A DNA stretch of 64,000 nt. It comes from Sedimentisphaerales bacterium (GTDB lineage Bacteria > Planctomycetota > Phycisphaerae > Sedimentisphaerales > SM23-30). Location of the stretch: the NCBI GenBank assembly GCA_028281535.1, contig JANQJS010000037.1, positions 1 through 64,000 on the forward strand, in the 5' to 3' direction. The notes beneath the pieces are model-generated. The model did not search any database. It was not told where the DNA came from and worked only from the letters and a program-made list of their open reading frames with translations. Every line of letters starts with the position of its first letter. Positions within the stretch are counted from its first letter, which is position 1. Shown piece by piece: positions 1 through 64,000 of this stretch. The position numbers were made by a program, and so were the translations under genes.

Positions 1-624
1 CATTAGCATACTGAGATATTCGTCGAGAAGCGCATACGCAGGTAAAATAGTCATGGTTAACAGTAAAATTTTGGAACTATAAACAAATCGCGGTTCAGGA
101 CTCAGGGTTCGCCAGAATAATAATGTTAACGTAACATAAGCAGAGAATGTCAGGGCAAATTCGAATTGCTGCAGCCAGATCGGTAGTTCAAAAAAGAGTT
201 CCCCTTTGATGGGCCAATGGGTAATCACAAACATGACCATCCAATACCAGGCGAGCCAGTACCACCACTTTCGAATTTGCAGGATGATGAGTAAGGCAAA
301 GAGGCATCCTGCAACATCGCTAATCCAATCGGTGACACTGGCATGTCGTCCCACAAAAATTTGTAAGAACTCGTCAAAAAATGCATAGACAGAAATCAGC
401 AGTATTACTTTATAAACATTTGGTTTTCGCAGGTCTGGAATTTCCTGTCCATATCGGGCGACCCAAAATAGTACGGTAAGGATAAAATAAGCTGTGAAAT
501 GGAGTGTCACATCGCTGCCATAAATATGTAATGCTGGAGGCCTGGGTATGTGTGTCGAGATGAACATCGCTGGCCAATAGAGACCGAGCATGGTCCAGGA
601 TAATTTTTTTCGTAACGTTGCCAT
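1..624 (-). CDS. VanZ-family membrane protein, truncated by window edge
   Basis: Translating the minus strand from the ATG at 624 gives an open frame that runs off the window at base 1 (at least 208 residues). It carries the VanZ signature: GSDVTLHFTAYFIL near residue 40, then DEFLQIFVGRHASVTDW and DVAGCLFALL near residues 85-115. Several hydrophobic segments follow, and a second partial motif, AYALLDEYL, lies near the edge. VanZ-like proteins are integral membrane proteins of mostly unknown function; one member affects teicoplanin resistance. The start is supported by a promoter about 10 bases upstream, implying a very short leader. The C-terminus is not visible. Confidence 0.8.
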   Translation of the reverse strand, partial: MATLRKKLSWTMLGLYWPAMFISTHIPRPPALHIYGSDVTLHFTAYFILTVLFWVARYGQEIPDLRKPNVYKVILLISVYAFFDEFLQIFVGRHASVTDWISDVAGCLFALLIILQIRKWWYWLAWYWMVMFVITHWPIKGELFFELPIWLQQFEFALTFSAYVTLTLLFWRTLSPEPRFVYSSKILLLTMTILPAYALLDEYLSMLM

Positions 625-634
625 AAGTTTCGGT

Positions 635-664
635 AGTGTACCTGATGGTTGGGTTGGGGTGCAA
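635..664 (-). promoter_or_regulatory. Promoter of VanZ-family gene
   Basis: On the minus strand a TTGCAC -35 box (659-664) and a TACACT -10 box (635-640) are separated by 18 bases. The -10 box ends 10 bases before the ATG at 624, so the transcript should have only a few untranslated bases. Confidence 0.5.
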
Positions 665-707
665 TGAAAAGTTAACGCGTGGGGCATAGTCCCACCCACC
701 GCGCATA

Positions 708-741
708 CAAAAACACTCGAAAAGAGTCTCGAGTGTTTTTG
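708..741 (-). terminator. Terminator after the small basic peptide gene
   Basis: A 13-bp perfect inverted repeat (708-720 and 729-741, core ACACTCGA/TCGAGTGT) with an 8-base loop and flanking A and T runs. It sits 55 bases after the stop of the minus-strand 25-codon gene and before the VanZ promoter. The symmetrical A/T ends would allow it to work in either direction. Confidence 0.65.
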
Positions 742-795
742 TTGTGTATTGCAATTTGTAAACACCCAGCAAGGTTTATTTACAAATACTTGTGT

Positions 796-873
796 CTATT
801 TTTTATTGCGTACTTTCCAGCGAGCACGGCGTTTTTTTGAACCGACTTTGCGGCGTCTTCTTGGCTTTGGCAT
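796..873 (-). CDS. 25-residue very basic peptide, possible small ribosomal protein
   Basis: A short minus-strand frame starting with ATG at 873 and ending with TAG at 796. The product begins MPKPRRRRKVGSKKRRARWK and continues VRNKK; more than half the residues are Arg or Lys. It has all the parts of a real gene: a GGAG ribosome site 6 bases before the ATG, a good promoter at 924-952 and a strong terminator at 708-741. Size and composition resemble the smallest ribosomal proteins (bL36, bTHX, bL37, or the KRR region of bL32), but it matches none of them clearly by eye. Its role in ribosome assembly is inference. Confidence 0.7.
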   Translation of the reverse strand: MPKPRRRRKVGSKKRRARWKVRNKK

Positions 874-923
874 TAGTTACTCCAAATGCTTAGGTTGATT
901 CTCTCAAAATTAAGGAATTATTA

Positions 924-952
924 AGTCTACACTAAGATTTCACAGCTGGCAA
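924..952 (-). promoter_or_regulatory. Promoter of the small basic peptide gene
   Basis: Minus strand: TTGCCA -35 (947-952), 17-base spacer, TAGACT -10 (924-929). Predicted start near 917, giving a leader of about 45 bases with the GGAG site at 880-883. Confidence 0.5.
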
Positions 953-1158
953 GCATGTTTTATATTATTTGCAATCTATTTTATAGCAACCACTTAAGGC
1001 GACCACCTCTGGCGTCGAATTAGATTTTGATCATTTAAATGTTAAATAGTTGCTGATTTAGTCTGAATATATTTTGATAGCACTGGCTTAGCGGTTGGGT
1101 ATAATTTTGTTTTCAGTGTGTTAGATCAATATTAACCCCCCAGATGTGAGGAATATTT

Positions 1159-1458
1159 ATGTTAGTCCATGTTGTTTTATTCTGGTTGAAAGAAGAGTGC
1201 ACCGAAGCGGATCATGCCGAATTTAGAAAGTATCTGGATACCCTAAAAGAGATCGACCTAATGGAAGCTTGCTACACAGGTACGCCTGCCGATGTGCCAT
1301 CACGACCGATGATTGATACCAGTTATGATTTTGCTTTAACCTGTATCTTTAAATCAATTGAAGATCATAATACCTACCAACAACACCCCATCCATAGCGT
1401 ATTTCTGGAACACTGCGAAGATAAATGGGATAAAGTCTTAGTCTACGACCCCATGTAG
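1159..1458 (+). CDS. Dabb-family (stress-responsive alpha/beta barrel) protein
   Basis: A 99-residue product opening with MLVHVVLFWLKEE, the typical start of the Dabb domain, and containing DFALTCIFKSIEDHNTYQQH and a final strand before DKVLVYDP. Dabb proteins form dimeric ferredoxin-like barrels; some are plant stress proteins, and most bacterial members have no known reaction. A GAGG ribosome site precedes the ATG. It is monocistronic. The TAG stop is followed at once by TGA, the first bases of a structured repeat (1459-1535). Confidence 0.85.
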   Translation: MLVHVVLFWLKEECTEADHAEFRKYLDTLKEIDLMEACYTGTPADVPSRPMIDTSYDFALTCIFKSIEDHNTYQQHPIHSVFLEHCEDKWDKVLVYDPM

Positions 1459-1535
1459 TGACGTTCGTCACTTTAAGTACGCCGCGACCACATTCCGGGA
1501 ACCCGGCTCCGTTGTCGCCTGCTTGGTTGACGAGA
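1459..1535 (+). repeat. Stop-codon-proximal structured repeat, copy 1
   Basis: First of three related elements (others at 45761 and 55757). It starts with hairpin TGAC-GTTC-GTCA (1459-1470), then the shared block TACGCCGCGACCA, a variable part with CCGGG/CCCGG, and the shared TTGTCGCCTGCTTG ending in CGAGA. GCGAC (1484-1488) can pair with GTCGC (1514-1518). It lies directly after the stop of the Dabb gene, on the sense strand. Confidence 0.6.
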
Positions 1536-1595
1536 TACGTTTTAAAGTACTAAAAGCAACCAAGGTATAAATGGTTAATAATTCACCATCCCCAT

Positions 1596-1624
1596 TTCGC
1601 TTCGCGAACTGAGGCTGCCACGCG
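1596..1624 (+). repeat. Hairpin repeat with GCTGCCAC tail, copy 1
   Basis: Small hairpin TTCGC-TTC-GCGAA (1596-1608) followed by CTGAGGCTGCCACGCGG. The tail ACGAACTGAGGCTGCCAC, minus a base or two, recurs at about 31709-31726, and GCTGCCAC recurs inverted at 50772-50782. It sits between the Dabb gene and the shared terminator. Confidence 0.45.
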
Positions 1625-1651
1625 GTATTTAATAGTTTAGAGATTACAAAT

Positions 1652-1685
1652 AAAAAGTCAGGCGGATTTCTGCCTGGCTTTTTTT
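1652..1685. terminator. Bidirectional terminator overlapping a coding end
   Basis: Stem AAAAAGTCAGGC (1652-1663) with GCCTGGCTTTTT (1672-1683), one G-T pair, flanked by an A run on one side and a T run on the other. It can serve both the plus-strand Dabb gene and the minus-strand DUF362 operon. The stem contains the last codons and TGA stop (1658-1660) of the DUF362 gene. Confidence 0.75.
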
Positions 1686-2620
1686 CTTTGTATGAAAAAT
1701 TGTTTTATCGCGCTTTTGCAGATACGTGGTAGAGAGAATCGGATGGGCATGAGTTCGGCTGCTTGAAAATCGGTGCAGATGTAGGGATAAAAATCATCAC
1801 CAATAAATTCAATATGATCTTCGGGAGTATTCCACCCATGATGTTCAAGTCCTGTGCGAAGAATGGGAATGTTTTTGGGATCGAAGTTAATGAGTTTGGA
1901 ACAGGTGTATTCACAGGCAATCGGATTTTGGCCGGTGACAATCCAACCTAATTCTCTAGCATCACCATTGACTGGACCGTTGCCTTCCATAGCGACAATG
2001 CCATCGATGATATTTAGAATGGGTGCTAATGTGTGATAGATACTGATAAGAAGCGTTGAAAATTCAATGTCACAATGGCCCTTCTTGAAATGCCAGACGG
2101 GTTTTTCTTTGCCAGCTACGCAACCAAACATGTTTTTAATCGCAAAGGTAGCAGTCATTTGACGGTGCGTTTTAAATTTTGGCAGGTTGATGATTTTATC
2201 AGCATCTAATGCAACGGTACTAATGCCTACGGATAACCCAGAAGGCTGAACGATACACTTTCTAGGTTGGTCAAGTTGTTTAACGGGAACGCCTAGTTTT
2301 TTTAACGGCTCATCCAATTCTAGTTTTTTAATGCAATCAAAGACATTTCCCCAGGCAGGTGAATCGCCTATGAAAGGCTTGGCGCCATGGTCTTTAAGCA
2401 ATCGTGCAACGGCAAGAATGAATGCTGGATCCGTGAGTGCACCCGTTTCTCTTGGCCTTGGGGAAACGAAGTTTGGTTTTAGTAGGACGGTATCTCCAGG
2501 TGAGATAAATGTTTTGAGGCCGCCGAGAAGATTGAATGAATTTTCGAGTGCAGAATCGAGGGTAGATTCTTCGTAGTTATTACAGTGGATGGTAGCTACT
2601 TTTGATTTATCTGAAATCAT
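1658..2620 (-). CDS. DUF362 domain-containing protein
   Basis: A 320-residue product with the DUF362 hallmarks: GDTVLLKPNFVSPRPRETG near residue 45, the central block INLPKFKTHRQMTATFAIKN near residues 143-162 followed by MFG, and DGIVAMEGNGPVNG near residues 207-220. Family members are often fused to ferredoxin domains; no 4Fe-4S cysteine cluster is seen here, so this is the bare domain. No reaction is established. It is the last gene of the trhO operon, 12 bases after the preceding small gene, and its 3' end is folded into the terminator. Confidence 0.85.
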   Translation of the reverse strand: MISDKSKVATIHCNNYEESTLDSALENSFNLLGGLKTFISPGDTVLLKPNFVSPRPRETGALTDPAFILAVARLLKDHGAKPFIGDSPAWGNVFDCIKKLELDEPLKKLGVPVKQLDQPRKCIVQPSGLSVGISTVALDADKIINLPKFKTHRQMTATFAIKNMFGCVAGKEKPVWHFKKGHCDIEFSTLLISIYHTLAPILNIIDGIVAMEGNGPVNGDARELGWIVTGQNPIACEYTCSKLINFDPKNIPILRTGLEHHGWNTPEDHIEFIGDDFYPYICTDFQAAELMPIRFSLPRICKSAIKQFFIQRKKARQKSA

Positions 2621-2632
2621 AAATTATCCATT

Positions 2633-2962
2633 TTACTGCTCTAGCTTTTTTTGGTCTTCAGTATATTTTCTACGGGTTTCAATGCGTAAAAGTTCGCGGT
2701 CGAAAATGGCCTGGGTAAGTGCGTGAGCGATATTTTGAACACCGGATAGGTTCATAGCCTCGTCGAATTTTCTCTCGGAGATGTCTAATCGATACATAGC
2801 AGACAATAATTTTTCCATGTTGTATTTGAGGAGATATTCAACGCGCTCTTTGAGGCAGTTAAATAAATCGTCGCTGGTTAATAGCGGATTGAATTCATTG
2901 GTGTCCAACTGCCAGGTTTTGGCAAGTTCGGTTTGCAGTTGATTGAACTGCTCGGTATCCAT
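2633..2962 (-). CDS. Hypothetical small helical protein
   Basis: A 109-residue product with no motif I recognise. It looks mostly alpha-helical and charged (CLKERVEYLLKYNMEKLLSA, SERKFDEAMN, RIETRRKYTEDQKKLEQ), with no signal peptide or membrane segment. The ATG comes one base after the stop of the glycosyltransferase gene, and GAGAGG at the end of that gene serves as its ribosome site, so the two are probably translationally coupled. It may be a cytosolic adaptor; no function is claimed. Confidence 0.7.
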   Translation of the reverse strand: MDTEQFNQLQTELAKTWQLDTNEFNPLLTSDDLFNCLKERVEYLLKYNMEKLLSAMYRLDISERKFDEAMNLSGVQNIAHALTQAIFDRELLRIETRRKYTEDQKKLEQ

Positions 2963-2963
2963 G

Positions 2964-4247
2964 TTATCCTCTCGGATCGTTTAGTAGCAGATTAATTAAT
3001 TTACGCTGCAAAACGGAATAGGAATAATAGCGAGTCGCCAATTCGTAATTGGTTCGAATCATGTCTTCTCGCAAGGATTCATTGGAGAGCACTTCCTTGG
3101 TTTCTTCAATGACTTCAGGCGTGATATAGCCTTCTTTCATTTCAATGGCTTTGAATCCTTTAGGTTTGATATCAAGAGCATAGATGCGGTAATTATTAAT
3201 GACGATCGGTTTTTGATAATAAACCGCTTCCAAAAAAGCATTACCAAAACCTTCAATTTCTGATGGATAGGTAACGAGATCGCATTCATGATAGAGATCG
3301 TAGAGGGTATAAACTTTTTTACCATCCTCCGTGGTGCCGCGATGCTCTGCAACGCGATCTGAAACAAACAGAACATTGACATCTAACAACTGGGCAAATT
3401 CGTGAATACGTTTTTCGTAACCGCTTCCTTCATCTCCGGAGGCATGTGAAATCACTAGACGTGCTTTTTTACCTAGACGACGCACTAATTCGATGGCATG
3501 TTCAATCCCCTTACGCTTGATCACGCGCGTTGGCTGAAGAACAAATAATTCATCTTCTTGAAGGCCTAAACTTTCGCGAACATCGCTGGAATAATCATCA
3601 TGGTTTTCTGGTGGGTTTTCAAAGTCCATGACGTTCGGAATAATCGTCGCTGAACATCCTGTTCGAAGGCTCAATTGATTGGCCGCGGATGAATTAATGA
3701 CCACATGATGAATCGATGGCAAGTTGGGTGGAAAGGCCATATTCAAAAATGGCCAAACGGCATTGACCAAAAATCGTTGTCGTTCCCAGAAAAAATCATG
3801 GTGATGAGCAATCGTCGGTATTCCCGTTTCCGCAATGACCTCGGTAATCGCCATGCCCAATGGAATGTTCATGGGAATCGTGATGGCATTTTGCGGATTG
3901 AGCATATCAATTTCATACTTATGCATAAACTTATAGATATCCTCTTTGAGCTTATCTTTTAATGCATGAATACGATCAGGCACAGAGGAATGTGCGGTTA
4001 CACCAAAGCAATCACTATAAATATCCATCACTTCCGGATGAGTAAAGTGAGCATGTTCTGATAGGAAACTGACATCTTCAGGACGATCCAATTCGCCAGC
4101 CATGTAATAACATTTGAGTCCGAGATTTTCTAAAACGTGCGCCCACTTGGCGGTTTCAAGTGAGACACCATCGGTGCCAGCCAGGCGGGTTGAAATGATA
4201 CCAACTCGTTTAATATTTTGGTCGAGGATTTTTGTGCCGTAAATCAT
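2964..4247 (-). CDS. Glycosyltransferase family 4-like protein
   Basis: A 427-residue protein with the two Rossmann-like halves of GT-B enzymes. The N-terminal half begins RVGIISTRLAGTDGVSLETAKWA, a donor/acceptor loop start, with AHHHDFFWERQRF midway. The C-terminal half has LQPTRVIKRKGIEHAIELV and the GT4 signature YPSEIEGFGNAFLEAVYYQKPIV with the nucleotide-sugar-binding EGFGNAFLE. The start is the ATG at 4247, overlapping the trhO stop by four bases (ATGA); a longer frame upstream only reads trhO out of frame. The sugar substrate cannot be told. No membrane segment is visible. Confidence 0.85.
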   Translation of the reverse strand: MIYGTKILDQNIKRVGIISTRLAGTDGVSLETAKWAHVLENLGLKCYYMAGELDRPEDVSFLSEHAHFTHPEVMDIYSDCFGVTAHSSVPDRIHALKDKLKEDIYKFMHKYEIDMLNPQNAITIPMNIPLGMAITEVIAETGIPTIAHHHDFFWERQRFLVNAVWPFLNMAFPPNLPSIHHVVINSSAANQLSLRTGCSATIIPNVMDFENPPENHDDYSSDVRESLGLQEDELFVLQPTRVIKRKGIEHAIELVRRLGKKARLVISHASGDEGSGYEKRIHEFAQLLDVNVLFVSDRVAEHRGTTEDGKKVYTLYDLYHECDLVTYPSEIEGFGNAFLEAVYYQKPIVINNYRIYALDIKPKGFKAIEMKEGYITPEVIEETKEVLSNESLREDMIRTNYELATRYYSYSVLQRKLINLLLNDPRG

Positions 4248-5059
4248 GTGTAACGTTGCCACCAGTAAGTAAGGTTTCTTTGACAATGCGGGCACGCATC
4301 GTACTGCTCTTCTAAGACCTCCTGGCAATAACAACAGATCCAGGTATAGGTCGGATTCAAATCGGCATCAACCCCAATACGATGATCGAAAACAAAACAA
4401 TCACCATGCCAGTTTTCTTTTTTATTTTTAGTTTCTTCGAAGTACTTTAATATACCGCCATGCAGCTGGAAAACTTTAAAGCCTTGCTGCTTGTAATAGG
4501 CACTGGCTTTTTCGCAGCGAATGCCACCTGTGCAATACATGGCAACTTTGGGTGTCTTTTCAGGATCGAGATTTTTCTCAGTCCACTTGGGCAATTCACT
4601 AAACTTTTCGATTTCAGGATTCACTGCATGCTTGAACGCTCCCATACGCACTTCGAAATCGTTTCGTGTATCGAGTACTAATACTTCCGGATCTTCGAGA
4701 AGTTCATCCCATTCTTGAGAATTTACATAAGTATCATCCAAATCACTTCGGTCCAGATTATCTATTCGGCTATTGACGATTTCGGGCTTGAGCCGAACGG
4801 TTAGACGTTTGAATGGAATACGATCACATGGACTTTCTTTGACCTGCATATCAGAAAATCGTTGGTCAGACCTGAGCCATTTGTAGAGATCGTCGATGCC
4901 CTCACGGCTGCCGGCAACAGTGGCATTGATGCCTTCTGAGGCTAGCAGGATCGCTCCACCGAGTTTCAGGCGGCGACCTTCTGTGCGAAGGGATTCGCGA
5001 ATGTCCTCGAAATCGGGCAAATCGACAAAATGGTAAAAGGTGCTAACAACGTATTTCAT
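4244..5059 (-). CDS. trhO: tRNA uridine(34) hydroxylase TrhO (rhodanese-type)
   Basis: A 271-residue member of the TrhO/YceA family, which hydroxylates the wobble uridine of tRNAs to ho5U using prephenate-derived chemistry. The N-terminal acylphosphatase-like domain holds GAILLASEGINATVAGS. The rhodanese domain follows, with VLDTRNDFEVRMGAF and the active loop MYCTGGIRCEKASAY whose Cys is the expected catalytic residue. The C-terminal CCYC...CPHC pairs form a probable zinc site. It heads an operon with the glycosyltransferase, the helical protein and DUF362, from its own promoter at 5099-5127. Confidence 0.92.
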   Translation of the reverse strand: MKYVVSTFYHFVDLPDFEDIRESLRTEGRRLKLGGAILLASEGINATVAGSREGIDDLYKWLRSDQRFSDMQVKESPCDRIPFKRLTVRLKPEIVNSRIDNLDRSDLDDTYVNSQEWDELLEDPEVLVLDTRNDFEVRMGAFKHAVNPEIEKFSELPKWTEKNLDPEKTPKVAMYCTGGIRCEKASAYYKQQGFKVFQLHGGILKYFEETKNKKENWHGDCFVFDHRIGVDADLNPTYTWICCYCQEVLEEQYDACPHCQRNLTYWWQRYT

Positions 5060-5098
5060 ACTATCACGTTTCCAGGGTTATTCTAAATTTAGTAGGGT

Positions 5099-5127
5099 AT
5101 TTTATCTCATGGATTTGTGGCGGTCAA
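5099..5127 (-). promoter_or_regulatory. Promoter of the trhO operon
   Basis: Minus strand: TTGACC -35 (5122-5127), 17-base spacer, TAAAAT -10 (5099-5104), in the 79-base gap between metF and trhO. Predicted start near 5092. Confidence 0.6.
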
Positions 5128-5138
5128 CGATGCAAAAA

Positions 5139-6041
5139 TCAAGATTCTGGGAAAAAACCATGGCTTCTCAGACCATCGGTAATGGCCTTGGAGGCGAGCC
5201 ATTTATTGAGCGTATAGAGATGGATCCCGGCGATCCCATTTTTCATAAGATCGAGACATTGATCCAAGGCATACTGGATGCCTTTTTCGATCACATCTCC
5301 TTCGCCGGCAGAGCTGAGACAATCGATCAGTTTCTGCGGAATCGTGCAACCACACATTTGTTTGAATCGGTCGAGCTGTTTGAGATTACTCACTGGCATA
5401 ATGCCTGCAACTAGTGGCATAGTCACACCTGCCTGAATTGCTTTATCACGAAAACGGTAGAAATCATCGTTATCAAAAAAAAGCTGGGTCACACCAAAAT
5501 CGGCGCCATTGTCTTGTTTAAGCTTGAGGTATTCAATGTCCTGATCGACATGATCAGATTCCAAATGCTTTTCAGGATAGCAGGCACATCCGATGGTAAA
5601 ATCAAAATTTTCTTTGATGAATTTGATCAGATCGCTGCCATGAGCAAACCCATCAGGGTGCGGCTTGAAATTCGTTTCACCTTGAGGTGGATCACCACGA
5701 AGTGCCATGATGGCTTTGACATTCTGCTGTTTCATGAGAGAAAGAATTTCTTTAAGTTCATCTTGCGAATGCCCTACACAGGTCAAGTGAGCCATCGTTT
5801 CAATGCCTAATTCATTTTGAATACGGCCAACTAGAGATACCGTTTTTTCGCGAGTGCTGCCACCGGCTCCATAGGTCACCGAGACAAAATCGAGATTGAG
5901 ATTCGTCACTTCGCCCAAGGTACTATAGAGTCCAGCCCACCCCTGGGAGGATTTGGGAGGGAAAAATTCAAACGAAATCGTTGGCTGCTTTGTTTGAAGT
6001 TTCTCAAATGAACGTTTTTCGCTATTGGTTATTTGATCCAT
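5139..6041 (-). CDS. metF: Methylenetetrahydrofolate reductase
   Basis: A 300-residue protein that reduces 5,10-methylene-THF to 5-methyl-THF for methionine synthesis. It shows ISFEFFPPKS at the start of the TIM barrel, SVTYGAGGSTR, HLTCVGHS, ALRGDPPQG (flavin and folate contacts) and the C-terminal GIHLYTLNKW. Length matches bacterial MetF. A TATAAT box on the minus strand (6083-6088) lies 41 bases upstream, with no clear -35 box or strong ribosome site. No SAM riboswitch fold is recognisable in the short leader. Confidence 0.95.
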   Translation of the reverse strand: MDQITNSEKRSFEKLQTKQPTISFEFFPPKSSQGWAGLYSTLGEVTNLNLDFVSVTYGAGGSTREKTVSLVGRIQNELGIETMAHLTCVGHSQDELKEILSLMKQQNVKAIMALRGDPPQGETNFKPHPDGFAHGSDLIKFIKENFDFTIGCACYPEKHLESDHVDQDIEYLKLKQDNGADFGVTQLFFDNDDFYRFRDKAIQAGVTMPLVAGIMPVSNLKQLDRFKQMCGCTIPQKLIDCLSSAGEGDVIEKGIQYALDQCLDLMKNGIAGIHLYTLNKWLASKAITDGLRSHGFFPES

Positions 6042-6180
6042 AGTTAGACAATTATCGCATTAAATTATTGAGTTAAAATTCTATTATACCAAATGGAGCT
6101 GGGGATTACCAGAAATGAACCTTTATTCAGTCATATCGTAACAAAGGTGTGATCTGGGGTTATCGTTGACTCCAGGAATT

Positions 6181-6218
6181 CGGCCAGCGCGCTGCGGGGC
6201 TTCGCTGGCCGTTTTTTT
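6181..6218 (+). terminator. Strong hairpin with plus-strand T run
   Basis: CGGCCAGCG (6181-6189) pairs with CGCTGGCCG (6203-6211), followed on the plus strand by seven T. The polarity is odd: the flanking genes (rpe, metF) are both on the minus strand, where no T run follows the stem. It may terminate a short plus-strand transcript from 6090-6180, block antisense transcription, or simply protect the rpe 3' end. Confidence 0.55.
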
Positions 6219-6891
6219 ATGTCAAAACGGCGGCTGCTTTTTGGATATCCTGAACCGCTTTAGCAGGCTCTTTTTGGGCAAATACCGCACTTCCGGCCAC
6301 AAGGGTATCAGCACCCGCGGCAACAATTTTTGGAGCAGTATCGCAATCAATACCTCCATCGACTTCCAATCTTTGGTCTGGTCGAAGCATTTTCTTGAGC
6401 TGCTGGCAACGCTCGACACTTTCCGGAATAAAGCTTTGGCCACCAAAACCTGGTTCGACCGTCATCAATAAAACCATATCAACATCGGCAATAACCGATT
6501 CTAAAGATTCGACAGGTGTTTTTGGCTTGATGGAAATTCCCACGCTCACACCGAGATCCCGAATGACTTTGATCACTTCAGCCGGATCACTAACCGCTTC
6601 CAAGTGGAAGGTGATATTATCACTACCTGCTTTGACAAATTCATCGGCATATTTAGCTGGCTCTGAAATCATCAAATGGGTATCGAAAAAGAGCTTACTA
6701 TGTGGACGAATTTTTTTGATGACTACAGGACCAAAGGAAATATTGGGTACAAAATGGCCATCCATCACATCAATATGTAAAATATTAACGCAAGACTCGA
6801 TCTGAGAGATATGCTCACTGAGTGACGAAAAATCGGCACTCAAAATGGATGGAGCAACTTCTACGGTTCCTGTGGGTGGCAACTTTTTCAT
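6217..6891 (-). CDS. rpe: Ribulose-phosphate 3-epimerase
   Basis: A 224-residue TIM-barrel enzyme interconverting ribulose-5-phosphate and xylulose-5-phosphate. Visible signatures: APSILSADF, HIDVMDGHFVPN (metal His and catalytic Asp), TVEPGFGGQ and LEVDGGI with the second catalytic Asp, then ADTLVAGSAVF. It follows pgk on the same strand but is separated by a good terminator, so it probably has its own promoter; I see no convincing -35 box. With xylA (48.6 kb) it serves pentose metabolism. Confidence 0.95.
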   Translation of the reverse strand: MKKLPPTGTVEVAPSILSADFSSLSEHISQIESCVNILHIDVMDGHFVPNISFGPVVIKKIRPHSKLFFDTHLMISEPAKYADEFVKAGSDNITFHLEAVSDPAEVIKVIRDLGVSVGISIKPKTPVESLESVIADVDMVLLMTVEPGFGGQSFIPESVERCQQLKKMLRPDQRLEVDGGIDCDTAPKIVAAGADTLVAGSAVFAQKEPAKAVQDIQKAAAVLT

Positions 6892-6923
6892 AAGTTCAAA
6901 TATTGTAATAAGATAGTATCTAA

Positions 6924-6964
6924 TAAAAAACGGCCATCACAGTAAAATTACGGTAATGGCCGTT
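6924..6964 (-). terminator. Terminator after pgk
   Basis: Minus strand: CGGCCAT (6931-6937) with ATGGCCG (6956-6962), an AT-rich inner region that can extend the stem, and a T run (6924-6930). It lies 27 bases after the pgk stop. Confidence 0.8.
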
Positions 6965-6990
6965 GAAGATCTGTGATTTAGGTCACTCTT

Positions 6991-8190
6991 TTACTTATCG
7001 TCTAAAATGTTGACGCAGGCAAAATCTTTTCCTTCAAGAAATTCCAGAGAGGCTCCGCCACCCGTTGAAACGTGGCTCATTTTTTCGCCCAGTCCCATAA
7101 GTTCGACTGCCGCGGCACTATCACCACCACCTATGATGCTGATCGCACCATTATCTGTGGCATCTGAAATGGCCTGAGCGACTGCTTTGGTACCGACATC
7201 AAATGGTTCCATTTCAAAAACACCCATTGGGCCATTCCAAACGATGGTCTTGGCGTCGGTGATTTTTTCAGTGAACAATTCGACGGTTTCTGGACCAATG
7301 TCGAGTCCTTCCATATCCTCAGGGATATTGCCAGAATTGACCTGATTTTCCGCGTGAGCTTTGAATTCTGCAGCGATGACATTATCTACCGGCAATACAA
7401 GATCACAGCCCTCCGATTGAGCTTTGCTTAATAAGCTAGAGGCCACTTCGAGTTTATCGTTTTCGCAAATACTCTTCCCGACTTCGTAGCCTTGGGCTTT
7501 GAAGAAAGTATATGCCATGCCGCCACCGATGAGAATGCGATCAACTTTGGGGATCAAATTTTCGATGACGGTAATTTTATCGCTAACCTTGGCACCACCA
7601 AGAATTGCAACGAAAGGACGTTGCGGTTCGCTGAGTGCTTCGCCGAGGTATTTAAGTTCTTTTTCGACCAGGAATCCACAAACACGGTTTCCTTCGCCCA
7701 TCGCAGAAGGCACGCCATACATAGAAGCATGTTCGCGGTGTGTGGTTCCAAATGCATCGTTGACAAAGACGTCTGCCAAGCTGGCTAAAGCTTTTGCAAA
7801 TTCAGGTTCGTTTTTGGTTTCACCGGCGTGAAAGCGAACGTTTTCCAGGACGATAACTTGCCCATCTGTTAAACCGTCAACCATTGCCTGTACTTCAGGG
7901 CCAATGCAATCAGGTGCTAATTGAACATCCTGACCTAGCAATTCACCCAAGCGTTTGGCAGCAGGCGCTAGAGAAAACTTTTCATTTCTTTCGCCTTTAG
8001 GACGACCTAAGTGAGACGCCAAGATAATACGGCCACCTTTTTCGATCGCGGTTTTAATGGTAGGCAAAGCCATTTGAATACGACGGTCGTTGGTGATGTT
8101 TCCGCTATCATCTAAAGGAACATTGAAATCGACACGGATAAATACTTTTTTGCCTTTAACGTCAATATCAGCAATTGTTTTTTTTGCCAT
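6991..8190 (-). CDS. pgk: Phosphoglycerate kinase
   Basis: A 399-residue glycolytic kinase making ATP from 1,3-bisphosphoglycerate. Motifs: [13 protein letters not shown] near residue 13, ASHLGRPKG near 60, [11 protein letters not shown] near 117, [10 protein letters not shown] near 149, [12 protein letters not shown] near 196, and the nucleotide loop NGPMGVFE and [11 protein letters not shown] near the C-terminus. Full length. It is 78 bases downstream of gap, but a terminator-like hairpin lies between them, so expression from the gap promoter must pass that signal or use a processed transcript. Confidence 0.97.
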
Positions 8191-8204
8191 GCTAAATTAC
8201 CTTT

Positions 8205-8245
8205 TAAAAAAAGTCATCCCGCACCAGGCACTGATGCGGGATGAT
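8205..8245 (-). terminator. Inter-cistronic terminator between gap and pgk
   Basis: Minus strand: TCATCCCGCA (8235-8244 read as complement) pairs with TGCGGGATGA (8214-8223) around an 11-base loop, followed by CTTTTTTT. The T run ends about 15 bases before the pgk ATG, next to its ribosome site AAAGG. It should lower pgk relative to gap or act as a stable RNA end. Confidence 0.75.
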
Positions 8246-8268
8246 TAACATTCATAAAACAGTTAGGA

Positions 8269-9297
8269 TTACAGAGCTGCCAACTTTTTGATCAAGTCAA
8301 CGGTTCGGCAAGAGTAACCCCATTCATTATCATACCAACTGACCACTTTGATCAGGTTTGAACCATCTTTTGGAAGGGTCATGGTTGATAGTGAATCGAA
8401 AATACTTGAGTGGCTGTTACCAATGATGTCACTGCTGACGATTGGTTCATCACAATATTCGAGAATACCCTTTAATTCACCTTCTGCAGCGGCTTTCACA
8501 GCAGCATTGATTTCATCAACGGTGACGGTTTTCTTAACTTCTGCGACCAAGTCAACCACACTACCGGTAATCACAGGAACACGCATAGCGAAACCATCCA
8601 GTTTGCCATTAAGATCAGGGATTACTTTACCTACGGCACGAGCAGCACCGGTGGTGGTAGGAATGATGTTCGTTGCAGCTGCACGTGCGCGACGAAGATC
8701 ACTGTGATAGATATCTTGTACATTCTGGTCATTGGTGTAAGCATGGATGGTGGTCATCATGCCGCGTTCAATACCGAATGCATTGTGAATCACTTTTGCA
8801 AGAGGTGCTAAGCAGTTGGTGGTACAACTCGCATTTGATACACATTGTACGCTTTCGCTTAGGCCATCGTCATTTACACCTAATACCAAGGTGGCATCGA
8901 TATCATCTTTTGCTGGAACGGTCAAAATCACACGATCAGCACCAGCTAAAAGGTGATCGCCATAGCCGCCACGATCGCTTTCACGTGATGCAAAAACACC
9001 CGTGGATTCAACAGCAACGTCAACACCCAAGTCGCCCCAAGGAAGATCTTTAGGATTACGCTCGGAGAAAATTTTGATTTTACGGCCGTCGATGACCATA
9101 TTTTCGCCATCAAATTCGACGGTGCCGCTGTATTTGCCCATGACACTGTCATATTTGAATAAATGAGCGTTTGCTTTTGGATCGGAAAGATCGTTAATAC
9201 CAACAACTTCGACTTCATCGGGCATCGTGGCTAAAATACGCATAACGGTTCGCCCGATTCGACCAAAACCATTGATGGCTACCTTCACTGAGGACAT
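8269..9297 (-). CDS. gap: Glyceraldehyde-3-phosphate dehydrogenase, type I
   Basis: A 342-residue dehydrogenase. It shows the NAD-binding start [15 protein letters not shown], the catalytic [13 protein letters not shown] (active Cys near residue 158), [35 protein letters not shown] and the C-terminal [19 protein letters not shown] after the second strand fits the usual NAD-type pocket, though cofactor choice is not certain. It is preceded by a consensus promoter and a 131-base structured leader. An AAGGAG site lies 9 bases before the ATG. Confidence 0.97.
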
Positions 9298-9428
9298 TTA
9301 ATAACTCCTTCTTGGTAAATAGGTTACAATTCATGAGTGCCTGGTTCTCTCCCTGAACCATTGAGCATCATCCCTCGATGAGAGCTTTACAACAGTCCTT
9401 TGGTGACCCAGCTCTCTGGAAAACAAAG
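9298..9428 (-). promoter_or_regulatory. Structured 5' leader of gap
   Basis: The predicted gap leader is about 131 bases. In minus-strand order it can form GAGAGCT...AGCTCTC (23-base loop), TCATC-GAGG-GATGA and GGTTC-AGGGAGA-GAACC, before the AAGGAG site. It does not match a riboswitch class I know. It could act by attenuation, protein binding or mRNA stability. Confidence 0.45.
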
Positions 9429-9434
9429 ACCACC

Positions 9435-9463
9435 ATAATCTTGGAATGGTGGAGTTCTGTCAA
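9435..9463 (-). promoter_or_regulatory. Promoter of gap
   Basis: Minus strand: consensus TTGACA -35 (9458-9463), 17-base spacer, GATTAT -10 (9435-9440). One of the two best promoter matches in the window, as expected for a highly expressed glycolytic gene. Confidence 0.75.
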
Positions 9464-9582
9464 GTTTTTTTATTGCAAATCCTTACGGTGCGAAAGATCG
9501 AATAAAATACTACCATTTGGAATAGTTCGTAACCTGAAATTTCGATAGAGTTAAAGGAGATTTTGGGGTAAAAAATACTGTT

Positions 9583-10356
9583 ATGGCAGAAAACTCCCTT
9601 CACGAATCGACGCAACAATATATCAGTAGCGTGCAGATTGCCAGCGGGTATGACAAATATTTTACCCATGAGCAGTTGTTCGACTATGACAGTCAGGTTT
9701 TGTACCGTTGGTTTAATCGGCCTGGGCGGATGCTGGATCTGGGCTGCGGAACAGGTCGGCATGTGGCGTTATTTGCCAGGCTTGGGTTTGATATGGTGGG
9801 CGTGGATTTGTCGCGGGACATGCTTTACCAGACGCAGCGAAAGTTAAAAGAAGCCCGGTTGGATGCGAAACTGGTTTTGGCTGATTTTTGTGACTTGCCG
9901 ATTAATGATCACAAGTTGATGCTGCAAACCAGCTTTGATTATGCGATTTGTATGTTCAGTACGTTGGGATTGATTTATGGAAATGAGAATCGTATCAAGT
10001 TTTTAAAAGATATCTGGCGGTTGCTGGTAAGTAAAGGTCAGCTGGCACTTCACGTACATAATAAAGGTTACAACATCTGGCGACATGAAGGTCGGGCCTT
10101 TTTGAGGCGAAATCGACGTGAGGCACGATTGGGCAATGAAGAGCCGGGCGATAAATATATGGAGAACTACCGCGGCATTGAAAATATGTATTTGCATGTC
10201 TTTACAGAAGATGAAATTTGCAAATTGCTGAATTTCTGCGGATTTAAAGTATTGGATGTGATTGCATTGAATCGTAAACGAAATGGGCCTTTAAAAAATA
10301 ATTTTATGCGGTCGGTTAGGTCAAATGGTTTTCTGGTCAGAACTGAGAAAGTTTAA
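9583..10356 (+). CDS. Class I SAM-dependent methyltransferase
   Basis: A 257-residue protein with the Rossmann SAM-binding core: MLDLGCGTGRHVALFARLG (motif I, near residue 49), VGVDLSRDML (acidic loop), LVLADFCDLPI and the post-core FDYAICMFSTLGLIYG. It ends with a variable basic segment. The substrate is not predictable. A run AAAGGAG lies 24 bases before the ATG, too far to be ideal, and no better start is seen. It faces away from gap and begins a plus-strand run to truA/lepB. Confidence 0.85.
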   Translation: MAENSLHESTQQYISSVQIASGYDKYFTHEQLFDYDSQVLYRWFNRPGRMLDLGCGTGRHVALFARLGFDMVGVDLSRDMLYQTQRKLKEARLDAKLVLADFCDLPINDHKLMLQTSFDYAICMFSTLGLIYGNENRIKFLKDIWRLLVSKGQLALHVHNKGYNIWRHEGRAFLRRNRREARLGNEEPGDKYMENYRGIENMYLHVFTEDEICKLLNFCGFKVLDVIALNRKRNGPLKNNFMRSVRSNGFLVRTEKV

Positions 10357-10369
10357 GGAGTTAAAAATA

Positions 10370-10741
10370 ATGGAAACGTCTTTTAAAGAAGAGTTAAAAG
10401 AAATCTGCTTGGATTGGGAACGATTAAGGAAAATATTCAATCTTTGCCTTGTTGTTTCCATGATACTAACGCTGATCATAGGAAAAACATTAATTGAATC
10501 AACGGCCTCTGATGTTACGCATGTTGAATTCAGGCGAAGTTTTGTTTTTCGAGCGATGATTTATGCTATTATCATTAATGGGTTATATATGATAGGGCCT
10601 TTGTTTGAAGTCTATTTAAAAATACTAGAAATAAAACAGACCAAAAAAATAAGACGTTTTCTATTTGTTTTCGGTACGATTGGCTGCATGTTTATAACGC
10701 ATATTGTAACGATTAAGCGTGCATTTATTGAATTCCATTAA
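10370..10741 (+). CDS. Hypothetical membrane protein, three segments
   Basis: A 123-residue product starting at the ATG at 10370, chosen because AAGGAG sits just upstream; the frame remains open further upstream but only inside the methyltransferase gene. Hydrophobic segments lie near residues 25-42 (NLCLVVSMILTLIIG), 60-80 (AMIYAIIINGLYMIG) and 96-112 (FLFVFGTIGCMFITHIV). No known domain. Its AT-rich composition, like the following macro-domain gene, differs from the methyltransferase and trmL on either side. Confidence 0.65.
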   Translation: METSFKEELKEICLDWERLRKIFNLCLVVSMILTLIIGKTLIESTASDVTHVEFRRSFVFRAMIYAIIINGLYMIGPLFEVYLKILEIKQTKKIRRFLFVFGTIGCMFITHIVTIKRAFIEFH

Positions 10742-10757
10742 TATAAGTATAAAGTGA

Positions 10758-11213
10758 ATGAAAACAATAAAAGGTGATTTGATACAATTGGCCCTGGAAG
10801 GTAAGTTTGATGTGATCATCCATGGGTGCAATTGTTATTGTGAGATGGGAGCAGGGATCGCCAAGTCAATCAAAGAACATTTCCCCGAAGCTTATGATGA
10901 AGATTGTCGAACCAGAAAAGGTTCACACGATAAGCTTGGCAACATAAGCTATGTAACGGTAACTAGAAATAATCATTCAATCATGATCGTGAATGGCTAT
11001 ACTCAATTTCATTATAGCGGACCTCGTGGCAAAGCCGATTACGATGCCATATGGTCTGTGATAAGAAAAGTGAAAGAAACATTTTCAGGCCAACGAATTG
11101 GATACCCTAAAATTGGAGCTGGCCTGGCAGGTGGGGATTGGGAAATTATTTCAAAAATTATAGAAGAAGAACTTGATGGCGAAGATCACACACTTGTCGA
11201 ATTTACAGGATAA
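10758..11213 (+). CDS. Macro domain protein (ADP-ribose binding)
   Basis: A 151-residue single macro domain. It opens MKTIKGDLIQLALEGKFDVI, then HGCNCYCEMGAGIAKSIKEHFP (the ADP-ribose loop; the usual N-A-A-N is H-G-C-N), VNGYTQFHYSG and YPKIGAGLAGGDWEII. This pattern is closest to the Poa1p/ALC1-like macro proteins that bind or hydrolyse ADP-ribose derivatives such as ADP-ribose-1''-phosphate. No partner toxin (DarT) is adjacent, so an antitoxin role is not supported. It lies 7 bases before trmL. Confidence 0.85.
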   Translation: MKTIKGDLIQLALEGKFDVIIHGCNCYCEMGAGIAKSIKEHFPEAYDEDCRTRKGSHDKLGNISYVTVTRNNHSIMIVNGYTQFHYSGPRGKADYDAIWSVIRKVKETFSGQRIGYPKIGAGLAGGDWEIISKIIEEELDGEDHTLVEFTG

Positions 11214-11220
11214 TATATAG

Positions 11221-11679
11221 ATGATTGAAGTAGCTTTGTATCAACCAACGATTCCTCCGAATACCGGTAATATTGGACGGCATGTGGTTGGAATGGGTTC
11301 GCGATTACATTTGATTGGTCCTTTGGGATTTGATTTGGATGAAAAATCATTGCGACGGGCGGGGTTGGATTATTGGGAACATCTGGATGTGATGCATCAC
11401 GAATCGCCCGAAGATTTTTTAGAATGGTTGGGTGATAAACGGATCTGGTTGATTACAAAATTTGGCCAGCAGCGGTATGATCAGGTGGAGTATCAGGATG
11501 GGGATATTTTGCTGTTTGGTAGTGAGATTTCTGGATTGCCTGATGATTGGCGGGAAAAATGGACGAGTCAGTGTTGCTATATTCCTATGTCAGATAAGAT
11601 TCGCAGTTATAATTTATCGAATGCGGTTGCTCTGGTTTTAGGGTTTGGATATCATAAAGCAGGATTGTATGATCAATAA
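11221..11679 (+). CDS. trmL: tRNA (cytidine/uridine-34 2'-O)-methyltransferase TrmL
   Basis: A 152-residue SPOUT methyltransferase for the wobble position of tRNA-Leu isoacceptors. It starts VALYQPTIPPNTGNIGRHV (motif 1, with N and R for catalysis), and has LLFGSEISGLP (motif 2) and IPMSDKIRSYNLSNAVALVL, the knotted SAM pocket (motif 3). Full length for the family. AGGA lies about 10 bases before the ATG, at the end of the macro gene. Confidence 0.95.
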   Translation: MIEVALYQPTIPPNTGNIGRHVVGMGSRLHLIGPLGFDLDEKSLRRAGLDYWEHLDVMHHESPEDFLEWLGDKRIWLITKFGQQRYDQVEYQDGDILLFGSEISGLPDDWREKWTSQCCYIPMSDKIRSYNLSNAVALVLGFGYHKAGLYDQ

Positions 11680-11728
11680 AAATTCCTGTGTGGCATGGTA
11701 CCACGATGCTTTAAATGGAGAATAAATC

Positions 11729-12526
11729 ATGGGGAAAAATAAGAAAAGTAAGAAGCTCGATAAAGAGATTTATGAAACAGAAATTGAGAAATTACAGCTT
11801 GAACTGGTTCGACTTCAAGAGTGGGTGAAGTCTGAAAAGCAAAAGGTGGTTGTGATTTTTGAAGGTCGTGATGCAGCCGGTAAAGGTGGCGTTATTAAAA
11901 GAATTACCGAACGGGTCAGTCCGCGTGTTTTTCGAGTGGTCGCCCTACCGGCACCGAATGAACGGGAAAAATCTCAAGTCTATCTGCAACGCTACATGGC
12001 ACAATTGCCGGCGGGTGGCGAAATCGTTTTGTTTGATCGCAGTTGGTATAATCGCGGCGGCGTAGAAAAAGTCATGGGCTTTTGCAACGATGAGCAATAT
12101 GAAGAATTTATGAATAATATTCCGAACTTTGAAGAGTATATTATTCGCTCTGGGATTATTTTGATTAAGTACTTTTTCAATGTCAGTGCCAAAGAACAGC
12201 GAAAGCGTTTTGAGTCTCGCATCAAAGAACCTGCCAAGCATTGGAAACTGAGCCCGATGGATATCGAAGCCATTAATCGCTGGTGGGATTATTCGAAAGC
12301 ATTTAAAGAAATTTTCAAACGCACCAGTACAGAAAAATCGCCCTGGCATATCGTCAATGCAGACGATAAACGCAGAGCACGATTAAATTGTATTACACAT
12401 ATGTTGAGCCAGATACCCTACGAACGGGTTGATTTCGACAAACCTGAATTACCCCAGCATCCGAAAAAGCCTGACGACTTCAACGATCTTGATTTATCTA
12501 GCTATATGATACCAAAAACATTTTAG
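11729..12526 (+). CDS. ppk2: Polyphosphate kinase 2
   Basis: A 265-residue single-domain PPK2, which transfers phosphate between polyphosphate and nucleotides. It has Walker A FEGRDAAGKGGVIKRITE near residue 45, YLQRYMAQLPAGGEIVLFDRSWYNR with the Walker B Asp, GGVEKVMGF, and the lid FESRIKEPAKHWKLS. The first 25 residues are lysine-rich. One-domain length suggests nucleoside-diphosphate kinase activity (class I) rather than the duplicated class II form. It follows trmL by 49 bases. Confidence 0.92.
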   Translation: MGKNKKSKKLDKEIYETEIEKLQLELVRLQEWVKSEKQKVVVIFEGRDAAGKGGVIKRITERVSPRVFRVVALPAPNEREKSQVYLQRYMAQLPAGGEIVLFDRSWYNRGGVEKVMGFCNDEQYEEFMNNIPNFEEYIIRSGIILIKYFFNVSAKEQRKRFESRIKEPAKHWKLSPMDIEAINRWWDYSKAFKEIFKRTSTEKSPWHIVNADDKRRARLNCITHMLSQIPYERVDFDKPELPQHPKKPDDFNDLDLSSYMIPKTF

Positions 12527-12533
12527 ATTTTAT

Positions 12534-12556
12534 TCCTCATGAAATAGAGGTTTTTT
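12534..12556 (+). terminator. Weak terminator after ppk2
   Basis: CCTC (12535-12538) and GAGG (12547-12550) with an 8-base loop, followed by six T. The stem is short, so termination may be partial, but its position right after the ppk2 stop fits. Confidence 0.35.
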
Positions 12557-12574
12557 GGCCATAGCGGTTTGGGG

Positions 12575-12602
12575 TTGTATTTGCTACAATAGGGTCTATA
12601 AT
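12575..12602 (+). promoter_or_regulatory. Promoter of asd-truA
   Basis: TTGTAT -35 (12575-12580), 16-base spacer, consensus TATAAT -10 (12597-12602). Predicted leader about 78 bases. Confidence 0.55.
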
Positions 12603-12685
12603 CCCTTGTTTTACTGTGGCGAGTGATGTGCTTGCCGAAACGTTTTACTTTAACCTATTAAAAAGAAAGTAGTTAGGTTGTTACA

Positions 12686-13687
12686 ATGTCTTTGAAAGTT
12701 GCTATTGTTGGCGTCACGGGTGCTGTGGGCCAGGAATTTCTCAGTGTATTAGAAGAGAGAAAGTTCCCTGCCACGGAATATAAAATGCTTGCTTCGGCTC
12801 GAAGTGCAGGCAAAACCGTTACATTCGCTGGCACTAAATACACTGTCGAAGAATTGACTGAAGATAGTTTTGATGATGTAGATATCGCTCTCTTTTCTGC
12901 GGGTGGTGGCATCAGCAAAACCTTTGGACCTGTCGCGGCAAAATCGGATTGTATTGTGATTGATAATTCATCGGCATTTCGTATGGATCCTGAAGTACCA
13001 TTGGTTGTACCGGAAGTAAATGCTGATGCGATTCGTAATCACCGCAACATTATCGCAAACCCTAACTGCTCAACGATTATTGCCAACGTTCCAGTTTGGC
13101 CATTGCACCAAGCAAATCCTGTTCGCCGTATGGTAGTTAGTACTTATCAAGCGGTCAGTGGTGCAGGTGCTCAGGCGATGGAAGAGTTAAAAACTTTGAC
13201 CGCAGATGCTCTGGAAGGTAAAGAAACCGAACCAGATATCTTCAAATATAGCTGTGCGTTTAATGTCTTCAGTCATGATAGCGACATTGAAGAAAATGGC
13301 TATAACACTGAAGAGATGAAAATGGTCAACGAAACGCGCAAAATTTTTGATGAAGATGATATCGCGATTACTTGCACTTGTATTCGCGTCCCTGTTTTAC
13401 GTGCTCATTGCGAAAGTATTAACCTGGAATTTGAAAACGCGATTGAACTGGATGACGTCATTGACATCTTACATCGTGCTGAAGGTGTGACGGTCATGGA
13501 TGATCGCGATGCGAACCGTTTTCCCATGCCATCAGATGCAACAAATCAGGATGATATTTTTGTCGGTCGCATTCGCTACGATGAATCGATTCCTGGCAAT
13601 CGAGCAATTAACCTTTGGGTAGCTGGTGATCAGATTCGCAAAGGTGCGGCACTGAATGCGGTTCAAATTGCTGAAAAACTGGTGTAA
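12686..13687 (+). CDS. asd: Aspartate-semialdehyde dehydrogenase
   Basis: A 333-residue enzyme of the aspartate pathway, reducing aspartyl phosphate on the way to lysine, threonine, methionine and diaminopimelate. It shows KVAIVGVTGAVGQEFLSVL (NADP site), IALFSAGG, NPNCSTII with the catalytic Cys near residue 130, VSTYQAVSGAGAQAMEEL and the C-terminal GDQIRKGAALNAVQIAE. Full length. truA follows 17 bases later, suggesting one transcript. Confidence 0.97.
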   Translation: MSLKVAIVGVTGAVGQEFLSVLEERKFPATEYKMLASARSAGKTVTFAGTKYTVEELTEDSFDDVDIALFSAGGGISKTFGPVAAKSDCIVIDNSSAFRMDPEVPLVVPEVNADAIRNHRNIIANPNCSTIIANVPVWPLHQANPVRRMVVSTYQAVSGAGAQAMEELKTLTADALEGKETEPDIFKYSCAFNVFSHDSDIEENGYNTEEMKMVNETRKIFDEDDIAITCTCIRVPVLRAHCESINLEFENAIELDDVIDILHRAEGVTVMDDRDANRFPMPSDATNQDDIFVGRIRYDESIPGNRAINLWVAGDQIRKGAALNAVQIAEKLV

Positions 13688-13704
13688 TTATTCCAAACAG
13701 TGAG

Positions 13705-14451
13705 ATGGAACAACGTAATGTCAAATTAACCGTGGCTTATGATGGCAGCGGCTATCATGGTTGGCAACGGCAAACCGATAACATTATAACAGTACAACAG
13801 GTACTTGAATCTGCGATAGTCAAAACGGTACATCACCCAATCAATCTGCGAGGGTCGGGCCGGACCGATACGGCGGTCCATGCGTTGGGGCAGGTCGCTA
13901 ATTTTTTTACCAACACACAGATCCCTACGGAAAAATTATACCATGCGATCAATAGCCGCTTGCCAGACAAATCGATTCGAGTTCGAAAATCGGAAGATGT
14001 CTCCGAAAAATTTGACGCCATCACATCAGCAAAAAGTAAGCTCTATCGCTATGCGATGTTTAATCATGAAGAGATAGACCCTCGGGATATGCGCTATTGT
14101 TATCATTATTCTTTTCCTTGTGATGCAAACCGGATGAGTGAAGCGGCTAAACTTCTGCTTGGCGAGCATGATTTCACCAGCTTTGCCTCGGCGGGGAATG
14201 ATCGGGAATGCAACATTCGCCATCTTATGCGTTGTGACGTTAGTCGTGAGGGACACTGGATTTATTTTGAATTGGAAGCCAATGGCTTTTTGTATAATAT
14301 GGTACGCAATATTGTCGGCACCTTGGTAGAAATTGGCCGTAGCCATTGGGCTGTGGAAAAAATACCAGAGATTTTAGCGGCATTGGATCGGAAAGAAGCT
14401 GGTTTCAAAGCACCTGCTGAAGGTTTGACACTCATGTGGGTAAAATATTAA
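13705..14451 (+). CDS. truA: tRNA pseudouridine(38-40) synthase TruA
   Basis: A 248-residue enzyme that isomerises uridines 38-40 in the anticodon arm. Motifs: VAYDGSGYHGWQRQ near residue 10, GSGRTDTAVHALGQ with catalytic Asp at about residue 55, DFTSFASAG, and GFLYNMVRNIVGTLVEIG. The frame ends VKY followed by TAA. It is the downstream partner of asd. Confidence 0.96.
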   Translation: MEQRNVKLTVAYDGSGYHGWQRQTDNIITVQQVLESAIVKTVHHPINLRGSGRTDTAVHALGQVANFFTNTQIPTEKLYHAINSRLPDKSIRVRKSEDVSEKFDAITSAKSKLYRYAMFNHEEIDPRDMRYCYHYSFPCDANRMSEAAKLLLGEHDFTSFASAGNDRECNIRHLMRCDVSREGHWIYFELEANGFLYNMVRNIVGTLVEIGRSHWAVEKIPEILAALDRKEAGFKAPAEGLTLMWVKY

Positions 14452-14465
14452 ACCACAGGTTTGCC

Positions 14466-15686
14466 ATGAAAATTGTACATATCATTACACGCTTAATTGT
14501 TGGTGGAGCTCAGGAGAATACACTACTTACGTGTGAAGGATTGCATGCGCGTGGCCATAACGTTACCCTCATCACTGGACCGACGACTGGCCCTGAAGGG
14601 CAACTCGTTGAGCGAGCACGACAAGGTGGTTATCGTGTCATTGAAATCGAATCGCTTCAACGTGAAATCAATCCATTAAAAGATATTTCAGCATATAAAA
14701 AACTTAAACAAATTATACAAGAATTAGATCCTGACATAGTTCACACACATTCAGCGAAAGGTGGCATACTGGGCCGCTGGGCCGCTTATGCATTTCGTAT
14801 AAAAACAGGGAGTTGTTGTGGGCGATTGGAAAAATTTGAACAGGCCCAAGCAAAATCACATGGCAAACCCAAAATAGTTCATACGATTCATGGGCTGGCT
14901 TTCCACCCTTACGAATCGGCATTCAAAAACAAATTGTATATTGCGGCAGAAAAAGCGACTTCGAAACGATGTGATATGATTCTCTCTGTGGCGCAAGCCA
15001 TGACGGACCAGGCCCTGGTTGTTGGAATTGGCAGGCCAGAACAGTATATTAAAATATTTTCTGGAATGGAAACAGAAGATTACTTACAAAAACCGAGCGA
15101 AGAAAAATTAGCTTCGATTCGACAATCATATGATATACCAAACAATCATGTAGTTATTACTTCGGTAGCCAGACTCTTTGAATTAAAAGGGCATGAGTAT
15201 ATTATTAAGTCAGCAAAGACCATTGCAAAAAAATATCAGAATGTGATCTGGCTATTTGTTGGGGATGGTATTTTAAAAGACACATTTCAAAAACAGATTA
15301 ATGAAGCAGGATTAACAAAACACTTTCGATTTACAGGGTTAGTAGAACCGAAGGAAATTGGCCCTATCCTCCATGCCAGCGATATTTTGGTGCATTGTTC
15401 ACTACGTGAAGGATTAGCCAGGGCTTTACCTCAGGCACTACTTTGTGGAAAACCAGTGATTAGCTTTGATGTTGATGGCGCTCGAGAAGTGGTTATTAAC
15501 GAGGAATCCGGTTATTTAATTCCACCCAAGGACATTCCGGCTTTGATCCATGCTCAAGAAAAACTAATCGAAGCTCCAGATAAACGACAACAATATGGCC
15601 AAAATGGTAAATCACTTTGCGAAAAAGAATTTAGCCATGATTTGATGGTTGAACGAATAGAGCAAATCTACAAATCACTTATCTAA
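14466..15686 (+). CDS. Glycosyltransferase family 4 protein
   Basis: A 406-residue GT-B enzyme starting MKIVHIITRLIVGGAQENTL at 14466, 14 bases after the truA stop; ten further codons upstream overlap truA and are unlikely to be translated. The N-terminal half includes DIVHTHSAKGGILGRWAAY, typical of polysaccharide/LPS-type GT4 enzymes. The C-terminal half holds VARLFELKGHEYIIKSA and the donor-site region LHASDILVHCSLREGLARALPQALLCGKPVIS with EGLARALPQAL as the E-x7-E-like motif. The substrate is unknown. Confidence 0.88.
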   Translation: MKIVHIITRLIVGGAQENTLLTCEGLHARGHNVTLITGPTTGPEGQLVERARQGGYRVIEIESLQREINPLKDISAYKKLKQIIQELDPDIVHTHSAKGGILGRWAAYAFRIKTGSCCGRLEKFEQAQAKSHGKPKIVHTIHGLAFHPYESAFKNKLYIAAEKATSKRCDMILSVAQAMTDQALVVGIGRPEQYIKIFSGMETEDYLQKPSEEKLASIRQSYDIPNNHVVITSVARLFELKGHEYIIKSAKTIAKKYQNVIWLFVGDGILKDTFQKQINEAGLTKHFRFTGLVEPKEIGPILHASDILVHCSLREGLARALPQALLCGKPVISFDVDGAREVVINEESGYLIPPKDIPALIHAQEKLIEAPDKRQQYGQNGKSLCEKEFSHDLMVERIEQIYKSLI

Positions 15687-15764
15687 TTTTTTGTGTAACA
15701 TTTCGCTACTAATTGCATCTATATATATGTACCCATCATATGTTTAAATTAGAGGAAATTCAGT

Positions 15765-16463
15765 ATGAAAGATAAATTGCAGCGGTTTTTAACTCGACTT
15801 TGGCATGAATATAGATTCTTTTTCTTTGTGGTCGTCTTTTTTATTATCCCCCTCAAATCGAGTGTGGCAGACTGGAATTGGGTTCCAACGGGATCAATGA
15901 AACCAACCATATTGGAAGGTGATCTGGTATTCATCAATAAAGCAGCATATGACTTGCGATTCCCATTAACCATGCATCGACTCGGCCACTGGGCTGATCC
16001 TGAGCATGGCGATGTCGTCATTTTGTTTTCTCCTGAAGATGATATGAGACTCGTCAAACGTGTGATTGGAGGTCCAGGAGATACGATTGAAATGATAAAT
16101 AATGTCATTTACTTAAATGATACGCCACTACAGTATGACGAATTACCGGAACATTATTTGGAAGATTTATCTGAGCTTATCAGAAAACGAGCGGTCTTTT
16201 CACAAGAAGATCTTGCAGGGAAAAACCATGCGGTTATGACAACACCATCAATCCATGCAAATCGACATTTTCCAAAAGTCAAAATTCCTGACAATCATTA
16301 TCTCGTGATGGGAGATAACCGAGATAATAGTAAAGATTCAAGAGCATTTGGTTTTGTACCACGACAAAATATTATCGGTAAAGCCAAAGGCGTAATTATT
16401 TCGTTTGACAAAGAACAGAATTTTAAACCACGCTGGAAACGTTTTTTTTCAAAAATAAAATAA
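15765..16463 (+). CDS. lepB: Signal peptidase I
   Basis: A 232-residue inner-membrane serine protease that cleaves signal peptides of exported proteins. One N-terminal membrane segment (about residues 18-30) is followed by box B PTGSMKPTI with nucleophile Ser44, box D DMRLVKRVIGGPGDTIE with general base Lys98, and box E MGDNRDNSKDSRAFG. Compact, single-spanning form, unlike the two-span enteric enzyme. AGAGGAAA precedes the ATG. A TTGCAT...TCATAT pair about 40 bases upstream may be a promoter. Confidence 0.95.
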   Translation: MKDKLQRFLTRLWHEYRFFFFVVVFFIIPLKSSVADWNWVPTGSMKPTILEGDLVFINKAAYDLRFPLTMHRLGHWADPEHGDVVILFSPEDDMRLVKRVIGGPGDTIEMINNVIYLNDTPLQYDELPEHYLEDLSELIRKRAVFSQEDLAGKNHAVMTTPSIHANRHFPKVKIPDNHYLVMGDNRDNSKDSRAFGFVPRQNIIGKAKGVIISFDKEQNFKPRWKRFFSKIK

Positions 16464-16476
16464 GGAAAAAGACAAA

Positions 16477-16887
16477 ATGGAACATATTTGGCTACCTATA
16501 GTGATTATAAGTATTGTAATTATTTATGTAATCGTCTTCAAATATATGAGTCATCTCCAACAGAAGTTATATGACAACGTTTTTAATCCAAATGCTAAAC
16601 TTCAATCCAAAGCAATGGTTCGCATCGGAATCATCAGTGCACCCGGTGTTGTACAAATTGTCGATGATCAGATAAAAGTTTACATGTTAAGTCTATTTGG
16701 TGATCCTGAGACACTCCAATACCCTCTCAATGATATAAAAGTTATTAAATCATTTGTTTCAATTAGCAAGGCTGAATGGATTGGAAAAACCTGTTTTAGA
16801 ATCCAAACACCTAATAAAGAAACATTTGGCTTTGGTGTTTCCAAACCTGCAGCATGGAAAAAAGAACTCTGTGGTATAGGTTATTAA
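16477..16887 (+). CDS. Hypothetical membrane-anchored protein
   Basis: A 136-residue product with one N-terminal membrane segment (LPIVIISIVIIYVIVF, residues 6-21) and a soluble domain of beta character: AMVRIGIISAPGVVQIVDDQIKV, YPLNDIKVIKSF and TCFRIQTPNKETFGFGV. This layout resembles bacterial PH-like/GRAM-like domains, but that is a weak impression. It is 13 bases downstream of lepB with a GGA-rich ribosome site. Its TAA overlaps by four bases the TAA of the convergent AIM24 gene, with no terminator between them. Confidence 0.7.
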   Translation: MEHIWLPIVIISIVIIYVIVFKYMSHLQQKLYDNVFNPNAKLQSKAMVRIGIISAPGVVQIVDDQIKVYMLSLFGDPETLQYPLNDIKVIKSFVSISKAEWIGKTCFRIQTPNKETFGFGVSKPAAWKKELCGIGY

Positions 16888-17570
16888 CCACCTTTCGATT
16901 CTACTGGTCTGAATGGATAGACCCAGGAGGTAAAGGCCGGAGCTTTTCGTGTTTGAATCCAGGCTTTACCTTGACCTCGAAATCTTGCCACTAAACCTTC
17001 ACCTGAGAAAAATAGGGATTTGTAGCCACCCACTGATGAAACATTGTAATCCAAACCTTCAGTAAAAGCGACGATGTGGCCGGTATCAATGACATATTCA
17101 TCTTCGATATCGACTTCCATGATACCGCCATAACTATTGAACCAAAGATCACCCGTGCCAGAACATTTAATTAAAAACATGCTTTCACCGGAGAAAAAGC
17201 CTTTCATCAATCCTTGCCACTTCGTTTCAACATTTATATCCATACTTGAAGCGACAAAGGCTGAGCCTTGCAAGAAGATGGTTTCATTTTCTAAATAAAC
17301 ATGATCCATATCACCGGCTGCAGATGGCGCGATACCGATTTCTCCGGCGGCACCTTCTGGGGTAAATTCATTAATAAACAGTGATTCGCCAGTCAAAAAG
17401 CGTTTGAATCCGCCACGGAATTTGGTTTTCATATTTATATGGGTATCCATGGTTGCCATTGCGGAGGCTTCTACTTTTAGCGTTTGACCACTGGGAATCG
17501 TCACAGTGAGAAATCCAAAGTCGGGTTGATGATCAAAATGAAATTGAAAATCTGATTTATCTTTATCCAT
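16884..17570 (-). CDS. AIM24/TIGR00266 family protein, paralogue 3
   Basis: A 228-residue member of the AIM24 (TIGR00266) fold, a pseudo-symmetric beta barrel named from a mitochondrial inner-membrane biogenesis protein; bacterial function is unknown. Visible repeats: SGQTLKVEASAMATMDTHI, GGFKRFLTGESLFINEF, FFSGESMFLIKCSGTGDLWF, then DIEDEYVIDTGHIVAFTEGL and LFFSGEGLVARFRGQGKAWIQTR. It is the last gene of the M48/AIM24 operon and lies 30 bases after paralogue 2. The three paralogues share layout but are clearly diverged. Confidence 0.9.
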   Translation of the reverse strand: MDKDKSDFQFHFDHQPDFGFLTVTIPSGQTLKVEASAMATMDTHINMKTKFRGGFKRFLTGESLFINEFTPEGAAGEIGIAPSAAGDMDHVYLENETIFLQGSAFVASSMDINVETKWQGLMKGFFSGESMFLIKCSGTGDLWFNSYGGIMEVDIEDEYVIDTGHIVAFTEGLDYNVSSVGGYKSLFFSGEGLVARFRGQGKAWIQTRKAPAFTSWVYPFRPVESKGG

Positions 17571-17600
17571 TATATTATCCTTTTATGGTTAGTATCTTTT

Positions 17601-18278
17601 TTAGCGAGGTTTTAGCATCGGTCCTAACGCTTTGCCAAAAGAGCTTGGGTTATGTGATTGACACCAAACGGTCCCTTTGCCTTCAAATTTGCAAACGAGT
17701 CCTTCTCCTCCCAGAATGGATGACATCCAGCTCTGTCCGGCTTTGGTTAAGGTAAAACCTAACGTTTCATTAAACGCGACGATATGTCCTGTATCAACGA
17801 TGTATTCACCATCAACTTCAACCGGATAAATAGCACCAAAGGAATTAAAGATCACATGACCGCTGCCGCTTAAATTGACCCAAAACATGCCTTCACCAGA
17901 GAGTAGAGTTTTGAACCCTTGCCAGCCTAGATCAATATCGATCTCTGGACTACAAGCGACAAAGCTACCGCCCTGAACAATTAAACGTTCATTCTCCATT
18001 TGATAGTCCTGCATGTCACCAGCGAGCGTTGTACCCAAAACAACATGTCCGCCCTGAGAAGAAGCCGTGTAATGGTTGAGGAAAAAATTCTCGCCTGAAA
18101 GCATGCGTTTCATCGCTTTCATGATGCCGCCTTTGCCTTTTTTATGTGTCGTGGTTTCAATGTGCATGTCACCACTCATCGAGATCATTGAGCCACCTTC
18201 TGCCGTAAGATGCTCATTGGGTTCCAAAGTTACATTGGCAACGGAATTGCCTGGTCTATATTGAATATCAATGTCCAT
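17601..18278 (-). CDS. AIM24/TIGR00266 family protein, paralogue 2
   Basis: A 225-residue AIM24-fold protein: LEPNEHLTAEGGSMISMSGD at the start, GGIMKAMKRMLSGENFFLNHY, GWQGFKTLLSGEGMFWVNLSGSG and VDGEYIVDTGHIVAFNETL, SILGGEGLVCKFEGKGTVW. The Gly-Glu-rich SGE motifs recur three times as in its neighbours. No signal peptide or membrane span, so probably cytosolic or peripheral. Eleven bases separate it from paralogue 1, with a GGAG-like site before the ATG, indicating one transcript. Confidence 0.9.
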   Translation of the reverse strand: MDIDIQYRPGNSVANVTLEPNEHLTAEGGSMISMSGDMHIETTTHKKGKGGIMKAMKRMLSGENFFLNHYTASSQGGHVVLGTTLAGDMQDYQMENERLIVQGGSFVACSPEIDIDLGWQGFKTLLSGEGMFWVNLSGSGHVIFNSFGAIYPVEVDGEYIVDTGHIVAFNETLGFTLTKAGQSWMSSILGGEGLVCKFEGKGTVWCQSHNPSSFGKALGPMLKPR

Positions 18279-18289
18279 TGTCGTCTCCT

Positions 18290-18952
18290 TTAGAATAAAT
18301 GGCGATTGGTCCAGGATGCCAGCGATTCCATACTTCGCGTTTGGATCACGATTTTTCCAGACCCTTCCATGCGTGTCACTAAACCTTCGCCGCTAAAAAA
18401 ACTGGAAAAAATACCACCGGCCAATTGCACCTTCATATTGAGTTGCGGTTCATAAGCAACTAAGTGACTGGTATCGATAATGTATTCTCCTTCGATCTGT
18501 TTTTCGATGAGTCCACCATAAGCACCATACCAGACTTTACCAGTACCACTGACTTCCAATTTGAAAAGTCCTTCTCGCCCAATCCATGATCGAATACCAG
18601 CCCACTTAAGCCCAAGCTTAACACCGGGTGTTGAGCAGACATAAGCCCCTGGTTGAAGACATAAACTGGAATTTTCCAATTCGAGGCAATGCATATCACC
18701 TGGGGTATTTTGGGTTAAGGTCAGTCTTTTCGTATCACCGGTATTATTGGTAAACTCATTAATAAATAAGCTTTCACCGCCTAAAAATCGCTTACATAAA
18801 CCAGAGAAAAATCCTCCATTTAATTTCGCTTTGACATCCAAATCCGCTGCCATGGATGACATGGCATCTGATTCAGCCACGATGGTCTCGCCCGGCTCCA
18901 AATCGACCTGGAGAAAGGCAAATACCGGCTTGGCAACTATTTCTGCATTCAT
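18290..18952 (-). CDS. AIM24/TIGR00266 family protein, paralogue 1
   Basis: A 220-residue AIM24-fold protein. It shows LEPGETIVAESDAMSSMAADL, LCKRFLGGESLFINEFTN, WIGREGLFKLEVSGTGKVWYG, IEGEYIIDTSHLVAYEPQL and FFSGEGLVTRMEGSGKIVIQTR. The start ATG overlaps the TGA of the M48 protease gene (18949-18952), so it is probably translationally coupled to the protease. This coupling is the best clue that AIM24 and the protease act together. Confidence 0.9.
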   Translation of the reverse strand: MNAEIVAKPVFAFLQVDLEPGETIVAESDAMSSMAADLDVKAKLNGGFFSGLCKRFLGGESLFINEFTNNTGDTKRLTLTQNTPGDMHCLELENSSLCLQPGAYVCSTPGVKLGLKWAGIRSWIGREGLFKLEVSGTGKVWYGAYGGLIEKQIEGEYIIDTSHLVAYEPQLNMKVQLAGGIFSSFFSGEGLVTRMEGSGKIVIQTRSMESLASWTNRHLF

Positions 18953-20088
18953 TTTTGCTCCTTTGTTTGCGGAAGTGCGTTGAGTGCTGATTGCAATTCC
19001 ATTTGAAATTTTGGTAAATCCAGATCAAGTTTGATAAACTGGTTTTGTTTGCGGAAGTTTGCTATCTTTTTCTGTAAAACCTCGATACGATCATCTGTGG
19101 CTGGATGGGTACTGAGAAAATCCATTTCGCCATGGGTATCACCATATTCTTTTTCCAGTAATTTAAAAAAATCAATCAACCCCTGTGGATTAATATTGGC
19201 TTCATTTAAATAATATAATCCCTGATCATCTGCTTCGCGTTCAAATGCACGGCTGTTTTGTAGAAAAACAAGTACGCCTGCCCCTTCGATAATGGTGGCC
19301 AAAGACGACCCACCATCCGTTAAGACACTGATAGCGACTAACAATCCTGCTTTCTTTAATAAACTTCTGAGATGATGGCGGCAGGTAACATGAGCGATTT
19401 CATGTCCCAATACACCAGCGATTTGATCGGGATGGCTGGCTTTTAATAATAAACCCGAATGAATCACAATCTGTCCACCCGGTAATGCAAATGCATTTAT
19501 TGACTCATCTTTAATGATATAAAAATCAAAGGTATATTCCGGGCTCTCTCGTTTGACAACATCAAGTAGTGGTTGTGTGATGTTTATAATTTGTGATAAT
19601 AATGGCTCGTCATTAATGATGACTTTATCCTGAGTGAGGGATTCAAATAAATAGTCACCTATTTTTTGTTCATATTCAAAAGGAACCGATTGGGCAGCTT
19701 TGTTAATGATCATGTCATAACAAACTACGGTAAGACCAATCCCCAAAACAAGCAATACCAAGATCGATAAAATGACACTTCGCCAAGCCCATTTCTTTTT
19801 CTTGATCTGTATAAGCTGCTGACTAAAAGCTGGAAATTGCTTAAGGGTTGGATTAGACAACACTGATTTATCGGAAAAACAGAAAGTGACATCTGGACAA
19901 TCTGGGTGAGTGATAAAGACCAATCGATCACTGGCACCACTCAACTTCATTTGAGTTTGGTCGTCTATTGGCATATAAAGGGTATGCTCATCAACGTAAA
20001 ACGTAATTGAACCAAATTCTATAGAAAAATGACCGCTTTTTTTTCCACGTTCAAATTCGTCACTAAATACAAAACCTTTATATTGCAT
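18949..20088 (-). CDS. Membrane-anchored M48 family metalloprotease
   Basis: A 379-residue protein in three parts. Residues 1-98 form a soluble beta-rich domain of unknown type (FSIEFGSITFYVDEHTLYMP). Residues 101-123 form one membrane span. The rest is an M48 peptidase with PGGQIVIHSGLLLKA, zinc motif HEIAH (residues 229-233), FEREADDQGLYYL carrying the third zinc ligand Glu, and STHPATDDRIEVLQ. Related proteases (HtpX, BepA, LoiP) act in envelope protein quality control. The N-terminal domain is unusual for the family. A promoter lies at 20149-20176. Confidence 0.9.
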   Translation of the reverse strand: MQYKGFVFSDEFERGKKSGHFSIEFGSITFYVDEHTLYMPIDDQTQMKLSGASDRLVFITHPDCPDVTFCFSDKSVLSNPTLKQFPAFSQQLIQIKKKKWAWRSVILSILVLLVLGIGLTVVCYDMIINKAAQSVPFEYEQKIGDYLFESLTQDKVIINDEPLLSQIINITQPLLDVVKRESPEYTFDFYIIKDESINAFALPGGQIVIHSGLLLKASHPDQIAGVLGHEIAHVTCRHHLRSLLKKAGLLVAISVLTDGGSSLATIIEGAGVLVFLQNSRAFEREADDQGLYYLNEANINPQGLIDFFKLLEKEYGDTHGEMDFLSTHPATDDRIEVLQKKIANFRKQNQFIKLDLDLPKFQMELQSALNALPQTKEQK

Positions 20089-20148
20089 TTTATTCCCAAA
20101 AAAACCGTTTTAATCAAATATAATTAAGAAACCAACCATTCACAAACT

Positions 20149-20176
20149 ATTATCGCAGGTATATCAATCGGTTCAA
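20149..20176 (-). promoter_or_regulatory. Promoter of the M48/AIM24 operon
   Basis: Minus strand: TTGAAC -35 (20171-20176), 16-base spacer, GATAAT -10 (20149-20154), giving a leader of roughly 55 bases before the M48 ATG. Confidence 0.5.
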
Positions 20177-20239
20177 GGATTTTTTGGTTAATCCAACGAG
20201 GTCATATTTCCCATTTAATGCCTTTGAAGTGTTTAACTG

Positions 20240-20299
20240 GCTTTAGTAATATATATACTCACTAAAGCTTAGCAAGGCTCTACGTTTCAGAGTCTTGCT
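20240..20299 (-). terminator. Tandem hairpins after sbtB
   Basis: Two adjacent hairpins: AGCAAGGCTCT/AGAGTCTTGCT (20271-20299, one G-T pair) and GCTTTAGT/ACTAAAGC (20240-20268). They lie 40 bases past the sbtB stop and before the M48 promoter. Neither has a strong minus-strand T run, so termination efficiency is uncertain. Confidence 0.45.
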
Positions 20300-20338
20300 A
20301 TATTTTCGAAATAATTATGAAAAGAAGGATATAAAAAG

Positions 20339-20644
20339 CTAATTAAATTTATCTTCCCTAAGTACTTTTACATTCTCCAGATAAACGACAACTGCATAAT
20401 CTTCAAAATAACTGCTTTGAAGATCCTCACAAAATTTATTTGCCGTCATCTCTTCACATAATATTTCAAGCTTTACATTTTTGCTATACTCGAAATCGCC
20501 ATCACGTAAACCGCGTGCCCCCTCACCTCGGGCATCCATCGTGGTATATCCATGAATACCATGTTTTTTAGCCAGTTCAACGATTTTCTCTTCTAAAAAT
20601 GCTTCACAAATCACCGTCACAAGTTTTCGGTCATAATAATTCAT
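20339..20644 (-). CDS. sbtB: P-II-like protein paired with SbtA (SbtB-type)
   Basis: A 101-residue protein with the ferredoxin-like P-II fold: KLVTVICEAFLEEKIVELAKKHG, GYTTMDARGEGARGLRDGDF (T-loop region) and VKLEILCEEMTANKFCEDLQ, ending VVYLENVKVLRE. In cyanobacteria SbtB binds adenine nucleotides and regulates SbtA. No C-terminal CGPxGC redox loop is present. The ATG follows the sbtA stop by one base, with AGGAG inside sbtA, so the two are coupled. Confidence 0.85.
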   Translation of the reverse strand: MNYYDRKLVTVICEAFLEEKIVELAKKHGIHGYTTMDARGEGARGLRDGDFEYSKNVKLEILCEEMTANKFCEDLQSSYFEDYAVVVYLENVKVLREDKFN

Positions 20645-20645
20645 A

Positions 20646-21605
20646 TTACGCTCCTATCATAGGCTGAAGCCACAAAGCCATCTTATGGTAGATGGGAATT
20701 CCTATAACAACATTAAATGGAAACGTTATCCCTAACGAAGCCGTTAAATAAATGGCCGGATTTGCCTTTGGTATACCCACTCGAACCGCTGCTGGTGCAG
20801 CAATATATGAGGCACTAGCAGATAATGTTGCTAAAACGATTATGCTACCCAATTTTAAACCACATAAAGTACCGAGAACCGTACCAATGGCTCCAGATAG
20901 CAACGGCACAGCAATCGAAAAACCGATCAACGATAAACCAAATCGTTTAATTGAACCAATACGCTTGGATACCACCAAACCCATTTCCAAAAGAAAGAAT
21001 GCCAAAGCACCTTTAAATGGGTCAACAAAGACAGGGTCCAATGGTTGCATTTTTTCAAGCCCTACGATATAACCAATTATCAAACCACCAACCAATAAGA
21101 AAATACTTTTACCAAAGATCACTTCATGCATCACGGCTTTTAATTCGGTATTAAATTGCTTGGATCCCATTTTGGCAAACATCACACCAATCGCGAGTGC
21201 CGGGATTTCTAGAATGACGATCATGACGGTCACATAGGGATCGTAATTAACGTTAAGCCGTACAAGATAATCGATACAAACAGCAAATGTCACCGCACTA
21301 ACCGAGCCATAATGTGTGGCCAATGCCGCGGCATTATTTCGCGAATATCGAAATAATTTAAACGCTATAAAAAAAGCTAATATAGGAATTATCACGCCTA
21401 CCAAGCCGGTGGCTAGAAGCGGCAATACTAATTCACCCATATCAACTTTTGATAGCTCTTTACCCCCTTTCAAACCGATGGCAAGTAGAAGATAAATACT
21501 CAAACTCTCATAGAGCGTTTCAGGTATTTTTAAATCGGATTTCAGCAGACCCGCTGCTAAACCTAAAATAAAGAAAAATACAATAGGGTTCAGTAAAGCA
21601 TCCAT
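20646..21605 (-). CDS. sbtA: Sodium-dependent bicarbonate transporter SbtA family
   Basis: A 319-residue polytopic membrane protein of about ten segments in two inverted halves. It shows LGLAAGLLKSDLKIPETLYE, LLAIGLKGGKEL, THYGSVSAVTFAVC (substrate/Na site in SbtA) and in the second half TLSASASYIAAPAAVRVGIP and SLGITFPFNVVIGIPIY. In cyanobacteria the family imports bicarbonate for carbon concentration; in heterotrophs it may feed carboxylases or pH control. No carboxysome or RuBisCO genes are in the window. It is coupled to sbtB. Confidence 0.9.
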   Translation of the reverse strand: MDALLNPIVFFFILGLAAGLLKSDLKIPETLYESLSIYLLLAIGLKGGKELSKVDMGELVLPLLATGLVGVIIPILAFFIAFKLFRYSRNNAAALATHYGSVSAVTFAVCIDYLVRLNVNYDPYVTVMIVILEIPALAIGVMFAKMGSKQFNTELKAVMHEVIFGKSIFLLVGGLIIGYIVGLEKMQPLDPVFVDPFKGALAFFLLEMGLVVSKRIGSIKRFGLSLIGFSIAVPLLSGAIGTVLGTLCGLKLGSIIVLATLSASASYIAAPAAVRVGIPKANPAIYLTASLGITFPFNVVIGIPIYHKMALWLQPMIGA

Positions 21606-21653
21606 TTATTGTTTCCTTAATAATCAGCAAGCTTTGACACCTGCTCATTTATT

Positions 21654-22490
21654 TTAACCGCTACAATCTATAAATGAAAAGCGGTTATTTTCATACTTTA
21701 TTTTACAAGCTTCTACATCAGGATCGTGTTGCATAATAATCGTCCAATCCTCTTCTATGGCTTTTGGAAATAACGTCTCTTTTTCTGCGAGTGTTGTTAA
21801 TGGATAGAGGTCAACTGACATAATACAGGGTAAATGTATATGTTGCACTCTGGGCACTAAATCCGCAGCGTAAAAATATGTCGAAGAACCATTCTTAATA
21901 AGAGGACATTGCATGGCAGGTGTATGTCCATGAAAACACAATACGCTCATATTGTCAGAAATTTGTTGATCACCCTCAATTAATTCCAGCTGATCCATCT
22001 GTTTAACAGCATCAATTTGCCGCGGATGATAGCCTGCCTTGTCACGAATCGTAGGATTTTGGGCCCAAGCCCATTGCTCATTTTGTAACCAGACTTTCGC
22101 ATTTGGAAAAGTCGGGGCAAAGGTATCATTCTTTTTGACAATGATCCCTCCGACATGGTCATAGTGCATATGAGTTAAAAGCACATCAGTGATCTGTTCT
22201 GGCGACGTGTTAAACGGAGCTAATGCTTGCGCATAATCAAAATTCGTCCTATCGGGTCGATGAAATTTTAAGAACTTTGGATCATCTGCATAATAATTAC
22301 CAATCCCCGTATCAACGATAATTTTACGGTCACCATCCTCGACATATAAATTTCGCAATGCCATGGTAATTTTATTATCTGCAGAAGGCTCAACCCATTT
22401 TTGCCACATGACTTTAGGTATGACCCCAAATGCAACGCCAGCATCAGAGCCAATAGTGCCAGAAAAGATTGTATGTATTTCAATAGACAT
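21654..22490 (-). CDS. MBL-fold metallo-hydrolase
   Basis: A 278-residue metallo-beta-lactamase-fold enzyme starting MSIEIHTIFSGTIGSDAG at 22490; 19 codons further upstream lack support. Metal motifs: LLTHMHYDHVGG (HxHxDH), a later His in CFHGHTPAMQ, the Asp in FYAADLV and the C-terminal His in MQHDPDV. Substrates range from lactones to thioesters and cannot be assigned. It precedes sbtA by 48 bases on the same strand, so the three genes may form an operon. Confidence 0.85.
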   Translation of the reverse strand: MSIEIHTIFSGTIGSDAGVAFGVIPKVMWQKWVEPSADNKITMALRNLYVEDGDRKIIVDTGIGNYYADDPKFLKFHRPDRTNFDYAQALAPFNTSPEQITDVLLTHMHYDHVGGIIVKKNDTFAPTFPNAKVWLQNEQWAWAQNPTIRDKAGYHPRQIDAVKQMDQLELIEGDQQISDNMSVLCFHGHTPAMQCPLIKNGSSTYFYAADLVPRVQHIHLPCIMSVDLYPLTTLAEKETLFPKAIEEDWTIIMQHDPDVEACKIKYENNRFSFIDCSG

Positions 22491-22686
22491 TCGGGTCTCA
22501 ATAATCCAATATTTTGAATGTAAACGAATATAACTTTTTGGCAACACTATACATCTGACAGGTTAAAATAGCAAGGTCAGGGTTATATTTTAATTTTCTG
22601 TTTCCTTTGTGATTTTTGAAGGCTATAATTATATAAAACCCTTCACAGGAATGACTAAGGAGAATATTTTCGGGAAAGAGGTATTT

Positions 22687-23637
22687 ATGATCACTGATCA
22701 ACAAACGAATTTTACAAAACAGATTAATGCACTCAAAAGCAACCTGGAATCCGTAATTTTTGGCAAAACGGAATGTATCGACATCCTTATTATGTCATTA
22801 TTAGCTGAAGGATCCGTTTTGCTTGAAGATATCCCAGGCGTAGGAAAAACCACGCTAGCCAAAGCATTGGCCAAAAGTATTAATCTGGAATTCCATCGAA
22901 TTCAATTCACACCCGACTTATTGCCGGCCGATATTCTAGGCTCTTCGGTGTATAATCCTGTTAGCGGTAGCTTTGATTTTAGGCAAGGACCGATTTTTAG
23001 TAACGTGTTACTTGCGGATGAAATCAATAGAGCATCTCCGCGAACCCAATCCGCTTTACTGGAAGCTATGAACGAAACACAAGCTACCATCGAAGGAAAA
23101 AGTTATAAGCTACATAAACCCTTCATTGTGTTAGCCACACAAAACCCTGTCGATTTCCATGGTACTTATCCATTACCTGAAGCACAGCTAGATCGATTCT
23201 TGATCAAACTAGATCTAGGGTATCCTGAACAAGATTTTGAAGTAAATATTTTGCAGTCGTTTAACCAGAGACACCCAATTGAGCAAATTAAACCTGTCCT
23301 TGAAATGGAGGATATATTATCGATGCAACAAGCGGTGAGAGACATTCGAATGGATGAATCTATTTCGCAATATATTGTCTCCATCGTCAATCAAACTCGT
23401 GAAGATTCCAGGTTAAAATTAGGAGTAAGTCCCCGCGGGGCATTAATGCTCTCACGAGCATCACAAGCTTGTGCATTTCTTGAACGCCGAGATTTTGTCA
23501 TGCCAGATGATGTGCAACGCCTCGCAAGATATGTACTACCACACAGAATCCTTCTTACATCAAAAAGTCAATATGATGGCAACTCAAAACCAAAAATTAT
23601 TGACGATGCTGTTTCTTCGGTAAAGGTCCCGACATGA
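22687..23637 (+). CDS. MoxR-family AAA ATPase
   Basis: A 316-residue AAA+ ATPase. Motifs: Walker A LEDIPGVGKTTLAKALA near residue 53, NVLLADEINRASPRTQSALLEAM (Walker B), FIVLATQNPVDFHGTYPLPEAQLDRF (sensor 1 and arginine region) and the lid LKLGVSPRGALMLSRASQA. The start at 22687 is chosen for AAAGAGG 6 bases upstream; the frame extends a further 26 codons without such a site. MoxR ATPases act as chaperones in maturation of partner proteins. The gene overlaps the DUF58 gene by four bases. Confidence 0.93.
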   Translation: MITDQQTNFTKQINALKSNLESVIFGKTECIDILIMSLLAEGSVLLEDIPGVGKTTLAKALAKSINLEFHRIQFTPDLLPADILGSSVYNPVSGSFDFRQGPIFSNVLLADEINRASPRTQSALLEAMNETQATIEGKSYKLHKPFIVLATQNPVDFHGTYPLPEAQLDRFLIKLDLGYPEQDFEVNILQSFNQRHPIEQIKPVLEMEDILSMQQAVRDIRMDESISQYIVSIVNQTREDSRLKLGVSPRGALMLSRASQACAFLERRDFVMPDDVQRLARYVLPHRILLTSKSQYDGNSKPKIIDDAVSSVKVPT

Positions 23638-24878
23638 AATGGTCACGGTACCTAACATTGACGACCCGACTTCGTCGTTGGCTCATGAATTATTATTTAA
23701 CCAACATGGGCAAAACCGTCTTCGCAGCGATCATTGTCTCTGGCATCGCCTCCATACTCATTTCGACTTATCAAATTGTTACGATTTTAATTTTTTTGTT
23801 TATATCTGCTTTTGTCGTCGGATTTATATTCTGGCCTCGTATTGAAGTCTCTGAAAGCCTGCCAGATAAAATGGTCGCGAATCGTCCGATCAAAGCAACA
23901 TTCACCATTAAAAATTTATCGAGATTTCCTGCATATGATATTTCTTTAGGACTGTTTCAATTACCTCGAGAGTTTAGTGAGCTTAATGACAATCAATATA
24001 TAAAACGGATTGCACCCGGTGCAAGCGAAACATTTGACATAGAAATGGTCTCTACAAAACGTGGCGTTTACTCAATTTCAAATCCTCGATGTTTCACAAC
24101 GTATCCATTCAATCTGTTTCGATATGGTCGCTGGAATACAACTCAAAAAGCAATCATTGTACTACCTGATTATCACCCTATCGAACGGATGGACATTGCC
24201 TCAGATTTACGTTATCAAACAGGCGGAATTGTTGAGGCCAGCCTTGTAGGGGAATCGCCAGAGTATATCGGCAATCGAGAATTTCAACCGGGTGACTCCA
24301 CACGACGTCTCGATACACGCGCCTGGGCCCGTTTGGTTAAACCTGTCGTTAAGGAATATCATGAAGAATATTATTGCCATGTCGCAATCGTTATGGATAC
24401 CTATCATTCTCGTCGTCACACCATTCGTAGCGACGCCAAGAATATTTTTGAATCCTCTGTTCGTTTAACAGCAGCGATTGCCAACTATTTATCTATCGGA
24501 GAACGAATCGTCGATTTCTTTGTCGCAGGTTCAGACTTATATGTTTTCAGAACAGGTCGCCATACAGGTGTTTTTGAAAATGTATTGGATATTCTGGCCA
24601 GCATCAAGGAAAGTACCAAAAGTCCATTTAAAACGATTACTCCTGAACTTTCAGAAGAATTATCTCAAACATCATCCATTATATTTGTGTTACAAGATTG
24701 GAATCAAGACCATGAAAACTTACTAAGGCTGGCAGTGGAAGCAGGATGCCAATGCCGCGTCTTTATTATTGGCAACAATAAAACGAGCCATGACATTACA
24801 GAAGGTGAACACCTCGCGGGACACTTTACTTTTCTTGAAACACCATTTATTGACAAGGGACATGTGAAAATTTTATGA
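23634..24878 (+). CDS. DUF58 domain-containing protein
   Basis: A 414-residue protein with two membrane segments near residues 28-65 (FAAIIVSGIASILIS and ILIFLFISAFVVGFIFW), a beta-sandwich region, and the DUF58 motif EYIGNREFQPGDSTRRLDTR with WARLVKPVVKEY, followed by a degenerate von Willebrand A-like domain (AIVMDTYHS). DUF58 proteins are regular partners of MoxR ATPases and transglutaminase-like membrane proteins. Overlaps on both sides (4 bases each) show a tight operon. Confidence 0.92.
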   Translation: MKWSRYLTLTTRLRRWLMNYYLTNMGKTVFAAIIVSGIASILISTYQIVTILIFLFISAFVVGFIFWPRIEVSESLPDKMVANRPIKATFTIKNLSRFPAYDISLGLFQLPREFSELNDNQYIKRIAPGASETFDIEMVSTKRGVYSISNPRCFTTYPFNLFRYGRWNTTQKAIIVLPDYHPIERMDIASDLRYQTGGIVEASLVGESPEYIGNREFQPGDSTRRLDTRAWARLVKPVVKEYHEEYYCHVAIVMDTYHSRRHTIRSDAKNIFESSVRLTAAIANYLSIGERIVDFFVAGSDLYVFRTGRHTGVFENVLDILASIKESTKSPFKTITPELSEELSQTSSIIFVLQDWNQDHENLLRLAVEAGCQCRVFIIGNNKTSHDITEGEHLAGHFTFLETPFIDKGHVKIL

Positions 24879-26926
24879 AATACGATAGACTTTTTGGTTT
24901 ATTATTAACGGCTATTGCAACCATATTTCCAATATATGCATCACACCGGTATGTCTTAAGTTTATTCTTTTTGTCAATTGCATTCGTTGGATATCTGGGA
25001 CAATGGCAGCTTGATCTAAGTCGCATCAGACGCATCATCGCATTTCTTTTTGTAGTGCTAATTTTGACACTTCACTACCGTCTAGTGACACCTTTAACTA
25101 ACTCTCTCGATACAATGGTGAGTGAAATGGAACGCATTCTAATTGCTGAATACCTGATTGGCATCATGGCATTGCAGTTTTTTCTAAAAGTTAAAAAAGA
25201 AACATTTGCAACCATTGCCATGGTGGGATTAACATCCATTTTGATCACTGCCTTTGCTATAAAAAATAGCTTGGTTTTTCAACAACTTCAAATATTTGGA
25301 ATACCTTATCTCGTATTGATGATTTTTTGTGGGAATTTCACACGTATCCCAACGCTTTATCATCATTACCGGCAACTTCTCGTTCATCATTCTGTCGCGT
25401 TGACCATTTTAATTCTTTCCGTCGGATTAGGCTGGTTTACAGGATCATTCTGGCAGAAAAACCAAAGACAATTCTATAATTTCCTATTAAACACAAACAC
25501 GTCTCCAGTTTTAATGGATCTACTGGGATACAATAATGATGAAACACTTGGATTTGCTGATGAAGTTCAATTAGACAGCATTCATAATATTAAAACAAAT
25601 GACAGCGACAAAATAGTTTTACATATATTCAGCCAATCTGAACCAGGGTATGTGAGAGCAAAAATATATGAAACATACCAAAATGATGAATGGATATCGG
25701 AATCCATTCCAATAGTTGTTACGCCAACAGTCACGATTCCTGAGAACATTGAGCTGCCTAAAAAATCAAATATATTTAGACTTCAAAAGGATCAACTTCA
25801 CACACATGCACAATCTCAAACGATGGACATTTGGCCAGATGCAGATCTTGAAGTGGGTTTTCTAAATGTCTTGGGTAGCACTATCATCGAAGCACCCGTA
25901 TCAACAATACGAATTAATGATAATGCCGAATTTGATTCCGATGATTTAGTAGGTGGGGTTAATTATTTCATTGCTAAATCTGATATCAGACAAGACAAAA
26001 TACCTAGCCAAGCCACATTTGAAAAATACTTAAAAAAACCATTTTACCTAAACGATAGCCTTGCTCCATTGGCAAAATCAATTTTTAAGAATACAAAAAC
26101 TCCCAAAGAAAAAATCTCCGCAGTCAAAAAATATTTCCATGAGAATTATCAATATAGGCTTGGTATAGAAATTCCAGAACATGAAGACCCTCTTGAATAT
26201 TTCTTACTTGAACAACCCGCGGCTCATTGCGAATTTTTTGCTTCGGGTGCTGCGGTATTATTGCGTTATGCTGATGTCCCAACACGCCTGGTAACAGGCA
26301 TGATAACAAAAGAAAGACATCCTTATCTTGATTGTTGGGTTTCACGAAACAAAGATGCCCACGCATGGGTTGAAGCATGGGACTCTGAAGATCAAAAATG
26401 GGTATTGGTTGAAGCAACTGTCAGTGAAGGGCAACCCGGAGACATGATCGCCCAACAGGGTGGATTTGTCATTGATATGATACAATTTTATTTTCAAAAA
26501 ATTCGTATCATGATCTTTCGTGGAGAATATATCATCTTATTACAATGGATTCTTTCAGGCCTATTAGCTATTTTAGGATTCTTAGTTACAAATCCACTGG
26601 GCATTCTCATATCGATACTTCTTTTATGGATGATGCTCAAAAAATATAAACATATCTTCAAGCGTAAACCAAAAAGTGAAAGTGAATTACTCAAACTATG
26701 CCATAAAATGCTAAAGAAAATGGACCGAAACCTTAAGCGAAAAGGGATTTGGCGTTCTTCTTCCGAGACGCTAGCTCAATTTTCTCACCGACTGTCTGCC
26801 AACCATGAAGACGAATATTTAAACCGCGTATCTGAATGGTATCAAAAATATGCCCACGTAAGATATGGCGCTATTCATAATATTGAGAAAATCATTGAGC
26901 TTGAAAAGTCATTCCCGCGGAAATAA
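24875..26926 (+). CDS. TgpA-like membrane transglutaminase (DUF3488/DUF4129)
   Basis: A 683-residue protein. Residues 1-190 hold about six membrane segments (DUF3488). A periplasmic region follows, with a transglutaminase core at about 395-510: AAHCEFFASGAAVLLRYADVPTRLV with the catalytic Cys, DAHAWVEAW with the His, and WVLVEATVSEGQ, where Glu stands where Asp is usual. Another membrane segment near 565 precedes a cytosolic DUF4129-like tail (RKGIWRSSSETLAQFSHRL). TgpA in Pseudomonas is an essential periplasmic transglutaminase. Last gene of the MoxR-DUF58-TgpA operon. Confidence 0.92.
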   Translation: MKYDRLFGLLLTAIATIFPIYASHRYVLSLFFLSIAFVGYLGQWQLDLSRIRRIIAFLFVVLILTLHYRLVTPLTNSLDTMVSEMERILIAEYLIGIMALQFFLKVKKETFATIAMVGLTSILITAFAIKNSLVFQQLQIFGIPYLVLMIFCGNFTRIPTLYHHYRQLLVHHSVALTILILSVGLGWFTGSFWQKNQRQFYNFLLNTNTSPVLMDLLGYNNDETLGFADEVQLDSIHNIKTNDSDKIVLHIFSQSEPGYVRAKIYETYQNDEWISESIPIVVTPTVTIPENIELPKKSNIFRLQKDQLHTHAQSQTMDIWPDADLEVGFLNVLGSTIIEAPVSTIRINDNAEFDSDDLVGGVNYFIAKSDIRQDKIPSQATFEKYLKKPFYLNDSLAPLAKSIFKNTKTPKEKISAVKKYFHENYQYRLGIEIPEHEDPLEYFLLEQPAAHCEFFASGAAVLLRYADVPTRLVTGMITKERHPYLDCWVSRNKDAHAWVEAWDSEDQKWVLVEATVSEGQPGDMIAQQGGFVIDMIQFYFQKIRIMIFRGEYIILLQWILSGLLAILGFLVTNPLGILISILLLWMMLKKYKHIFKRKPKSESELLKLCHKMLKKMDRNLKRKGIWRSSSETLAQFSHRLSANHEDEYLNRVSEWYQKYAHVRYGAIHNIEKIIELEKSFPRK

Positions 26927-26945
26927 TCTTGTCATCTAAATAAAG

Positions 26946-27020
26946 GGTGAGTGACGGGATTCGAACCCGCGGCCCCCAGGACCACAACCTGGTGCTCTAG
27001 CCAACTGAGCTACACCCACC
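26946..27020 (-). tRNA. tRNA-His (anticodon GTG)
   Basis: The minus strand folds into a full cloverleaf: acceptor GTGGGTG with CACTCAC (one G-U), D arm, anticodon loop TTGTGGT with anticodon GTG, variable loop, and T arm with GGTTCGAATCC. The extra G at -1 (27020) opposite C73 is the identity element of tRNA-His. CCA is not encoded. It is read from a consensus promoter and stands alone between the TgpA gene and accD. Confidence 0.97.
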
Positions 27021-27063
27021 ATCATTATCTGTCTGAGTAACATCTGTTCAAAGCAGACCAAGA

Positions 27064-27092
27064 AGTGTAACAATTCATGACGTGCTTGTCAA
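27064..27092 (-). promoter_or_regulatory. Promoter of tRNA-His
   Basis: Minus strand: TTGACA -35 (27087-27092), 17-base spacer, TACACT -10 (27064-27069), in the gap after the accD stop. Confidence 0.7.
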
Positions 27093-27107
27093 CCTGACGA
27101 TTGAGAA

Positions 27108-27974
27108 CTATTTCCCACAATAATCAATGATTCGTGCCAACTCGCTTCGCAGATTTTTCCGCTCAACAATCATATCGACAAACCCATGCTCTAAAAGGAA
27201 TTCCGCTCGCTGAAACCCCTCGGGCAATTCGACTTTCACCGTATTCCAGATAACACGAGGCCCGGCAAAACCAATCAAAGCCTGCGGCTCAGCGATAATG
27301 ACATCGCCTAACATCGCAAAACTCGCAGCGACCCCACCGGTAGTTGGATCTGCAAGGACAGAAATATAAAGACCGCCAGCTTGATTGAGCCTGCCTATCG
27401 CGGCACTGGTTTTCGCCATCTGGCTCAAACTCAATACCCCCTCCTGCATGCGTGCACCACCTGAGCAACTGACACATATAAAGGGAACTTTCAATTCATA
27501 AGCGATCTCTGCAGCAACAGTAACTTTTTCTCCTACGACCGACCCCATTGAGCCCATCATAAACTCAGGATCTAATGCGGCAAGAACCACCATACGACCT
27601 TTAATAAAAGCTTTACCAATCACGGCAGCTTCATTTTGATCTGTCTTTTTCTGATAAGACTTTAGTCGAACACGATACTCTTTAGAATCTTTAAAATCAA
27701 GAGCATCGACAGGAACACAATCTGTCAGCAATTCCTCAAACGAGCCTTCATCACAAAGCTGTGCAATACGTTTCCGAGCAGAAAGACGGTAATGATGTTC
27801 ACATTGTGGACAAACACCAAGATTCTCCTCAATCGACTTAACAAAAATCATGTCTTCGCAACCATCACATCGACGCCAAAGGCCTTTAGGCACATCACGC
27901 TTTTTACGTAATGAAAAACCAGCCCAGGTTTGATCATTTGGGTTCTGAGGTTGCTGCTTTTTTCGGGTTGTCAA
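27108..27974 (-). CDS. accD: Acetyl-CoA carboxylase carboxyltransferase subunit beta
   Basis: A 288-residue subunit that transfers CO2 from carboxybiotin to acetyl-CoA in fatty-acid synthesis. The N-terminal zinc ribbon has Cys36, Cys39, Cys55 and Cys58 (CDGC...CPQC). The carboxyltransferase domain shows MGSMGSVVGEKV, FICVSCSGGARMQEGVLSLSQMAKT, ISVLADPTTGGVAASFA and AEPQALIGFAGPRVI. The ATG overlaps the TGA of the upstream phosphatase-like gene by four bases. accA is not in the window. Confidence 0.96.
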   Translation of the reverse strand: MTTRKKQQPQNPNDQTWAGFSLRKKRDVPKGLWRRCDGCEDMIFVKSIEENLGVCPQCEHHYRLSARKRIAQLCDEGSFEELLTDCVPVDALDFKDSKEYRVRLKSYQKKTDQNEAAVIGKAFIKGRMVVLAALDPEFMMGSMGSVVGEKVTVAAEIAYELKVPFICVSCSGGARMQEGVLSLSQMAKTSAAIGRLNQAGGLYISVLADPTTGGVAASFAMLGDVIIAEPQALIGFAGPRVIWNTVKVELPEGFQRAEFLLEHGFVDMIVERKNLRSELARIIDYCGK

Positions 27975-28633
27975 ATGGATACCTTTCGCTGTGGCGTGAT
28001 GCTTTGACTTGGTTCAGACACTGCAATAATGTTGTCCATCGGATAGTTTTCAGGTTTACCCTTCGACCGATCCATGCCAAAATCAAACATCTGCATGGAG
28101 CTCTCGCAGTTAGCGATACTCCAGAAATTATCTAAAGGTGTTTCAGTTAAAAGACATCTGGCAACAGCAGAGACAATATTAGCTGCTACCAAAATAACTG
28201 TCTTATCCTTGCTTTCATTTTCTAATGTTTTTAAAGAACGCTCAACGCGATCAAATACATCTGCTAATATTTCACCTTGCGGCGGACATACACTAACAGG
28301 ATCTTTGCTCCATTGCTTATAGGCACTCTTATAGCGGGTTTTGACATCACTTATACGAAGCCCCTGCCAGATACCAAAGTTCATTTCCTTAAAACCAGAA
28401 ATTACATGGCTGCCCGGTAAACCACATCGCTGAGAAAGATAATCAGCTGTAGCCGCAGAGGATTCGTTCCCACTGCTATAGAGGCAATCGGGTTTCTCCT
28501 GCTGCAAACTAACGGCTATATCATTCAGTGCGTTTTTCCCCGCCTCGCAAAGCGGTAGTGGAATGGTTCCCTGAATTCTATCCTGCTCCTGCCAGGCTGT
28601 TAATCCAGCCCGAACTATTATCAGTTTTTTCAT
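27971..28633 (-). CDS. Histidine-phosphatase-fold protein lacking catalytic His (pseudoenzyme)
   Basis: A 220-residue protein with the overall shape of the phosphoglycerate mutase/histidine phosphatase family. The usual RHG is Arg8-Ala9-Gly10 (LIIVRAGLTAW). The second conserved Arg region reads SSGNESSAATADYLS, without Arg. The second catalytic His region reads VILVAANIVSAV, with Ala where His is expected (about residue 151). EMNFGIWQG keeps the acidic motif. It should be inactive as a phosphatase and may bind a ligand or protein. Four-base overlap with accD suggests a role linked to acetyl-CoA carboxylase. Confidence 0.85.
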   Translation of the reverse strand: MKKLIIVRAGLTAWQEQDRIQGTIPLPLCEAGKNALNDIAVSLQQEKPDCLYSSGNESSAATADYLSQRCGLPGSHVISGFKEMNFGIWQGLRISDVKTRYKSAYKQWSKDPVSVCPPQGEILADVFDRVERSLKTLENESKDKTVILVAANIVSAVARCLLTETPLDNFWSIANCESSMQMFDFGMDRSKGKPENYPMDNIIAVSEPSQSITPQRKVSI

Positions 28634-28671
28634 ATTATCCTTGTGCTTATCACTTTTTTGAATAAACGACC

Positions 28672-28701
28672 ATTATACTCAAATCGATAAACCGAATGCA
28701 A
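28672..28701 (-). promoter_or_regulatory. Promoter of the pseudo-phosphatase/accD operon
   Basis: Minus strand: TTGCAT -35 (28696-28701), 18-base spacer, TATAAT -10 (28672-28677), about 38 bases upstream of the ATG. Confidence 0.55.
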
Positions 28702-28845
28702 CAAGTTCAAGGCAACAACAACAACAATTAACCATAAGAGCAAGAAAAACAACAACTTATGACATAAAATTCCTGGATTTTTCTTTAAAAATACCTAGTG
28801 AAATCACTCATTTTTAGATAAGATGGGAAACATAAAGGATTAGCA

Positions 28846-29874
28846 ATGCAACCATATGATATTGCCATTATAGGAGCAGGCCCCATCGGTCTGGAGACGC
28901 ATATCGCCTGCCAAAAAGCAGGAATGAGCGTTTTACACCTGGATAAAGGCCAGATCGGTCAGACCATTTCCTGGTTTCCTCCCCTCATGCGATTTTTTAG
29001 CTCAAACGAACGCATTGCCATTGCCGGCGTGCCCATTCAAACGACAGACCAGTCAAAATGTACTCGAGAAGATTATCTAGGTTATTTAAGAGGCCTGGTC
29101 ATACAATTTAACTTGCCGATTCAAACATTCGAGCCGGTCACGCAGGTAACCAAAGAAAATAATTTATTCACAATACAGTCGGATCGCTTTGGCCAAGAAG
29201 CGACATACCAGGCAAGAAATGTCGTCATGGCAACGGGTGGCACTGCCTGGCCTAGAAAATTGAACATTCCCGGCGAAGAATTTGATCATGTGCATCGTCA
29301 ATTTGATGATCCGCACAAGTATTTTCAACGAAAACTGATGATCATTGGTGGCAAAAATTCTGCTGTCGAAGCGGCATTGCGCTGCCATCAAGCATTTGCC
29401 AAAGTCACCATGTCCTACCGTAAAAAAGATTTTAATTCCAGTAGCATCAAATATTGGTTACTGCCGGAAATGAAAAGTCGAATCAAAGCACATGAAATCA
29501 CCTGTCATTTTGAAACGATCCCCGTAGCCATCTATAGAGATTCCGTTGCTTTGAAACATTTAAGAACAGGAGAAACGTTTGAAGTACCTGTTGATAACGT
29601 TTTAATTTCAATTGGCTTTGAAGCAGATATGAGTCTCTTCAAAAAAGTAGGTATCCCCCTGGAAGGTGAGGGCAAAATTCCACAATTTGATCCATCAACC
29701 ATGCAGACGCATATTGATGGACTTTATATCGCCGGAACCGCTGTTGCTGGCACTCAACAATCTTACCAGGTCTTTCTTGAAAATTGTCATGTCCATGTCG
29801 ATCGGATTGTTGCATCCATTACAGGAACGCCACTTCCTGAAGCCCCTAAAATAAACGATGATTTAGAAACCTAA
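28846..29874 (+). CDS. YpdA-like FAD/NAD(P)-binding oxidoreductase
   Basis: A 342-residue flavoprotein related to thioredoxin reductase but lacking the CxxC redox pair. It has the FAD motif DIAIIGAGPIGLETHIACQKAG, the YpdA-type GQTISWFPPLMRFFSS, NVVMATGGTAWPRKLNIPG, a second nucleotide motif LMIIGGKNSAVEAALRC and the C-terminal GLYIAGTAVAGTQQSY. YpdA (Bdr) reduces bacillithiol disulfide in Firmicutes. A BshB1-like gene lies 2.9 kb downstream, supporting a low-molecular-weight thiol role. The upstream region has CAACAACAACAACAA low-complexity sequence. Confidence 0.88.
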   Translation: MQPYDIAIIGAGPIGLETHIACQKAGMSVLHLDKGQIGQTISWFPPLMRFFSSNERIAIAGVPIQTTDQSKCTREDYLGYLRGLVIQFNLPIQTFEPVTQVTKENNLFTIQSDRFGQEATYQARNVVMATGGTAWPRKLNIPGEEFDHVHRQFDDPHKYFQRKLMIIGGKNSAVEAALRCHQAFAKVTMSYRKKDFNSSSIKYWLLPEMKSRIKAHEITCHFETIPVAIYRDSVALKHLRTGETFEVPVDNVLISIGFEADMSLFKKVGIPLEGEGKIPQFDPSTMQTHIDGLYIAGTAVAGTQQSYQVFLENCHVHVDRIVASITGTPLPEAPKINDDLET

Positions 29875-29900
29875 TTCAATATAATTAACCGTCGAGAACC

Positions 29901-31643
29901 ATGTCAGAAGACAAAAAGTCAAAATCTTTTTTAGAACGAGCTAAATTTAGACTTCATTCGATTTATCTCGTCTATTATTTAGGCATCATTGGCCTTGTTG
30001 CCATATTATGCTCTTTGATCATGATGCTGGACGAGAACTGGATGCTGCAATGGCCCCCGACGGGCTTGGATATCCTTCTCATTCTATGCTCAACGCTATT
30101 GATCATTTTGATCTGGCTCTTCTTGTATTGGATACGATTAGCAAGTCCTTTAACGCGATTAACCCGCAAAGAATTCGGAACGGTCTTCGACGTCGACTTA
30201 CAACAGTTTGATATGCTCAAACAAGGTCTTGATCAACGTATTCATGCCATCCAGGATTATGTACGTCAGTGTTATATTGTTTCAGATCGACCACTCACTT
30301 CCATGGAAGAAAATAAATTACGCGATCTATGGCTAATCATTTATGAATTCACCTATGAACTGGATCAGATCAGAGATTTCTACCAGGACTGGTATCGTTT
30401 TGGATTTTCACGTAGACGCCGGCGCAGACGCTTTCGAAGTTTTTTACTGACCTTCCTGATCGATATCATGCTCTATGAGAAATCTCATCGATTTGCTTCG
30501 GTGATGCAGCTCAATCAAAACGCGGTTAAATTTTTGGATGCGATTGAAGTCAAAGATCGCATGGAATCAGGATCCTTTAGCCGCTTCTTTTTCCAATTGG
30601 CTGGCATGGAGAGTCAGGTGCGTATCGTCGCAGGAAGAAACTGGTTTCGGCTTGTAAAACGATTTGCGGGAAAAAAATCTTGTCAGCATCCGCAATGCCA
30701 AACACTCATCGATCAAATTGAGGCAACCCTCAAACAGATTGACCAAACCGCTCCGATTGATTTTAGAAAATTGGAAATGCTGCCTGAAAGACGCGTGCTC
30801 AAACGAGCCATCCATCGCATTTGGCTCCCGGCTCAAACATCCGTTGCTAAGTGGATGGGGACACATCGGGCAATGAAAGCACTGGGCGAATTTGTTATTA
30901 CAAAAAATCAATTTGAAGAAATGGATCGCCATTTAGAACCAGGCGATATTATGCTTTCACGGAAAAATTGGTATTTTTCCAATGTTGGCCTGCCAGGTTT
31001 CTGGCCTCATGCCATTTTGTATATTGGTGATCCAGAAAAATTCAAACGTTATTTTGATGACGATAACGTCAAATCCTATTTAAAAGAACTTACGAATGAA
31101 GAATGTAAACTCGAGGACTATTTACATAAAACGTATCCAGAAAGGTGGCAACGCTTTCTGAATGGAAATGGCCAGGAAGATTTCCAAGTCATTGAAGGAA
31201 TGAACCCTAGAATCATGTTTCATTCACTTCAAGAAGCGTGTGGCGATTACGTTTGTGCGATGCGGCCCCGATTGCTGGATAAAAAAACAAAAGCTCAAGC
31301 GATTATCAAGGCCTTTGGCTATTTGGACACCCCCTATGATTTTAATTTCGATTTTGCCACGGATCATGCATTGGTTTGTACAGAGTTAGTCTGGCGAAGT
31401 TACCGGCCTTGTGAAAATAAAGAGGGCTTGCATATCGAATTAGTGGAAGTCGCTGGACGAAAAACACTCCCTGCCAATGAATTTGCCAGACACTTTGCCA
31501 AAGAACATGGCAAGCCAGACGCCCAATTAGATTTTGTCTACTTCCTGGATGCTAACGAAGAAAAACAAATTGCCGTTGTATCCAATGAAGAAGCGTTTTT
31601 AAAAACGCACGAACGATCCAAATGGAGTTTCATGCAGGATTAG
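29901..31643 (+). CDS. YiiX/YebB-like NlpC/P60-type cysteine hydrolase
   Basis: A 580-residue protein with two N-terminal membrane segments (about 25-45 and 55-75), a long helical basic region (RRRRRRRFRSF near 172), and a C-terminal YiiX-like papain-fold domain. That domain starts at DRHLEPGDIMLSRKNWYFSN, has WPHAILYIGD (catalytic His) and DHALVCTELVWRSY (catalytic Cys). Members of this fold often act on lipids or peptide bonds at membranes. It follows the YpdA-like gene by 26 bases, probably in the same transcript. Confidence 0.85.
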   Translation: MSEDKKSKSFLERAKFRLHSIYLVYYLGIIGLVAILCSLIMMLDENWMLQWPPTGLDILLILCSTLLIILIWLFLYWIRLASPLTRLTRKEFGTVFDVDLQQFDMLKQGLDQRIHAIQDYVRQCYIVSDRPLTSMEENKLRDLWLIIYEFTYELDQIRDFYQDWYRFGFSRRRRRRRFRSFLLTFLIDIMLYEKSHRFASVMQLNQNAVKFLDAIEVKDRMESGSFSRFFFQLAGMESQVRIVAGRNWFRLVKRFAGKKSCQHPQCQTLIDQIEATLKQIDQTAPIDFRKLEMLPERRVLKRAIHRIWLPAQTSVAKWMGTHRAMKALGEFVITKNQFEEMDRHLEPGDIMLSRKNWYFSNVGLPGFWPHAILYIGDPEKFKRYFDDDNVKSYLKELTNEECKLEDYLHKTYPERWQRFLNGNGQEDFQVIEGMNPRIMFHSLQEACGDYVCAMRPRLLDKKTKAQAIIKAFGYLDTPYDFNFDFATDHALVCTELVWRSYRPCENKEGLHIELVEVAGRKTLPANEFARHFAKEHGKPDAQLDFVYFLDANEEKQIAVVSNEEAFLKTHERSKWSFMQD

Positions 31644-31663
31644 TTTTGACATCTTCCCCATCC

Positions 31664-31728
31664 TTATTCCGCCTTCGCAATTGCTTCGTCGCGACTAGTT
31701 CATCATCGACGAACTGAGGCTGCCACCC
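31664..31728 (+). repeat. Hairpin repeat with GCTGCCAC tail, copy 2
   Basis: Between two convergent genes. It contains GTCGCGAC, hairpin AGTTC-ATCATCGAC-GAACT (31697-31715) and the tail CTGAGGCTGCCACCC. The tail matches 1608-1623, and both copies begin with a related TCCCCAT block. Confidence 0.45.
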
Positions 31729-31733
31729 AATTT

Positions 31734-32438
31734 TTACAGTAATGAATTTAAACTAGCCAACCCGACAAGTTCATGACAGAAAAATGGCTCGGCATATTTG
31801 ACTCCGATTCGGTCGCCAAAATAGCTGGCCTGATTTTTTAGCATATCGACAATCCAACCTTTGCGAGCTGGGTCTTTTTGGTTATCCCAGAATTGACTTT
31901 GGTAGGCGCAAATGGCTTGTTCTTTTTTCTCCCACTGATCGGTAATATCAACCACAAAACTTGGGTTGGGATGAACATTTAAATGTGTCGCATAATAATA
32001 AATAATTTTTTCTGGATGATGCGGTTCATGCTTCATATCTGTTTTGGTCAGTTTGGCATGAAAACGCGCATCCTCAATCAAACGGCTGGCATGAATATGA
32101 TCCGGATGGGCATCAGGACGAAAAGTAGCAAACACCCAACGAGGTTTAAATTCACGAATTGTTTCAGCTAAGATGACTCGATTTTCCATCGTCTCTTCAA
32201 TGTAACGATTGGGAAGCCCTAAATTAACTCGCTGCTTTATTCCTAAAGCTTCACTTGCTTTAGCCGTTTCTTTTTCGCGAATCTCAATACTACCGGCAGG
32301 TGTTGGTTCACCGTTGGTCAAATCGGCCAAGGTCACATCCCAACCATCCTCAATGAATTTGGCTATCGTTCCCCCCATGGCCAATTCAGCATCATCAGGA
32401 TGCGGGGCAAAAATAAGAATTGTTTTTTTATTACTCAT
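31734..32438 (-). CDS. bshB1: PIG-L family deacetylase, BshB1-like
   Basis: A 234-residue zinc deacetylase. The motif LIFAPHPDDAELAMGGTIAK carries the metal ligands His and Asp plus the catalytic Asp. RPDAHPDHIHASRL supplies the third ligand. NGEPTPAGSIEIREKE and RVNLGLPNRYIEET match BshB1, which deacetylates GlcNAc-malate in bacillithiol synthesis. LmbE-type enzymes with other GlcNAc substrates remain possible, and bshA and bshC are not in the window. It is the last gene of a four-gene minus operon, two bases after the HhH gene. Confidence 0.82.
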   Translation of the reverse strand: MSNKKTILIFAPHPDDAELAMGGTIAKFIEDGWDVTLADLTNGEPTPAGSIEIREKETAKASEALGIKQRVNLGLPNRYIEETMENRVILAETIREFKPRWVFATFRPDAHPDHIHASRLIEDARFHAKLTKTDMKHEPHHPEKIIYYYATHLNVHPNPSFVVDITDQWEKKEQAICAYQSQFWDNQKDPARKGWIVDMLKNQASYFGDRIGVKYAEPFFCHELVGLASLNSLL

Positions 32439-32440
32439 CG

Positions 32441-32695
32441 TTAATCTTTATCTTTCCATGCCCACCACTTCAACAAGTTTGGATCATGCTCAGTATGTGT
32501 TGCATAATAGACGGCACAACGAAAACAATATAGCACACATCGATCAACAGGCTTACCTTCATATTTAATTAGCGAAGCATACATGTTTTCAGGATTCCTA
32601 CTTTTAAGATCATTTACTGAATGGATCCCAATATTATTGAGCATCAAAGCTAATTTGGGGCCTATGCTAGGAATGGATTGTAGTGTTGCATTCAT
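32441..32695 (-). CDS. Cdd1-type helix-hairpin-helix protein
   Basis: An 84-residue protein matching the Cdd1 'pathogenicity locus' family. An N-terminal helix-hairpin-helix (LQSIPSIGPKLALMLNNIGI) is followed by SVNDLKSRNPENMYASL and the family tail DRCVLYCFRCAVYYATHTEH with LLKWWAWKD. HhH motifs commonly bind DNA, but no function is established. It sits between NUDIX and BshB1-like genes with tight spacing. Confidence 0.85.
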   Translation of the reverse strand: MNATLQSIPSIGPKLALMLNNIGIHSVNDLKSRNPENMYASLIKYEGKPVDRCVLYCFRCAVYYATHTEHDPNLLKWWAWKDKD

Positions 32696-32710
32696 ATTAC
32701 ATCTAAATTT

Positions 32711-33202
32711 TTACACATTATATTTAATATCCAAAAATGGTAAGGGTTCCTTCTGGATAAATTCTTCTTCGATATATTTGAGCGTTTCTTTTTGTTGGGG
32801 GAAGGTTAGATGCTCATCAGCCATCGAGGGTAATAACCATTTGTATTCTTTATGCTCCGGGGATAATTCCACTTCACGCTCGGTGCTGACAAAAGCTAAA
32901 AAAACCGGGGCTAAACAGATCGTATTGGTACTCGCTTCGTAAAAACGTTCAACAACATTACAAGAATAAAGTTTGTAGGGCTGAAGACCCGTTTCTTCTT
33001 TCATCTCACGAAGTACCGTTTGCCAGGCAAGCTCACCGCCCTCCACTCGACCTGTCACCGGCTGCCAGGTATCTCTAAGATAAGGATTTTCCCGTTTTAA
33101 TAATAGATATTTGCTGCAACCATTTTCAATTTTGCAAACATAACAATAGACCAGAAAGGCTTTGACAGGTATTTCACCGGTAATTTTCAATTCTTCACTC
33201 AT
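32711..33202 (-). CDS. NUDIX hydrolase
   Basis: A 163-residue NUDIX enzyme. The Nudix box is GRVEGGELAWQTVLREMKEETG with the full G-x5-E-x7-REUxEExGU pattern. The start is set to ATG 33202 (MSEELKITGEIPVKAFLV) because a promoter places transcription initiation on that codon; a TTG 12 codons upstream overlaps the -35 box. YLLLKRENPYLRDTWQPVTG resembles dihydroneopterin-triphosphate or dNTP-type NUDIX proteins, but the substrate is not assigned. CxxC-like cysteines (YCYVCKIENGC) are seen near residue 18. Confidence 0.9.
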   Translation of the reverse strand: MSEELKITGEIPVKAFLVYCYVCKIENGCSKYLLLKRENPYLRDTWQPVTGRVEGGELAWQTVLREMKEETGLQPYKLYSCNVVERFYEASTNTICLAPVFLAFVSTEREVELSPEHKEYKWLLPSMADEHLTFPQQKETLKYIEEEFIQKEPLPFLDIKYNV

Positions 33203-33208
33203 GACAAT

Positions 33209-33238
33209 ATAATAACATCGCTCAAATGATTTGTCCAA
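33209..33238 (-). promoter_or_regulatory. Promoter giving a leaderless NUDIX mRNA
   Basis: Minus strand: TTGGAC -35 (33233-33238), 18-base spacer, TATTAT -10 (33209-33214). Seven bases below the -10 box is the A of the ATG at 33202, so the mRNA should start at the start codon. Confidence 0.55.
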
Positions 33239-33244
33239 TTGGAT

Positions 33245-33904
33245 TCAAGCAACTGCCACAAATTCCATAAACCGCTTCGCGTCCAAATAATCAGGTAATC
33301 GTTTATCAAAAGTCTCTTCTTTTAACTTGGGGCAATCTCCAATACCAATAAACTCATAACCTAATTCGTTGGCTGCTCGAAAATCCCACGCTTTATCGCC
33401 CACATAAGTGATTGTATTGAAATGCTCTATTTGATATTCATTTTTTGCTCGTTCTGTTGCCACCTCTAAGATGCATTTTCGGTCATAATGATCATCTGAT
33501 GATGCCAGAGGAACGGAAGTTAGGACATCAACCGCTTGAAGCTTATAAGCCGCAGACATTTGCCAACCACCCGTTGCAATAGCGACATAATGAGCCTTGC
33601 TAGATTGCAAAATATTATCAATCTGTTTTGCTCCTGGAATGGATTCAAAAGTTTGTTTTTGCAAACGATCAACAAACATCTGTTTCATCTGATCGATATC
33701 ATATACTGTCGGTTTACGTTGATAATGCTTCTCAATAATTTCTTCAAAAATACCGGCATCAGTGGAGTGCTTATAGGTATACCAATCAGCATCGACATGT
33801 TGAATTGAAAAAACTTCTTGCAGCGCTTGGCAAAAGGCATCTGCATCAGCCTTGTTTGAATCGACCAATGTACCATCAATATCAAATATCACCAAATGTT
33901 TCAT
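33245..33904 (-). CDS. HAD-superfamily hydrolase
   Basis: A 219-residue HAD phosphatase: motif I HLVIFDIDGTLVDSNKADADAF (nucleophile DxD), a helical cap, motif II AIATGGWQM, and motif III/IV TYVGDKAWDFRAANELG. The cap and sequence resemble phosphoglycolate or pyrophosphatase-type HADs, but the substrate is not assigned. The start at ATG 33904 follows a TATAAT box (33913-33918) by 8 bases, another near-leaderless arrangement; a TTG three codons upstream is less likely. Confidence 0.9.
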   Translation of the reverse strand: MKHLVIFDIDGTLVDSNKADADAFCQALQEVFSIQHVDADWYTYKHSTDAGIFEEIIEKHYQRKPTVYDIDQMKQMFVDRLQKQTFESIPGAKQIDNILQSSKAHYVAIATGGWQMSAAYKLQAVDVLTSVPLASSDDHYDRKCILEVATERAKNEYQIEHFNTITYVGDKAWDFRAANELGYEFIGIGDCPKLKEETFDKRLPDYLDAKRFMEFVAVA

Positions 33905-33965
33905 GATGATCAATTATAGATAAATAGAATAACACGTAAAGAGTGGATTAGTAGACAGTGAAACT

Positions 33966-33996
33966 CAAAAAAGACACCCTGGAATAATCCAGGGTG
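33966..33996 (-). terminator. Terminator after the DUF1501 gene
   Basis: Minus strand: CACCCTGGA (33988-33996 complement) and TCCAGGGTG (33975-33983) around a 4-base loop, followed by TTTTTT. It ends the sigma/DUF1800/DUF1501 operon. Confidence 0.85.
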
Positions 33997-34049
33997 CCGA
34001 TTGAAGGGTTTGATACTTGTTCTATAGTGTTGTGCGAACAACCTTTTGT

Positions 34050-35318
34050 CTAGGCTAAAGGATTGATCAGGTCGATTTTGGCAAAGGATTTTCCCAAAAC
34101 CTCTCTGGCATCGACATCAAACCAACTATTTAAAACCTCCGAATAGACACTTCTGAAATCAACATTGAATTTCAGATCTTTATTATCATCCAAATCGGTT
34201 AGGCTTGGGTACTGGCCATGAAGTCCTGGACGTACGCCATTACCGATGATGAACATGGGGCCGGCTGTGCCATGATCTGTGCCACCACTGGCATTTTCAG
34301 CTGGACGTCGACCAAACTCTGAAAAACAAAGGACCAATACGCGATCTTCAAGTCCCTGCTTTTTCATATCTTTCATAAAGGCATCCACCGCTGTTGAAAA
34401 ACCTGTCATCAGATTCCTGTGCTGATTGGCTTGATTGGCATGCGTGTCAAAACCACCAAAAGCCACCTGATAAACATTGGTAGGCAAACCACCTTTAATA
34501 AGCTTAGACACATTACGAAGATTTCGCCCCAAAGCATTTTGTGGATATTCCACATGAGACACTTTGGTACGATTAGCTTTTTGAATTTTATCAGAACTTT
34601 TGACAATATTTGAGGTAACGTGTCTTAAATAATTAATCGAAGAAGATCGATCTGTGATAACCGATTTGGACACTTTATTTATTTTACGGAACATTTCATG
34701 AGTATCGCCTTGTAAACCTTGCTGCCATCGAAAACGATAAGGCTGCGTAAAAGAAACACTCAATCCTCTATCACCCCAAAATGATTGCGGATATTTAGAA
34801 TTAATCGCAATACCACTCAATGGATCCGGATTACTATCAGGATGCATGTCATGATATTTACCCACCCAACCATTGCGCTCAAATTTATTTGAATCACTGG
34901 CGGTCTGCCAGATTTCCATCGATCGAAAATGTGATCGGTTTGGATTCGGATAACCTACACCATTAATAATCGCTAGTTTGCCATCATCATATAGACGCAT
35001 TAATCCTGTTAAATTGTTATTCAAACCAAGCAACTCATTGCCACTGATTTTATGGAGATTTTTTTTCTTGATCGCAAGATTTTTTCGCAATTTGTAATAG
35101 TCATCCACACCATAGGGCACAACCGTATTTAGGCCATCATTACCTCCATCCAATTGCAAAATTACCAGGATACGATCATCAATAGGCGTTTTAGGATTTT
35201 GAATGGCATTCTTTGCCAGAGCTAGGTGATCGAAAAAGAAGGGTATCGATATACCAGCACCTAACATGGCGGAGTTTTTTAGAAAATCGCGTCGGTTTAA
35301 AGGCTTATTCTCTAGCAT
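34050..35318 (-). CDS. DUF1501 protein with Tat-type signal
   Basis: A 422-residue exported protein. The N-terminus LNRRDFLKNSAMLGAGISIPFF is a twin-arginine signal (RRDFLK). The body belongs to DUF1501, an alkaline-phosphatase/sulfatase-like fold: ILVILQLDGGNDGLNTVVPY, NRSHFRSMEIWQTA, QVAFGGFDTHANQANQH, VLVLCFSEFGRRPAENASGG and TDHGTAGPMFIIG. Conserved Asp/His positions suggest a metal site, but no substrate is known. The start overlaps the DUF1800 stop by seven bases, so the pair is coupled. Confidence 0.92.
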   Translation of the reverse strand: MLENKPLNRRDFLKNSAMLGAGISIPFFFDHLALAKNAIQNPKTPIDDRILVILQLDGGNDGLNTVVPYGVDDYYKLRKNLAIKKKNLHKISGNELLGLNNNLTGLMRLYDDGKLAIINGVGYPNPNRSHFRSMEIWQTASDSNKFERNGWVGKYHDMHPDSNPDPLSGIAINSKYPQSFWGDRGLSVSFTQPYRFRWQQGLQGDTHEMFRKINKVSKSVITDRSSSINYLRHVTSNIVKSSDKIQKANRTKVSHVEYPQNALGRNLRNVSKLIKGGLPTNVYQVAFGGFDTHANQANQHRNLMTGFSTAVDAFMKDMKKQGLEDRVLVLCFSEFGRRPAENASGGTDHGTAGPMFIIGNGVRPGLHGQYPSLTDLDDNKDLKFNVDFRSVYSEVLNSWFDVDAREVLGKSFAKIDLINPLA

Positions 35319-36802
35319 AATTGATACTCCGCTGTGGATAAGATTAAGTGAACAACCCCAATCAAACGTTCGGAGCTTTCTTTGGCTCCTGGCAAGATCA
35401 ACTTTTGATGTGCGTTGGAATGAATGGCTTCAAGCAAAACTTGTTTCTGTTTTTGATCTAAGGATCTACCAATAAAACGATCGGACAGATCATCAATGGT
35501 TTGCTCAGCAGTAAGACCTTCATATTTTTCAAAGAAAGGTTCGGCATTAAAAGGAGCGTTTTTAATTTTGACTTTTTTCTTCTTTTGTTTTTTTCTTCGA
35601 TTCTGCTTAATGGTATTTTCGCCATAGAGTAGAAAAGCAGGAATATTATACCGAGTCAGCAACGTATTTGAATTAATCCAAGCTCGATTTCCTGGCCATC
35701 CTTTAACATTGGGCGGATAAAATAAATCCTGTCCCATTTGCTGCATAGCTAAAAGAATAAGCCGGTCTTGAGATTCTTTGGTTTCGACCTGTAGTTGATC
35801 CAACATGCTTATCATAAATTGGACCGGACTTTTAATCTGTTGATGCATACTTCGTTTACTATAGAATTCTTTGCTATTAAAAACCATTTTCAAGACTGGC
35901 TTTAATTCAAGATTATTTGACCGAAATACTTTAGCCAACTGCTTAACCAATTTTTCATCAGGATTTTCGTAGACAAAAAACTCCCAAAGTTTCTTACAGA
36001 TAAACTCTGTCATAATAGGTTGATTGCACAATATCCCAATGATATCGTAACCATTAAATTTACCACGACGCCCTAAGAATTCTTTTTCCCCTTTGTCATG
36101 TTGTTTTTTACGATCAAAAAACTTGCCTTCACGAATACTCCAACCCGTAAATGCTCTAGCTGCTTCCTGAATATCTTTTTCGCTATAGTGGCCAATACCA
36201 ATAGTAAAAAGTTCCATCAGTTCACGTGCGAAATTTTCATTGGGATGTTTTTTCACATTTCGGCGATTATCCAGATATTGCAACATAGCTGGCGCTTGAC
36301 TTACCTTGATCACCAATGTTTTAAAATTCCCCAGGGCATGCTCACGAAAGATCTGGTTGATTTCGTAATTCTGCATAGCATTATTGACCTTCTGAGCAGA
36401 TGTGGCAAAATGCCCATGCCAAAACTGAGCCATTTTTTCCTGAAGAGGACGTTTGGTTTGCATCGACCGCTTAATCCACCAGGTTTTCAGTTTTTGAATC
36501 GCTTGACGGTTCTGCTTACGCATTTGCTGACGACGTTTTCTTTTTTCGTCTTCTTCCAGCGATTTAAATTCTTCCCGAATTTGTTTACCTGTTTTTTGCT
36601 CAGGCAACCAATCTGGCTCTGGAAAATCATCTGCAAACTTATCGCAATTGACCATAAAATTGACCGCTTTGCGAGGGCCATAGTCTTGTAACTGTTTGAT
36701 ATGATCGAAAGGGACACCAAAACCAGCTCGATTGAGCAGGTGTCTGGCTGTTTCTGAATTCCACTCTTTATCTGAGATTAACTTTGTTATATGTGTGCTC
36801 AC
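35312..36802 (-). CDS. DUF1800 protein
   Basis: A 496-residue protein with the DUF1800 pattern: ARHLLNRAGFGVPFDHIKQL near the N-terminus, LQEKMAQFWHGHFATSAQKV, ANFARELMELFTIGIGHYSE as HPNENFARELMELFTIG, YTEKDIQEAARAFTGWS-like block, and DLFYPPNVKGWPGNRAWI. A lysine-rich insertion (NRRKKQKKKKVKIK) sits near residue 400. The start is GTG at 36802. DUF1800 genes are nearly always paired with DUF1501; the biochemical role is unknown. Confidence 0.93.
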   Translation of the reverse strand: MSTHITKLISDKEWNSETARHLLNRAGFGVPFDHIKQLQDYGPRKAVNFMVNCDKFADDFPEPDWLPEQKTGKQIREEFKSLEEDEKRKRRQQMRKQNRQAIQKLKTWWIKRSMQTKRPLQEKMAQFWHGHFATSAQKVNNAMQNYEINQIFREHALGNFKTLVIKVSQAPAMLQYLDNRRNVKKHPNENFARELMELFTIGIGHYSEKDIQEAARAFTGWSIREGKFFDRKKQHDKGEKEFLGRRGKFNGYDIIGILCNQPIMTEFICKKLWEFFVYENPDEKLVKQLAKVFRSNNLELKPVLKMVFNSKEFYSKRSMHQQIKSPVQFMISMLDQLQVETKESQDRLILLAMQQMGQDLFYPPNVKGWPGNRAWINSNTLLTRYNIPAFLLYGENTIKQNRRKKQKKKKVKIKNAPFNAEPFFEKYEGLTAEQTIDDLSDRFIGRSLDQKQKQVLLEAIHSNAHQKLILPGAKESSERLIGVVHLILSTAEYQLC

Positions 36803-36833
36803 GGTTAAATCTCACTTACTTTGGTTTTTGTGA

Positions 36834-37703
36834 TCAACGCCCCCAGGGAAACGGTGCAATATCTTCAATCAAATTATTGACATGATCATTCACATGCTTA
36901 TCTTTATTTGCAATCCAACTTTTTAGGTTACGTTCATATTTTTCAATTCGACGAGGACGATGGCGTAAGCGGCGTTCAGCTCGACGCCGTTTGTCTTTAT
37001 CCATATCATCATTATTTTCAAGTTCAGTTTTAATCTCTTTAACAGATTCTTTTAATCGGTCTAAACGCAATCGTTCGCGCATAATGATGACGTCAAATAA
37101 TTCATTCACATGATTATGAATAATATCTCGATTTACCTCAACATCTTCTTCATCAGCTTTACGCAATTCATCCTTGATTTTCAACACAATTAAAACACGT
37201 TCTAAACTGAGCTTCCCTTTCTCTGGATCTTCTTCCATCTGTTCCATCACTTTACGAAAAAGCATATATAGCCTTCGTATATGATAAGGATACCGCTCAG
37301 GATCATCCTTTTTGGCTTGAATCATTTTTCCATACAATTCAGGAACATAGGTATCTAAAAACTTAAGAAGACGCTTTTCCTGACGTTGATGTCGTGCTTG
37401 ACGATCTTCATCTGACTCGCGTTCACGTCGACGAGCCCCAGACTTATCTTCATTATCTTCAGCCTGTGCAAGCATCATTGGACGAGAACCAGGGTTCTTC
37501 TTTTTATCTAACTTCGCAACCACGTGCTTAGATTTTTTGGATGACTTTTCAGACGCTACAGAAGACTCTGGAAAAAGTATATCCCAACGACTTATTTTAC
37601 TCTCAGAGGTCTCTGGTTTCGTCTCTTTAGCAGAACAAGACTGCTGATAACCTGCAAGAATTAAAATAAATATACATACAATCGCTAACTGTTTCATTCT
37701 CAT
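36834..37703 (-). CDS. Secreted charged coiled-coil protein
   Basis: A 289-residue protein with an N-terminal signal (LAIVCIFILILAGYQQSCSA; the Cys is not in a typical lipobox, so cleavage after SCSA is more likely). The rest is very charged and helical: RERESDEDRQARHQRQEKRL, KVMEQMEEDPEKGKLSLERV, KRRRAERRLRHRPRRIEKYE. No known domain is recognised. The layout recalls CpxP/Spy-like or resistance-nodulation sensor helices only in general character. It lies between the anti-sigma and DUF1800 genes and may be a periplasmic sensor or scaffold. Confidence 0.75.
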   Translation of the reverse strand: MRMKQLAIVCIFILILAGYQQSCSAKETKPETSESKISRWDILFPESSVASEKSSKKSKHVVAKLDKKKNPGSRPMMLAQAEDNEDKSGARRRERESDEDRQARHQRQEKRLLKFLDTYVPELYGKMIQAKKDDPERYPYHIRRLYMLFRKVMEQMEEDPEKGKLSLERVLIVLKIKDELRKADEEDVEVNRDIIHNHVNELFDVIIMRERLRLDRLKESVKEIKTELENNDDMDKDKRRRAERRLRHRPRRIEKYERNLKSWIANKDKHVNDHVNNLIEDIAPFPWGR

Positions 37704-37755
37704 GTCCCACTAGTTTTGAAATGTCGCTTTTGACAAAATTGAATCCCTAATTAAA

Positions 37756-38262
37756 TTATGCAGAAAAATCTTCAGAATCGATTTTACCCTGCTTTTGATC
37801 TTCTAAAAGTTGTTTTGTGTCCCACCCTTCATCATCCCAGGATGTTAACACGTCATACATTACAGCCTCTTCTGTTTCAAATTCCAATTCGTCTTCAACT
37901 GCCAAGGTCGTTTCCCAAACATTTAATTCATCTTCAAACACACCTAAAGAGGCTTGTTGGATCGTTGGGTTTGAATTGGGAGTCACACTTTGAATTGTTG
38001 TACCTTGATAGATAAAGTAAACAACAACTCCAAACATCAATATCGCAGCAACACGAGGTAGCCATCTCTGCCATTGACTACGAGCCTGTTGAACAGATAC
38101 CGTTTGCTCGATGCGATCAAATAAACCAGCTGGAATCTCAGGCTCTGTCTGCTGAGCAAACAAAGCATCACCTGCTTGAATATCTTCCAACATCTTGCGG
38201 GCTTGATCTTCGGGCAAATTTAATTGCTGAATTAACGCTTCAATTTCATTTCGAGACTTCAT
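37756..38262 (-). CDS. Probable anti-sigma factor
   Basis: A 168-residue single-span protein. The cytosolic N-terminus (about 1-68) includes helical LNLPEDQARKMLEDIQ and a membrane segment follows at 70-86 (VAAILMFGVVVYFIY). The outer part is rich in Asp and Glu (EDELEFETEEAVMYDVL). No zinc anti-sigma HxxxCxxC motif is seen. Assignment rests on topology and on its 17-base overlap with the ECF sigma gene, the usual sigma/anti-sigma arrangement. Confidence 0.7.
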   Translation of the reverse strand: MKSRNEIEALIQQLNLPEDQARKMLEDIQAGDALFAQQTEPEIPAGLFDRIEQTVSVQQARSQWQRWLPRVAAILMFGVVVYFIYQGTTIQSVTPNSNPTIQQASLGVFEDELNVWETTLAVEDELEFETEEAVMYDVLTSWDDEGWDTKQLLEDQKQGKIDSEDFSA

Positions 38263-38824
38263 TTTTTTCCATGATCTTTCTGAGTTTTTTTAAACCTCTA
38301 TGAACCCTTACGAGTGCCGTACTCACGGGCACATCGTAATAGTCGGCAATCTCCTTAAAACTTAACTGACTATAGTGCCGTAATAACAAAATCTCACGAT
38401 CCTGCTCGGGCAATTGCGTCAGCGCCTCTTGCAATTGGTCGATCTGATGGCGGTCCTGCAATAATTGCAAGGGCTCTTTTTCCTCAGATTCTATTTGGTC
38501 CGCTAACTGCTGATCGTCATCCTGACTATAAAGTGACATGGCCGGCTTATGGCGAGAAAGCTTTCTTGCTCGATCTCGGGCCATATTGGCCGCCACCTGA
38601 AAAAGCCAGTGCTCAAATTTGTATTCATGCCGATAACTGCCAATCTTCTCTAGTAATCGGACAAACAAATCCTGTAATAAATCTTCAGCATTCGCTTGGG
38701 AACCACTCACTCTTAAGAAATATCGGTATAGACGTGGTCCAAACTCACTTAACAGCCAGGAAAATGCATTTTTATCTCCCTGCTGGCATTTTTTGATCTG
38801 CCTGGCTAATTCGGTATCGCTCAT
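38246..38824 (-). CDS. ECF (sigma-70 family group IV) sigma factor
   Basis: A 192-residue sigma factor with region 2 (DKNAFSWLLSEFGPRLYRYF, SQANAEDLLQDLFVRLLEKI, KFEHWLFQVAANMARDRARK) and region 4 (LPEQDREILLLRHYSQLSFKEIADYYDVPVSTALVRVHRGLKKLR) with its helix-turn-helix. Regions 1.1 and 3 are absent, as in ECF factors. It heads the operon with anti-sigma, coiled-coil, DUF1800 and DUF1501 genes. A TTGAAA...TAAAAT pair about 100 bases upstream may be a housekeeping promoter; autoregulation is plausible. Confidence 0.93.
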   Translation of the reverse strand: MSDTELARQIKKCQQGDKNAFSWLLSEFGPRLYRYFLRVSGSQANAEDLLQDLFVRLLEKIGSYRHEYKFEHWLFQVAANMARDRARKLSRHKPAMSLYSQDDDQQLADQIESEEKEPLQLLQDRHQIDQLQEALTQLPEQDREILLLRHYSQLSFKEIADYYDVPVSTALVRVHRGLKKLRKIMEKNEVSK

Positions 38825-38958
38825 ATATATACTGTCTCTTACTAAATAACGATATTACAGAATAAATATTGCATAGACATTCGACAACTTTGTGAAATAC
38901 AGGCCTATTTTACCATAATCCTTTTGTTTTCAAAGGGTTAAATATGACCAAAAAAAGC

Positions 38959-38986
38959 TTGCAAAATCACATATTGCCCATATAAT
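38959..38986 (+). promoter_or_regulatory. Promoter of rpmB
   Basis: TTGCAA -35 (38959-38964), 16-base spacer, TATAAT -10 (38981-38986), 31 bases before the AAGGAG site and ATG. Confidence 0.65.
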
Positions 38987-39023
38987 TGTCGATCTTTGCT
39001 ATAAATTTAAGGAGTTATTTACT

Positions 39024-39293
39024 ATGTCACGTTTATGCTATTTTACCGGTAAGAAAACCAGTGCAGGACGCAAAATATCCCGCCGCGGTAAGGCCCGATA
39101 TCTGGGTGGTGCCGGTCGTAAAATTACCGGAAAAACAAAACGTAAGTTCAAACCAAATATTCAACGCGTCAGAGCCCTCGTCGATGGCAAAGTCGTCAGA
39201 ATTAAGGTATCTACCAAAGCTATCCGTGATGGATTGGTCGTAAAACCACCAAAAAGAGATTACAAAGCTCCTGAAGCTGCTTCAGCTGAATAA
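39024..39293 (+). CDS. rpmB: 50S ribosomal protein L28
   Basis: An 89-residue bL28: MSRLCYFTGKKTSAGRKISR, then the insertion RYLGGAGRKITG, KTKRKFKPNIQRVRALVDGK and KVSTKAIRDGLV. The longer N-terminal form with a GGAGRKITG segment differs from the enteric 78-residue version and fits Planctomycetota-like or related lineages. Strong AAGGAG site, own promoter and terminator; monocistronic. Confidence 0.95.
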   Translation: MSRLCYFTGKKTSAGRKISRRGKARYLGGAGRKITGKTKRKFKPNIQRVRALVDGKVVRIKVSTKAIRDGLVVKPPKRDYKAPEAASAE

Positions 39294-39320
39294 ATTTATA
39301 GCGCATTAAGATTATCAAAA

Positions 39321-39347
39321 AACGAGGTATTTGCCTCGTTTTTTTTT
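39321..39347 (+). terminator. Terminator after rpmB
   Basis: AACGAGG (39321-39327), loop TATTTG, CCTCGTT (39334-39340), then a T run to 39347. A typical intrinsic terminator 27 bases after the stop. Confidence 0.9.
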
Positions 39348-39511
39348 ATTTAGACTCAAAAACGACCTATTACATAAGTCATTTTATTTAAACACTTTAA
39401 AAATGATTAATGTCGTTTTTGGCCAAGTTTTTGATGATAAACAAGACAACCCAGGGGAAAATCACTATAATATCCCCTTTATTTCAAATGAAGATTATGT
39501 AGGAAAACCTT

Positions 39512-39817
39512 ATGAGTCATCAACTTACTGAAGATCAGGTTCGAAAGGTCGCTTTGCTGGCCCGACTCAATATTACAGATGAAGAAGTAAAAACCTTCAC
39601 AGGCCAATTGAGTGCGATTCTGGAATATGTCGCCCAGCTGGATGAATTAGATACCAGTAACGTCGAGCCATTGGCACACTGTCTGCCGATTCATAATGCT
39701 CTTCGGGAAGATGAAGTACGAGAAAGCCTAACCAACGATCAGGCTCTGGCAAATGCACCTCATCGCGATGAGGAATTTTTTGCTGTACCGAAAGTTTTAG
39801 GTGACGCCAGCGCATAA
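39512..39817 (+). CDS. gatC: Asp-tRNA(Asn)/Glu-tRNA(Gln) amidotransferase subunit C
   Basis: A 101-residue GatC, the small subunit stabilising GatA. It shows EDQVRKVALLARLNITDEEV, FTGQLSAILEYVAQLDELDT and PLAHCLPIHNALREDEVRES, with DEEFFAVPKVL at the end. AGGAAAA precedes the ATG; a TATAAT box at 39466-39471 suggests the operon promoter, with weak -35. First gene of gatC-gatA-gatB. Confidence 0.95.
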   Translation: MSHQLTEDQVRKVALLARLNITDEEVKTFTGQLSAILEYVAQLDELDTSNVEPLAHCLPIHNALREDEVRESLTNDQALANAPHRDEEFFAVPKVLGDASA

Positions 39818-39846
39818 GGATTTGCTTCAAGAGGAAATTGTTCAAG

Positions 39847-41313
39847 ATGGATCAGTTAACGGCTAGAGAATTACGCGATAAAATAGCTCAAGGCGAAATT
39901 AAAAGTCAGGATGCCACCCAAGCGGCCTTCGATGCCATTGAAAAAACCAATGGCAACATCGGTGCTTTTCTACAAACTCATAAAGAACATGCACTCAAAA
40001 AAGCAGCTCAAATCGACGAAAAAATCAGCAATGGAGACGCTGTCGGCTCACTGGCAGGTCTACCAATTGCGATCAAAGACAATATGTGCATGGATGTCGG
40101 CAAAACGACCTGTGCTTCCAAGTATTTGGAAAATTTTCATGCCCCATACAATGGTGGCGCCGTAGAAAAACTCAATCAGGCAGATGCCGTAATTATCGGT
40201 AAATGCAACATGGATGAGTATGCCATGGGATCCAGTACGGAAAATTCCGGCCTGCAAAAAACAGCTAATCCCTGGGATACCGCTCGCGTTCCTGGTGGCA
40301 GTAGTGGTGGTAGTGCCGCGGCCGTCGCTGCAAAAATGTGTTGGGCAACCCTTGGTAGCGATACCGGAGGATCCATTCGCCAACCCGCTAGCTTTTGCGG
40401 AGTCGTTGGATTAAAACCAACATATGGCAGAGTCAGTCGATATGGTCTGGTTGCTTACGGAAGTAGCCTTGACCAAATTGGCCCAATTACAAAAACCGTC
40501 GGCGATGCCGGGTTAATGCTAGGAGCCATTGCGGGATATGATAATCGCGATAGCACCAGCGTCCCTGAAACCGATGCACCCGTGCTTGATTATCTTAAAG
40601 ATTTAGACAAACCGATTGAGAATTTAAAAATCGGCGTCGCCAAAGAATTCTTTGAAGTCGATGGCTTGGATCCGGACGTAGCAAAATCTGTGAAGGAAGC
40701 TCTAAACTTATATGAATCAATGGGCGCCAAACTCGTCGATGTCGAATTACCTCATATTAAATATTCCGTCGCGACCTATTATTTAGTCGCTACCGCAGAA
40801 GCCTCCAGTAACCTGGCTCGATATGATGGCGTCCATTATGGGCATCGCACCGCTGATCCAAAAGATTATATCGACGTTTACAGTTCTTCCCGCGAAGAAG
40901 GTTTTGGTGAAGAAGTCAAACGTCGTATTATGCTGGGAACCTATGCTCTAAGCAGTGGTTATTATGATGCCTATTATTTGAAGGCACTCAAAGTTAGAAA
41001 CTTGATCCGACAGGATTTCAATCATGCTTTTGAAAAAGTGGATTGCCTGATGAGCCCGACCGCTCCTGAAGTGGCTTTCAAAATGGGGGACAAAACGGAT
41101 AACCCACTAAAAATGTATCTCTCCGATATTTATACCATCGCGGTGAATCTGGCGGGTATGCCAGGGATTAGCATTCCGTGTGGGTTGAATTCTAATAATT
41201 TACCAATAGGTTTACAAATTATCAGCCCGAATTTTACGGAAGATAAATTATTACGCATTGCGAACATGTTTGAATCCAAAACTGATCACCATACAAGATT
41301 TCCAGCGCGTTGA
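39847..41313 (+). CDS. gatA: Asp-tRNA(Asn)/Glu-tRNA(Gln) amidotransferase subunit A
   Basis: A 488-residue amidase-signature enzyme that frees ammonia from glutamine for GatB. It has the catalytic Lys in AGLPIAIKDNMC, the Gly/Ser loop VPGGSSGGSAAAVAAKM with cis-Ser, and LGSDTGGSIRQPASFCGVVG with the nucleophile Ser. ATG 39847 is chosen (MDQLTARELRDKI); TTG 39838 is possible. The TGA ends 10 bases before the gatB ATG. Confidence 0.96.
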   Translation: MDQLTARELRDKIAQGEIKSQDATQAAFDAIEKTNGNIGAFLQTHKEHALKKAAQIDEKISNGDAVGSLAGLPIAIKDNMCMDVGKTTCASKYLENFHAPYNGGAVEKLNQADAVIIGKCNMDEYAMGSSTENSGLQKTANPWDTARVPGGSSGGSAAAVAAKMCWATLGSDTGGSIRQPASFCGVVGLKPTYGRVSRYGLVAYGSSLDQIGPITKTVGDAGLMLGAIAGYDNRDSTSVPETDAPVLDYLKDLDKPIENLKIGVAKEFFEVDGLDPDVAKSVKEALNLYESMGAKLVDVELPHIKYSVATYYLVATAEASSNLARYDGVHYGHRTADPKDYIDVYSSSREEGFGEEVKRRIMLGTYALSSGYYDAYYLKALKVRNLIRQDFNHAFEKVDCLMSPTAPEVAFKMGDKTDNPLKMYLSDIYTIAVNLAGMPGISIPCGLNSNNLPIGLQIISPNFTEDKLLRIANMFESKTDHHTRFPAR

Positions 41314-41323
41314 GGAAAGTAGA

Positions 41324-42784
41324 ATGGATGTAAAATTAATTGTTGGTTTAGAAATTCATGTCCACTTGGCAACGAACACAAAAATGTTCTGTGGTTGCCG
41401 CTTGGGATATGATGATCCACCTAATACCAATGTTTGCCCAGTTTGCTTGGGCATGCCTGGCTCGCTACCGGTGATTAATAAGCAGGCGTATATTCATTCC
41501 GTTCGAACGGCTTTAGCACTTAATTGCAGCATCACAAAATTTACCAAGTGGGATCGCAAAAGTTATTATTATCCCGATCTACCTAAAAATTATCAGATCA
41601 GTCAGTACGATTTGCCCATGAGTGAACATGGATATATGGATATTCCTTTAGGTGATGGCAAGACAAAACGTATACGTATTTTGCGTGCTCATTTAGAAGA
41701 AGATGCGGGTAAAAATCTGCATGAAGGATTAGGTCACTCGCAAGTCGATCTGAATCGCGCCGGTTCGCCTTTATTAGAAATTGTCACTGAACCTGATCTC
41801 AATAGTGCCGAAGAGTGCCGCATACTCGCGATGGAGCTTCAGAAATTAGTCCAATTTATTGGTGCTTCACATGGTGATATGCAAAAAGGACATATGCGAT
41901 TTGAACCCAATATCAACCTTCATATTACTGAAGGCAACAATACATACAAAACACCTATATGCGAGGTGAAAAATTTAAATAGTTTTCGTGCCGTTGAAGG
42001 TGCCGTGGCCTACGAAGAGTGGCGTCATTTGGAAGAGTGGAAAATGGATCATGACTTTGTCATGGAAAAACAGGATAAGCAGAATCGTGGCTGGGATGAT
42101 GTAAAGAAAGAAACTGTTTTCCAGAGGGGTAAAGAAGAAGCTCACGATTATCGTTATTTTCCTGATCCAGATTTAGTGCCTGTCGTGATTGACGGCGTGT
42201 GGTTGGAAGAAATCAAATCAACCATGGGAGAATTGCCCGCAGCGATGAAAGAACGTTTCATCAGTGACTATGGCTTAAATGATTATGACGCAATGGTGCT
42301 GACCGGTGACAAAGCAACTGCAACCTTTTTTGATGACGCCGTCAAAGCAGGAGCCAAAGCAAAAATAGTCACCAACATCGTGACGCAATATGGTTTGAGC
42401 ATAGCCAATGAAAAGCAAGTGGCGTTGGATCAAATTGGTGTGTCTTCAGCTCAAGTCGCAGATCTGGCAAAATTAATTGATGATGGCACTATTAATTCTT
42501 CGGCAGCGAAAACGATTTTTGAAAAAATGCTCACCGAAGATGGCGATCCAAAATCGATCGCAGAGAAACATAATTTAATTCAGGTCTCTGATACCTCCGC
42601 CCTGGAAGGCATATTGGATCAGGTATTGGCAGACAATCAAAAAGCAGTGGAAGATTTTCGAGCGGGTGGAAAAAAGGCTCCTAAATCACGCGGTTTTTTA
42701 CTCGGTCAGGTAATGCAAAAATCCAAGGGCCAGGCAAACCCAAAAGTTGTAGGTGATTTACTTGACGCAAAATTAAACGGTTAA
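41324..42784 (+). CDS. gatB: Asp-tRNA(Asn)/Glu-tRNA(Gln) amidotransferase subunit B
   Basis: A 486-residue transamidase subunit that binds the misacylated tRNA and converts the amino acid. Motifs: LIVGLEIHVHL, FCGC...CPVCLGMPGSLPVIN with zinc cysteines, YYPDLPKNYQISQYD, AHLEEDAGKNLH, VDLNRAGSPLLEIVTEPD, and the C-terminal YqeY-like domain ending GFLLGQVMQKSKGQANPKVV. ATG 41324 follows GAGG; an upstream extension in frame overlaps gatA and is not supported. The pathway supplies Asn- or Gln-tRNA in organisms lacking the synthetase. Confidence 0.96.
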   Translation: MDVKLIVGLEIHVHLATNTKMFCGCRLGYDDPPNTNVCPVCLGMPGSLPVINKQAYIHSVRTALALNCSITKFTKWDRKSYYYPDLPKNYQISQYDLPMSEHGYMDIPLGDGKTKRIRILRAHLEEDAGKNLHEGLGHSQVDLNRAGSPLLEIVTEPDLNSAEECRILAMELQKLVQFIGASHGDMQKGHMRFEPNINLHITEGNNTYKTPICEVKNLNSFRAVEGAVAYEEWRHLEEWKMDHDFVMEKQDKQNRGWDDVKKETVFQRGKEEAHDYRYFPDPDLVPVVIDGVWLEEIKSTMGELPAAMKERFISDYGLNDYDAMVLTGDKATATFFDDAVKAGAKAKIVTNIVTQYGLSIANEKQVALDQIGVSSAQVADLAKLIDDGTINSSAAKTIFEKMLTEDGDPKSIAEKHNLIQVSDTSALEGILDQVLADNQKAVEDFRAGGKKAPKSRGFLLGQVMQKSKGQANPKVVGDLLDAKLNG

Positions 42785-42814
42785 TTTTGCAAACACAAAT
42801 CTACAGAGGTTATT

Positions 42815-44152
42815 ATGCGAGTCATTATTGCAGGTGCTGGTGAAATCGGTTGGTATATCGCAAGTCAAGTTTCGGCTGAAGGCCATGACGTTACACTTAT
42901 TGACAACCATGAAGACCGCGTGCGTCGTGTAAATAGCGAATTGGATGTCCGAGCCCTTTTTGGTTCGGCCGGTTCTGCTCATATTCTCGTCAAAGCAGGC
43001 GTAGCGGACACCGATCTACTTGTAGCCGTCACTGGCAGCGATGAAACCAATATCGTTTGTGGTTCGCTCGGTCGAAAACTCGGCGCCAAACAGGTGGTCT
43101 GCCGCGTGGATGAAGTAACCTATCGCAAAGCACCCGAAATTTCTTACCGTGAACATTTTGGTATTGATGAATTGATGAGCCCGGAAATGCTTACCGCATT
43201 GGAGCTGGCATCTTTTGTTCGCAACCCTGGATCACTGGCGGTAGAACATTTTGCTCGTGGTCAATTGGAAATGCAACGCATGGCAGCCGATAAAGGCGCT
43301 GACAATGTTGGAAAAGTATTGCAAGATCTTGATCTACCGCAAGGTGTTCGCGTCTGTAGTATTGAGCGAGAAGATAAAATAATTATTCCTCGTGCAAATG
43401 ATCGTATTAAACATGATGATTTAGTCACGATTATTGGTAAAACGGAAGAAGTGGTTAAAGCGCGAGATGGTTTTGAAGCCACACATGCCAAAACTCGCAA
43501 AGTGGTTCTCATGGGAGGCGGTCATACGGCACTAAGTTTGGCTCGTCGCCTTCGCACGCGTTCTTATCGATTAACGATCATCGAACGTGATGCCACACGT
43601 TGTGAAGAACTGGCCAGGGCCCTACCCCACTCAACGATTTTAAATGGTGATGCAACCAGTCTATCATTACTAAAAGAAGAACGCATAGATAACGCTGATG
43701 TCTTTATCAGTACCAGCGCCAGCGATGAAGCAAATATCATGAGTGCGATTCAGGCCAAAAACCTGGGTGTACAAAAAGTCCTGGTCGTCATTCACCGACC
43801 TGACTATGCAAATCTTATGGAAAAAATTGGGATTGATCGCGCTGTCAGTCCACGGGTGGTCATGGCACAGGAAATCGTGGCCATGCTACGAAAAGGTAAC
43901 GCCTATACATTGGCCGAACTAGGTAATGATCAAGCTGAAATTTTACAACTCACTGTAGAGGGAGAGGATTTCGTCGGTATTAAATTGCGCGATATTGAAA
44001 TGCCAGAAGGTACCGTGGTATTAACCCTGCAACGTGAACATGTTGTTTCAGTACCACAGGCAGATACCGTGTTTCAATTGGAAGATATCGTACTGGTCAT
44101 CTGCATGAAAGAACAACACAAAGAAGTCTTAAAACTTATCGTGGGACAGTAA
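42815..44152 (+). CDS. trkA: Trk system potassium uptake protein TrkA
   Basis: A 445-residue cytosolic regulator of Trk channels. It has two RCK units, each an NAD-binding Rossmann plus TrkA-C part: VIIAGAGEIGWYIASQVSAEGHDV at the N-terminus and VVLMGGGHTALSLARRLRTRS near residue 230. The C-terminal TrkA-C shows EDFVGIKLRDIEMPEGTVVL. AGAGG precedes the ATG. Two trkH copies follow. Confidence 0.95.
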   Translation: MRVIIAGAGEIGWYIASQVSAEGHDVTLIDNHEDRVRRVNSELDVRALFGSAGSAHILVKAGVADTDLLVAVTGSDETNIVCGSLGRKLGAKQVVCRVDEVTYRKAPEISYREHFGIDELMSPEMLTALELASFVRNPGSLAVEHFARGQLEMQRMAADKGADNVGKVLQDLDLPQGVRVCSIEREDKIIIPRANDRIKHDDLVTIIGKTEEVVKARDGFEATHAKTRKVVLMGGGHTALSLARRLRTRSYRLTIIERDATRCEELARALPHSTILNGDATSLSLLKEERIDNADVFISTSASDEANIMSAIQAKNLGVQKVLVVIHRPDYANLMEKIGIDRAVSPRVVMAQEIVAMLRKGNAYTLAELGNDQAEILQLTVEGEDFVGIKLRDIEMPEGTVVLTLQREHVVSVPQADTVFQLEDIVLVICMKEQHKEVLKLIVGQ

Positions 44153-44243
44153 ATTTAAAGGCAATTTAACCACAAACTCTTTTGTGATTAAAAAGGTTTT
44201 GTATTTAACGATTTTAGAATTCTGTGAACATTAAGGATTCCAT

Positions 44244-45764
44244 TTGAATTATCTACTCGTCATCAGAAAATTATCTATATTGATAATACTGGTTGGTTGT
44301 TTTATGTCGACCAGCTTATTCTGGTCGTTTATGGATCGTGCGTTTCATGGTTCAGGTAGAGTAGCAATAGCCTTTATTGTCTCTGTCGTAATTTGTTTGT
44401 CCATCGGTATCGGTGGCTATTTGAAATCACGGCATGCCAAAGGAGATATTTACCGCAAAGAAGCCATTGCCATTGTCGGGCTAAGTTGGATTGTGATTGG
44501 CTTGCTAGGATCATTACCCTTTATTTTCTCCGGGGTATTAAACATACAATACGACTATACATTTGCTGTTGTCTGTGCAGCGATTTTTGAAAGTGTTAGT
44601 GGGTTCACGACAACTGGAGCTAGTATTTTCATTGAACCAGAATTATTACCTCGGCCCATTCTCTATTGGCGAAGTTTAACTCATTGGCTCGGCGGTATGG
44701 GAATCGTGGTCTTATTCGTCGCTGTTCTAGGTGGCACAGGTACCTCAGGGAAATATATGGTAAATTCGGAAGTCACCGGCCCGCAACCCGAATCAGTCAA
44801 ACCGCGCGTGCGACAAAATGCATTATTACTATGGCGAATCTATTTAAGCTTTTCTGCCGCACTATGTATTATTCTTATGTTACAGGGAATGACACCCTTC
44901 GACTCTTTGTGCCATACGTTTGGTACAGTAGCAACTGCCGGTTTCAGCACACAAAATGGTAGTATAGGTCAATATGGAAATTTCAGTTTTGAATTTACGA
45001 TTTTTATATTCATGATTTTAGGAGGCATTAATTTTAATTTACATGCCAGTATTCTTCAAGGACGTTGGAAAAATGTGATTAAAAATAATGAACTGCGATT
45101 ATTTCTCATTATCATTCTAGTGGCGACAATTGTCATTAGTTTAGATCTTTTTTTAAATCGGCCCACTTATAAACTCGCCGAAGCGATACGCTCAGCAGGT
45201 TTTCAAGTGGTTGCTATTTTAACTACGACCGGCTTTACGTCTGACGACTATAATACCTGGCCAACATTATCAAAGTGGCTCTTAATCGTTATGATGTTTG
45301 TCGGTGGATGTGCAGGAAGCACCGCTGGTGGTATAAAATTGATGCGATTGATGATCTTTATTAAAGTGGCTCTGCAAGAAGTAGAACGCACCTTCAGACC
45401 TCACGTGGTACGAACGCTCCGTGTGAATGGTCAAAACATCGATGATGATGTGCGACGCAACGTGAGTGCTTATGTGGGTCACATCATGGTGATCTTTTTT
45501 ACATCAACGATCTTTTTACTACTCATACAGAATGAATCGCTAGTCGCAGATCAAAATAAACTGGATCTCGAAAGCGCCTTTTCCGCCGTAGTCTCAACCC
45601 TTAACAATATTGGGCCTGGGATTGGTATGGTCGGTGCAACTGAAAATTATTCCTTCTTCAATCCTCCGGCAAAACTCTTTTTGAGCTTACTGATGATCAT
45701 CGGCCGTTTAGAAGTGATGGTCTTACTATGCCTCTTCATCCCTGGCTTCTGGCGCAGCGACTGA
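44244..45764 (+). CDS. trkH: Trk potassium uptake protein TrkH, copy 1
   Basis: A 506-residue Trk/Ktr channel subunit with eight membrane segments in four M1-P-M2 repeats. Selectivity-filter regions: ESVSGFTTTGASIF, HTFGTVATAGFST, LTTTGFTSDDY and NNIGPGIG. WRSLTHWLGGMGIVVLFVAV is the conserved intracellular helix region. The start is TTG 44244 behind AAGGAT, which keeps the full first membrane segment. Copy 2 (45877) has identical length and about the same sequence. A structured repeat begins at its stop codon. Confidence 0.93.
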   Translation: MNYLLVIRKLSILIILVGCFMSTSLFWSFMDRAFHGSGRVAIAFIVSVVICLSIGIGGYLKSRHAKGDIYRKEAIAIVGLSWIVIGLLGSLPFIFSGVLNIQYDYTFAVVCAAIFESVSGFTTTGASIFIEPELLPRPILYWRSLTHWLGGMGIVVLFVAVLGGTGTSGKYMVNSEVTGPQPESVKPRVRQNALLLWRIYLSFSAALCIILMLQGMTPFDSLCHTFGTVATAGFSTQNGSIGQYGNFSFEFTIFIFMILGGINFNLHASILQGRWKNVIKNNELRLFLIIILVATIVISLDLFLNRPTYKLAEAIRSAGFQVVAILTTTGFTSDDYNTWPTLSKWLLIVMMFVGGCAGSTAGGIKLMRLMIFIKVALQEVERTFRPHVVRTLRVNGQNIDDDVRRNVSAYVGHIMVIFFTSTIFLLLIQNESLVADQNKLDLESAFSAVVSTLNNIGPGIGMVGATENYSFFNPPAKLFLSLLMIIGRLEVMVLLCLFIPGFWRSD

Positions 45765-45836
45765 CATTCGTCAGTTTTAACGCCGCGACCATTAGTTAGT
45801 AACCCGGCTCCGATGTCGCCTGCTAAATTGGCGAGA
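45761..45836 (+). repeat. Stop-codon-proximal structured repeat, copy 2
   Basis: Hairpin CTGAC-ATTC-GTCAG (45761-45774) includes the trkH TGA, then CGCCGCGACCA, a variable part, AACCCGGCTCCG and TGTCGCCTGCT ending GGCGAGA. GCGAC (45785-45789) pairs with GTCGC (45815-45819). Alternatively TCGCC (45816-45820) pairs with GGCGA (45830-45834), which would break the first stem. Confidence 0.6.
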
Positions 45837-45876
45837 AATGAAAAATTAAAGAGATTATTTTTGAAAGTATAATTAC

Positions 45877-47397
45877 TTGAATTTTAAACTCATTATAAGA
45901 AAACTATCTGTTTTAGTGATACTGGTTGCCTGTTTTATGGCAACGAGTTTATTTTGGTCGTTTATGGATCGGCGGTTTCACGGTTCAGGAGATGTGGCTT
46001 TTGCATTTATTCTTTCTGTCGGAATCTGCTTAGCCATTGGTTTGGTCGGTTTTTTTAAATCACGTGGTGCCAAAGGGGAACTCTACCGAAAAGAAGCCAT
46101 TGCGATCGTGGGACTCAGTTGGATTATCATTGGTCTTTTAGGTGCACTTCCCTTCATATTCTCTGGTGACTTATCGCGACAATATGACAATCTCTTTGAT
46201 GTGGTTTGTGCAGCGATCTTTGAAAGCGTCAGTGGATTTAGTACCACCGGAGCCAGTATCTTCATCGAACCAGATTTGCTATCTCGACCGATTCTCTATT
46301 GGCGCAGTCTGACTCACTGGCTCGGTGGTATGGGGATTGTCGTTCTGTTCGTAGCTATACTAGGTGGAACGGGCACCTCTGGTAAATACCTGGTGAGCTC
46401 TGAAGTCACTGGTCCGCAACCAGAATCTGTTAAACCGCGTATTCGCCAAACGGCACTGCTGCTTTGGAAAATCTATCTTGCTTTTTCTGCCATGCAATTT
46501 GTTATTCTCATGTTGCAAGGTATGACACCTTTTGATTCGTTATGCCATACGTTTGGCACGATGGCAACGGGCGGTTTTAGTACCCAAAATACCAGCATTG
46601 GATTTTATGACAATGTGGCTTTCGAAATCACCATTTTTATCTTTATGATCCTGGCAGGTATTAACTTTAATTTATATGCGGGTGTCTTACAGGGACGATG
46701 GCGAACGGTGATTCGTAATCATGAACTTCGCCTATTTTTAATTATTATTCTAGTAGCAACTATCATAATTACATTAGATCTGGTATTCAATCGAGCACAG
46801 TATGGAATTACACAGGCGATTCGCTCAGCTGGTTTTCAGGTGGTTTCCATTATGACCACCACGGGATATGGCACAGACGATTATAATACCTGGCCTACCC
46901 TCTCGAAGTGGCTGATCATTTTACTCATGCTCGTCGGAGGATCTGCCGGCAGTACTGCAGGCGGTATCAAACTGATTCGTTTCATGATCTTTATTAAAGT
47001 GGCTCTGATGGAAGTGGAAAAAACTTTTCGCCCACATGTGGTTCGTCCGATGCGAATTAACGGACAAAACGTTGATGAAGATGTTCGTCGCAATGTTACG
47101 GCTTATGTTGGACATATACTCGTCATCTTTTTTACATCCACCCTCTTTTTACTCATTATCCAAAATGAATCACTCATTGATAAACAAAACGCACTCGATG
47201 TGGAAAGCGCCTTCACCGCCGTCATCGCCACCCTTAACAACATTGGCCCAGGTCTTAACATGGTTGGCCCCACAGCAAACTTCCACTTCTTCGATGGACC
47301 CGCAAAACTTTTCCTAAGCCTACTCATGATCCTAGGCCGCTTAGAAGTCATGGTACTTTTATGTTTATTTATTCCAAATTTTTGGAGAAAGGATTAA
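45877..47397 (+). CDS. trkH: Trk potassium uptake protein TrkH, copy 2
   Basis: A second 506-residue TrkH, in the same orientation, largely identical in its core to copy 1 but clearly diverged at the ends and loops (KSRGAKGELYRKEAIAIVG versus KSRHAKGDIYRKEAIAIVG). Filters are ESVSGFSTTGASIF, HTFGTMATGGFST, MTTTGYGTDDY and NNIGPGLN. Starts with TTG, as in copy 1. Two TrkH proteins may differ in affinity or form different pairings with the single TrkA. Confidence 0.93.
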   Translation: MNFKLIIRKLSVLVILVACFMATSLFWSFMDRRFHGSGDVAFAFILSVGICLAIGLVGFFKSRGAKGELYRKEAIAIVGLSWIIIGLLGALPFIFSGDLSRQYDNLFDVVCAAIFESVSGFSTTGASIFIEPDLLSRPILYWRSLTHWLGGMGIVVLFVAILGGTGTSGKYLVSSEVTGPQPESVKPRIRQTALLLWKIYLAFSAMQFVILMLQGMTPFDSLCHTFGTMATGGFSTQNTSIGFYDNVAFEITIFIFMILAGINFNLYAGVLQGRWRTVIRNHELRLFLIIILVATIIITLDLVFNRAQYGITQAIRSAGFQVVSIMTTTGYGTDDYNTWPTLSKWLIILLMLVGGSAGSTAGGIKLIRFMIFIKVALMEVEKTFRPHVVRPMRINGQNVDEDVRRNVTAYVGHILVIFFTSTLFLLIIQNESLIDKQNALDVESAFTAVIATLNNIGPGLNMVGPTANFHFFDGPAKLFLSLLMILGRLEVMVLLCLFIPNFWRKD

Positions 47398-47400
47398 TTT

Positions 47401-47991
47401 ATGCATTTTACGCCTAATCAAATTATTCCTCTTTTAATTGCTCTGATAATCTCCTTTTGTATTTTATGGGATAAACCTTCTACAGTAGACGAAAATTCAA
47501 GCTCAGCAGGTAAAGATCCAAACTCAGTAAACGAAAAATTAAGCTCAGCAGGCAAGAATCCAAACTCAGAAGATCAAAATTGTGATGATTCAAAATATTG
47601 GAAAGATGAATTAAAAACCATTTCTGCACATTTAACTAACAATAATAATAATACCATTGGTATTCTTATTCTTATCATTGGCTGGATTATTACCGCTAAA
47701 GAATCTCGTTCATTTTTCATGAACCATTCACTTGTCTGTATATTATTTCAATTAGCTATTTTAATGTTTATGATTCATCATGCATGGATCATTAAAGAAC
47801 TAGGAACTTATATGGTGAATGTGCTTAATAAAATCCCCGATAATTGTCGGGTTTCAGATACTAAGATATGGCCAAACATTGCTACCGATGGAACATGTCA
47901 TATAGTATTATTTGCGATCACTTATATCATTATCGCATATATATCTAAACTTCATACAAAACCAATTAAAAATAATGATAACAAAGAATAA
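47401..47991 (+). CDS. Hypothetical membrane protein with short duplicated segment
   Basis: A 196-residue product beginning 3 bases after the trkH copy 2 stop. Membrane segments lie near residues 8-22 (IIPLLIALIISFCILW), 88-104, 113-135 and 165-182. A polar region (35-60) contains a 14-residue duplication (SSAGKDPNSVNE, SSAGKNPNSEDQ). Asn-rich TNNNNNTIG follows. No known domain; its AT-rich composition differs from trkH. The end overlaps the maf start. Confidence 0.65.
   Translation: MHFTPNQIIPLLIALIISFCILWDKPSTVDENSSSAGKDPNSVNEKLSSAGKNPNSEDQNCDDSKYWKDELKTISAHLTNNNNNTIGILILIIGWIITAKESRSFFMNHSLVCILFQLAILMFMIHHAWIIKELGTYMVNVLNKIPDNCRVSDTKIWPNIATDGTCHIVLFAITYIIIAYISKLHTKPIKNNDNKE
47499..47582 (+). 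repeat. 42-base tandem duplication in hypothetical gene
   Basis: Two near-identical 42-base units, each beginning AAGCTCAGCAGG, at 47499-47540 and 47541-47582, differing at a few positions. They keep the reading frame and encode the duplicated SSAGK(D/N)PNS segment. Confidence 0.75.
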
Positions 47992-48559
47992 AATAATACT
48001 AGCGTCGGCATCACCTCGTCGTCAGAGTTTACTATCTGACGCAGGGTTTGAATTTGAGGTGGTGCCTTGCACAATTGATGAACCACGATTACCGCCAGGT
48101 GAAATGGTTGACGCGCATGTTTGGGTGGAATCGCTTGCATTTTTTAAAGCACGTTGCGTGAAGAAAAATTATCCAGATGCGATTGTGATAGGCGCAGATA
48201 CGATTGTCTCTCATAGCAACCAAATCATTGGAAAACCGAAAGATGAATCAGACGCTCGTCGCATGTTAACAAATTTGTTTGGTGGAAAAAATGAAGTGAT
48301 CACTGGTGTGGCTATTTTACCTCCTGCAGGCCATGAGATGATTGTCACACATGTGAGTACCACCTTGACCATGCGTGAAATGAATCCGGATGAAGTCGAA
48401 CGTTATTTAGCCAGCGGTGCCTGGAAAGATAAAGCAGGCGCTTATGCTCTGCAAGAAGGTGGGGATCAATTCTTAGAATCGATGGATGGTTCTTATAGTA
48501 ATGTTGTAGGACTGCCCATGGAGAAACTGACTGAGCTATTAGAACCTTTCAAACAATAA
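47975..48559 (+). CDS. maf: Maf-like nucleoside triphosphate pyrophosphatase
   Basis: A 194-residue Maf protein, a house-cleaning nucleotide pyrophosphatase once linked to septum formation. Motifs: IILASASPRRQSLLSDAGFEF, IVIGADTIVSHSNQIIGKP, DARRMLTNLFGGKNEVITGVAI and GDQFLESMDGSYSNVVGLPM. The start is ATG 47975, inside the previous gene's last 17 bases; the longer in-frame extension is not homologous to Maf. Confidence 0.93.
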   Translation: MITKNKIILASASPRRQSLLSDAGFEFEVVPCTIDEPRLPPGEMVDAHVWVESLAFFKARCVKKNYPDAIVIGADTIVSHSNQIIGKPKDESDARRMLTNLFGGKNEVITGVAILPPAGHEMIVTHVSTTLTMREMNPDEVERYLASGAWKDKAGAYALQEGGDQFLESMDGSYSNVVGLPMEKLTELLEPFKQ

Positions 48560-48566
48560 ACTTTAA

Positions 48567-48613
48567 ATAAAAAAAGGGTGGTATCACCAAGATAAAACTT
48601 GATGTTACCACCC
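48567..48613 (-). terminator. Terminator between maf and xylA
   Basis: Long stem of GGGTGGTATCACCAAG (48576-48591) with CTTGATGTTACCACCC (48598-48613), a few mismatches, and a minus-strand T run (48567-48575). It terminates xylA and may also stop maf from the other side. Confidence 0.85.
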
Positions 48614-48636
48614 ATGGTATTTTCTTTTGGGAAATA

Positions 48637-49968
48637 TTATTTGCCGCGGATGACGTCTACAATAACATCATTGAATTCATTTTCCAAGAATTCTTGTTTA
48701 CCGCTAATAGTTTCAGGTTTTCCGATTTTAGTGGCGTGAGCTTCGAGAGCTGCCAAGTCCGCTGAACCTGATTCAATATCTTTACCAATACCACTATCAA
48801 ATGATTGATAACGTTTGGATAAAATCTCATCGTAACGTGTCATATATTTATCAGCCGCCAAAAGACCAAATGCAAAAGCATCCATGCTACCGATATGTCC
48901 AATAAATAAATCTTCAATATCGGTCGACGTACGACGCAATTTTGCATCGAAGTTCAAACCACCACTACCTAAGCCACCCTGCTTAAGGATAACCAGCATC
49001 GCACGTGAGGTTTCATAAAAATCGACAGCAAACTGATCGGTATCCCAACCTAGCAGTACATCACCGCGGTTGGCATCGACACTACCAAGTAAGCCTGCAT
49101 TCGAAGCAACGATCAATTCATGATCAAAGCTATGGCCCGCCAATGTGGCATGGTTCGCTTCGATATTCAATTTGAAATGATCTGTCAAATTGTATTCACG
49201 CAAGAAGCTCAAACAAGTCGCGGCATCATGATCATATTGATGCTTTGTGGGTTCCATCGCTTTGGGTTCAATCAAGAACTGAGCACCAAAATCAATGCTC
49301 TTGGCATAATCAACGGCCATGGATAGAAACGCTGCCAGGTGATCCAGCTCACGTTTCATGTCTGTATTCATCAAAGAATCATAACCTTCTCGTCCACCCC
49401 AGAAAACATAATTTTCAGCACCTAACTTTTTACCCACTTCCAACATCTTTTTCACTTTACCGCCTGCAAACGCAACAACATCTGCATCAGGATTGGTCGC
49501 GGCACCATGCATAAAACGAGGATGAGAAAACAGGTTACTGGTATTCCATAAAAGTTTGATACCGGTTTCCTGTTGTTTCTTTTCTAATAGATCGGCAATA
49601 AAATCGATGCGTTCATTCGATTCAGCGAGTGTATCTGCTTCAGCAATCACATCCGCATCATGGAAGCAGTAATACTCGGCACCAATTTTTTGAAAGAATT
49701 CAAATGCCGCGTGCATTTTTGCTTCGGCGCTTGCTTTCACATCGCTACTCGAATTCCAAGCACGATCAAAGGTTGGACTACCAAAGATATCTTGACCAGC
49801 GCCACAAAGGGTATGCCAATAAGCGATACCAAAACGAAGATGCTCTTTCATGGTTTTGCCACCGACTTTTTTGTCCGGGTCATACCATTTAAATGCTAGA
49901 GGATTTTTGGAATCGGGACCTTCATACTTGATTTCACTGACACTTGGAAAATACTGCTCATTCGACAT
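48637..49968 (-). CDS. xylA: Xylose isomerase
   Basis: A 443-residue class II xylose isomerase interconverting D-xylose and D-xylulose. Visible: YWHTLCGAGQDIFG, EYYCHDAD-type block (EYYCFHDADVIAEADTLAES) with catalytic His and Asp, VFWGGREGYDSLMNTD, LIEPKAMEPTKHQYD with metal Glu, LNIEANHATLAGHSFDHEL and GSVDANRGDVLLGWDTDQF. Full length. No xylB, xylR or transporter is adjacent. Promoter at 50094-50122. Confidence 0.97.
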   Translation of the reverse strand: MSNEQYFPSVSEIKYEGPDSKNPLAFKWYDPDKKVGGKTMKEHLRFGIAYWHTLCGAGQDIFGSPTFDRAWNSSSDVKASAEAKMHAAFEFFQKIGAEYYCFHDADVIAEADTLAESNERIDFIADLLEKKQQETGIKLLWNTSNLFSHPRFMHGAATNPDADVVAFAGGKVKKMLEVGKKLGAENYVFWGGREGYDSLMNTDMKRELDHLAAFLSMAVDYAKSIDFGAQFLIEPKAMEPTKHQYDHDAATCLSFLREYNLTDHFKLNIEANHATLAGHSFDHELIVASNAGLLGSVDANRGDVLLGWDTDQFAVDFYETSRAMLVILKQGGLGSGGLNFDAKLRRTSTDIEDLFIGHIGSMDAFAFGLLAADKYMTRYDEILSKRYQSFDSGIGKDIESGSADLAALEAHATKIGKPETISGKQEFLENEFNDVIVDVIRGK

Positions 49969-50093
49969 TACCGTAACTACCTGAACTTTCTAAAAATATG
50001 AATTCCTGGCACATCTAACACACCCGGTTTCCCGGCCAGAAAGACAAAAATTGGAAGGGGGGAAACAACATAATCTTCGTAAACAATCGCTAC

Positions 50094-50122
50094 ATAATAA
50101 GGAATTGCCCTTGTGAAATCAA
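50094..50122 (-). promoter_or_regulatory. Promoter of xylA
   Basis: Minus strand: TTGATT -35 (50117-50122), 17-base spacer, TATTAT -10 (50094-50099). The leader is about 118 bases and contains a small CCGG-GAAA-CCGG hairpin (about 50020-50040). Confidence 0.6.
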
Positions 50123-50237
50123 GGGGATTTATCCGACCGTAAAATAGGTAAAATTCAGACTTTACCTCACAATGATTGCAAGAGATAATGGATGTTAAAT
50201 GAATAATTTAAAGTTAATTTTTACTCTCGAAAATACA

Positions 50238-50762
50238 ATGAAACAAAAATCATTTATCGTCCTAGCACTATTCTTACTTGTCCCATTCTTTGCTACGAGT
50301 TGTGATAAAAAATCACCGCCGCCGCCATCGCAACCTGCCAACTCTTCGATCGTCGTCAAACTCCCCACCATGGACTGGACCATTTCCGGCGAACCTTTTT
50401 CGATTGAATTAGCTTATACCCATGATACCCGCTACCAGGGAATGAGTTATCGCGATCATATTGGCAACAATGAAGGCATGCTTTTTCTATTTAAATACAA
50501 CAACATACAAAGCTTTGTCATGCGCAATTGCCTAGTGGATATTGATATTGTTTTTATTAAAGAAGATGGTACGATTGATTCGTTTACCACCATGACAAAA
50601 GAACCAATGGGTACACCTAATTCGCAACTCAAACCTTACAGTAGCAGTCAACCGGTAAAATACGTCTTGGAACTTGCCGCAGGCACCATCGAACGATTGG
50701 GCTTGAAAAAAGGTCAACAACTTAATCTCCCCCCCCGAGTCAAAAGAGTCTTAGTACAATAA
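50238..50762 (+). CDS. DUF192 lipoprotein
   Basis: A 174-residue protein with a lipoprotein signal MKQKSFIVLALFLLVPFFATSC followed by Pro-rich KKSPPPPS and a DUF192 domain: SIELAYTHDTRYQGMSYRDH, EGMLFLFKYNNIQSFVMRN, VDIDIVFIKEDGTI and YVLELAAGTIERLGLKKGQ. The DUF192 fold is a small beta barrel of unknown activity. The start at 50238 gives a clean lipoprotein signal; ATG 50199 is an alternative. Confidence 0.85.
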   Translation: MKQKSFIVLALFLLVPFFATSCDKKSPPPPSQPANSSIVVKLPTMDWTISGEPFSIELAYTHDTRYQGMSYRDHIGNNEGMLFLFKYNNIQSFVMRNCLVDIDIVFIKEDGTIDSFTTMTKEPMGTPNSQLKPYSSSQPVKYVLELAAGTIERLGLKKGQQLNLPPRVKRVLVQ

Positions 50763-50769
50763 ATGAAAA

Positions 50770-50914
50770 CCGTGTGGCAGCTTCAAGTCATCTCGAGCGC
50801 AGCGCATGCGGAGTCGAGAGATCTCAAGACGTAAAATATGATGAAGCATATTCACTAACAGCGTTGTTAGATTTCTCCACTCCATTCGCCTATGGCGAAT
50901 TCCGGTCGAAATGA
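50770..50914. repeat. Inverted-repeat (REP/MITE-like) intergenic element
   Basis: Between the DUF192 gene and the SpoIIE gene. Left part: GCAGC then GTCATCTCGA (50787-50796) with a TCTCGA/TCGAGAGA hairpin and AGATCT. Right part (50868-50914): inverse-related TTAGATTTCTCCACTCC and GGTCGAAATGAC with ATTCGCC-TAT-GGCGAAT. The ends GTCAT...ATGAC make a large imperfect inverted repeat. GTGGCAGC (50774-50781) is the complement of the GCTGCCAC tail at 1616 and 31719. No coding capacity. Confidence 0.6.
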
Positions 50915-50950
50915 CTTTTAGTGGTACAACTAATCATTTAAAAGAGATGC

Positions 50951-52132
50951 TTAAGAATCGATTTGCAAACCAATAATAGTCACATCATCGCGTGGATGGA
51001 GTGACCCTTCTTCGCTATTGATAATTTCCAATAAACGTTCACACATCGGATTCACGTCCATATGGCCTAAATCATCAAATTCTTTGCGAAATCGTAAAGG
51101 TTCATCTGGACCCCCATTGACGAAAGCAACTTCAACACCATCACTGAAGAGTAATAATTTTTGTCCAGGTTTTAATTGAAATTCTTTGGTTTCAAACTGG
51201 CCATCTTCAAACACACCCAACAATGGTCCACCAATATCCAGTTCACTTGTTGAGGAATCATCTTCAATTAAAATAGGTGCAGGATGCCCTGCGTTTGATA
51301 TGCGCAGTTTCAATGTCTTTGTATTTAAGATGCCATAACACCCGGTAACAAATTGAAAGTTACTCAGCGCCTGTTCAATCAAATCATGATTTAGCTTACG
51401 AAGCACTTCTGCAGGATCGACTAGTTCATACCCCCCCTTGGTAATCTTCTTGGTAACCGTTGCGCTTTTAATAAACATCGTCAGCAACGCCGCCGGCATA
51501 CCATGTCCCACTGCATCGCAAACATAAAACCCAATATGTTCTTCATCCAATCGCATCAAATCATAAATATCACCACTCACCCACGTGGCAGGTCGATAAA
51601 TTGTCGCAAAAGTAAAACCAGGAATTTCTGGTAACTGTTTTGGTAGAAAATCGCGTTGCAGTCGCGCCGCTAATCTCATTTCTTCATCCACTTCACTGAT
51701 GTAATTATTCAGCGGCGAATGTAACTGGTTCAATCGCTGGCTCTCAAAATTTAAATGTGATAATAAGGGATGCAGTTCAACCAAGGTCTTGATCCGACCT
51801 TTGAGCATTTCAGTCGATTCGTTGGCATCCACACAGAAAAGTGATTGCCAGGGATTTTGAGAGGTTTTCAGCACTTCATCAGCAAGAATCATTGCATTGA
51901 TCGATAGATGATCCAACTTATCAATCAGCGAATCAAATCGAAATGAGGATTCTCCTGCACTTTCAGGTAAAATCACCACAGCTTCATGCTTTGTCAGAGA
52001 TTCAATCCGTTTGAGAGCCTCATCACAACTTTGGATCTGACGAGCCAGGTCCAGTTCGGACAAAGCCTGATCTAGCTGGCTGGGCAGCTCAGTCTGATCG
52101 GACACTATTAGAATTTTCTCTGATGGATTCAT
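50951..52132 (-). CDS. SpoIIE/RsbU-type serine phosphatase with receiver-like N-terminus
   Basis: A 393-residue protein. Residues 1-125 look like a degenerate response-regulator receiver (KILIVSDQTELPSQLDQAL) without a clear phospho-accepting Asp. A coiled-coil linker (about 125-160) leads to EMRLAARLQRDFLPKQLPEI and a PP2C-type domain: SGDIYDLMRL, VCDAVGHGMPAALLTMFIKS, LRISNAGHPAPIL, LLLFSDGVEVA and PRDDVTIIGLQI, keeping the metal Asp residues. Such phosphatases control anti-sigma antagonists. No partner STAS or kinase gene is adjacent. Confidence 0.9.
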   Translation of the reverse strand: MNPSEKILIVSDQTELPSQLDQALSELDLARQIQSCDEALKRIESLTKHEAVVILPESAGESSFRFDSLIDKLDHLSINAMILADEVLKTSQNPWQSLFCVDANESTEMLKGRIKTLVELHPLLSHLNFESQRLNQLHSPLNNYISEVDEEMRLAARLQRDFLPKQLPEIPGFTFATIYRPATWVSGDIYDLMRLDEEHIGFYVCDAVGHGMPAALLTMFIKSATVTKKITKGGYELVDPAEVLRKLNHDLIEQALSNFQFVTGCYGILNTKTLKLRISNAGHPAPILIEDDSSTSELDIGGPLLGVFEDGQFETKEFQLKPGQKLLLFSDGVEVAFVNGGPDEPLRFRKEFDDLGHMDVNPMCERLLEIINSEEGSLHPRDDVTIIGLQIDS

Positions 52133-52486
52133 GAATTTCTCGATTTTGACCCAATTTGCAGAAAAATGACCTAAATTAACTATTTAGACAAAATATAGGT
52201 AGTCTATACACTTTTTTTCGACGCTTTTAGATCACAACTTAGCTTAGGATCTCAAATATTTTCCAATTCACCGAAATTCCATGTTGAAATTTTTCGTAAA
52301 CAATTTATTTAAAATATCTTATGTTACTTTTTTGCTCGGATTTAATTTCTACACTTTTTGAACTCTTTAACACAAGATGTTGTATTAGAATTATATGAGC
52401 ACCTGTGAGTTATAAAAATTCAGACTCACAAGCTGTTTGCTGGCAATGAATAATAAAATATTTTACAAAAACTATTATTTTGCCGA
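52133..52486. other. Non-coding AT-rich region upstream of nrdJ
   Basis: About 350 bases without a plausible gene, between divergent SpoIIE and nrdJ. Hairpins: AGATC...GATCT near 52229-52255 and TGTGAGT/ACTCACA at 52404-52410/52424-52430. ACACAAGATGTTGT (52370-52383) is close to the NrdR box consensus but stands alone and far from the promoter, so it is only a possible site. Confidence 0.4.
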
Positions 52487-52515
52487 TTGACGTATACTAG
52501 ATATGGTAGTAATAT
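52487..52515 (+). promoter_or_regulatory. Promoter of nrdJ
   Basis: TTGACG -35 (52487-52492), 17-base spacer, TAATAT -10 (52510-52515). The predicted leader is about 220 bases; it holds a TGCTGTT-TTT-AACAGCA hairpin (near 52537-52553) and no recognisable B12-box, so a cobalamin riboswitch is not supported. Confidence 0.55.
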
Positions 52516-52741
52516 CAAAAACAGTTCAAGATGTTGCTGTTTTTAACAGCACTGGGTTAAAATGGGTGATGCGACGGAAGGGCAATATTGCTTATTCAGT
52601 TGTGACTCATTTCTATAAATTTAGCATTTTAAACGGTACTTTGAATCTCAAAGACCGCGAAAATATCCTGCCATTATGGCACTTTTTGAAGGTGAGATTT
52701 GTGCGCCCACTTTGTGCGTACAAGAGAACGAAAGGAGCTGC

Positions 52742-55700
52742 ATGATGTCGTCTAATGCCACTGGACAGACAAAGAAAACCCAAAAAAACGCCAAGCCACA
52801 AGCTGATAGCGCCAAATCAGCCCGCAAGGTAAAACCCCTGAAAATTGACCGCTATTTCAGTGATCCCAATGTTCATCCATTCGACCAAATCGAGTGGACA
52901 CATCGCACTGCGACGATTACAGATGAACATGGTAAAGTCGTTTTCGAACAAAAAGATGTCGAAGTGCCTAAGGCCTTCTCTCAGCTAGCCACGAAAGTCG
53001 TCGTCAGTAAATATTTCTATGGCGAGCAAGGCACCGATGAACGCGAAAATTCCTTTCGCCAACTGGTTCATCGTGTTGCCCGTACGATCGCTGACTGGGG
53101 CTACGATGATGGCATTTTCGATAGCAAAGAACAAGCTGACCTTTACTATGAAGAGTTAGCCTGGATTTGCGTGAATCAATATGCCGCGTTTAATTCGCCT
53201 GTCTGGTTCAACGTTGGTTTGTACCATCAGCATGGCGTTGAGGGTAGCCAACACAATTACCATTGGAACAAAGCCGAACAAAAAGTGGAAGGTTGTCCCA
53301 ACACATATGAATTCCCACAAGGTAGTGCCTGTTTCATACAAAGTGTGGACGATACTATGGACGGTATCATGGACCTGGCTGTTAGCGAAGCGATGCTCTT
53401 TAAGCATGGCAGTGGCACAGGTACCGATCTTTCGACCATTCGCTCCAGTCGTGAAAAACTTTCCGGTGGTGGCAGACCTTCTGGACCTCTAAGCTTTATG
53501 CGTGTTTATGACCAAATTGCAGCCGTCGTAAAAAGTGGTGGCAAAACCCGACGTGCAGCTAAGATGCAATCACTCAAAGTGCATCATCCTGATATTAATG
53601 ATTTCATCCAGGCAAAATCAAATGAAGAGAAAAAAGCCTGGGCTCTGATCGAAGAAGGTTACGATGGCAACTTCAACGGTGAAGCCTATGGCAGCATCAT
53701 GTTCCAGAATGCCAACCTGTCTGTTCGCGTGACCGATGAATTCATGGGTGCCGCGGAAAACAGTTCTACCTTCCAAACCCGCAGCGTAACCACTGGCGAA
53801 CCTGTTGAAACGCTAGATGCCGATGAAACCCTTCGCCTGATCTCAGAAGGTACAAGCATCTGTGGCGATCCGGGTGTTCAATATGATACAACGATTAATA
53901 CCTGGCATACCTGTCCAAACACTGGACCAATTAATGCCAGTAACCCATGTAGCGAATACATGTTCCTGGATAACTCTGCCTGTAATCTGGCCAGCATGAA
54001 CTTGATGAAGTTTCGCAATGACGATGGCAGCTTCGATATCGAAAGTTATCGTCGTGTAACACGCATTCTGATCATCGCTCAGGAACTGCTTGTCGATAAT
54101 GGTAGCTATCCAACCGATGAAATTGCCCAAAATTCTCACGACTACCGTCCGCTGGGTCTGGGGTATGCGAACCTGGGTTCACTACTGATGTCATTAGGAC
54201 TTCCTTATGATAGCGATGAAGGTCGTGCAATTGCCGCGTCATTAACCGCTATTATGTGTGGAACCGCTTATGCTGTCAGTGCTGAGCTGGCAGAATCCCA
54301 GGGCACCTTCCCTGGTTATGCGAAAAACAGAGAACCCATGCTGAATGTCATTAAGATGCATCGCAACTCTGTGGCTGATATGGATAAAAAACTTTGCCCA
54401 GAAGAGCTTTACAAAGCATCACAAGAAAGCTGGGACGAAGCTTTGGCACAAGGTAGTCAGCATGGCTATCGTAATTCACAGGTGACTGTGATTGCTCCAA
54501 CAGGAACCATCGGTTTCATGATGGATTGTGACACCACAGGTATCGAACCTGACATCGCCCTGGTGAAATACAAACAGCTCGCTGGTGGTGGTATGCTGAA
54601 AATCGTTAACCAAACGGTTGGCATGGCATTGGATACACTAGGCTATAACGAAGAACAAATTAAAACCATCGTCGATACCATCGAAGAAGATGATACGATT
54701 GAAACGTCAGATGTTCTGAAAAATGAACACTTAGCCGTTTTTGATTGTGCTTTCAAAGCCGCTAATGGACAGCGTTCCATTCATCACATGGCACACATCA
54801 AAATGATGGCAGCTACTCAGCCATTTATTTCAGGTGCGATCAGTAAAACGGTTAACATGCCGGAAGAAAGTACCGTGGAAGAAATTCAGGATGCCTACAT
54901 GCAAGGATGGAAGCTGGGTCTGAAAGCCCTGGCGATCTATCGCGATGGCTCTAAACGCTCTCAACCGCTTTCGACCAAAACGGAAACGGAAAAATTTGCA
55001 AAAGAAGAAGTAAAAGAACCTATAACTGAGAATCTTGAACGCCGGCCACAACGTGTTCGTCTTCCCCAGACGAGACAGAGCATCACCCATAAGTTCGACG
55101 TGGCTGGCCATGAAGGCTACTTGACGGTGGGGCTGTATGAAGATGGACAGCCTGGTGAATTATTTATCACCATGGCCAAGGAGGGCAGCACCGTCGGTGG
55201 TCTGATGGACGCGTTTGGAATTTCAGTTTCATTAGCATTACAGTCAGGGGTTGCTGTTCCAACCGTGGTTGAAAAATTCAGCCATACACGATTTGAACCA
55301 GCCGGTATGACCACGAACCGTGATATTCCATTTGCGAAAAGTATTATTGATTATATCGCCAAGTGGTTAGGCATTACCTTTATGCCTGGATACCTTGAAG
55401 CCAATTCCCCTCGACGTGAAGAATCGACACCTCAACCGGCTTCATCAGAAACGCCTAAAAAAGAAGAGGCAACAGATGGAGCCACGAACTCTCGATTGAA
55501 AAAGCGGGTTAATCTTAATCATATTACGAACCGAATTGATGAACTCATTGACGTCGTCAACAAGAATCCAGTGGAATCGACAACGGATGATGGCCAAGGC
55601 GGCAAACAACAAGCAGCCAGCTTCAATCAGCTGAGTAATAAGCAGTTCAGTCAGTTCCAATCGGATGCACCAATCTGTGATGTTTGCGGAACGATCACCG

Positions 55701-55759
55701 TAAGAAATGCCAACTGCTACCGATGTTTCAATTGCGGTAACTCCATGGGTTGCAGCTGA
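52742..55759 (+). CDS. nrdJ: Vitamin B12-dependent (class II) ribonucleotide reductase
   Basis: About 1005 residues, reducing ribonucleotides with adenosylcobalamin. Seen: QYAAFNSPVWFNVG, HGSGTGTDLSTIRSSREKLS, RAAKMQSLKVHHPDI, ACNLASMNLMKFRNDDGSF, APTGTIGFMMDCDTTGIEPD, and the C-terminal TSCPxC-like redox tail CDVCGTITVRNANCYRCFNC. A DUF/linker insertion rich in Glu (near 755-800) is present. ATG 52742 or 52745 follow AAAGGAG; an upstream ATG is out of favour. A structured repeat starts at the stop. Confidence 0.95.
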   Translation: MMSSNATGQTKKTQKNAKPQADSAKSARKVKPLKIDRYFSDPNVHPFDQIEWTHRTATITDEHGKVVFEQKDVEVPKAFSQLATKVVVSKYFYGEQGTDERENSFRQLVHRVARTIADWGYDDGIFDSKEQADLYYEELAWICVNQYAAFNSPVWFNVGLYHQHGVEGSQHNYHWNKAEQKVEGCPNTYEFPQGSACFIQSVDDTMDGIMDLAVSEAMLFKHGSGTGTDLSTIRSSREKLSGGGRPSGPLSFMRVYDQIAAVVKSGGKTRRAAKMQSLKVHHPDINDFIQAKSNEEKKAWALIEEGYDGNFNGEAYGSIMFQNANLSVRVTDEFMGAAENSSTFQTRSVTTGEPVETLDADETLRLISEGTSICGDPGVQYDTTINTWHTCPNTGPINASNPCSEYMFLDNSACNLASMNLMKFRNDDGSFDIESYRRVTRILIIAQELLVDNGSYPTDEIAQNSHDYRPLGLGYANLGSLLMSLGLPYDSDEGRAIAASLTAIMCGTAYAVSAELAESQGTFPGYAKNREPMLNVIKMHRNSVADMDKKLCPEELYKASQESWDEALAQGSQHGYRNSQVTVIAPTGTIGFMMDCDTTGIEPDIALVKYKQLAGGGMLKIVNQTVGMALDTLGYNEEQIKTIVDTIEEDDTIETSDVLKNEHLAVFDCAFKAANGQRSIHHMAHIKMMAATQPFISGAISKTVNMPEESTVEEIQDAYMQGWKLGLKALAIYRDGSKRSQPLSTKTETEKFAKEEVKEPITENLERRPQRVRLPQTRQSITHKFDVAGHEGYLTVGLYEDGQPGELFITMAKEGSTVGGLMDAFGISVSLALQSGVAVPTVVEKFSHTRFEPAGMTTNRDIPFAKSIIDYIAKWLGITFMPGYLEANSPRREESTPQPASSETPKKEEATDGATNSRLKKRVNLNHITNRIDELIDVVNKNPVESTTDDGQGGKQQAASFNQLSNKQFSQFQSDAPICDVCGTITVRNANCYRCFNCGNSMGCS

Positions 55760-55840
55760 CAGGCGTTCGCCTGTATTAAGTACGCCGCGACCATTTATAT
55801 GGGTAGACGCTCCCGTTGGTCGCTGCTTGTTAGCGAGACA
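55757..55840 (+). repeat. Stop-codon-proximal structured repeat, copy 3
   Basis: Begins in the nrdJ TGA: hairpin ACAGGC-GTTC-GCCTGT (55759-55774), then TACGCCGCGACCA, a variable part and TGGTCGC. GCGACCA (55787-55793) pairs with TGGTCGC (55817-55823). TCGCT (55820-55824) can instead pair with AGCGA (55832-55836). Loop and flanking sequence match copies 1 and 2 while the stems differ in a compensatory way. Confidence 0.6.
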
Positions 55841-55942
55841 TGTAAAAGACAGATACGATAGGATGAAGATTAAGGAATTAGCGAAAAGGTTTTGATAGAA
55901 CAGATTGGGCGGCATATGCCGCTTGATGTAGATTTTATTATG

Positions 55943-55978
55943 AAGGCACGGATGTTTCAAAGCATGCGTGCCTTTTTT
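55943..55978 (+). terminator. Terminator downstream of nrdJ
   Basis: AAGGCACG (55943-55950) with CGTGCCTT (55967-55974), loop of 16 bases, then a T run to 55978. It lies about 185 bases after the nrdJ stop, downstream of the structured repeat and of a small GCGGCATATGCCGC hairpin. Confidence 0.8.
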
Positions 55979-56065
55979 GTTTGATGATTTAATTTCACAA
56001 CAATTTTAGATTAAACAATTTACAGCACACTACGGTTTATAGGACCCGCTCTTGTTATTTTTTGA

Positions 56066-56094
56066 TTGACCTGAAATTGTGGAAATCCGATACT
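56066..56094 (+). promoter_or_regulatory. Promoter of His-rich protein and metal efflux genes
   Basis: TTGACC -35 (56066-56071), 17-base spacer, GATACT -10 (56089-56094). The A of the ATG at 56102 lies eight bases after the -10 box, so the mRNA is predicted to be leaderless. No metal-regulator operator is recognised. Confidence 0.55.
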
Positions 56095-56101
56095 AATAGT
56101 A

Positions 56102-56533
56102 ATGTTACAAAGTAATAAAATGTTTATTTTCGCCCGTATTTGTATGCTTCTAGCGATGCTACCGTTGGTGACGGGTGCTTCGGGATTTCTGGTACGTTGC
56201 AGTCACGATACTGAAGATTCACATATCGAGTTTATGCATACGAACCATGGTTATGATGATCATGGACACCACCATCATCATCACAAGCATGATACGCACG
56301 ATCATTCTCATCATGAAGAACACAACGACTGTAAACATGAACATCAGTCAGTTGCAGTTGAAATCGATCGGCCAGGTCAATCTAATCAAATCGATAACCA
56401 AATGATGGTTGTTGCTAAATTTGATTCTTTGATGACGTTAACAAACGATACCATCATCCATGATCCAATAGATCATCACGCACTTGAACCGCTCAATCAC
56501 ACTCACTGTAAGACAGTGCGCCTACTCTTGTGA
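56102..56533 (+). CDS. His-rich exported protein, probable metal binder
   Basis: A 143-residue product with an N-terminal hydrophobic signal (MFIFARICMLLAMLPLVTGASG) and an extreme His/Asp region at residues 49-80: DDHGHHHHHHKHDTHDHSHH followed by EEHNDCKHEHQS. A second His group lies near the end (HDPIDHHALEPLNHTHCK). Such sequences chelate Zn, Ni, Co or Cu. It is read just ahead of the czc-type genes (71-base gap), and may be a periplasmic metal buffer for the pump. No known fold is recognised; ATG 56120 is an alternative start. Confidence 0.8.
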   Translation: MLQSNKMFIFARICMLLAMLPLVTGASGFLVRCSHDTEDSHIEFMHTNHGYDDHGHHHHHHKHDTHDHSHHEEHNDCKHEHQSVAVEIDRPGQSNQIDNQMMVVAKFDSLMTLTNDTIIHDPIDHHALEPLNHTHCKTVRLLL

Positions 56534-56604
56534 GATTGTCCCAATTAAAACTTGTTTAGCCTTTTTGCGCGCTCTAAAATGAAGTTACACATTGGGAGTT
56601 TCTT

Positions 56605-57975
56605 ATGAAACCAACCTTCATCCAGAAAATGATCTGGAGTTTTATGCTACTTTTTTTGGCAGGATGCCAGACCTATACGCCAAAACCGATTGACCTGGAA
56701 AGTTTTGATCGGCAATGGTCTACAATTTCACCGGATAGCCTATTACCTTCACAAGCTTCTGATCCAAATAATAGTGAACAAAAAATCACATTAGCCATGG
56801 CAGAAGAGATCATGTTGTTTGGCAATCCACAATTGCGTCGAAGTCGCAGTCAAGCTGGCTTGGCAGAAGTTTCTGCGGAATATGCAGGTCTTTGGGATGA
56901 TCCAGAACTTAGATTAGGTCTTTTAAAAAACCAGAACCTTACAGAAGATAACTGGTTCTACGGTGTCTCGCTGGGATTTACCATTCCTCTGTCAGGAAGA
57001 TTAGCCATAGAAAAAGATCAGGCGAATAAAAAAGTAGATATCGCCTACCTACAAGTTATAGAAATGGAATGGCAAACAAAACGACAATTTCGTCAAGCGT
57101 GGTTCAAGTGGCTTCAAGTTGATGCATTATATCGATTAGAACAATCCTACTTAAATGATTTAGAAACCATCATCCATCGATCCAAACAACTTGCTCAGGC
57201 AGGCGAACTTTCATCAACAGATGTCGATATTATATCTATTGAATACACCAAACGTCAGTTAGAATCCAGCAGATTGGCTGCCAAAGAGAAACAATTACAA
57301 CTTGAATTATTTAAACTGATGGGATTAAAACCAAATCCCAACATCTCTCTGGTGAATGATTGGCCCACCGCTCAGACTATTGACCTACCATCATTAGAAA
57401 ACATCAAACAGGCATTTACACAATCGCACCCAACGTTGTTGATCGCTAAAGAAAACTATGCCTTGGCGGAACTCGATTTACATCGGGAAATCAAAAAGCA
57501 GTATCCAGATATTTCATTGGGACCCGCTTTTGAACATGAAGAAGGACAATCTAAAATTGGTTTAGGATTAGGATTGCCTCTTGGAATCTTAAATGCCAAC
57601 AAGCAGGGAATTGCTCAATCACATGCCAAGCGAGATACCACGCGCATAGAACTTGAATCAACCTATCAAACAGTGGTCACGAATTATTTAGAAGCAAAAG
57701 TGCGTTGGGAATTTGCTCTCCAACAATATGAGCTTACCAAAAACACCTTTATTCCGCTGGTCGAAAAGCATCGACGGCAAGTACAAACACTACTTGAGAT
57801 GGGTGAAATCGATTATCTGCGTCTTAAAGATGCCCTGGTCACTGATCTTCAGGCACATATGGAATTGATCAATGCACACATGGAGAATATTTCGGCAAGC
57901 CATCATTTACAAGATCTTATAATAATGATAAACGCATCAAATCATTCAATTGAAAAGGAAGATAAGAATGATTAA
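56605..57975 (+). CDS. TolC-like outer-membrane lipoprotein (CzcC family)
   Basis: A 456-residue outer-membrane efflux protein. Lipobox LFLAGC at about residue 22 marks a lipoprotein. Two OEP repeats of long helices are seen (AMAEEIMLFGNPQLRRSRSQ near 65, GLAEVSAEYAGLWDDPELRL; and LENIKQAFTQSHPTLLIAKE near 275). It should form the trimeric outer channel of a tripartite metal exporter. The C-terminus overlaps the CzcB-like gene by eight bases. Confidence 0.92.
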   Translation: MKPTFIQKMIWSFMLLFLAGCQTYTPKPIDLESFDRQWSTISPDSLLPSQASDPNNSEQKITLAMAEEIMLFGNPQLRRSRSQAGLAEVSAEYAGLWDDPELRLGLLKNQNLTEDNWFYGVSLGFTIPLSGRLAIEKDQANKKVDIAYLQVIEMEWQTKRQFRQAWFKWLQVDALYRLEQSYLNDLETIIHRSKQLAQAGELSSTDVDIISIEYTKRQLESSRLAAKEKQLQLELFKLMGLKPNPNISLVNDWPTAQTIDLPSLENIKQAFTQSHPTLLIAKENYALAELDLHREIKKQYPDISLGPAFEHEEGQSKIGLGLGLPLGILNANKQGIAQSHAKRDTTRIELESTYQTVVTNYLEAKVRWEFALQQYELTKNTFIPLVEKHRRQVQTLLEMGEIDYLRLKDALVTDLQAHMELINAHMENISASHHLQDLIIMINASNHSIEKEDKND

Positions 57976-59332
57976 AAAAATAAAAGTAATAATCATTGGA
58001 TTCATTCTACTCATCAATATTAGTTTCTGGCTAGGTTGTGAAAAATCCAAACCAAACCAAAGTCATGATGATCACGATCATAGCAGCCATTCATCATCAT
58101 CATCGAAAAAGATCGCGATCCCCCCTGCCGTTCAAAATAATCTGGGAATTACATTTGCGACCGTAGAGAAAAAAGTCATCAACGACATCCTACGATTACC
58201 CGGTCAGTTTGAATTATTACCAACGGCAAAACTTAATGTTCACTCACCTTTGTCTGGGCGAATGACACTCATGGTAAAACAATTTGACACTGTAGAATCT
58301 GGTCAACTGTTAGCAGAAGTGGAATCACCTGACTGGCAAGACATGCAAGCCGCTATCACCCAAGCCATCGCGGCCATTGAAATAGCTGAGGCGGATGTCG
58401 TTGTTGCCCATGAAGCTTTGCATGAACAACAAAGACACGCAACAATATTACAGGAGCGCATTGATCGGTTAGCTATCGCTGAAGTGAGACGCATTGATCT
58501 GGAAAATGAATTGGCACATAAACAACATCTCATACCCACTCGACAAGCAACACTTGATGCCAAAAAAGCAATTGCTCAACAGGCTCAACTAAACCTGCAA
58601 GCATTGCTCTATAGCGCTTCAGCAAAATCGGGTATCCCTATCGAAACATTAATTCAACAAAAAAAAGATAAGCAATTTTGGCAAACATTAAACAAGATTC
58701 CCATTGTCGCAACAAATGCAGGAATTGTTAATTCTATTAATGTTTCAAATGGGAGTTGGGTAAAATCATCTGATCATTTGATGACAGTGATCCAACCAGA
58801 TCAAATTCGCTTTAAAGTAGAAGCATTACTATCTGAATTAAGTCGTTTAACAACCGGCCTTCCCGTTACGATCGTTCCCCCAATTGGACTCGATACAGAT
58901 CCATCACATTCCATAACAACAACGTTGTTTATTGGCCCAACAGCACACGCTGAAGATCGAGCTTTGCATTTATATGCCAACCTAAATAAAACAAAATACT
59001 GGACAAAACCAGGCCTTGCTGGATTTATGGAAATCCAATTAAATCCAACCAGCCAACCAGTCTTAGCCATTCCTCAAAAAGCGTTGATTCAAGATGGATT
59101 AGATGTGGTCTATTTTCTGCGCGATCCTTGGGATCCTGATAAAGCCATTCGAACCATTGCAGATTCGGGTGAGGCCAACAGCCGATGGATCGAAATCAAA
59201 TCGGGTGTAGATGAAGGGGACGAAGTCGTGCTTGATGGAAATTACCAACTTCTCACAGCTTCTTCACAATCAATACAAAAAGGCGGACACTTTCATAGTG
59301 ATGGAACATTTCACGAAGGCGAGGATCACTAA
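57968..59332 (+). CDS. Periplasmic adaptor (CzcB/CusB family) lipoprotein
   Basis: A 454-residue membrane-fusion protein. It starts at ATG 57968 behind AAGGA, with a lipobox-like LGC near residue 24 and a short His/Ser tract NQSHDDHDHSSHSSSSSKK. The body has GQFELLPTAKLNVHSPLSG, a lipoyl/barrel-sandwich hybrid half (MTLMVKQFDTVESGQLLAEV), a long coiled-coil hairpin (about 120-210), and the beta-barrel part IVATNAGIVNSINVSNGSWV. It links pump and outer channel. Confidence 0.92.
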   Translation: MIKKIKVIIIGFILLINISFWLGCEKSKPNQSHDDHDHSSHSSSSSKKIAIPPAVQNNLGITFATVEKKVINDILRLPGQFELLPTAKLNVHSPLSGRMTLMVKQFDTVESGQLLAEVESPDWQDMQAAITQAIAAIEIAEADVVVAHEALHEQQRHATILQERIDRLAIAEVRRIDLENELAHKQHLIPTRQATLDAKKAIAQQAQLNLQALLYSASAKSGIPIETLIQQKKDKQFWQTLNKIPIVATNAGIVNSINVSNGSWVKSSDHLMTVIQPDQIRFKVEALLSELSRLTTGLPVTIVPPIGLDTDPSHSITTTLFIGPTAHAEDRALHLYANLNKTKYWTKPGLAGFMEIQLNPTSQPVLAIPQKALIQDGLDVVYFLRDPWDPDKAIRTIADSGEANSRWIEIKSGVDEGDEVVLDGNYQLLTASSQSIQKGGHFHSDGTFHEGEDH

Positions 59333-62300
59333 TGTTAAAAGCCATCATACGATTCTCCATCAACTATGCTTTTTTTGTCGTGGTTGCTGCCATACTCCTG
59401 GTTGGGTTAGCTATCTATACGATTACAAACATGACTGTGGATGTCTTTCCAGAACTCAATGCCCCAACTGTTGTCATCATGGCTGAAGCTGGTGGTCTCT
59501 CTGCCGATGAAGTCGAACAATATGTTACCTTTCCAGTTGAAACAGCCGTAAATGGATTAACCGGTATTCGTCGCGTTCGATCTTCAAGTACCATTGGTTT
59601 GTCGATAGTATGGGTGGATCTCCAGTGGAATGCAGATCTCTATACCGCACGGCAATTGGTCAATGAACGATTATCAACCATTCAGGATTCATTACCCGAT
59701 GGCGTACTGGCACAAACAACACCGATCACATCGATTGCTGGTGAAATTATGTTAATATCTATTTCATCCCCTGATAAATCTGTGACACCCTTGGATCTTC
59801 GAAGTTATGCAGAGTTTGATTTACGCAACCGATTGCTGTCGGTGCCAGGTGTTTCTCAAGTCGTTGCCATTGGTGGTGAATTACCAGAATACCAAATTCA
59901 TGTCGATCCTGATCAATTACGCCTCTACGATTTAACCACAACGGATATCGTCAATGCCGCTCAACAAGCACATAGTATTGAATCCGCAGGTTACCTGCCC
60001 AATGTGAATTCACGTGAACTGCCCATACGTCAAAACAGCCGAGTCTCAAACGTCAATGATATCGCAAATACCATTGTCACTTATCATCAAGGCTTACCGA
60101 TTACTATTGGGCAAGTCGCAACTGTTCAATTAGGACCAGCCCTGCAACGAGGCACAGCTTCACAAAATGGACACTCTGCCATTATTCTTAGTATTCAAAA
60201 ATCACCTGGAACCAACACACTTGCTCTGACAGAAACGATTGATGCACTACTGGATCAAATTGAACCATCCATCCCAGAAGGTATGCTGCTAAACCGTAAT
60301 GTCATGCGGCAATCACATTTCATTGATAGAGCGATTAATAATGTTCGTAAAGTGATGGTTGAAGCAGTCATTATTATTACAGTGATCTTGATGTTATTCT
60401 TAATGAATATCAGAACGACTTTGATTACATTAACGGCCCTGCCTGTTTCCGTTGCTGCGGCACTGGTCATTGCTGATTGGATGAATTGGGGAATTAACGT
60501 CATGGTTCTGGGTGGGCTTGCTGTTGCGGTTGGTGTCATGGTGGATGATGCGATTATCGATGTAGAAAATGTTTATCGACGGCTAAAACAAAATAGCCTT
60601 CTTCCAAAAAACCAACAAAAAAACAGATATCAAGTGATCTTTGACGCCAGCAATGAAATTCGACCCGCTATGGTCTTTGCCACAATCATCATCGTAATGG
60701 TTTTCATTCCTCTCTTTTTCCTTCAAGGATTGGAAGGACGATTCTTTCGACCATTAGGATTTGTTTATGTCGTTTCTATTCTTATGTCGTTACTGGTTGC
60801 TTTAACATTAACCCCGGCACTATGTAGATTACTCCTTCACATAAAGAAAGATTATCAACAAAATAAAGAAAGCATCTTAATTCAATCTCTCAAAAAAATC
60901 TATCGCCCCACATTGGAATACGCATTAAAATTTCGAAAAACGATCCTCACATGCGCCGCTGCTGCCACGGTATTAGCGATTGTGTTTGGTAGTAGCTTTG
61001 GTTCTTCTTTCTTACCCAAATTTAATGAAGGCTCTTTCACAGTTTTCCTCTTATCACCACCAGGAACCTCGTTAGAAGAATCAGATCGCATTGCAACCCG
61101 CGTGGAAAAACAAATTGTCCAGATATCAGGCATTGACAGTGTCGCTCGCCGATCCGGTAGAGCAGAACGGGATGAACATGCAGAACCTGTCAGCAATTCC
61201 GAGTTAGATGTTGCTCTCTCAATAGACGCAGATCAACATGAAGTAAAAGAACAAATCGATAAAATCATTAACTCGATTCCAGGTTTAACCACCATGATTG
61301 GCCAGCCGATTGAACATCGTCTTTCTCATTTATTATCAGGAACACCCGCAGCGATTGCAATCAATGTTTATGGCGATGATCTCAATCAACTTCGTCAACT
61401 GGCCAAACACATCGAATCACATTTAAAATCTCTCGAAGGCGTTCGTGATGTCAATGCCAACCGGGAAATTATGATCACCACCCTACCGATTGATTATCGC
61501 CATGAAGATCTATCTGCGGTTGGTTTAACACCTGCCATGGCAGCAAAACAAGTTCAACAAGCCTTCTATGGTCAGAAAATTACAAAAATTAATGATGGCA
61601 CTCATCAATATGATCTCGTTGTTAGGCTGGATCCTTCTAAACGGCAAAGCGTAGATGATGTCAAAAACTTGATTCTCTCTGGCCAGTCAGGACAAAGAGT
61701 TCGGCTCAGTGATGTCGCTGATATCCATTTACAAAAAGCGTCTAATTTAATTACTCGAGAGAATGCTCAACGAAAAGCCGTCGTTTCACTTAACATCGCC
61801 GAAGGGTACAATCTTGGCGATCTGGTGGCAAACGTAAAAGCAGTGGTCAATCCTATCGTTCAAAAAGCAGGATATGTTGTTAGCTATGGCGGTCAATTTG
61901 AAGCTCAACAAGCCGCATCCAAAACACTCATCTTTTCAGGTTGTGGTGTTCTCATTTTAATGCTAATGCTTCTACAAGTCGCAACAGGTTCTATCAAAAC
62001 AGCTTTCCTTGTCATGCTGAATATGCCGCTTTCTTTAATCGGTGGTATCATCGCGATGTATCTAACCGAAGTTGAATACCCAATATCAAATTTAATGGCA
62101 CTACTGAACCTTAGTTCGGAAAGATATATTCCTCCAGTCATATCGATTGCATCATTGATTGGCTTTATCACCTTATTCGGTATCTCTGTGCGAAACGGTA
62201 TCCTACTTGTTAATCACTATCAATATATGATGTTGAATGAAGGAAAAAATTTGAAACAAGCGATCATCTCGGGTTCTCTTGAACGCCTCACACCAATACT

Positions 62301-62529
62301 TATGACTGCGATCTCAGCTGCTCTTGGTCTAATACCTTTAGCATTGGCACTCGGACAACCCGGAAGTGAATTACTGGCACCCATGGCCATCGTAATATTA
62401 GGCGGTCTGGTCAGTTCGACCATCTTAAACCTGGTGGTTGTACCCGCCGGTTATTACATAATGTTGCATAAATCACCACAAGACGCATTGATTGGTAAAC
62501 AACAAAATAACCAAAAAATCATTTATTAA
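59332..62529 (+). CDS. RND metal efflux pump (CzcA/CusA family)
   Basis: A 1065-residue inner-membrane pump with twelve membrane segments in two halves. It begins MLKAIIRFSINYAFFVVVAA, then DVFPELNAPTVVIMAEAGGL and VETAVNGLTGIRRVRS, typical of heavy-metal RND proteins. GVMVDDAIIDVENVYRRL lies in TM4, with acidic residues expected for proton coupling. The metal (Cu/Ag, Zn/Co/Cd or Ni) is not decidable by eye, though the adjacent His-rich protein favours Zn/Co/Ni. The ATG overlaps the adaptor TAA. Confidence 0.95.
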   Translation: MLKAIIRFSINYAFFVVVAAILLVGLAIYTITNMTVDVFPELNAPTVVIMAEAGGLSADEVEQYVTFPVETAVNGLTGIRRVRSSSTIGLSIVWVDLQWNADLYTARQLVNERLSTIQDSLPDGVLAQTTPITSIAGEIMLISISSPDKSVTPLDLRSYAEFDLRNRLLSVPGVSQVVAIGGELPEYQIHVDPDQLRLYDLTTTDIVNAAQQAHSIESAGYLPNVNSRELPIRQNSRVSNVNDIANTIVTYHQGLPITIGQVATVQLGPALQRGTASQNGHSAIILSIQKSPGTNTLALTETIDALLDQIEPSIPEGMLLNRNVMRQSHFIDRAINNVRKVMVEAVIIITVILMLFLMNIRTTLITLTALPVSVAAALVIADWMNWGINVMVLGGLAVAVGVMVDDAIIDVENVYRRLKQNSLLPKNQQKNRYQVIFDASNEIRPAMVFATIIIVMVFIPLFFLQGLEGRFFRPLGFVYVVSILMSLLVALTLTPALCRLLLHIKKDYQQNKESILIQSLKKIYRPTLEYALKFRKTILTCAAAATVLAIVFGSSFGSSFLPKFNEGSFTVFLLSPPGTSLEESDRIATRVEKQIVQISGIDSVARRSGRAERDEHAEPVSNSELDVALSIDADQHEVKEQIDKIINSIPGLTTMIGQPIEHRLSHLLSGTPAAIAINVYGDDLNQLRQLAKHIESHLKSLEGVRDVNANREIMITTLPIDYRHEDLSAVGLTPAMAAKQVQQAFYGQKITKINDGTHQYDLVVRLDPSKRQSVDDVKNLILSGQSGQRVRLSDVADIHLQKASNLITRENAQRKAVVSLNIAEGYNLGDLVANVKAVVNPIVQKAGYVVSYGGQFEAQQAASKTLIFSGCGVLILMLMLLQVATGSIKTAFLVMLNMPLSLIGGIIAMYLTEVEYPISNLMALLNLSSERYIPPVISIASLIGFITLFGISVRNGILLVNHYQYMMLNEGKNLKQAIISGSLERLTPILMTAISAALGLIPLALALGQPGSELLAPMAIVILGGLVSSTILNLVVVPAGYYIMLHKSPQDALIGKQQNNQKIIY

Positions 62530-62543
62530 ATCAAATGATTTCT

Positions 62544-62702
62544 CTAGGTTGAATGGTGCATGCGGCGATGATGAAAGGCTCGATACAATCCCTTAAAAAA
62601 TCCACCGATCAATGTAGCCAAGGCAAAAATCGGTGCCAGGATCATAAAGAGAACCACTGGCGTAAAAACCATGATGACGATGAATAGAATTAGATATTCC
62701 AT
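62544..62702 (-). CDS. Small hydrophobic membrane protein
   Basis: A 52-residue product MEYLILFIVIMVFTPVVLFM..., almost one long membrane region, with a basic His/Arg tail (RAFHHRRMHHST). The start is ATG 62702, preceded by AAGGTGG; a longer version starting at 62759 (MKVLLPIEYDP) remains possible and would sit right beside a TATACT box. No family is recognised. It lies convergent to the pump gene with 14 bases between. Confidence 0.5.
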   Translation of the reverse strand: MEYLILFIVIMVFTPVVLFMILAPIFALATLIGGFFKGLYRAFHHRRMHHST

Positions 62703-62855
62703 GAGCCACCTTCTTTCTCCGATAAACGGGTCATATTCAATAGGCAGCAATACTTTCATGTCTCTATATAAAGTATATCACAGATGTGAATGGAAACAAA
62801 TTTGAGCCGAAGAATTTCTCTATAAAATCAATAAATAGATTTATTCGATTATCTC

Positions 62856-62888
62856 AAAAAAAAGCTGGCCTCGGGGAGAGGCCAGCTG
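62856..62888 (-). terminator. Terminator of the candidate small RNA
   Basis: Minus strand: AGCTGGCCTC with GAGGCCAGCT (62863-62872 and 62878-62887), loop of five, followed by eight T. No minus-strand gene ends just upstream of it, which is why a non-coding transcript is proposed. Confidence 0.85.
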
Positions 62889-63026
62889 TAGCAAGGAACT
62901 GCATTACAAACACGCAGCGAAAAGGACCAAATTCAACGCAGTCTCTATAAAATAAAATGGTGGTCCAGTGCCCTATGTATGGGTGAGTTCACTGGACCCA
63001 ACCAATAGCACCACCAAATTTAATAT
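62856..63026 (-). ncRNA. Candidate small structured RNA
   Basis: A minus-strand transcript of about 170 bases is predicted from a TATAAT box (63033-63038; -35 weak) to an intrinsic terminator (62856-62888). It can form GGTCCAGTG/CACTGGACC (62962-62998 region) extended by GGTGGT...ACCACC, then ACTGCGTT/AATGCAGT, then the terminator stem. No open frame of note. It has no SRP, tmRNA or RNase P core, and 6S RNA is not excluded. Confidence 0.5.
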
Positions 63027-63186
63027 GGGTAAATTATAAAGAATCGCAGTTAGATCGGTATGAGCATTTCTTGAAAATAAGATGAGGAAATGGTTAGAAA
63101 AAAAGGGAATACGATTATTCCTTGAAAAACAATAAGATAACCCTAAGCACCTTTATTAGACAGGTTATGAGTCACTCGATTTCCAT

Positions 63187-63224
63187 ATAAAAAGAAAGCC
63201 CGACTGATTGAATCAATCGGGCTT
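63187..63224 (-). terminator. Terminator after nhaD
   Basis: Minus strand: AAGCCCGATTGATT...AATCAGTCGGGCTT (63196-63224), one mismatch, followed by TTCTTTTT. It lies about 68 bases beyond the nhaD stop. Confidence 0.8.
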
Positions 63225-63291
63225 CTGACGTGTCGAAAAGGAAGCGTCCCGGCATCAACACGTTACTCGTCTCTCTAACTCCGACCCAGGT

Positions 63292-64000
63292 TTATCCTGC
63301 CCCTCCAGTGAACAGGGCCCATGAGCCTAGCATTTTTTGTACAAATGTAAGAATGATAAATATAGGAATTAAGAACACGGCACTATAGCCCATATACCCA
63401 AAGAAACTGGGCATCTTCACACCGCTTTGTTCAGCGATACTCTTGACCATAAAGTTTGGACCATTACCAATATATGAGTTAGCACCCATAAATACCGCAC
63501 CCAATGAAATTGCCACGAGTATTTCTTGCGATAACATACCCGCAACCACAATGTCGCCCTCTGGCGTTGCTAACGTTCGAGCCGTTTCAAAGAAAACCAC
63601 ATAGGTTGGTGCATTATCTAAGAAACTACTTAAAATACCCGTAAACCAGAAGAACTGAGCAGGGCTGCTCACACCCATATCTGGTCCCTTGACATTCAAG
63701 ATTTCGACTGGCACCTGCATGGTAATAAAGATACCAATAAAGAGTGCAGCCACTTCACCAATGGCGACATAGTTGAATTTATTTTCTTCACGCAATCCTT
63801 TAGGTGTAAATTTCAATGAGAGAGCCACAAACACAAACATGACAATTTCACGGCAGAAATCAAAAACGATTGGATTGCCTTCTTTACCTAACAATGGCTT
63901 GCCTGGAATCAATAACGCCACTGAAAGAACCACACCCAATAGGAAGATCAAATTGATCTTACCATTTAATTGTAATTTTTCGACTTGGGTATCATCACGT
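63292..64000 (-). CDS. nhaD: Sodium:proton antiporter NhaD family, truncated by window edge
   Basis: The minus-strand frame is open through the right edge of the window (at least 236 residues seen, N-terminus missing). It shows multiple membrane segments and the family motif [24 protein letters not shown] with the conserved DNAPTY, then [20 protein letters not shown] and [19 protein letters not shown] at the C-terminus. NhaD exchanges Na+ or Li+ for protons, common in marine and alkaliphilic bacteria. No upstream promoter is visible here. Confidence 0.88.

Follow-up and report, generated by a model that had tools for sequence, protein, structure and literature searches.

Yeast Aim24 faces the matrix; although it has no transmembrane segment, it is firmly associated with the membrane, and it belongs to a complex of about 400 kDa; kinship with the TRAP fold has been suggested for it (PMC3975624). 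OMA1 is an M48 protease of the inner membrane whose substrate is cleaved on the outer face, immediately past its transmembrane segment (PMC13226697). No functional or physical link between Aim24 and OMA1 is reported in the literature that we found. Among bacteria, AIM24 genes occur in group I ter clusters (PMC5822837), and in the E. coli M48 protease BepA, His-246 is a regulatory switch (PMC8423444). Here we describe a bacterial cassette of four genes, one M48 protease and three AIM24 proteins, for which we found no published description in the literature.

In the window (the whole 64,000-nucleotide stretch of Sedimentisphaerales DNA that was analysed), four minus-strand genes running from 20088 to 16884 encode an M48 metalloprotease and three AIM24/TIGR00266 paralogues. 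This agrees with the earlier note, which had described such a protease with three AIM24 copies: the genes lie where it placed them, and their profile matches are above the cut-offs. The protease gene (18949..20088, 379 aa) is followed by those for AIM24-1 (18290..18952, 220 aa), AIM24-2 (17601..18278, 225 aa) and AIM24-3 (16884..17570, 228 aa). The stop codon of the protease and the start codon of AIM24-1 overlap by 4 bp (ATGA, 18949..18952), which is consistent with the translational coupling that the note had also proposed; an overlap at this junction is present in 26 of 65 operons, with a median gap of 3 bp. Housekeeping genes flank the cassette in the window. A promoter and terminator scan gave scores little above those of shuffles, with no clear terminator 3' of AIM24-3. 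The whole source genome (4.44 Mb, 99% complete) has these three AIM24 genes only.

Our survey found all four genes, in the order M48-A1-A2-A3 (the AIM24 genes being named by clade), at 70 of 80 related loci of other genomes from at least seven phyla, which excludes the restriction to a single strain that the earlier note had named as grounds for refutation. Because the same order is kept together across these phyla, the four genes are very probably one machine; their co-function is strongly supported, and we are close to certain that they form a functional unit. Among 295 Bacteroidia genomes, the PH domain of the protease and an A2-type AIM24 were found in the same 10 genomes, the A2-type proteins of these cassettes scoring 377–405 bits and the next best outside cassettes 119. 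In the source genome's own class (392 genomes), the PH domain was seen in the window genome only. Four further genomes still possess the protease gene although it is unlinked from the trio. Across the three classes sampled, the cassette occurs in 10/295, 1/232 and 1/392 genomes, and the AIM24 gene count was 3–5 (the trio plus 0–2 others) in 16 of 16 cassette genomes checked. No natural fusions between the four genes were seen in the loci searched, the sole candidate being one AIM24 gene whose match was broken into two hits. Nor were there any conserved neighbours beyond the four, the recurring flanking families reflecting close relatives or very common genes. Mirror-tree correlations of 0.64–0.77, which differ too little from pair to pair to rank contacts, indicate joint inheritance, not contact.

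All three AIM24 proteins exceed the family cut-offs over their full length, with 201, 218 and 208 bits against PF01987 (cut-off 25.7) and 208–216 bits against TIGR00266 (cut-off 96.6). They fall into three separate clades, each single: A1 (AIM24-1, support 100/100), A2 (AIM24-2, 89/92) and A3 (AIM24-3, 100/99). These are three old clades, and cross-phylum identity to the window's AIM24 proteins is about 58–81%. The AlphaFold2 model of AIM24-1 matches the structures 1PG6 (Z 21.6, 205 residues, 2.9 A) and 1YOX (Z 21.2, 188 residues, 2.3 A), and its best fold match outside the AIM24 family is a cupin (Z 4.8); a TRAP chain is absent from its list of fold matches, which excludes nothing on TRAP kinship. 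Of the three internal repeats considered in AIM24-1, the second and third align with each other (hhalign 94%), and repeat 1 shares the motif only. None of the AIM24 proteins has a signal, an anchor or a long hydrophobic segment. Hydrophobic loops precede the GE-type motifs of the subunits, most strongly before the third motif; loop 1 of A2 is ordinary. In other phyla AIM24-3 carries an N-terminal GYF_2 or L7/L12-like extension, both cytoplasmic domain types, which the AIM24-3 of the window does not have.

The protease combines three parts, and the "extra N-terminal beta domain" of the earlier note was borne out in the first of them: AlphaFold2 (mean pLDDT 91) places seven strands in residues 2–71, followed by a long helix (86–122). 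We predict a PH-like fold for this domain (residues 1–86, 19831..20088). Strand number and order fit the PH superfold and PH/EVH1 chains fill the list of matches, although at 6% identity and a VIA-align Z of at most 7.8 the match is modest and says nothing about function; no Pfam family matched the domain in 65 orthologues. Next comes a predicted transmembrane segment (residues 105–123, 19720..19776; hydropathy 3.0), with KKKKWAWR just before it. The M48 peptidase domain (residues about 136–345, 19054..19683) matches 3c37 with Z 24 and BepA with Z 22, and PF01435 with 113 bits over residues 167–339 (cut-off 20.3). It has the HExxH and downstream ExxxD of the M48 family: the zinc motif HEIAH (H229–H233, 19390..19404) with E283 and D287 downstream, H229, E230, H233, E283 and D287 being invariant in 65/65 aligned proteases. 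Equally invariant is H328 (19105..19107), which aligns with His-246 of BepA and suggests that the protease activity is regulated. The protease scores below the cut-offs of the BepA equivalog NF052400 (129 vs 570 bits) and of the LoiP and HtpX NCBIfam models (57 vs 365 and at most 34 vs 422 bits). K/R bias places the N terminus inside (N-in) in 59 of the 65 orthologues; by the positive-inside rule alone, the PH-like domain is thus predicted to be cytoplasmic and the M48 active site periplasmic.

That three diverged copies are kept 1:1:1 across phyla favours an AIM24 heteromer, which the earlier note had pictured as a pseudo-symmetric ring or cap; the gene dosage is suggestive of all three sharing one complex. 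The PH-like domain and the putative His switch point to AIM24 acting on the protease and not the reverse. In the mechanism that we propose, three AIM24 subunits at 1:1:1 gene dosage would assemble into a hetero-oligomer that sits against the inner membrane from the cytoplasm, its membrane contacts being the hydrophobic loops ahead of each subunit's GE-type motifs. This complex would also contact the PH-like domain that the protease exposes to the cytoplasm. The trigger could be an alteration of the membrane, or of a partner in the cytoplasm that in many lineages binds through the extra domains of AIM24-3. Passed across the single transmembrane helix, the signal would release the His switch, and the periplasmic M48 domain could then cut envelope or membrane proteins. 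We hold the combination of heteromer, PH-AIM24 contact and protease gating tentatively, as a reading whose chances fall somewhat short of even; the membrane docking of AIM24, the direction of signalling and the substrates are parts that we infer.

Another explanation gives the trio the task of organising the membrane from its cytoplasmic face, a scaffold role like that of Aim24 for MICOS and cardiolipin; a housekeeping protease would then be recruited through its PH-like domain and not gated. This would fit the phenotype and location of yeast Aim24 (PMC3975624), the high conservation of the trio and the docking domains (GYF_2 and L7/L12-like) on AIM24-3. It would also fit the existence of trios without an adjacent protease. 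These make up 7 of 80; among the genomes that have them, two (both MAGs) yielded no full PH-M48, and in one genome (G406, locus L045) another AIM24 trio has no M48 homologue nearby, so the trio may act alone as well. However, in the three classes sampled every PH-M48 gene seen was accompanied by the trio, and the invariance of the His switch suggests that the protease is regulated. We consider the scaffold possible, though somewhat unlikely.

The earlier note had favoured the opposite direction of control, in which the AIM24 proteins are processed or degraded by the protease, which would thereby govern how stable their assembly is or how it attaches to the membrane. Linkage of the protease to AIM24-1 is tight, with frequent translational coupling, protease and trio co-occur strictly in Bacteroidia, and some M48 proteases, HtpX and Ste24 among them, have their active site in the cytoplasm. 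Against this, the predicted topology puts the membrane between the active site and AIM24, the latter being predicted cytoplasmic, sequence conservation is far higher in AIM24 than in the protease (62–66% vs 43% mean identity), no recurrent cleavage-site tail stands out, and some trios have no protease beside them. Because the active site is predicted to be periplasmic and the AIM24 proteins have neither signal nor anchor, direct turnover seems less likely than a docked AIM24 hetero-oligomer that gates the protease, and we regard control of AIM24 by cutting as doubtful. A further reading sees in the cassette a mobile accessory system that serves defence or the response to envelope stress, AIM24 being the sensor and the protease the effector. 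The patchy presence of the cassette, its location on large plasmids in two Cytophagales and the AIM24 genes of ter stress clusters (PMC5822837) would suit this reading, but it is highly unlikely given that no defence island or mobile genes adjoin the cassette, that its neighbours in the window are housekeeping genes, that it is nearly absent from phages and that none of the four proteins has a PADLOC match at E 0.01. That last result also led us to reject a known anti-phage system, and a phage origin was rejected as well, the sole phage record with an AIM24-like stretch being unannotated and 33% identical.

Through the cassette, the AIM24 family, which is present in bacteria and archaea and reaches into mitochondria, gains a partner enzyme whose activity can be assayed. 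The cassette settles which three AIM24 paralogues go together, a compartment is predicted for each part, and the whole offers a bacterial system for learning what this ancient family does. Cultured carriers exist in Hahella, Flavobacterium, Shewanella, Mucilaginibacter and Flammeovirga, and deletion, pull-down and protease assays are therefore feasible.

Each of the known systems resembles the cassette in part. Group I ter clusters likewise hold an AIM24 protein within an accessory gene cluster (PMC5822837), but with one AIM24 beside terD-type genes, whereas the cassette combines a protease with three AIM24 genes and lacks ter genes. The solitary TIGR00266 proteins PA3696 (1YOX) and SpyM3_0169 (1PG6) share the fold of AIM24-1 (Z 21) and its Pfam family, yet lie outside the A1, A2 and A3 clades; most genomes with an AIM24 of this solitary type have one AIM24 gene and no PH-M48. 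BepA shares the M48 domain (Z 22), the zinc site and the position of the His switch, but is periplasmic, has a TPR domain and acts at the BAM complex, while the cassette protease has a PH-like domain and a transmembrane anchor. Mitochondrial Aim24 and OMA1 offer a likeness of arrangement only, with AIM24 on the inner (matrix) side and an inner-membrane M48 protease cutting outside (PMC3975624, PMC13226697); the yeast work describes one Aim24, compared with three in the cassette (PMC3975624). More speculatively, and in a form that we think rather unlikely as a whole, the cassette may carry out transmembrane proteolytic signalling. AIM24 would then act as a membrane-docked cytoplasmic heterotrimer, or some multiple of one, sensing the inner membrane and, through the PH-like domain and transmembrane helix, gating a periplasmic M48 domain that its His switch keeps in check. 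On this view the cassette would be the counterpart in bacteria, and perhaps the ancestor, of a mitochondrial Aim24/OMA1 arrangement.

The four genes lie on the minus strand, with a 379-residue M48 protease (18949-20088) followed by three AIM24/TIGR00266 proteins, AIM24-1 (18290-18952), AIM24-2 (17601-18278) and AIM24-3 (16884-17570). The gaps between them are -4, 11 and 30 bp, and all four proteins exceed their family cut-offs by far in profile scores. A search of the whole window genome revealed no AIM24 genes besides these three. The locus has its nearest named relative in a Sedimentisphaerales MAG (Planctomycetota), where the four genes stand in identical order. Beyond the four, the flanks of related loci showed no recurrent neighbours. 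In the window, a 136-aa ORF (16477-16887, plus strand) converges on AIM24-3 with a 4 bp overlap of their ends; its N-terminus contains a TM stretch, its beta-rich tail resembles a PH domain by eye, and it had no Pfam, NCBIfam or PHROGs match. Upstream, a P-II-like gene adjoins an SbtA-type sodium-bicarbonate transporter gene (20339-21605, minus), resembling cyanobacterial sbtA/sbtB pairs, and a metallo-beta-lactamase-fold protein (21654-22547, minus) is closest to the model of the quorum-quenching lactonase YtnP, at 153 bits far below the cut-off of 425.

To survey the neighbourhood, as the earlier note had suggested, we scanned one genome per species with aligned sequences of all three AIM24 types, AIM24-1 first, and obtained 80 loci. 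The cassette is not confined to one strain: the order M48, AIM24-1, AIM24-2, AIM24-3 is complete in 70 of the 80. Record labels name Planctomycetota, Verrucomicrobiota, Lentisphaerota, Bacteroidota, Pseudomonadota, Spirochaetota, Thermodesulfobacteriota, Sumerlaeota and Myxococcota; because many records are MAGs and could be mislabelled, we set the count at seven phyla at least. Cultured carriers include Hahella, Shewanella, Flavobacterium, Mucilaginibacter, Flammeovirga and Breznakibacter. Of the ten that remain, a contig end truncates three, and in seven the trio has no adjacent protease. Four of these seven genomes encode a full protease with its N-terminal PH-like domain (PH-M48) elsewhere, there not followed by AIM24-1, and one (L064) carries a second cassette; a search of the last two, both MAGs, found no full PH-M48. 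The association can thus persist without the operon, yet it is not absolute. Trios with PH-M48 elsewhere or in a second cassette are at loci L053, L064, L066, L072 and L112.

Because the 80 loci had been chosen by similarity to AIM24-1, whole classes were sampled in addition. In Bacteroidia (n = 295), the protease N-terminal domain occurs in ten genomes and AIM24-2-type proteins in the identical ten (377-405 bits; next best outside cassettes, 119 bits), with AIM24-1 directly after the protease gene in 10/10. Were the two sets independent, the chance of such coincidence would be about 1e-18, a guide only, as the genomes are related. The distribution of the cassette is patchy: the N-terminal domain turned up in 1 of 232 Gammaproteobacteria (the sample's centre genome) and, in the window's class, in 1 of 392 (the window genome), where some AIM24 is present in 153 of 396. 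Among the matches listed in that class, only the window genome and one other (G406) have a tandem of three full-length AIM24 genes. The G406 trio (L045:5955-8236, minus) has diverged from the cassette, one member groups with AIM24-2, and no M48 homologue lies near it. Two solitary AIM24 genes of the class (L040:1447-2118 and L008:1438-2118, both minus) branch beside the AIM24-2 clade, with no protease or siblings in the 3.6 kb stretch that contains each. Among phage records, only the unannotated one of Pseudomonas phage Y1 (OQ572403.1, 62667-63302) contains a stretch resembling AIM24, at 33% identity.

In a tree of 87 proteins, AIM24-1, AIM24-2 and AIM24-3 each form one group (support 100/100, 89/92 and 100/99). 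Since each holds the same range of phyla, the triplication is older than the spread. Proteins in each group share about 58-81% identity with the window protein of their own type. Between pairs, identity averages 62-66% for the AIM24 types, 43% for the M48 domain and 34% for the PH domain. Each of the 16 cassette genomes that were checked has the trio plus zero to two further AIM24 genes. Such retention would be expected of a heteromer with fixed stoichiometry, which the three proteins may form.

The extra N-terminal beta domain noticed earlier in the protease is borne out by the AlphaFold2 model (pLDDT 91), in which a seven-stranded domain is followed by a long helix and the M48 domain. No Pfam family covers this N-terminal domain, which resembles PH and EVH1 domains (best match the CERT PH domain, Z 7.8, 82 residues, 2.8 Å); the Z score is modest, yet PH/EVH1 domains fill the match list and the strand order fits. 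The long helix has one hydrophobic stretch, starting at residue 105. In 59 of 65 orthologues, lysine plus arginine are more frequent on its N-terminal than on its C-terminal side (on average 4.4 against 1.9 per 15 residues). The positive-inside rule therefore predicts a cytoplasmic PH domain and a periplasmic M48 domain. H229, E230, H233, E283, D287 and H328 are invariant (65/65). H328 aligns with His-246 of the protease BepA, an on/off switch of that enzyme (PMC8423444). Given these residues, the cassette protease is probably active, and its activity is probably restrained.

The AIM24-1 model (pLDDT 84) matches the two solved AIM24 structures (Z 21). Hydropathy revealed no membrane-spanning or signal-like stretch in any of the three types. 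Three loops in each type precede GE-type motifs; they contain many F, L, I and W residues and almost no acidic ones, and in AIM24-1 the model is less confident at the second and third of them. These loops are possible membrane contacts, with clear statistics for some of them only. AIM24-3 has an N-terminal GYF_2 domain in Verrucomicrobiota and an extension in Gammaproteobacteria, in one case resembling the C-terminal domain of L7/L12 (at 21 bits, short of Pfam's cut-off of 25.9). Both domain types are cytoplasmic, which supports locating the trio in the cytoplasm and suggests a docking role for AIM24-3. The Shewanella oneidensis DUF124 (AIM24) gene SO_1966 is listed in a table of genes linked to the iron regulator SsoR (PMC12442407).

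What seems to be new is the combination of known protein families, together with the PH-like domain and the three-clade rule. Our literature search, which covered few subscription papers, found no publication joining AIM24 with M48, and the cassette may have been noticed earlier elsewhere; the nearest report concerns one AIM24 gene within ter clusters (PMC5822837). Annotated plasmids label the cassette, without comment, as 'M48 family metallopeptidase' and three 'TIGR00266 family protein'.

The earlier note had the protease controlling the stability or membrane attachment of the AIM24 assembly. If the predicted compartments are right, with a periplasmic M48 domain and a cytoplasmic trio, the protease could hardly trim AIM24; the part facing the trio would be the PH-like domain. 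In the simplest scheme, an AIM24 complex would recruit or gate the protease across the membrane, and we favour gating because the histidine switch is invariant. Mitochondria offer a parallel, although no publication on a functional Aim24-OMA1 link was found among titles and abstracts. Yeast Aim24 sits on the matrix side and, without a TM segment, binds the inner membrane firmly; it forms a complex near 400 kDa in size and has effects on MICOS and on cardiolipin (PMC3975624). OMA1, the M48 protease of mitochondria, cuts a substrate just beyond its TM segment, releasing it into the intermembrane space (PMC13226697). The predicted geometry of the cassette protease and AIM24 parallels that of OMA1 and Aim24, a likeness of arrangement.
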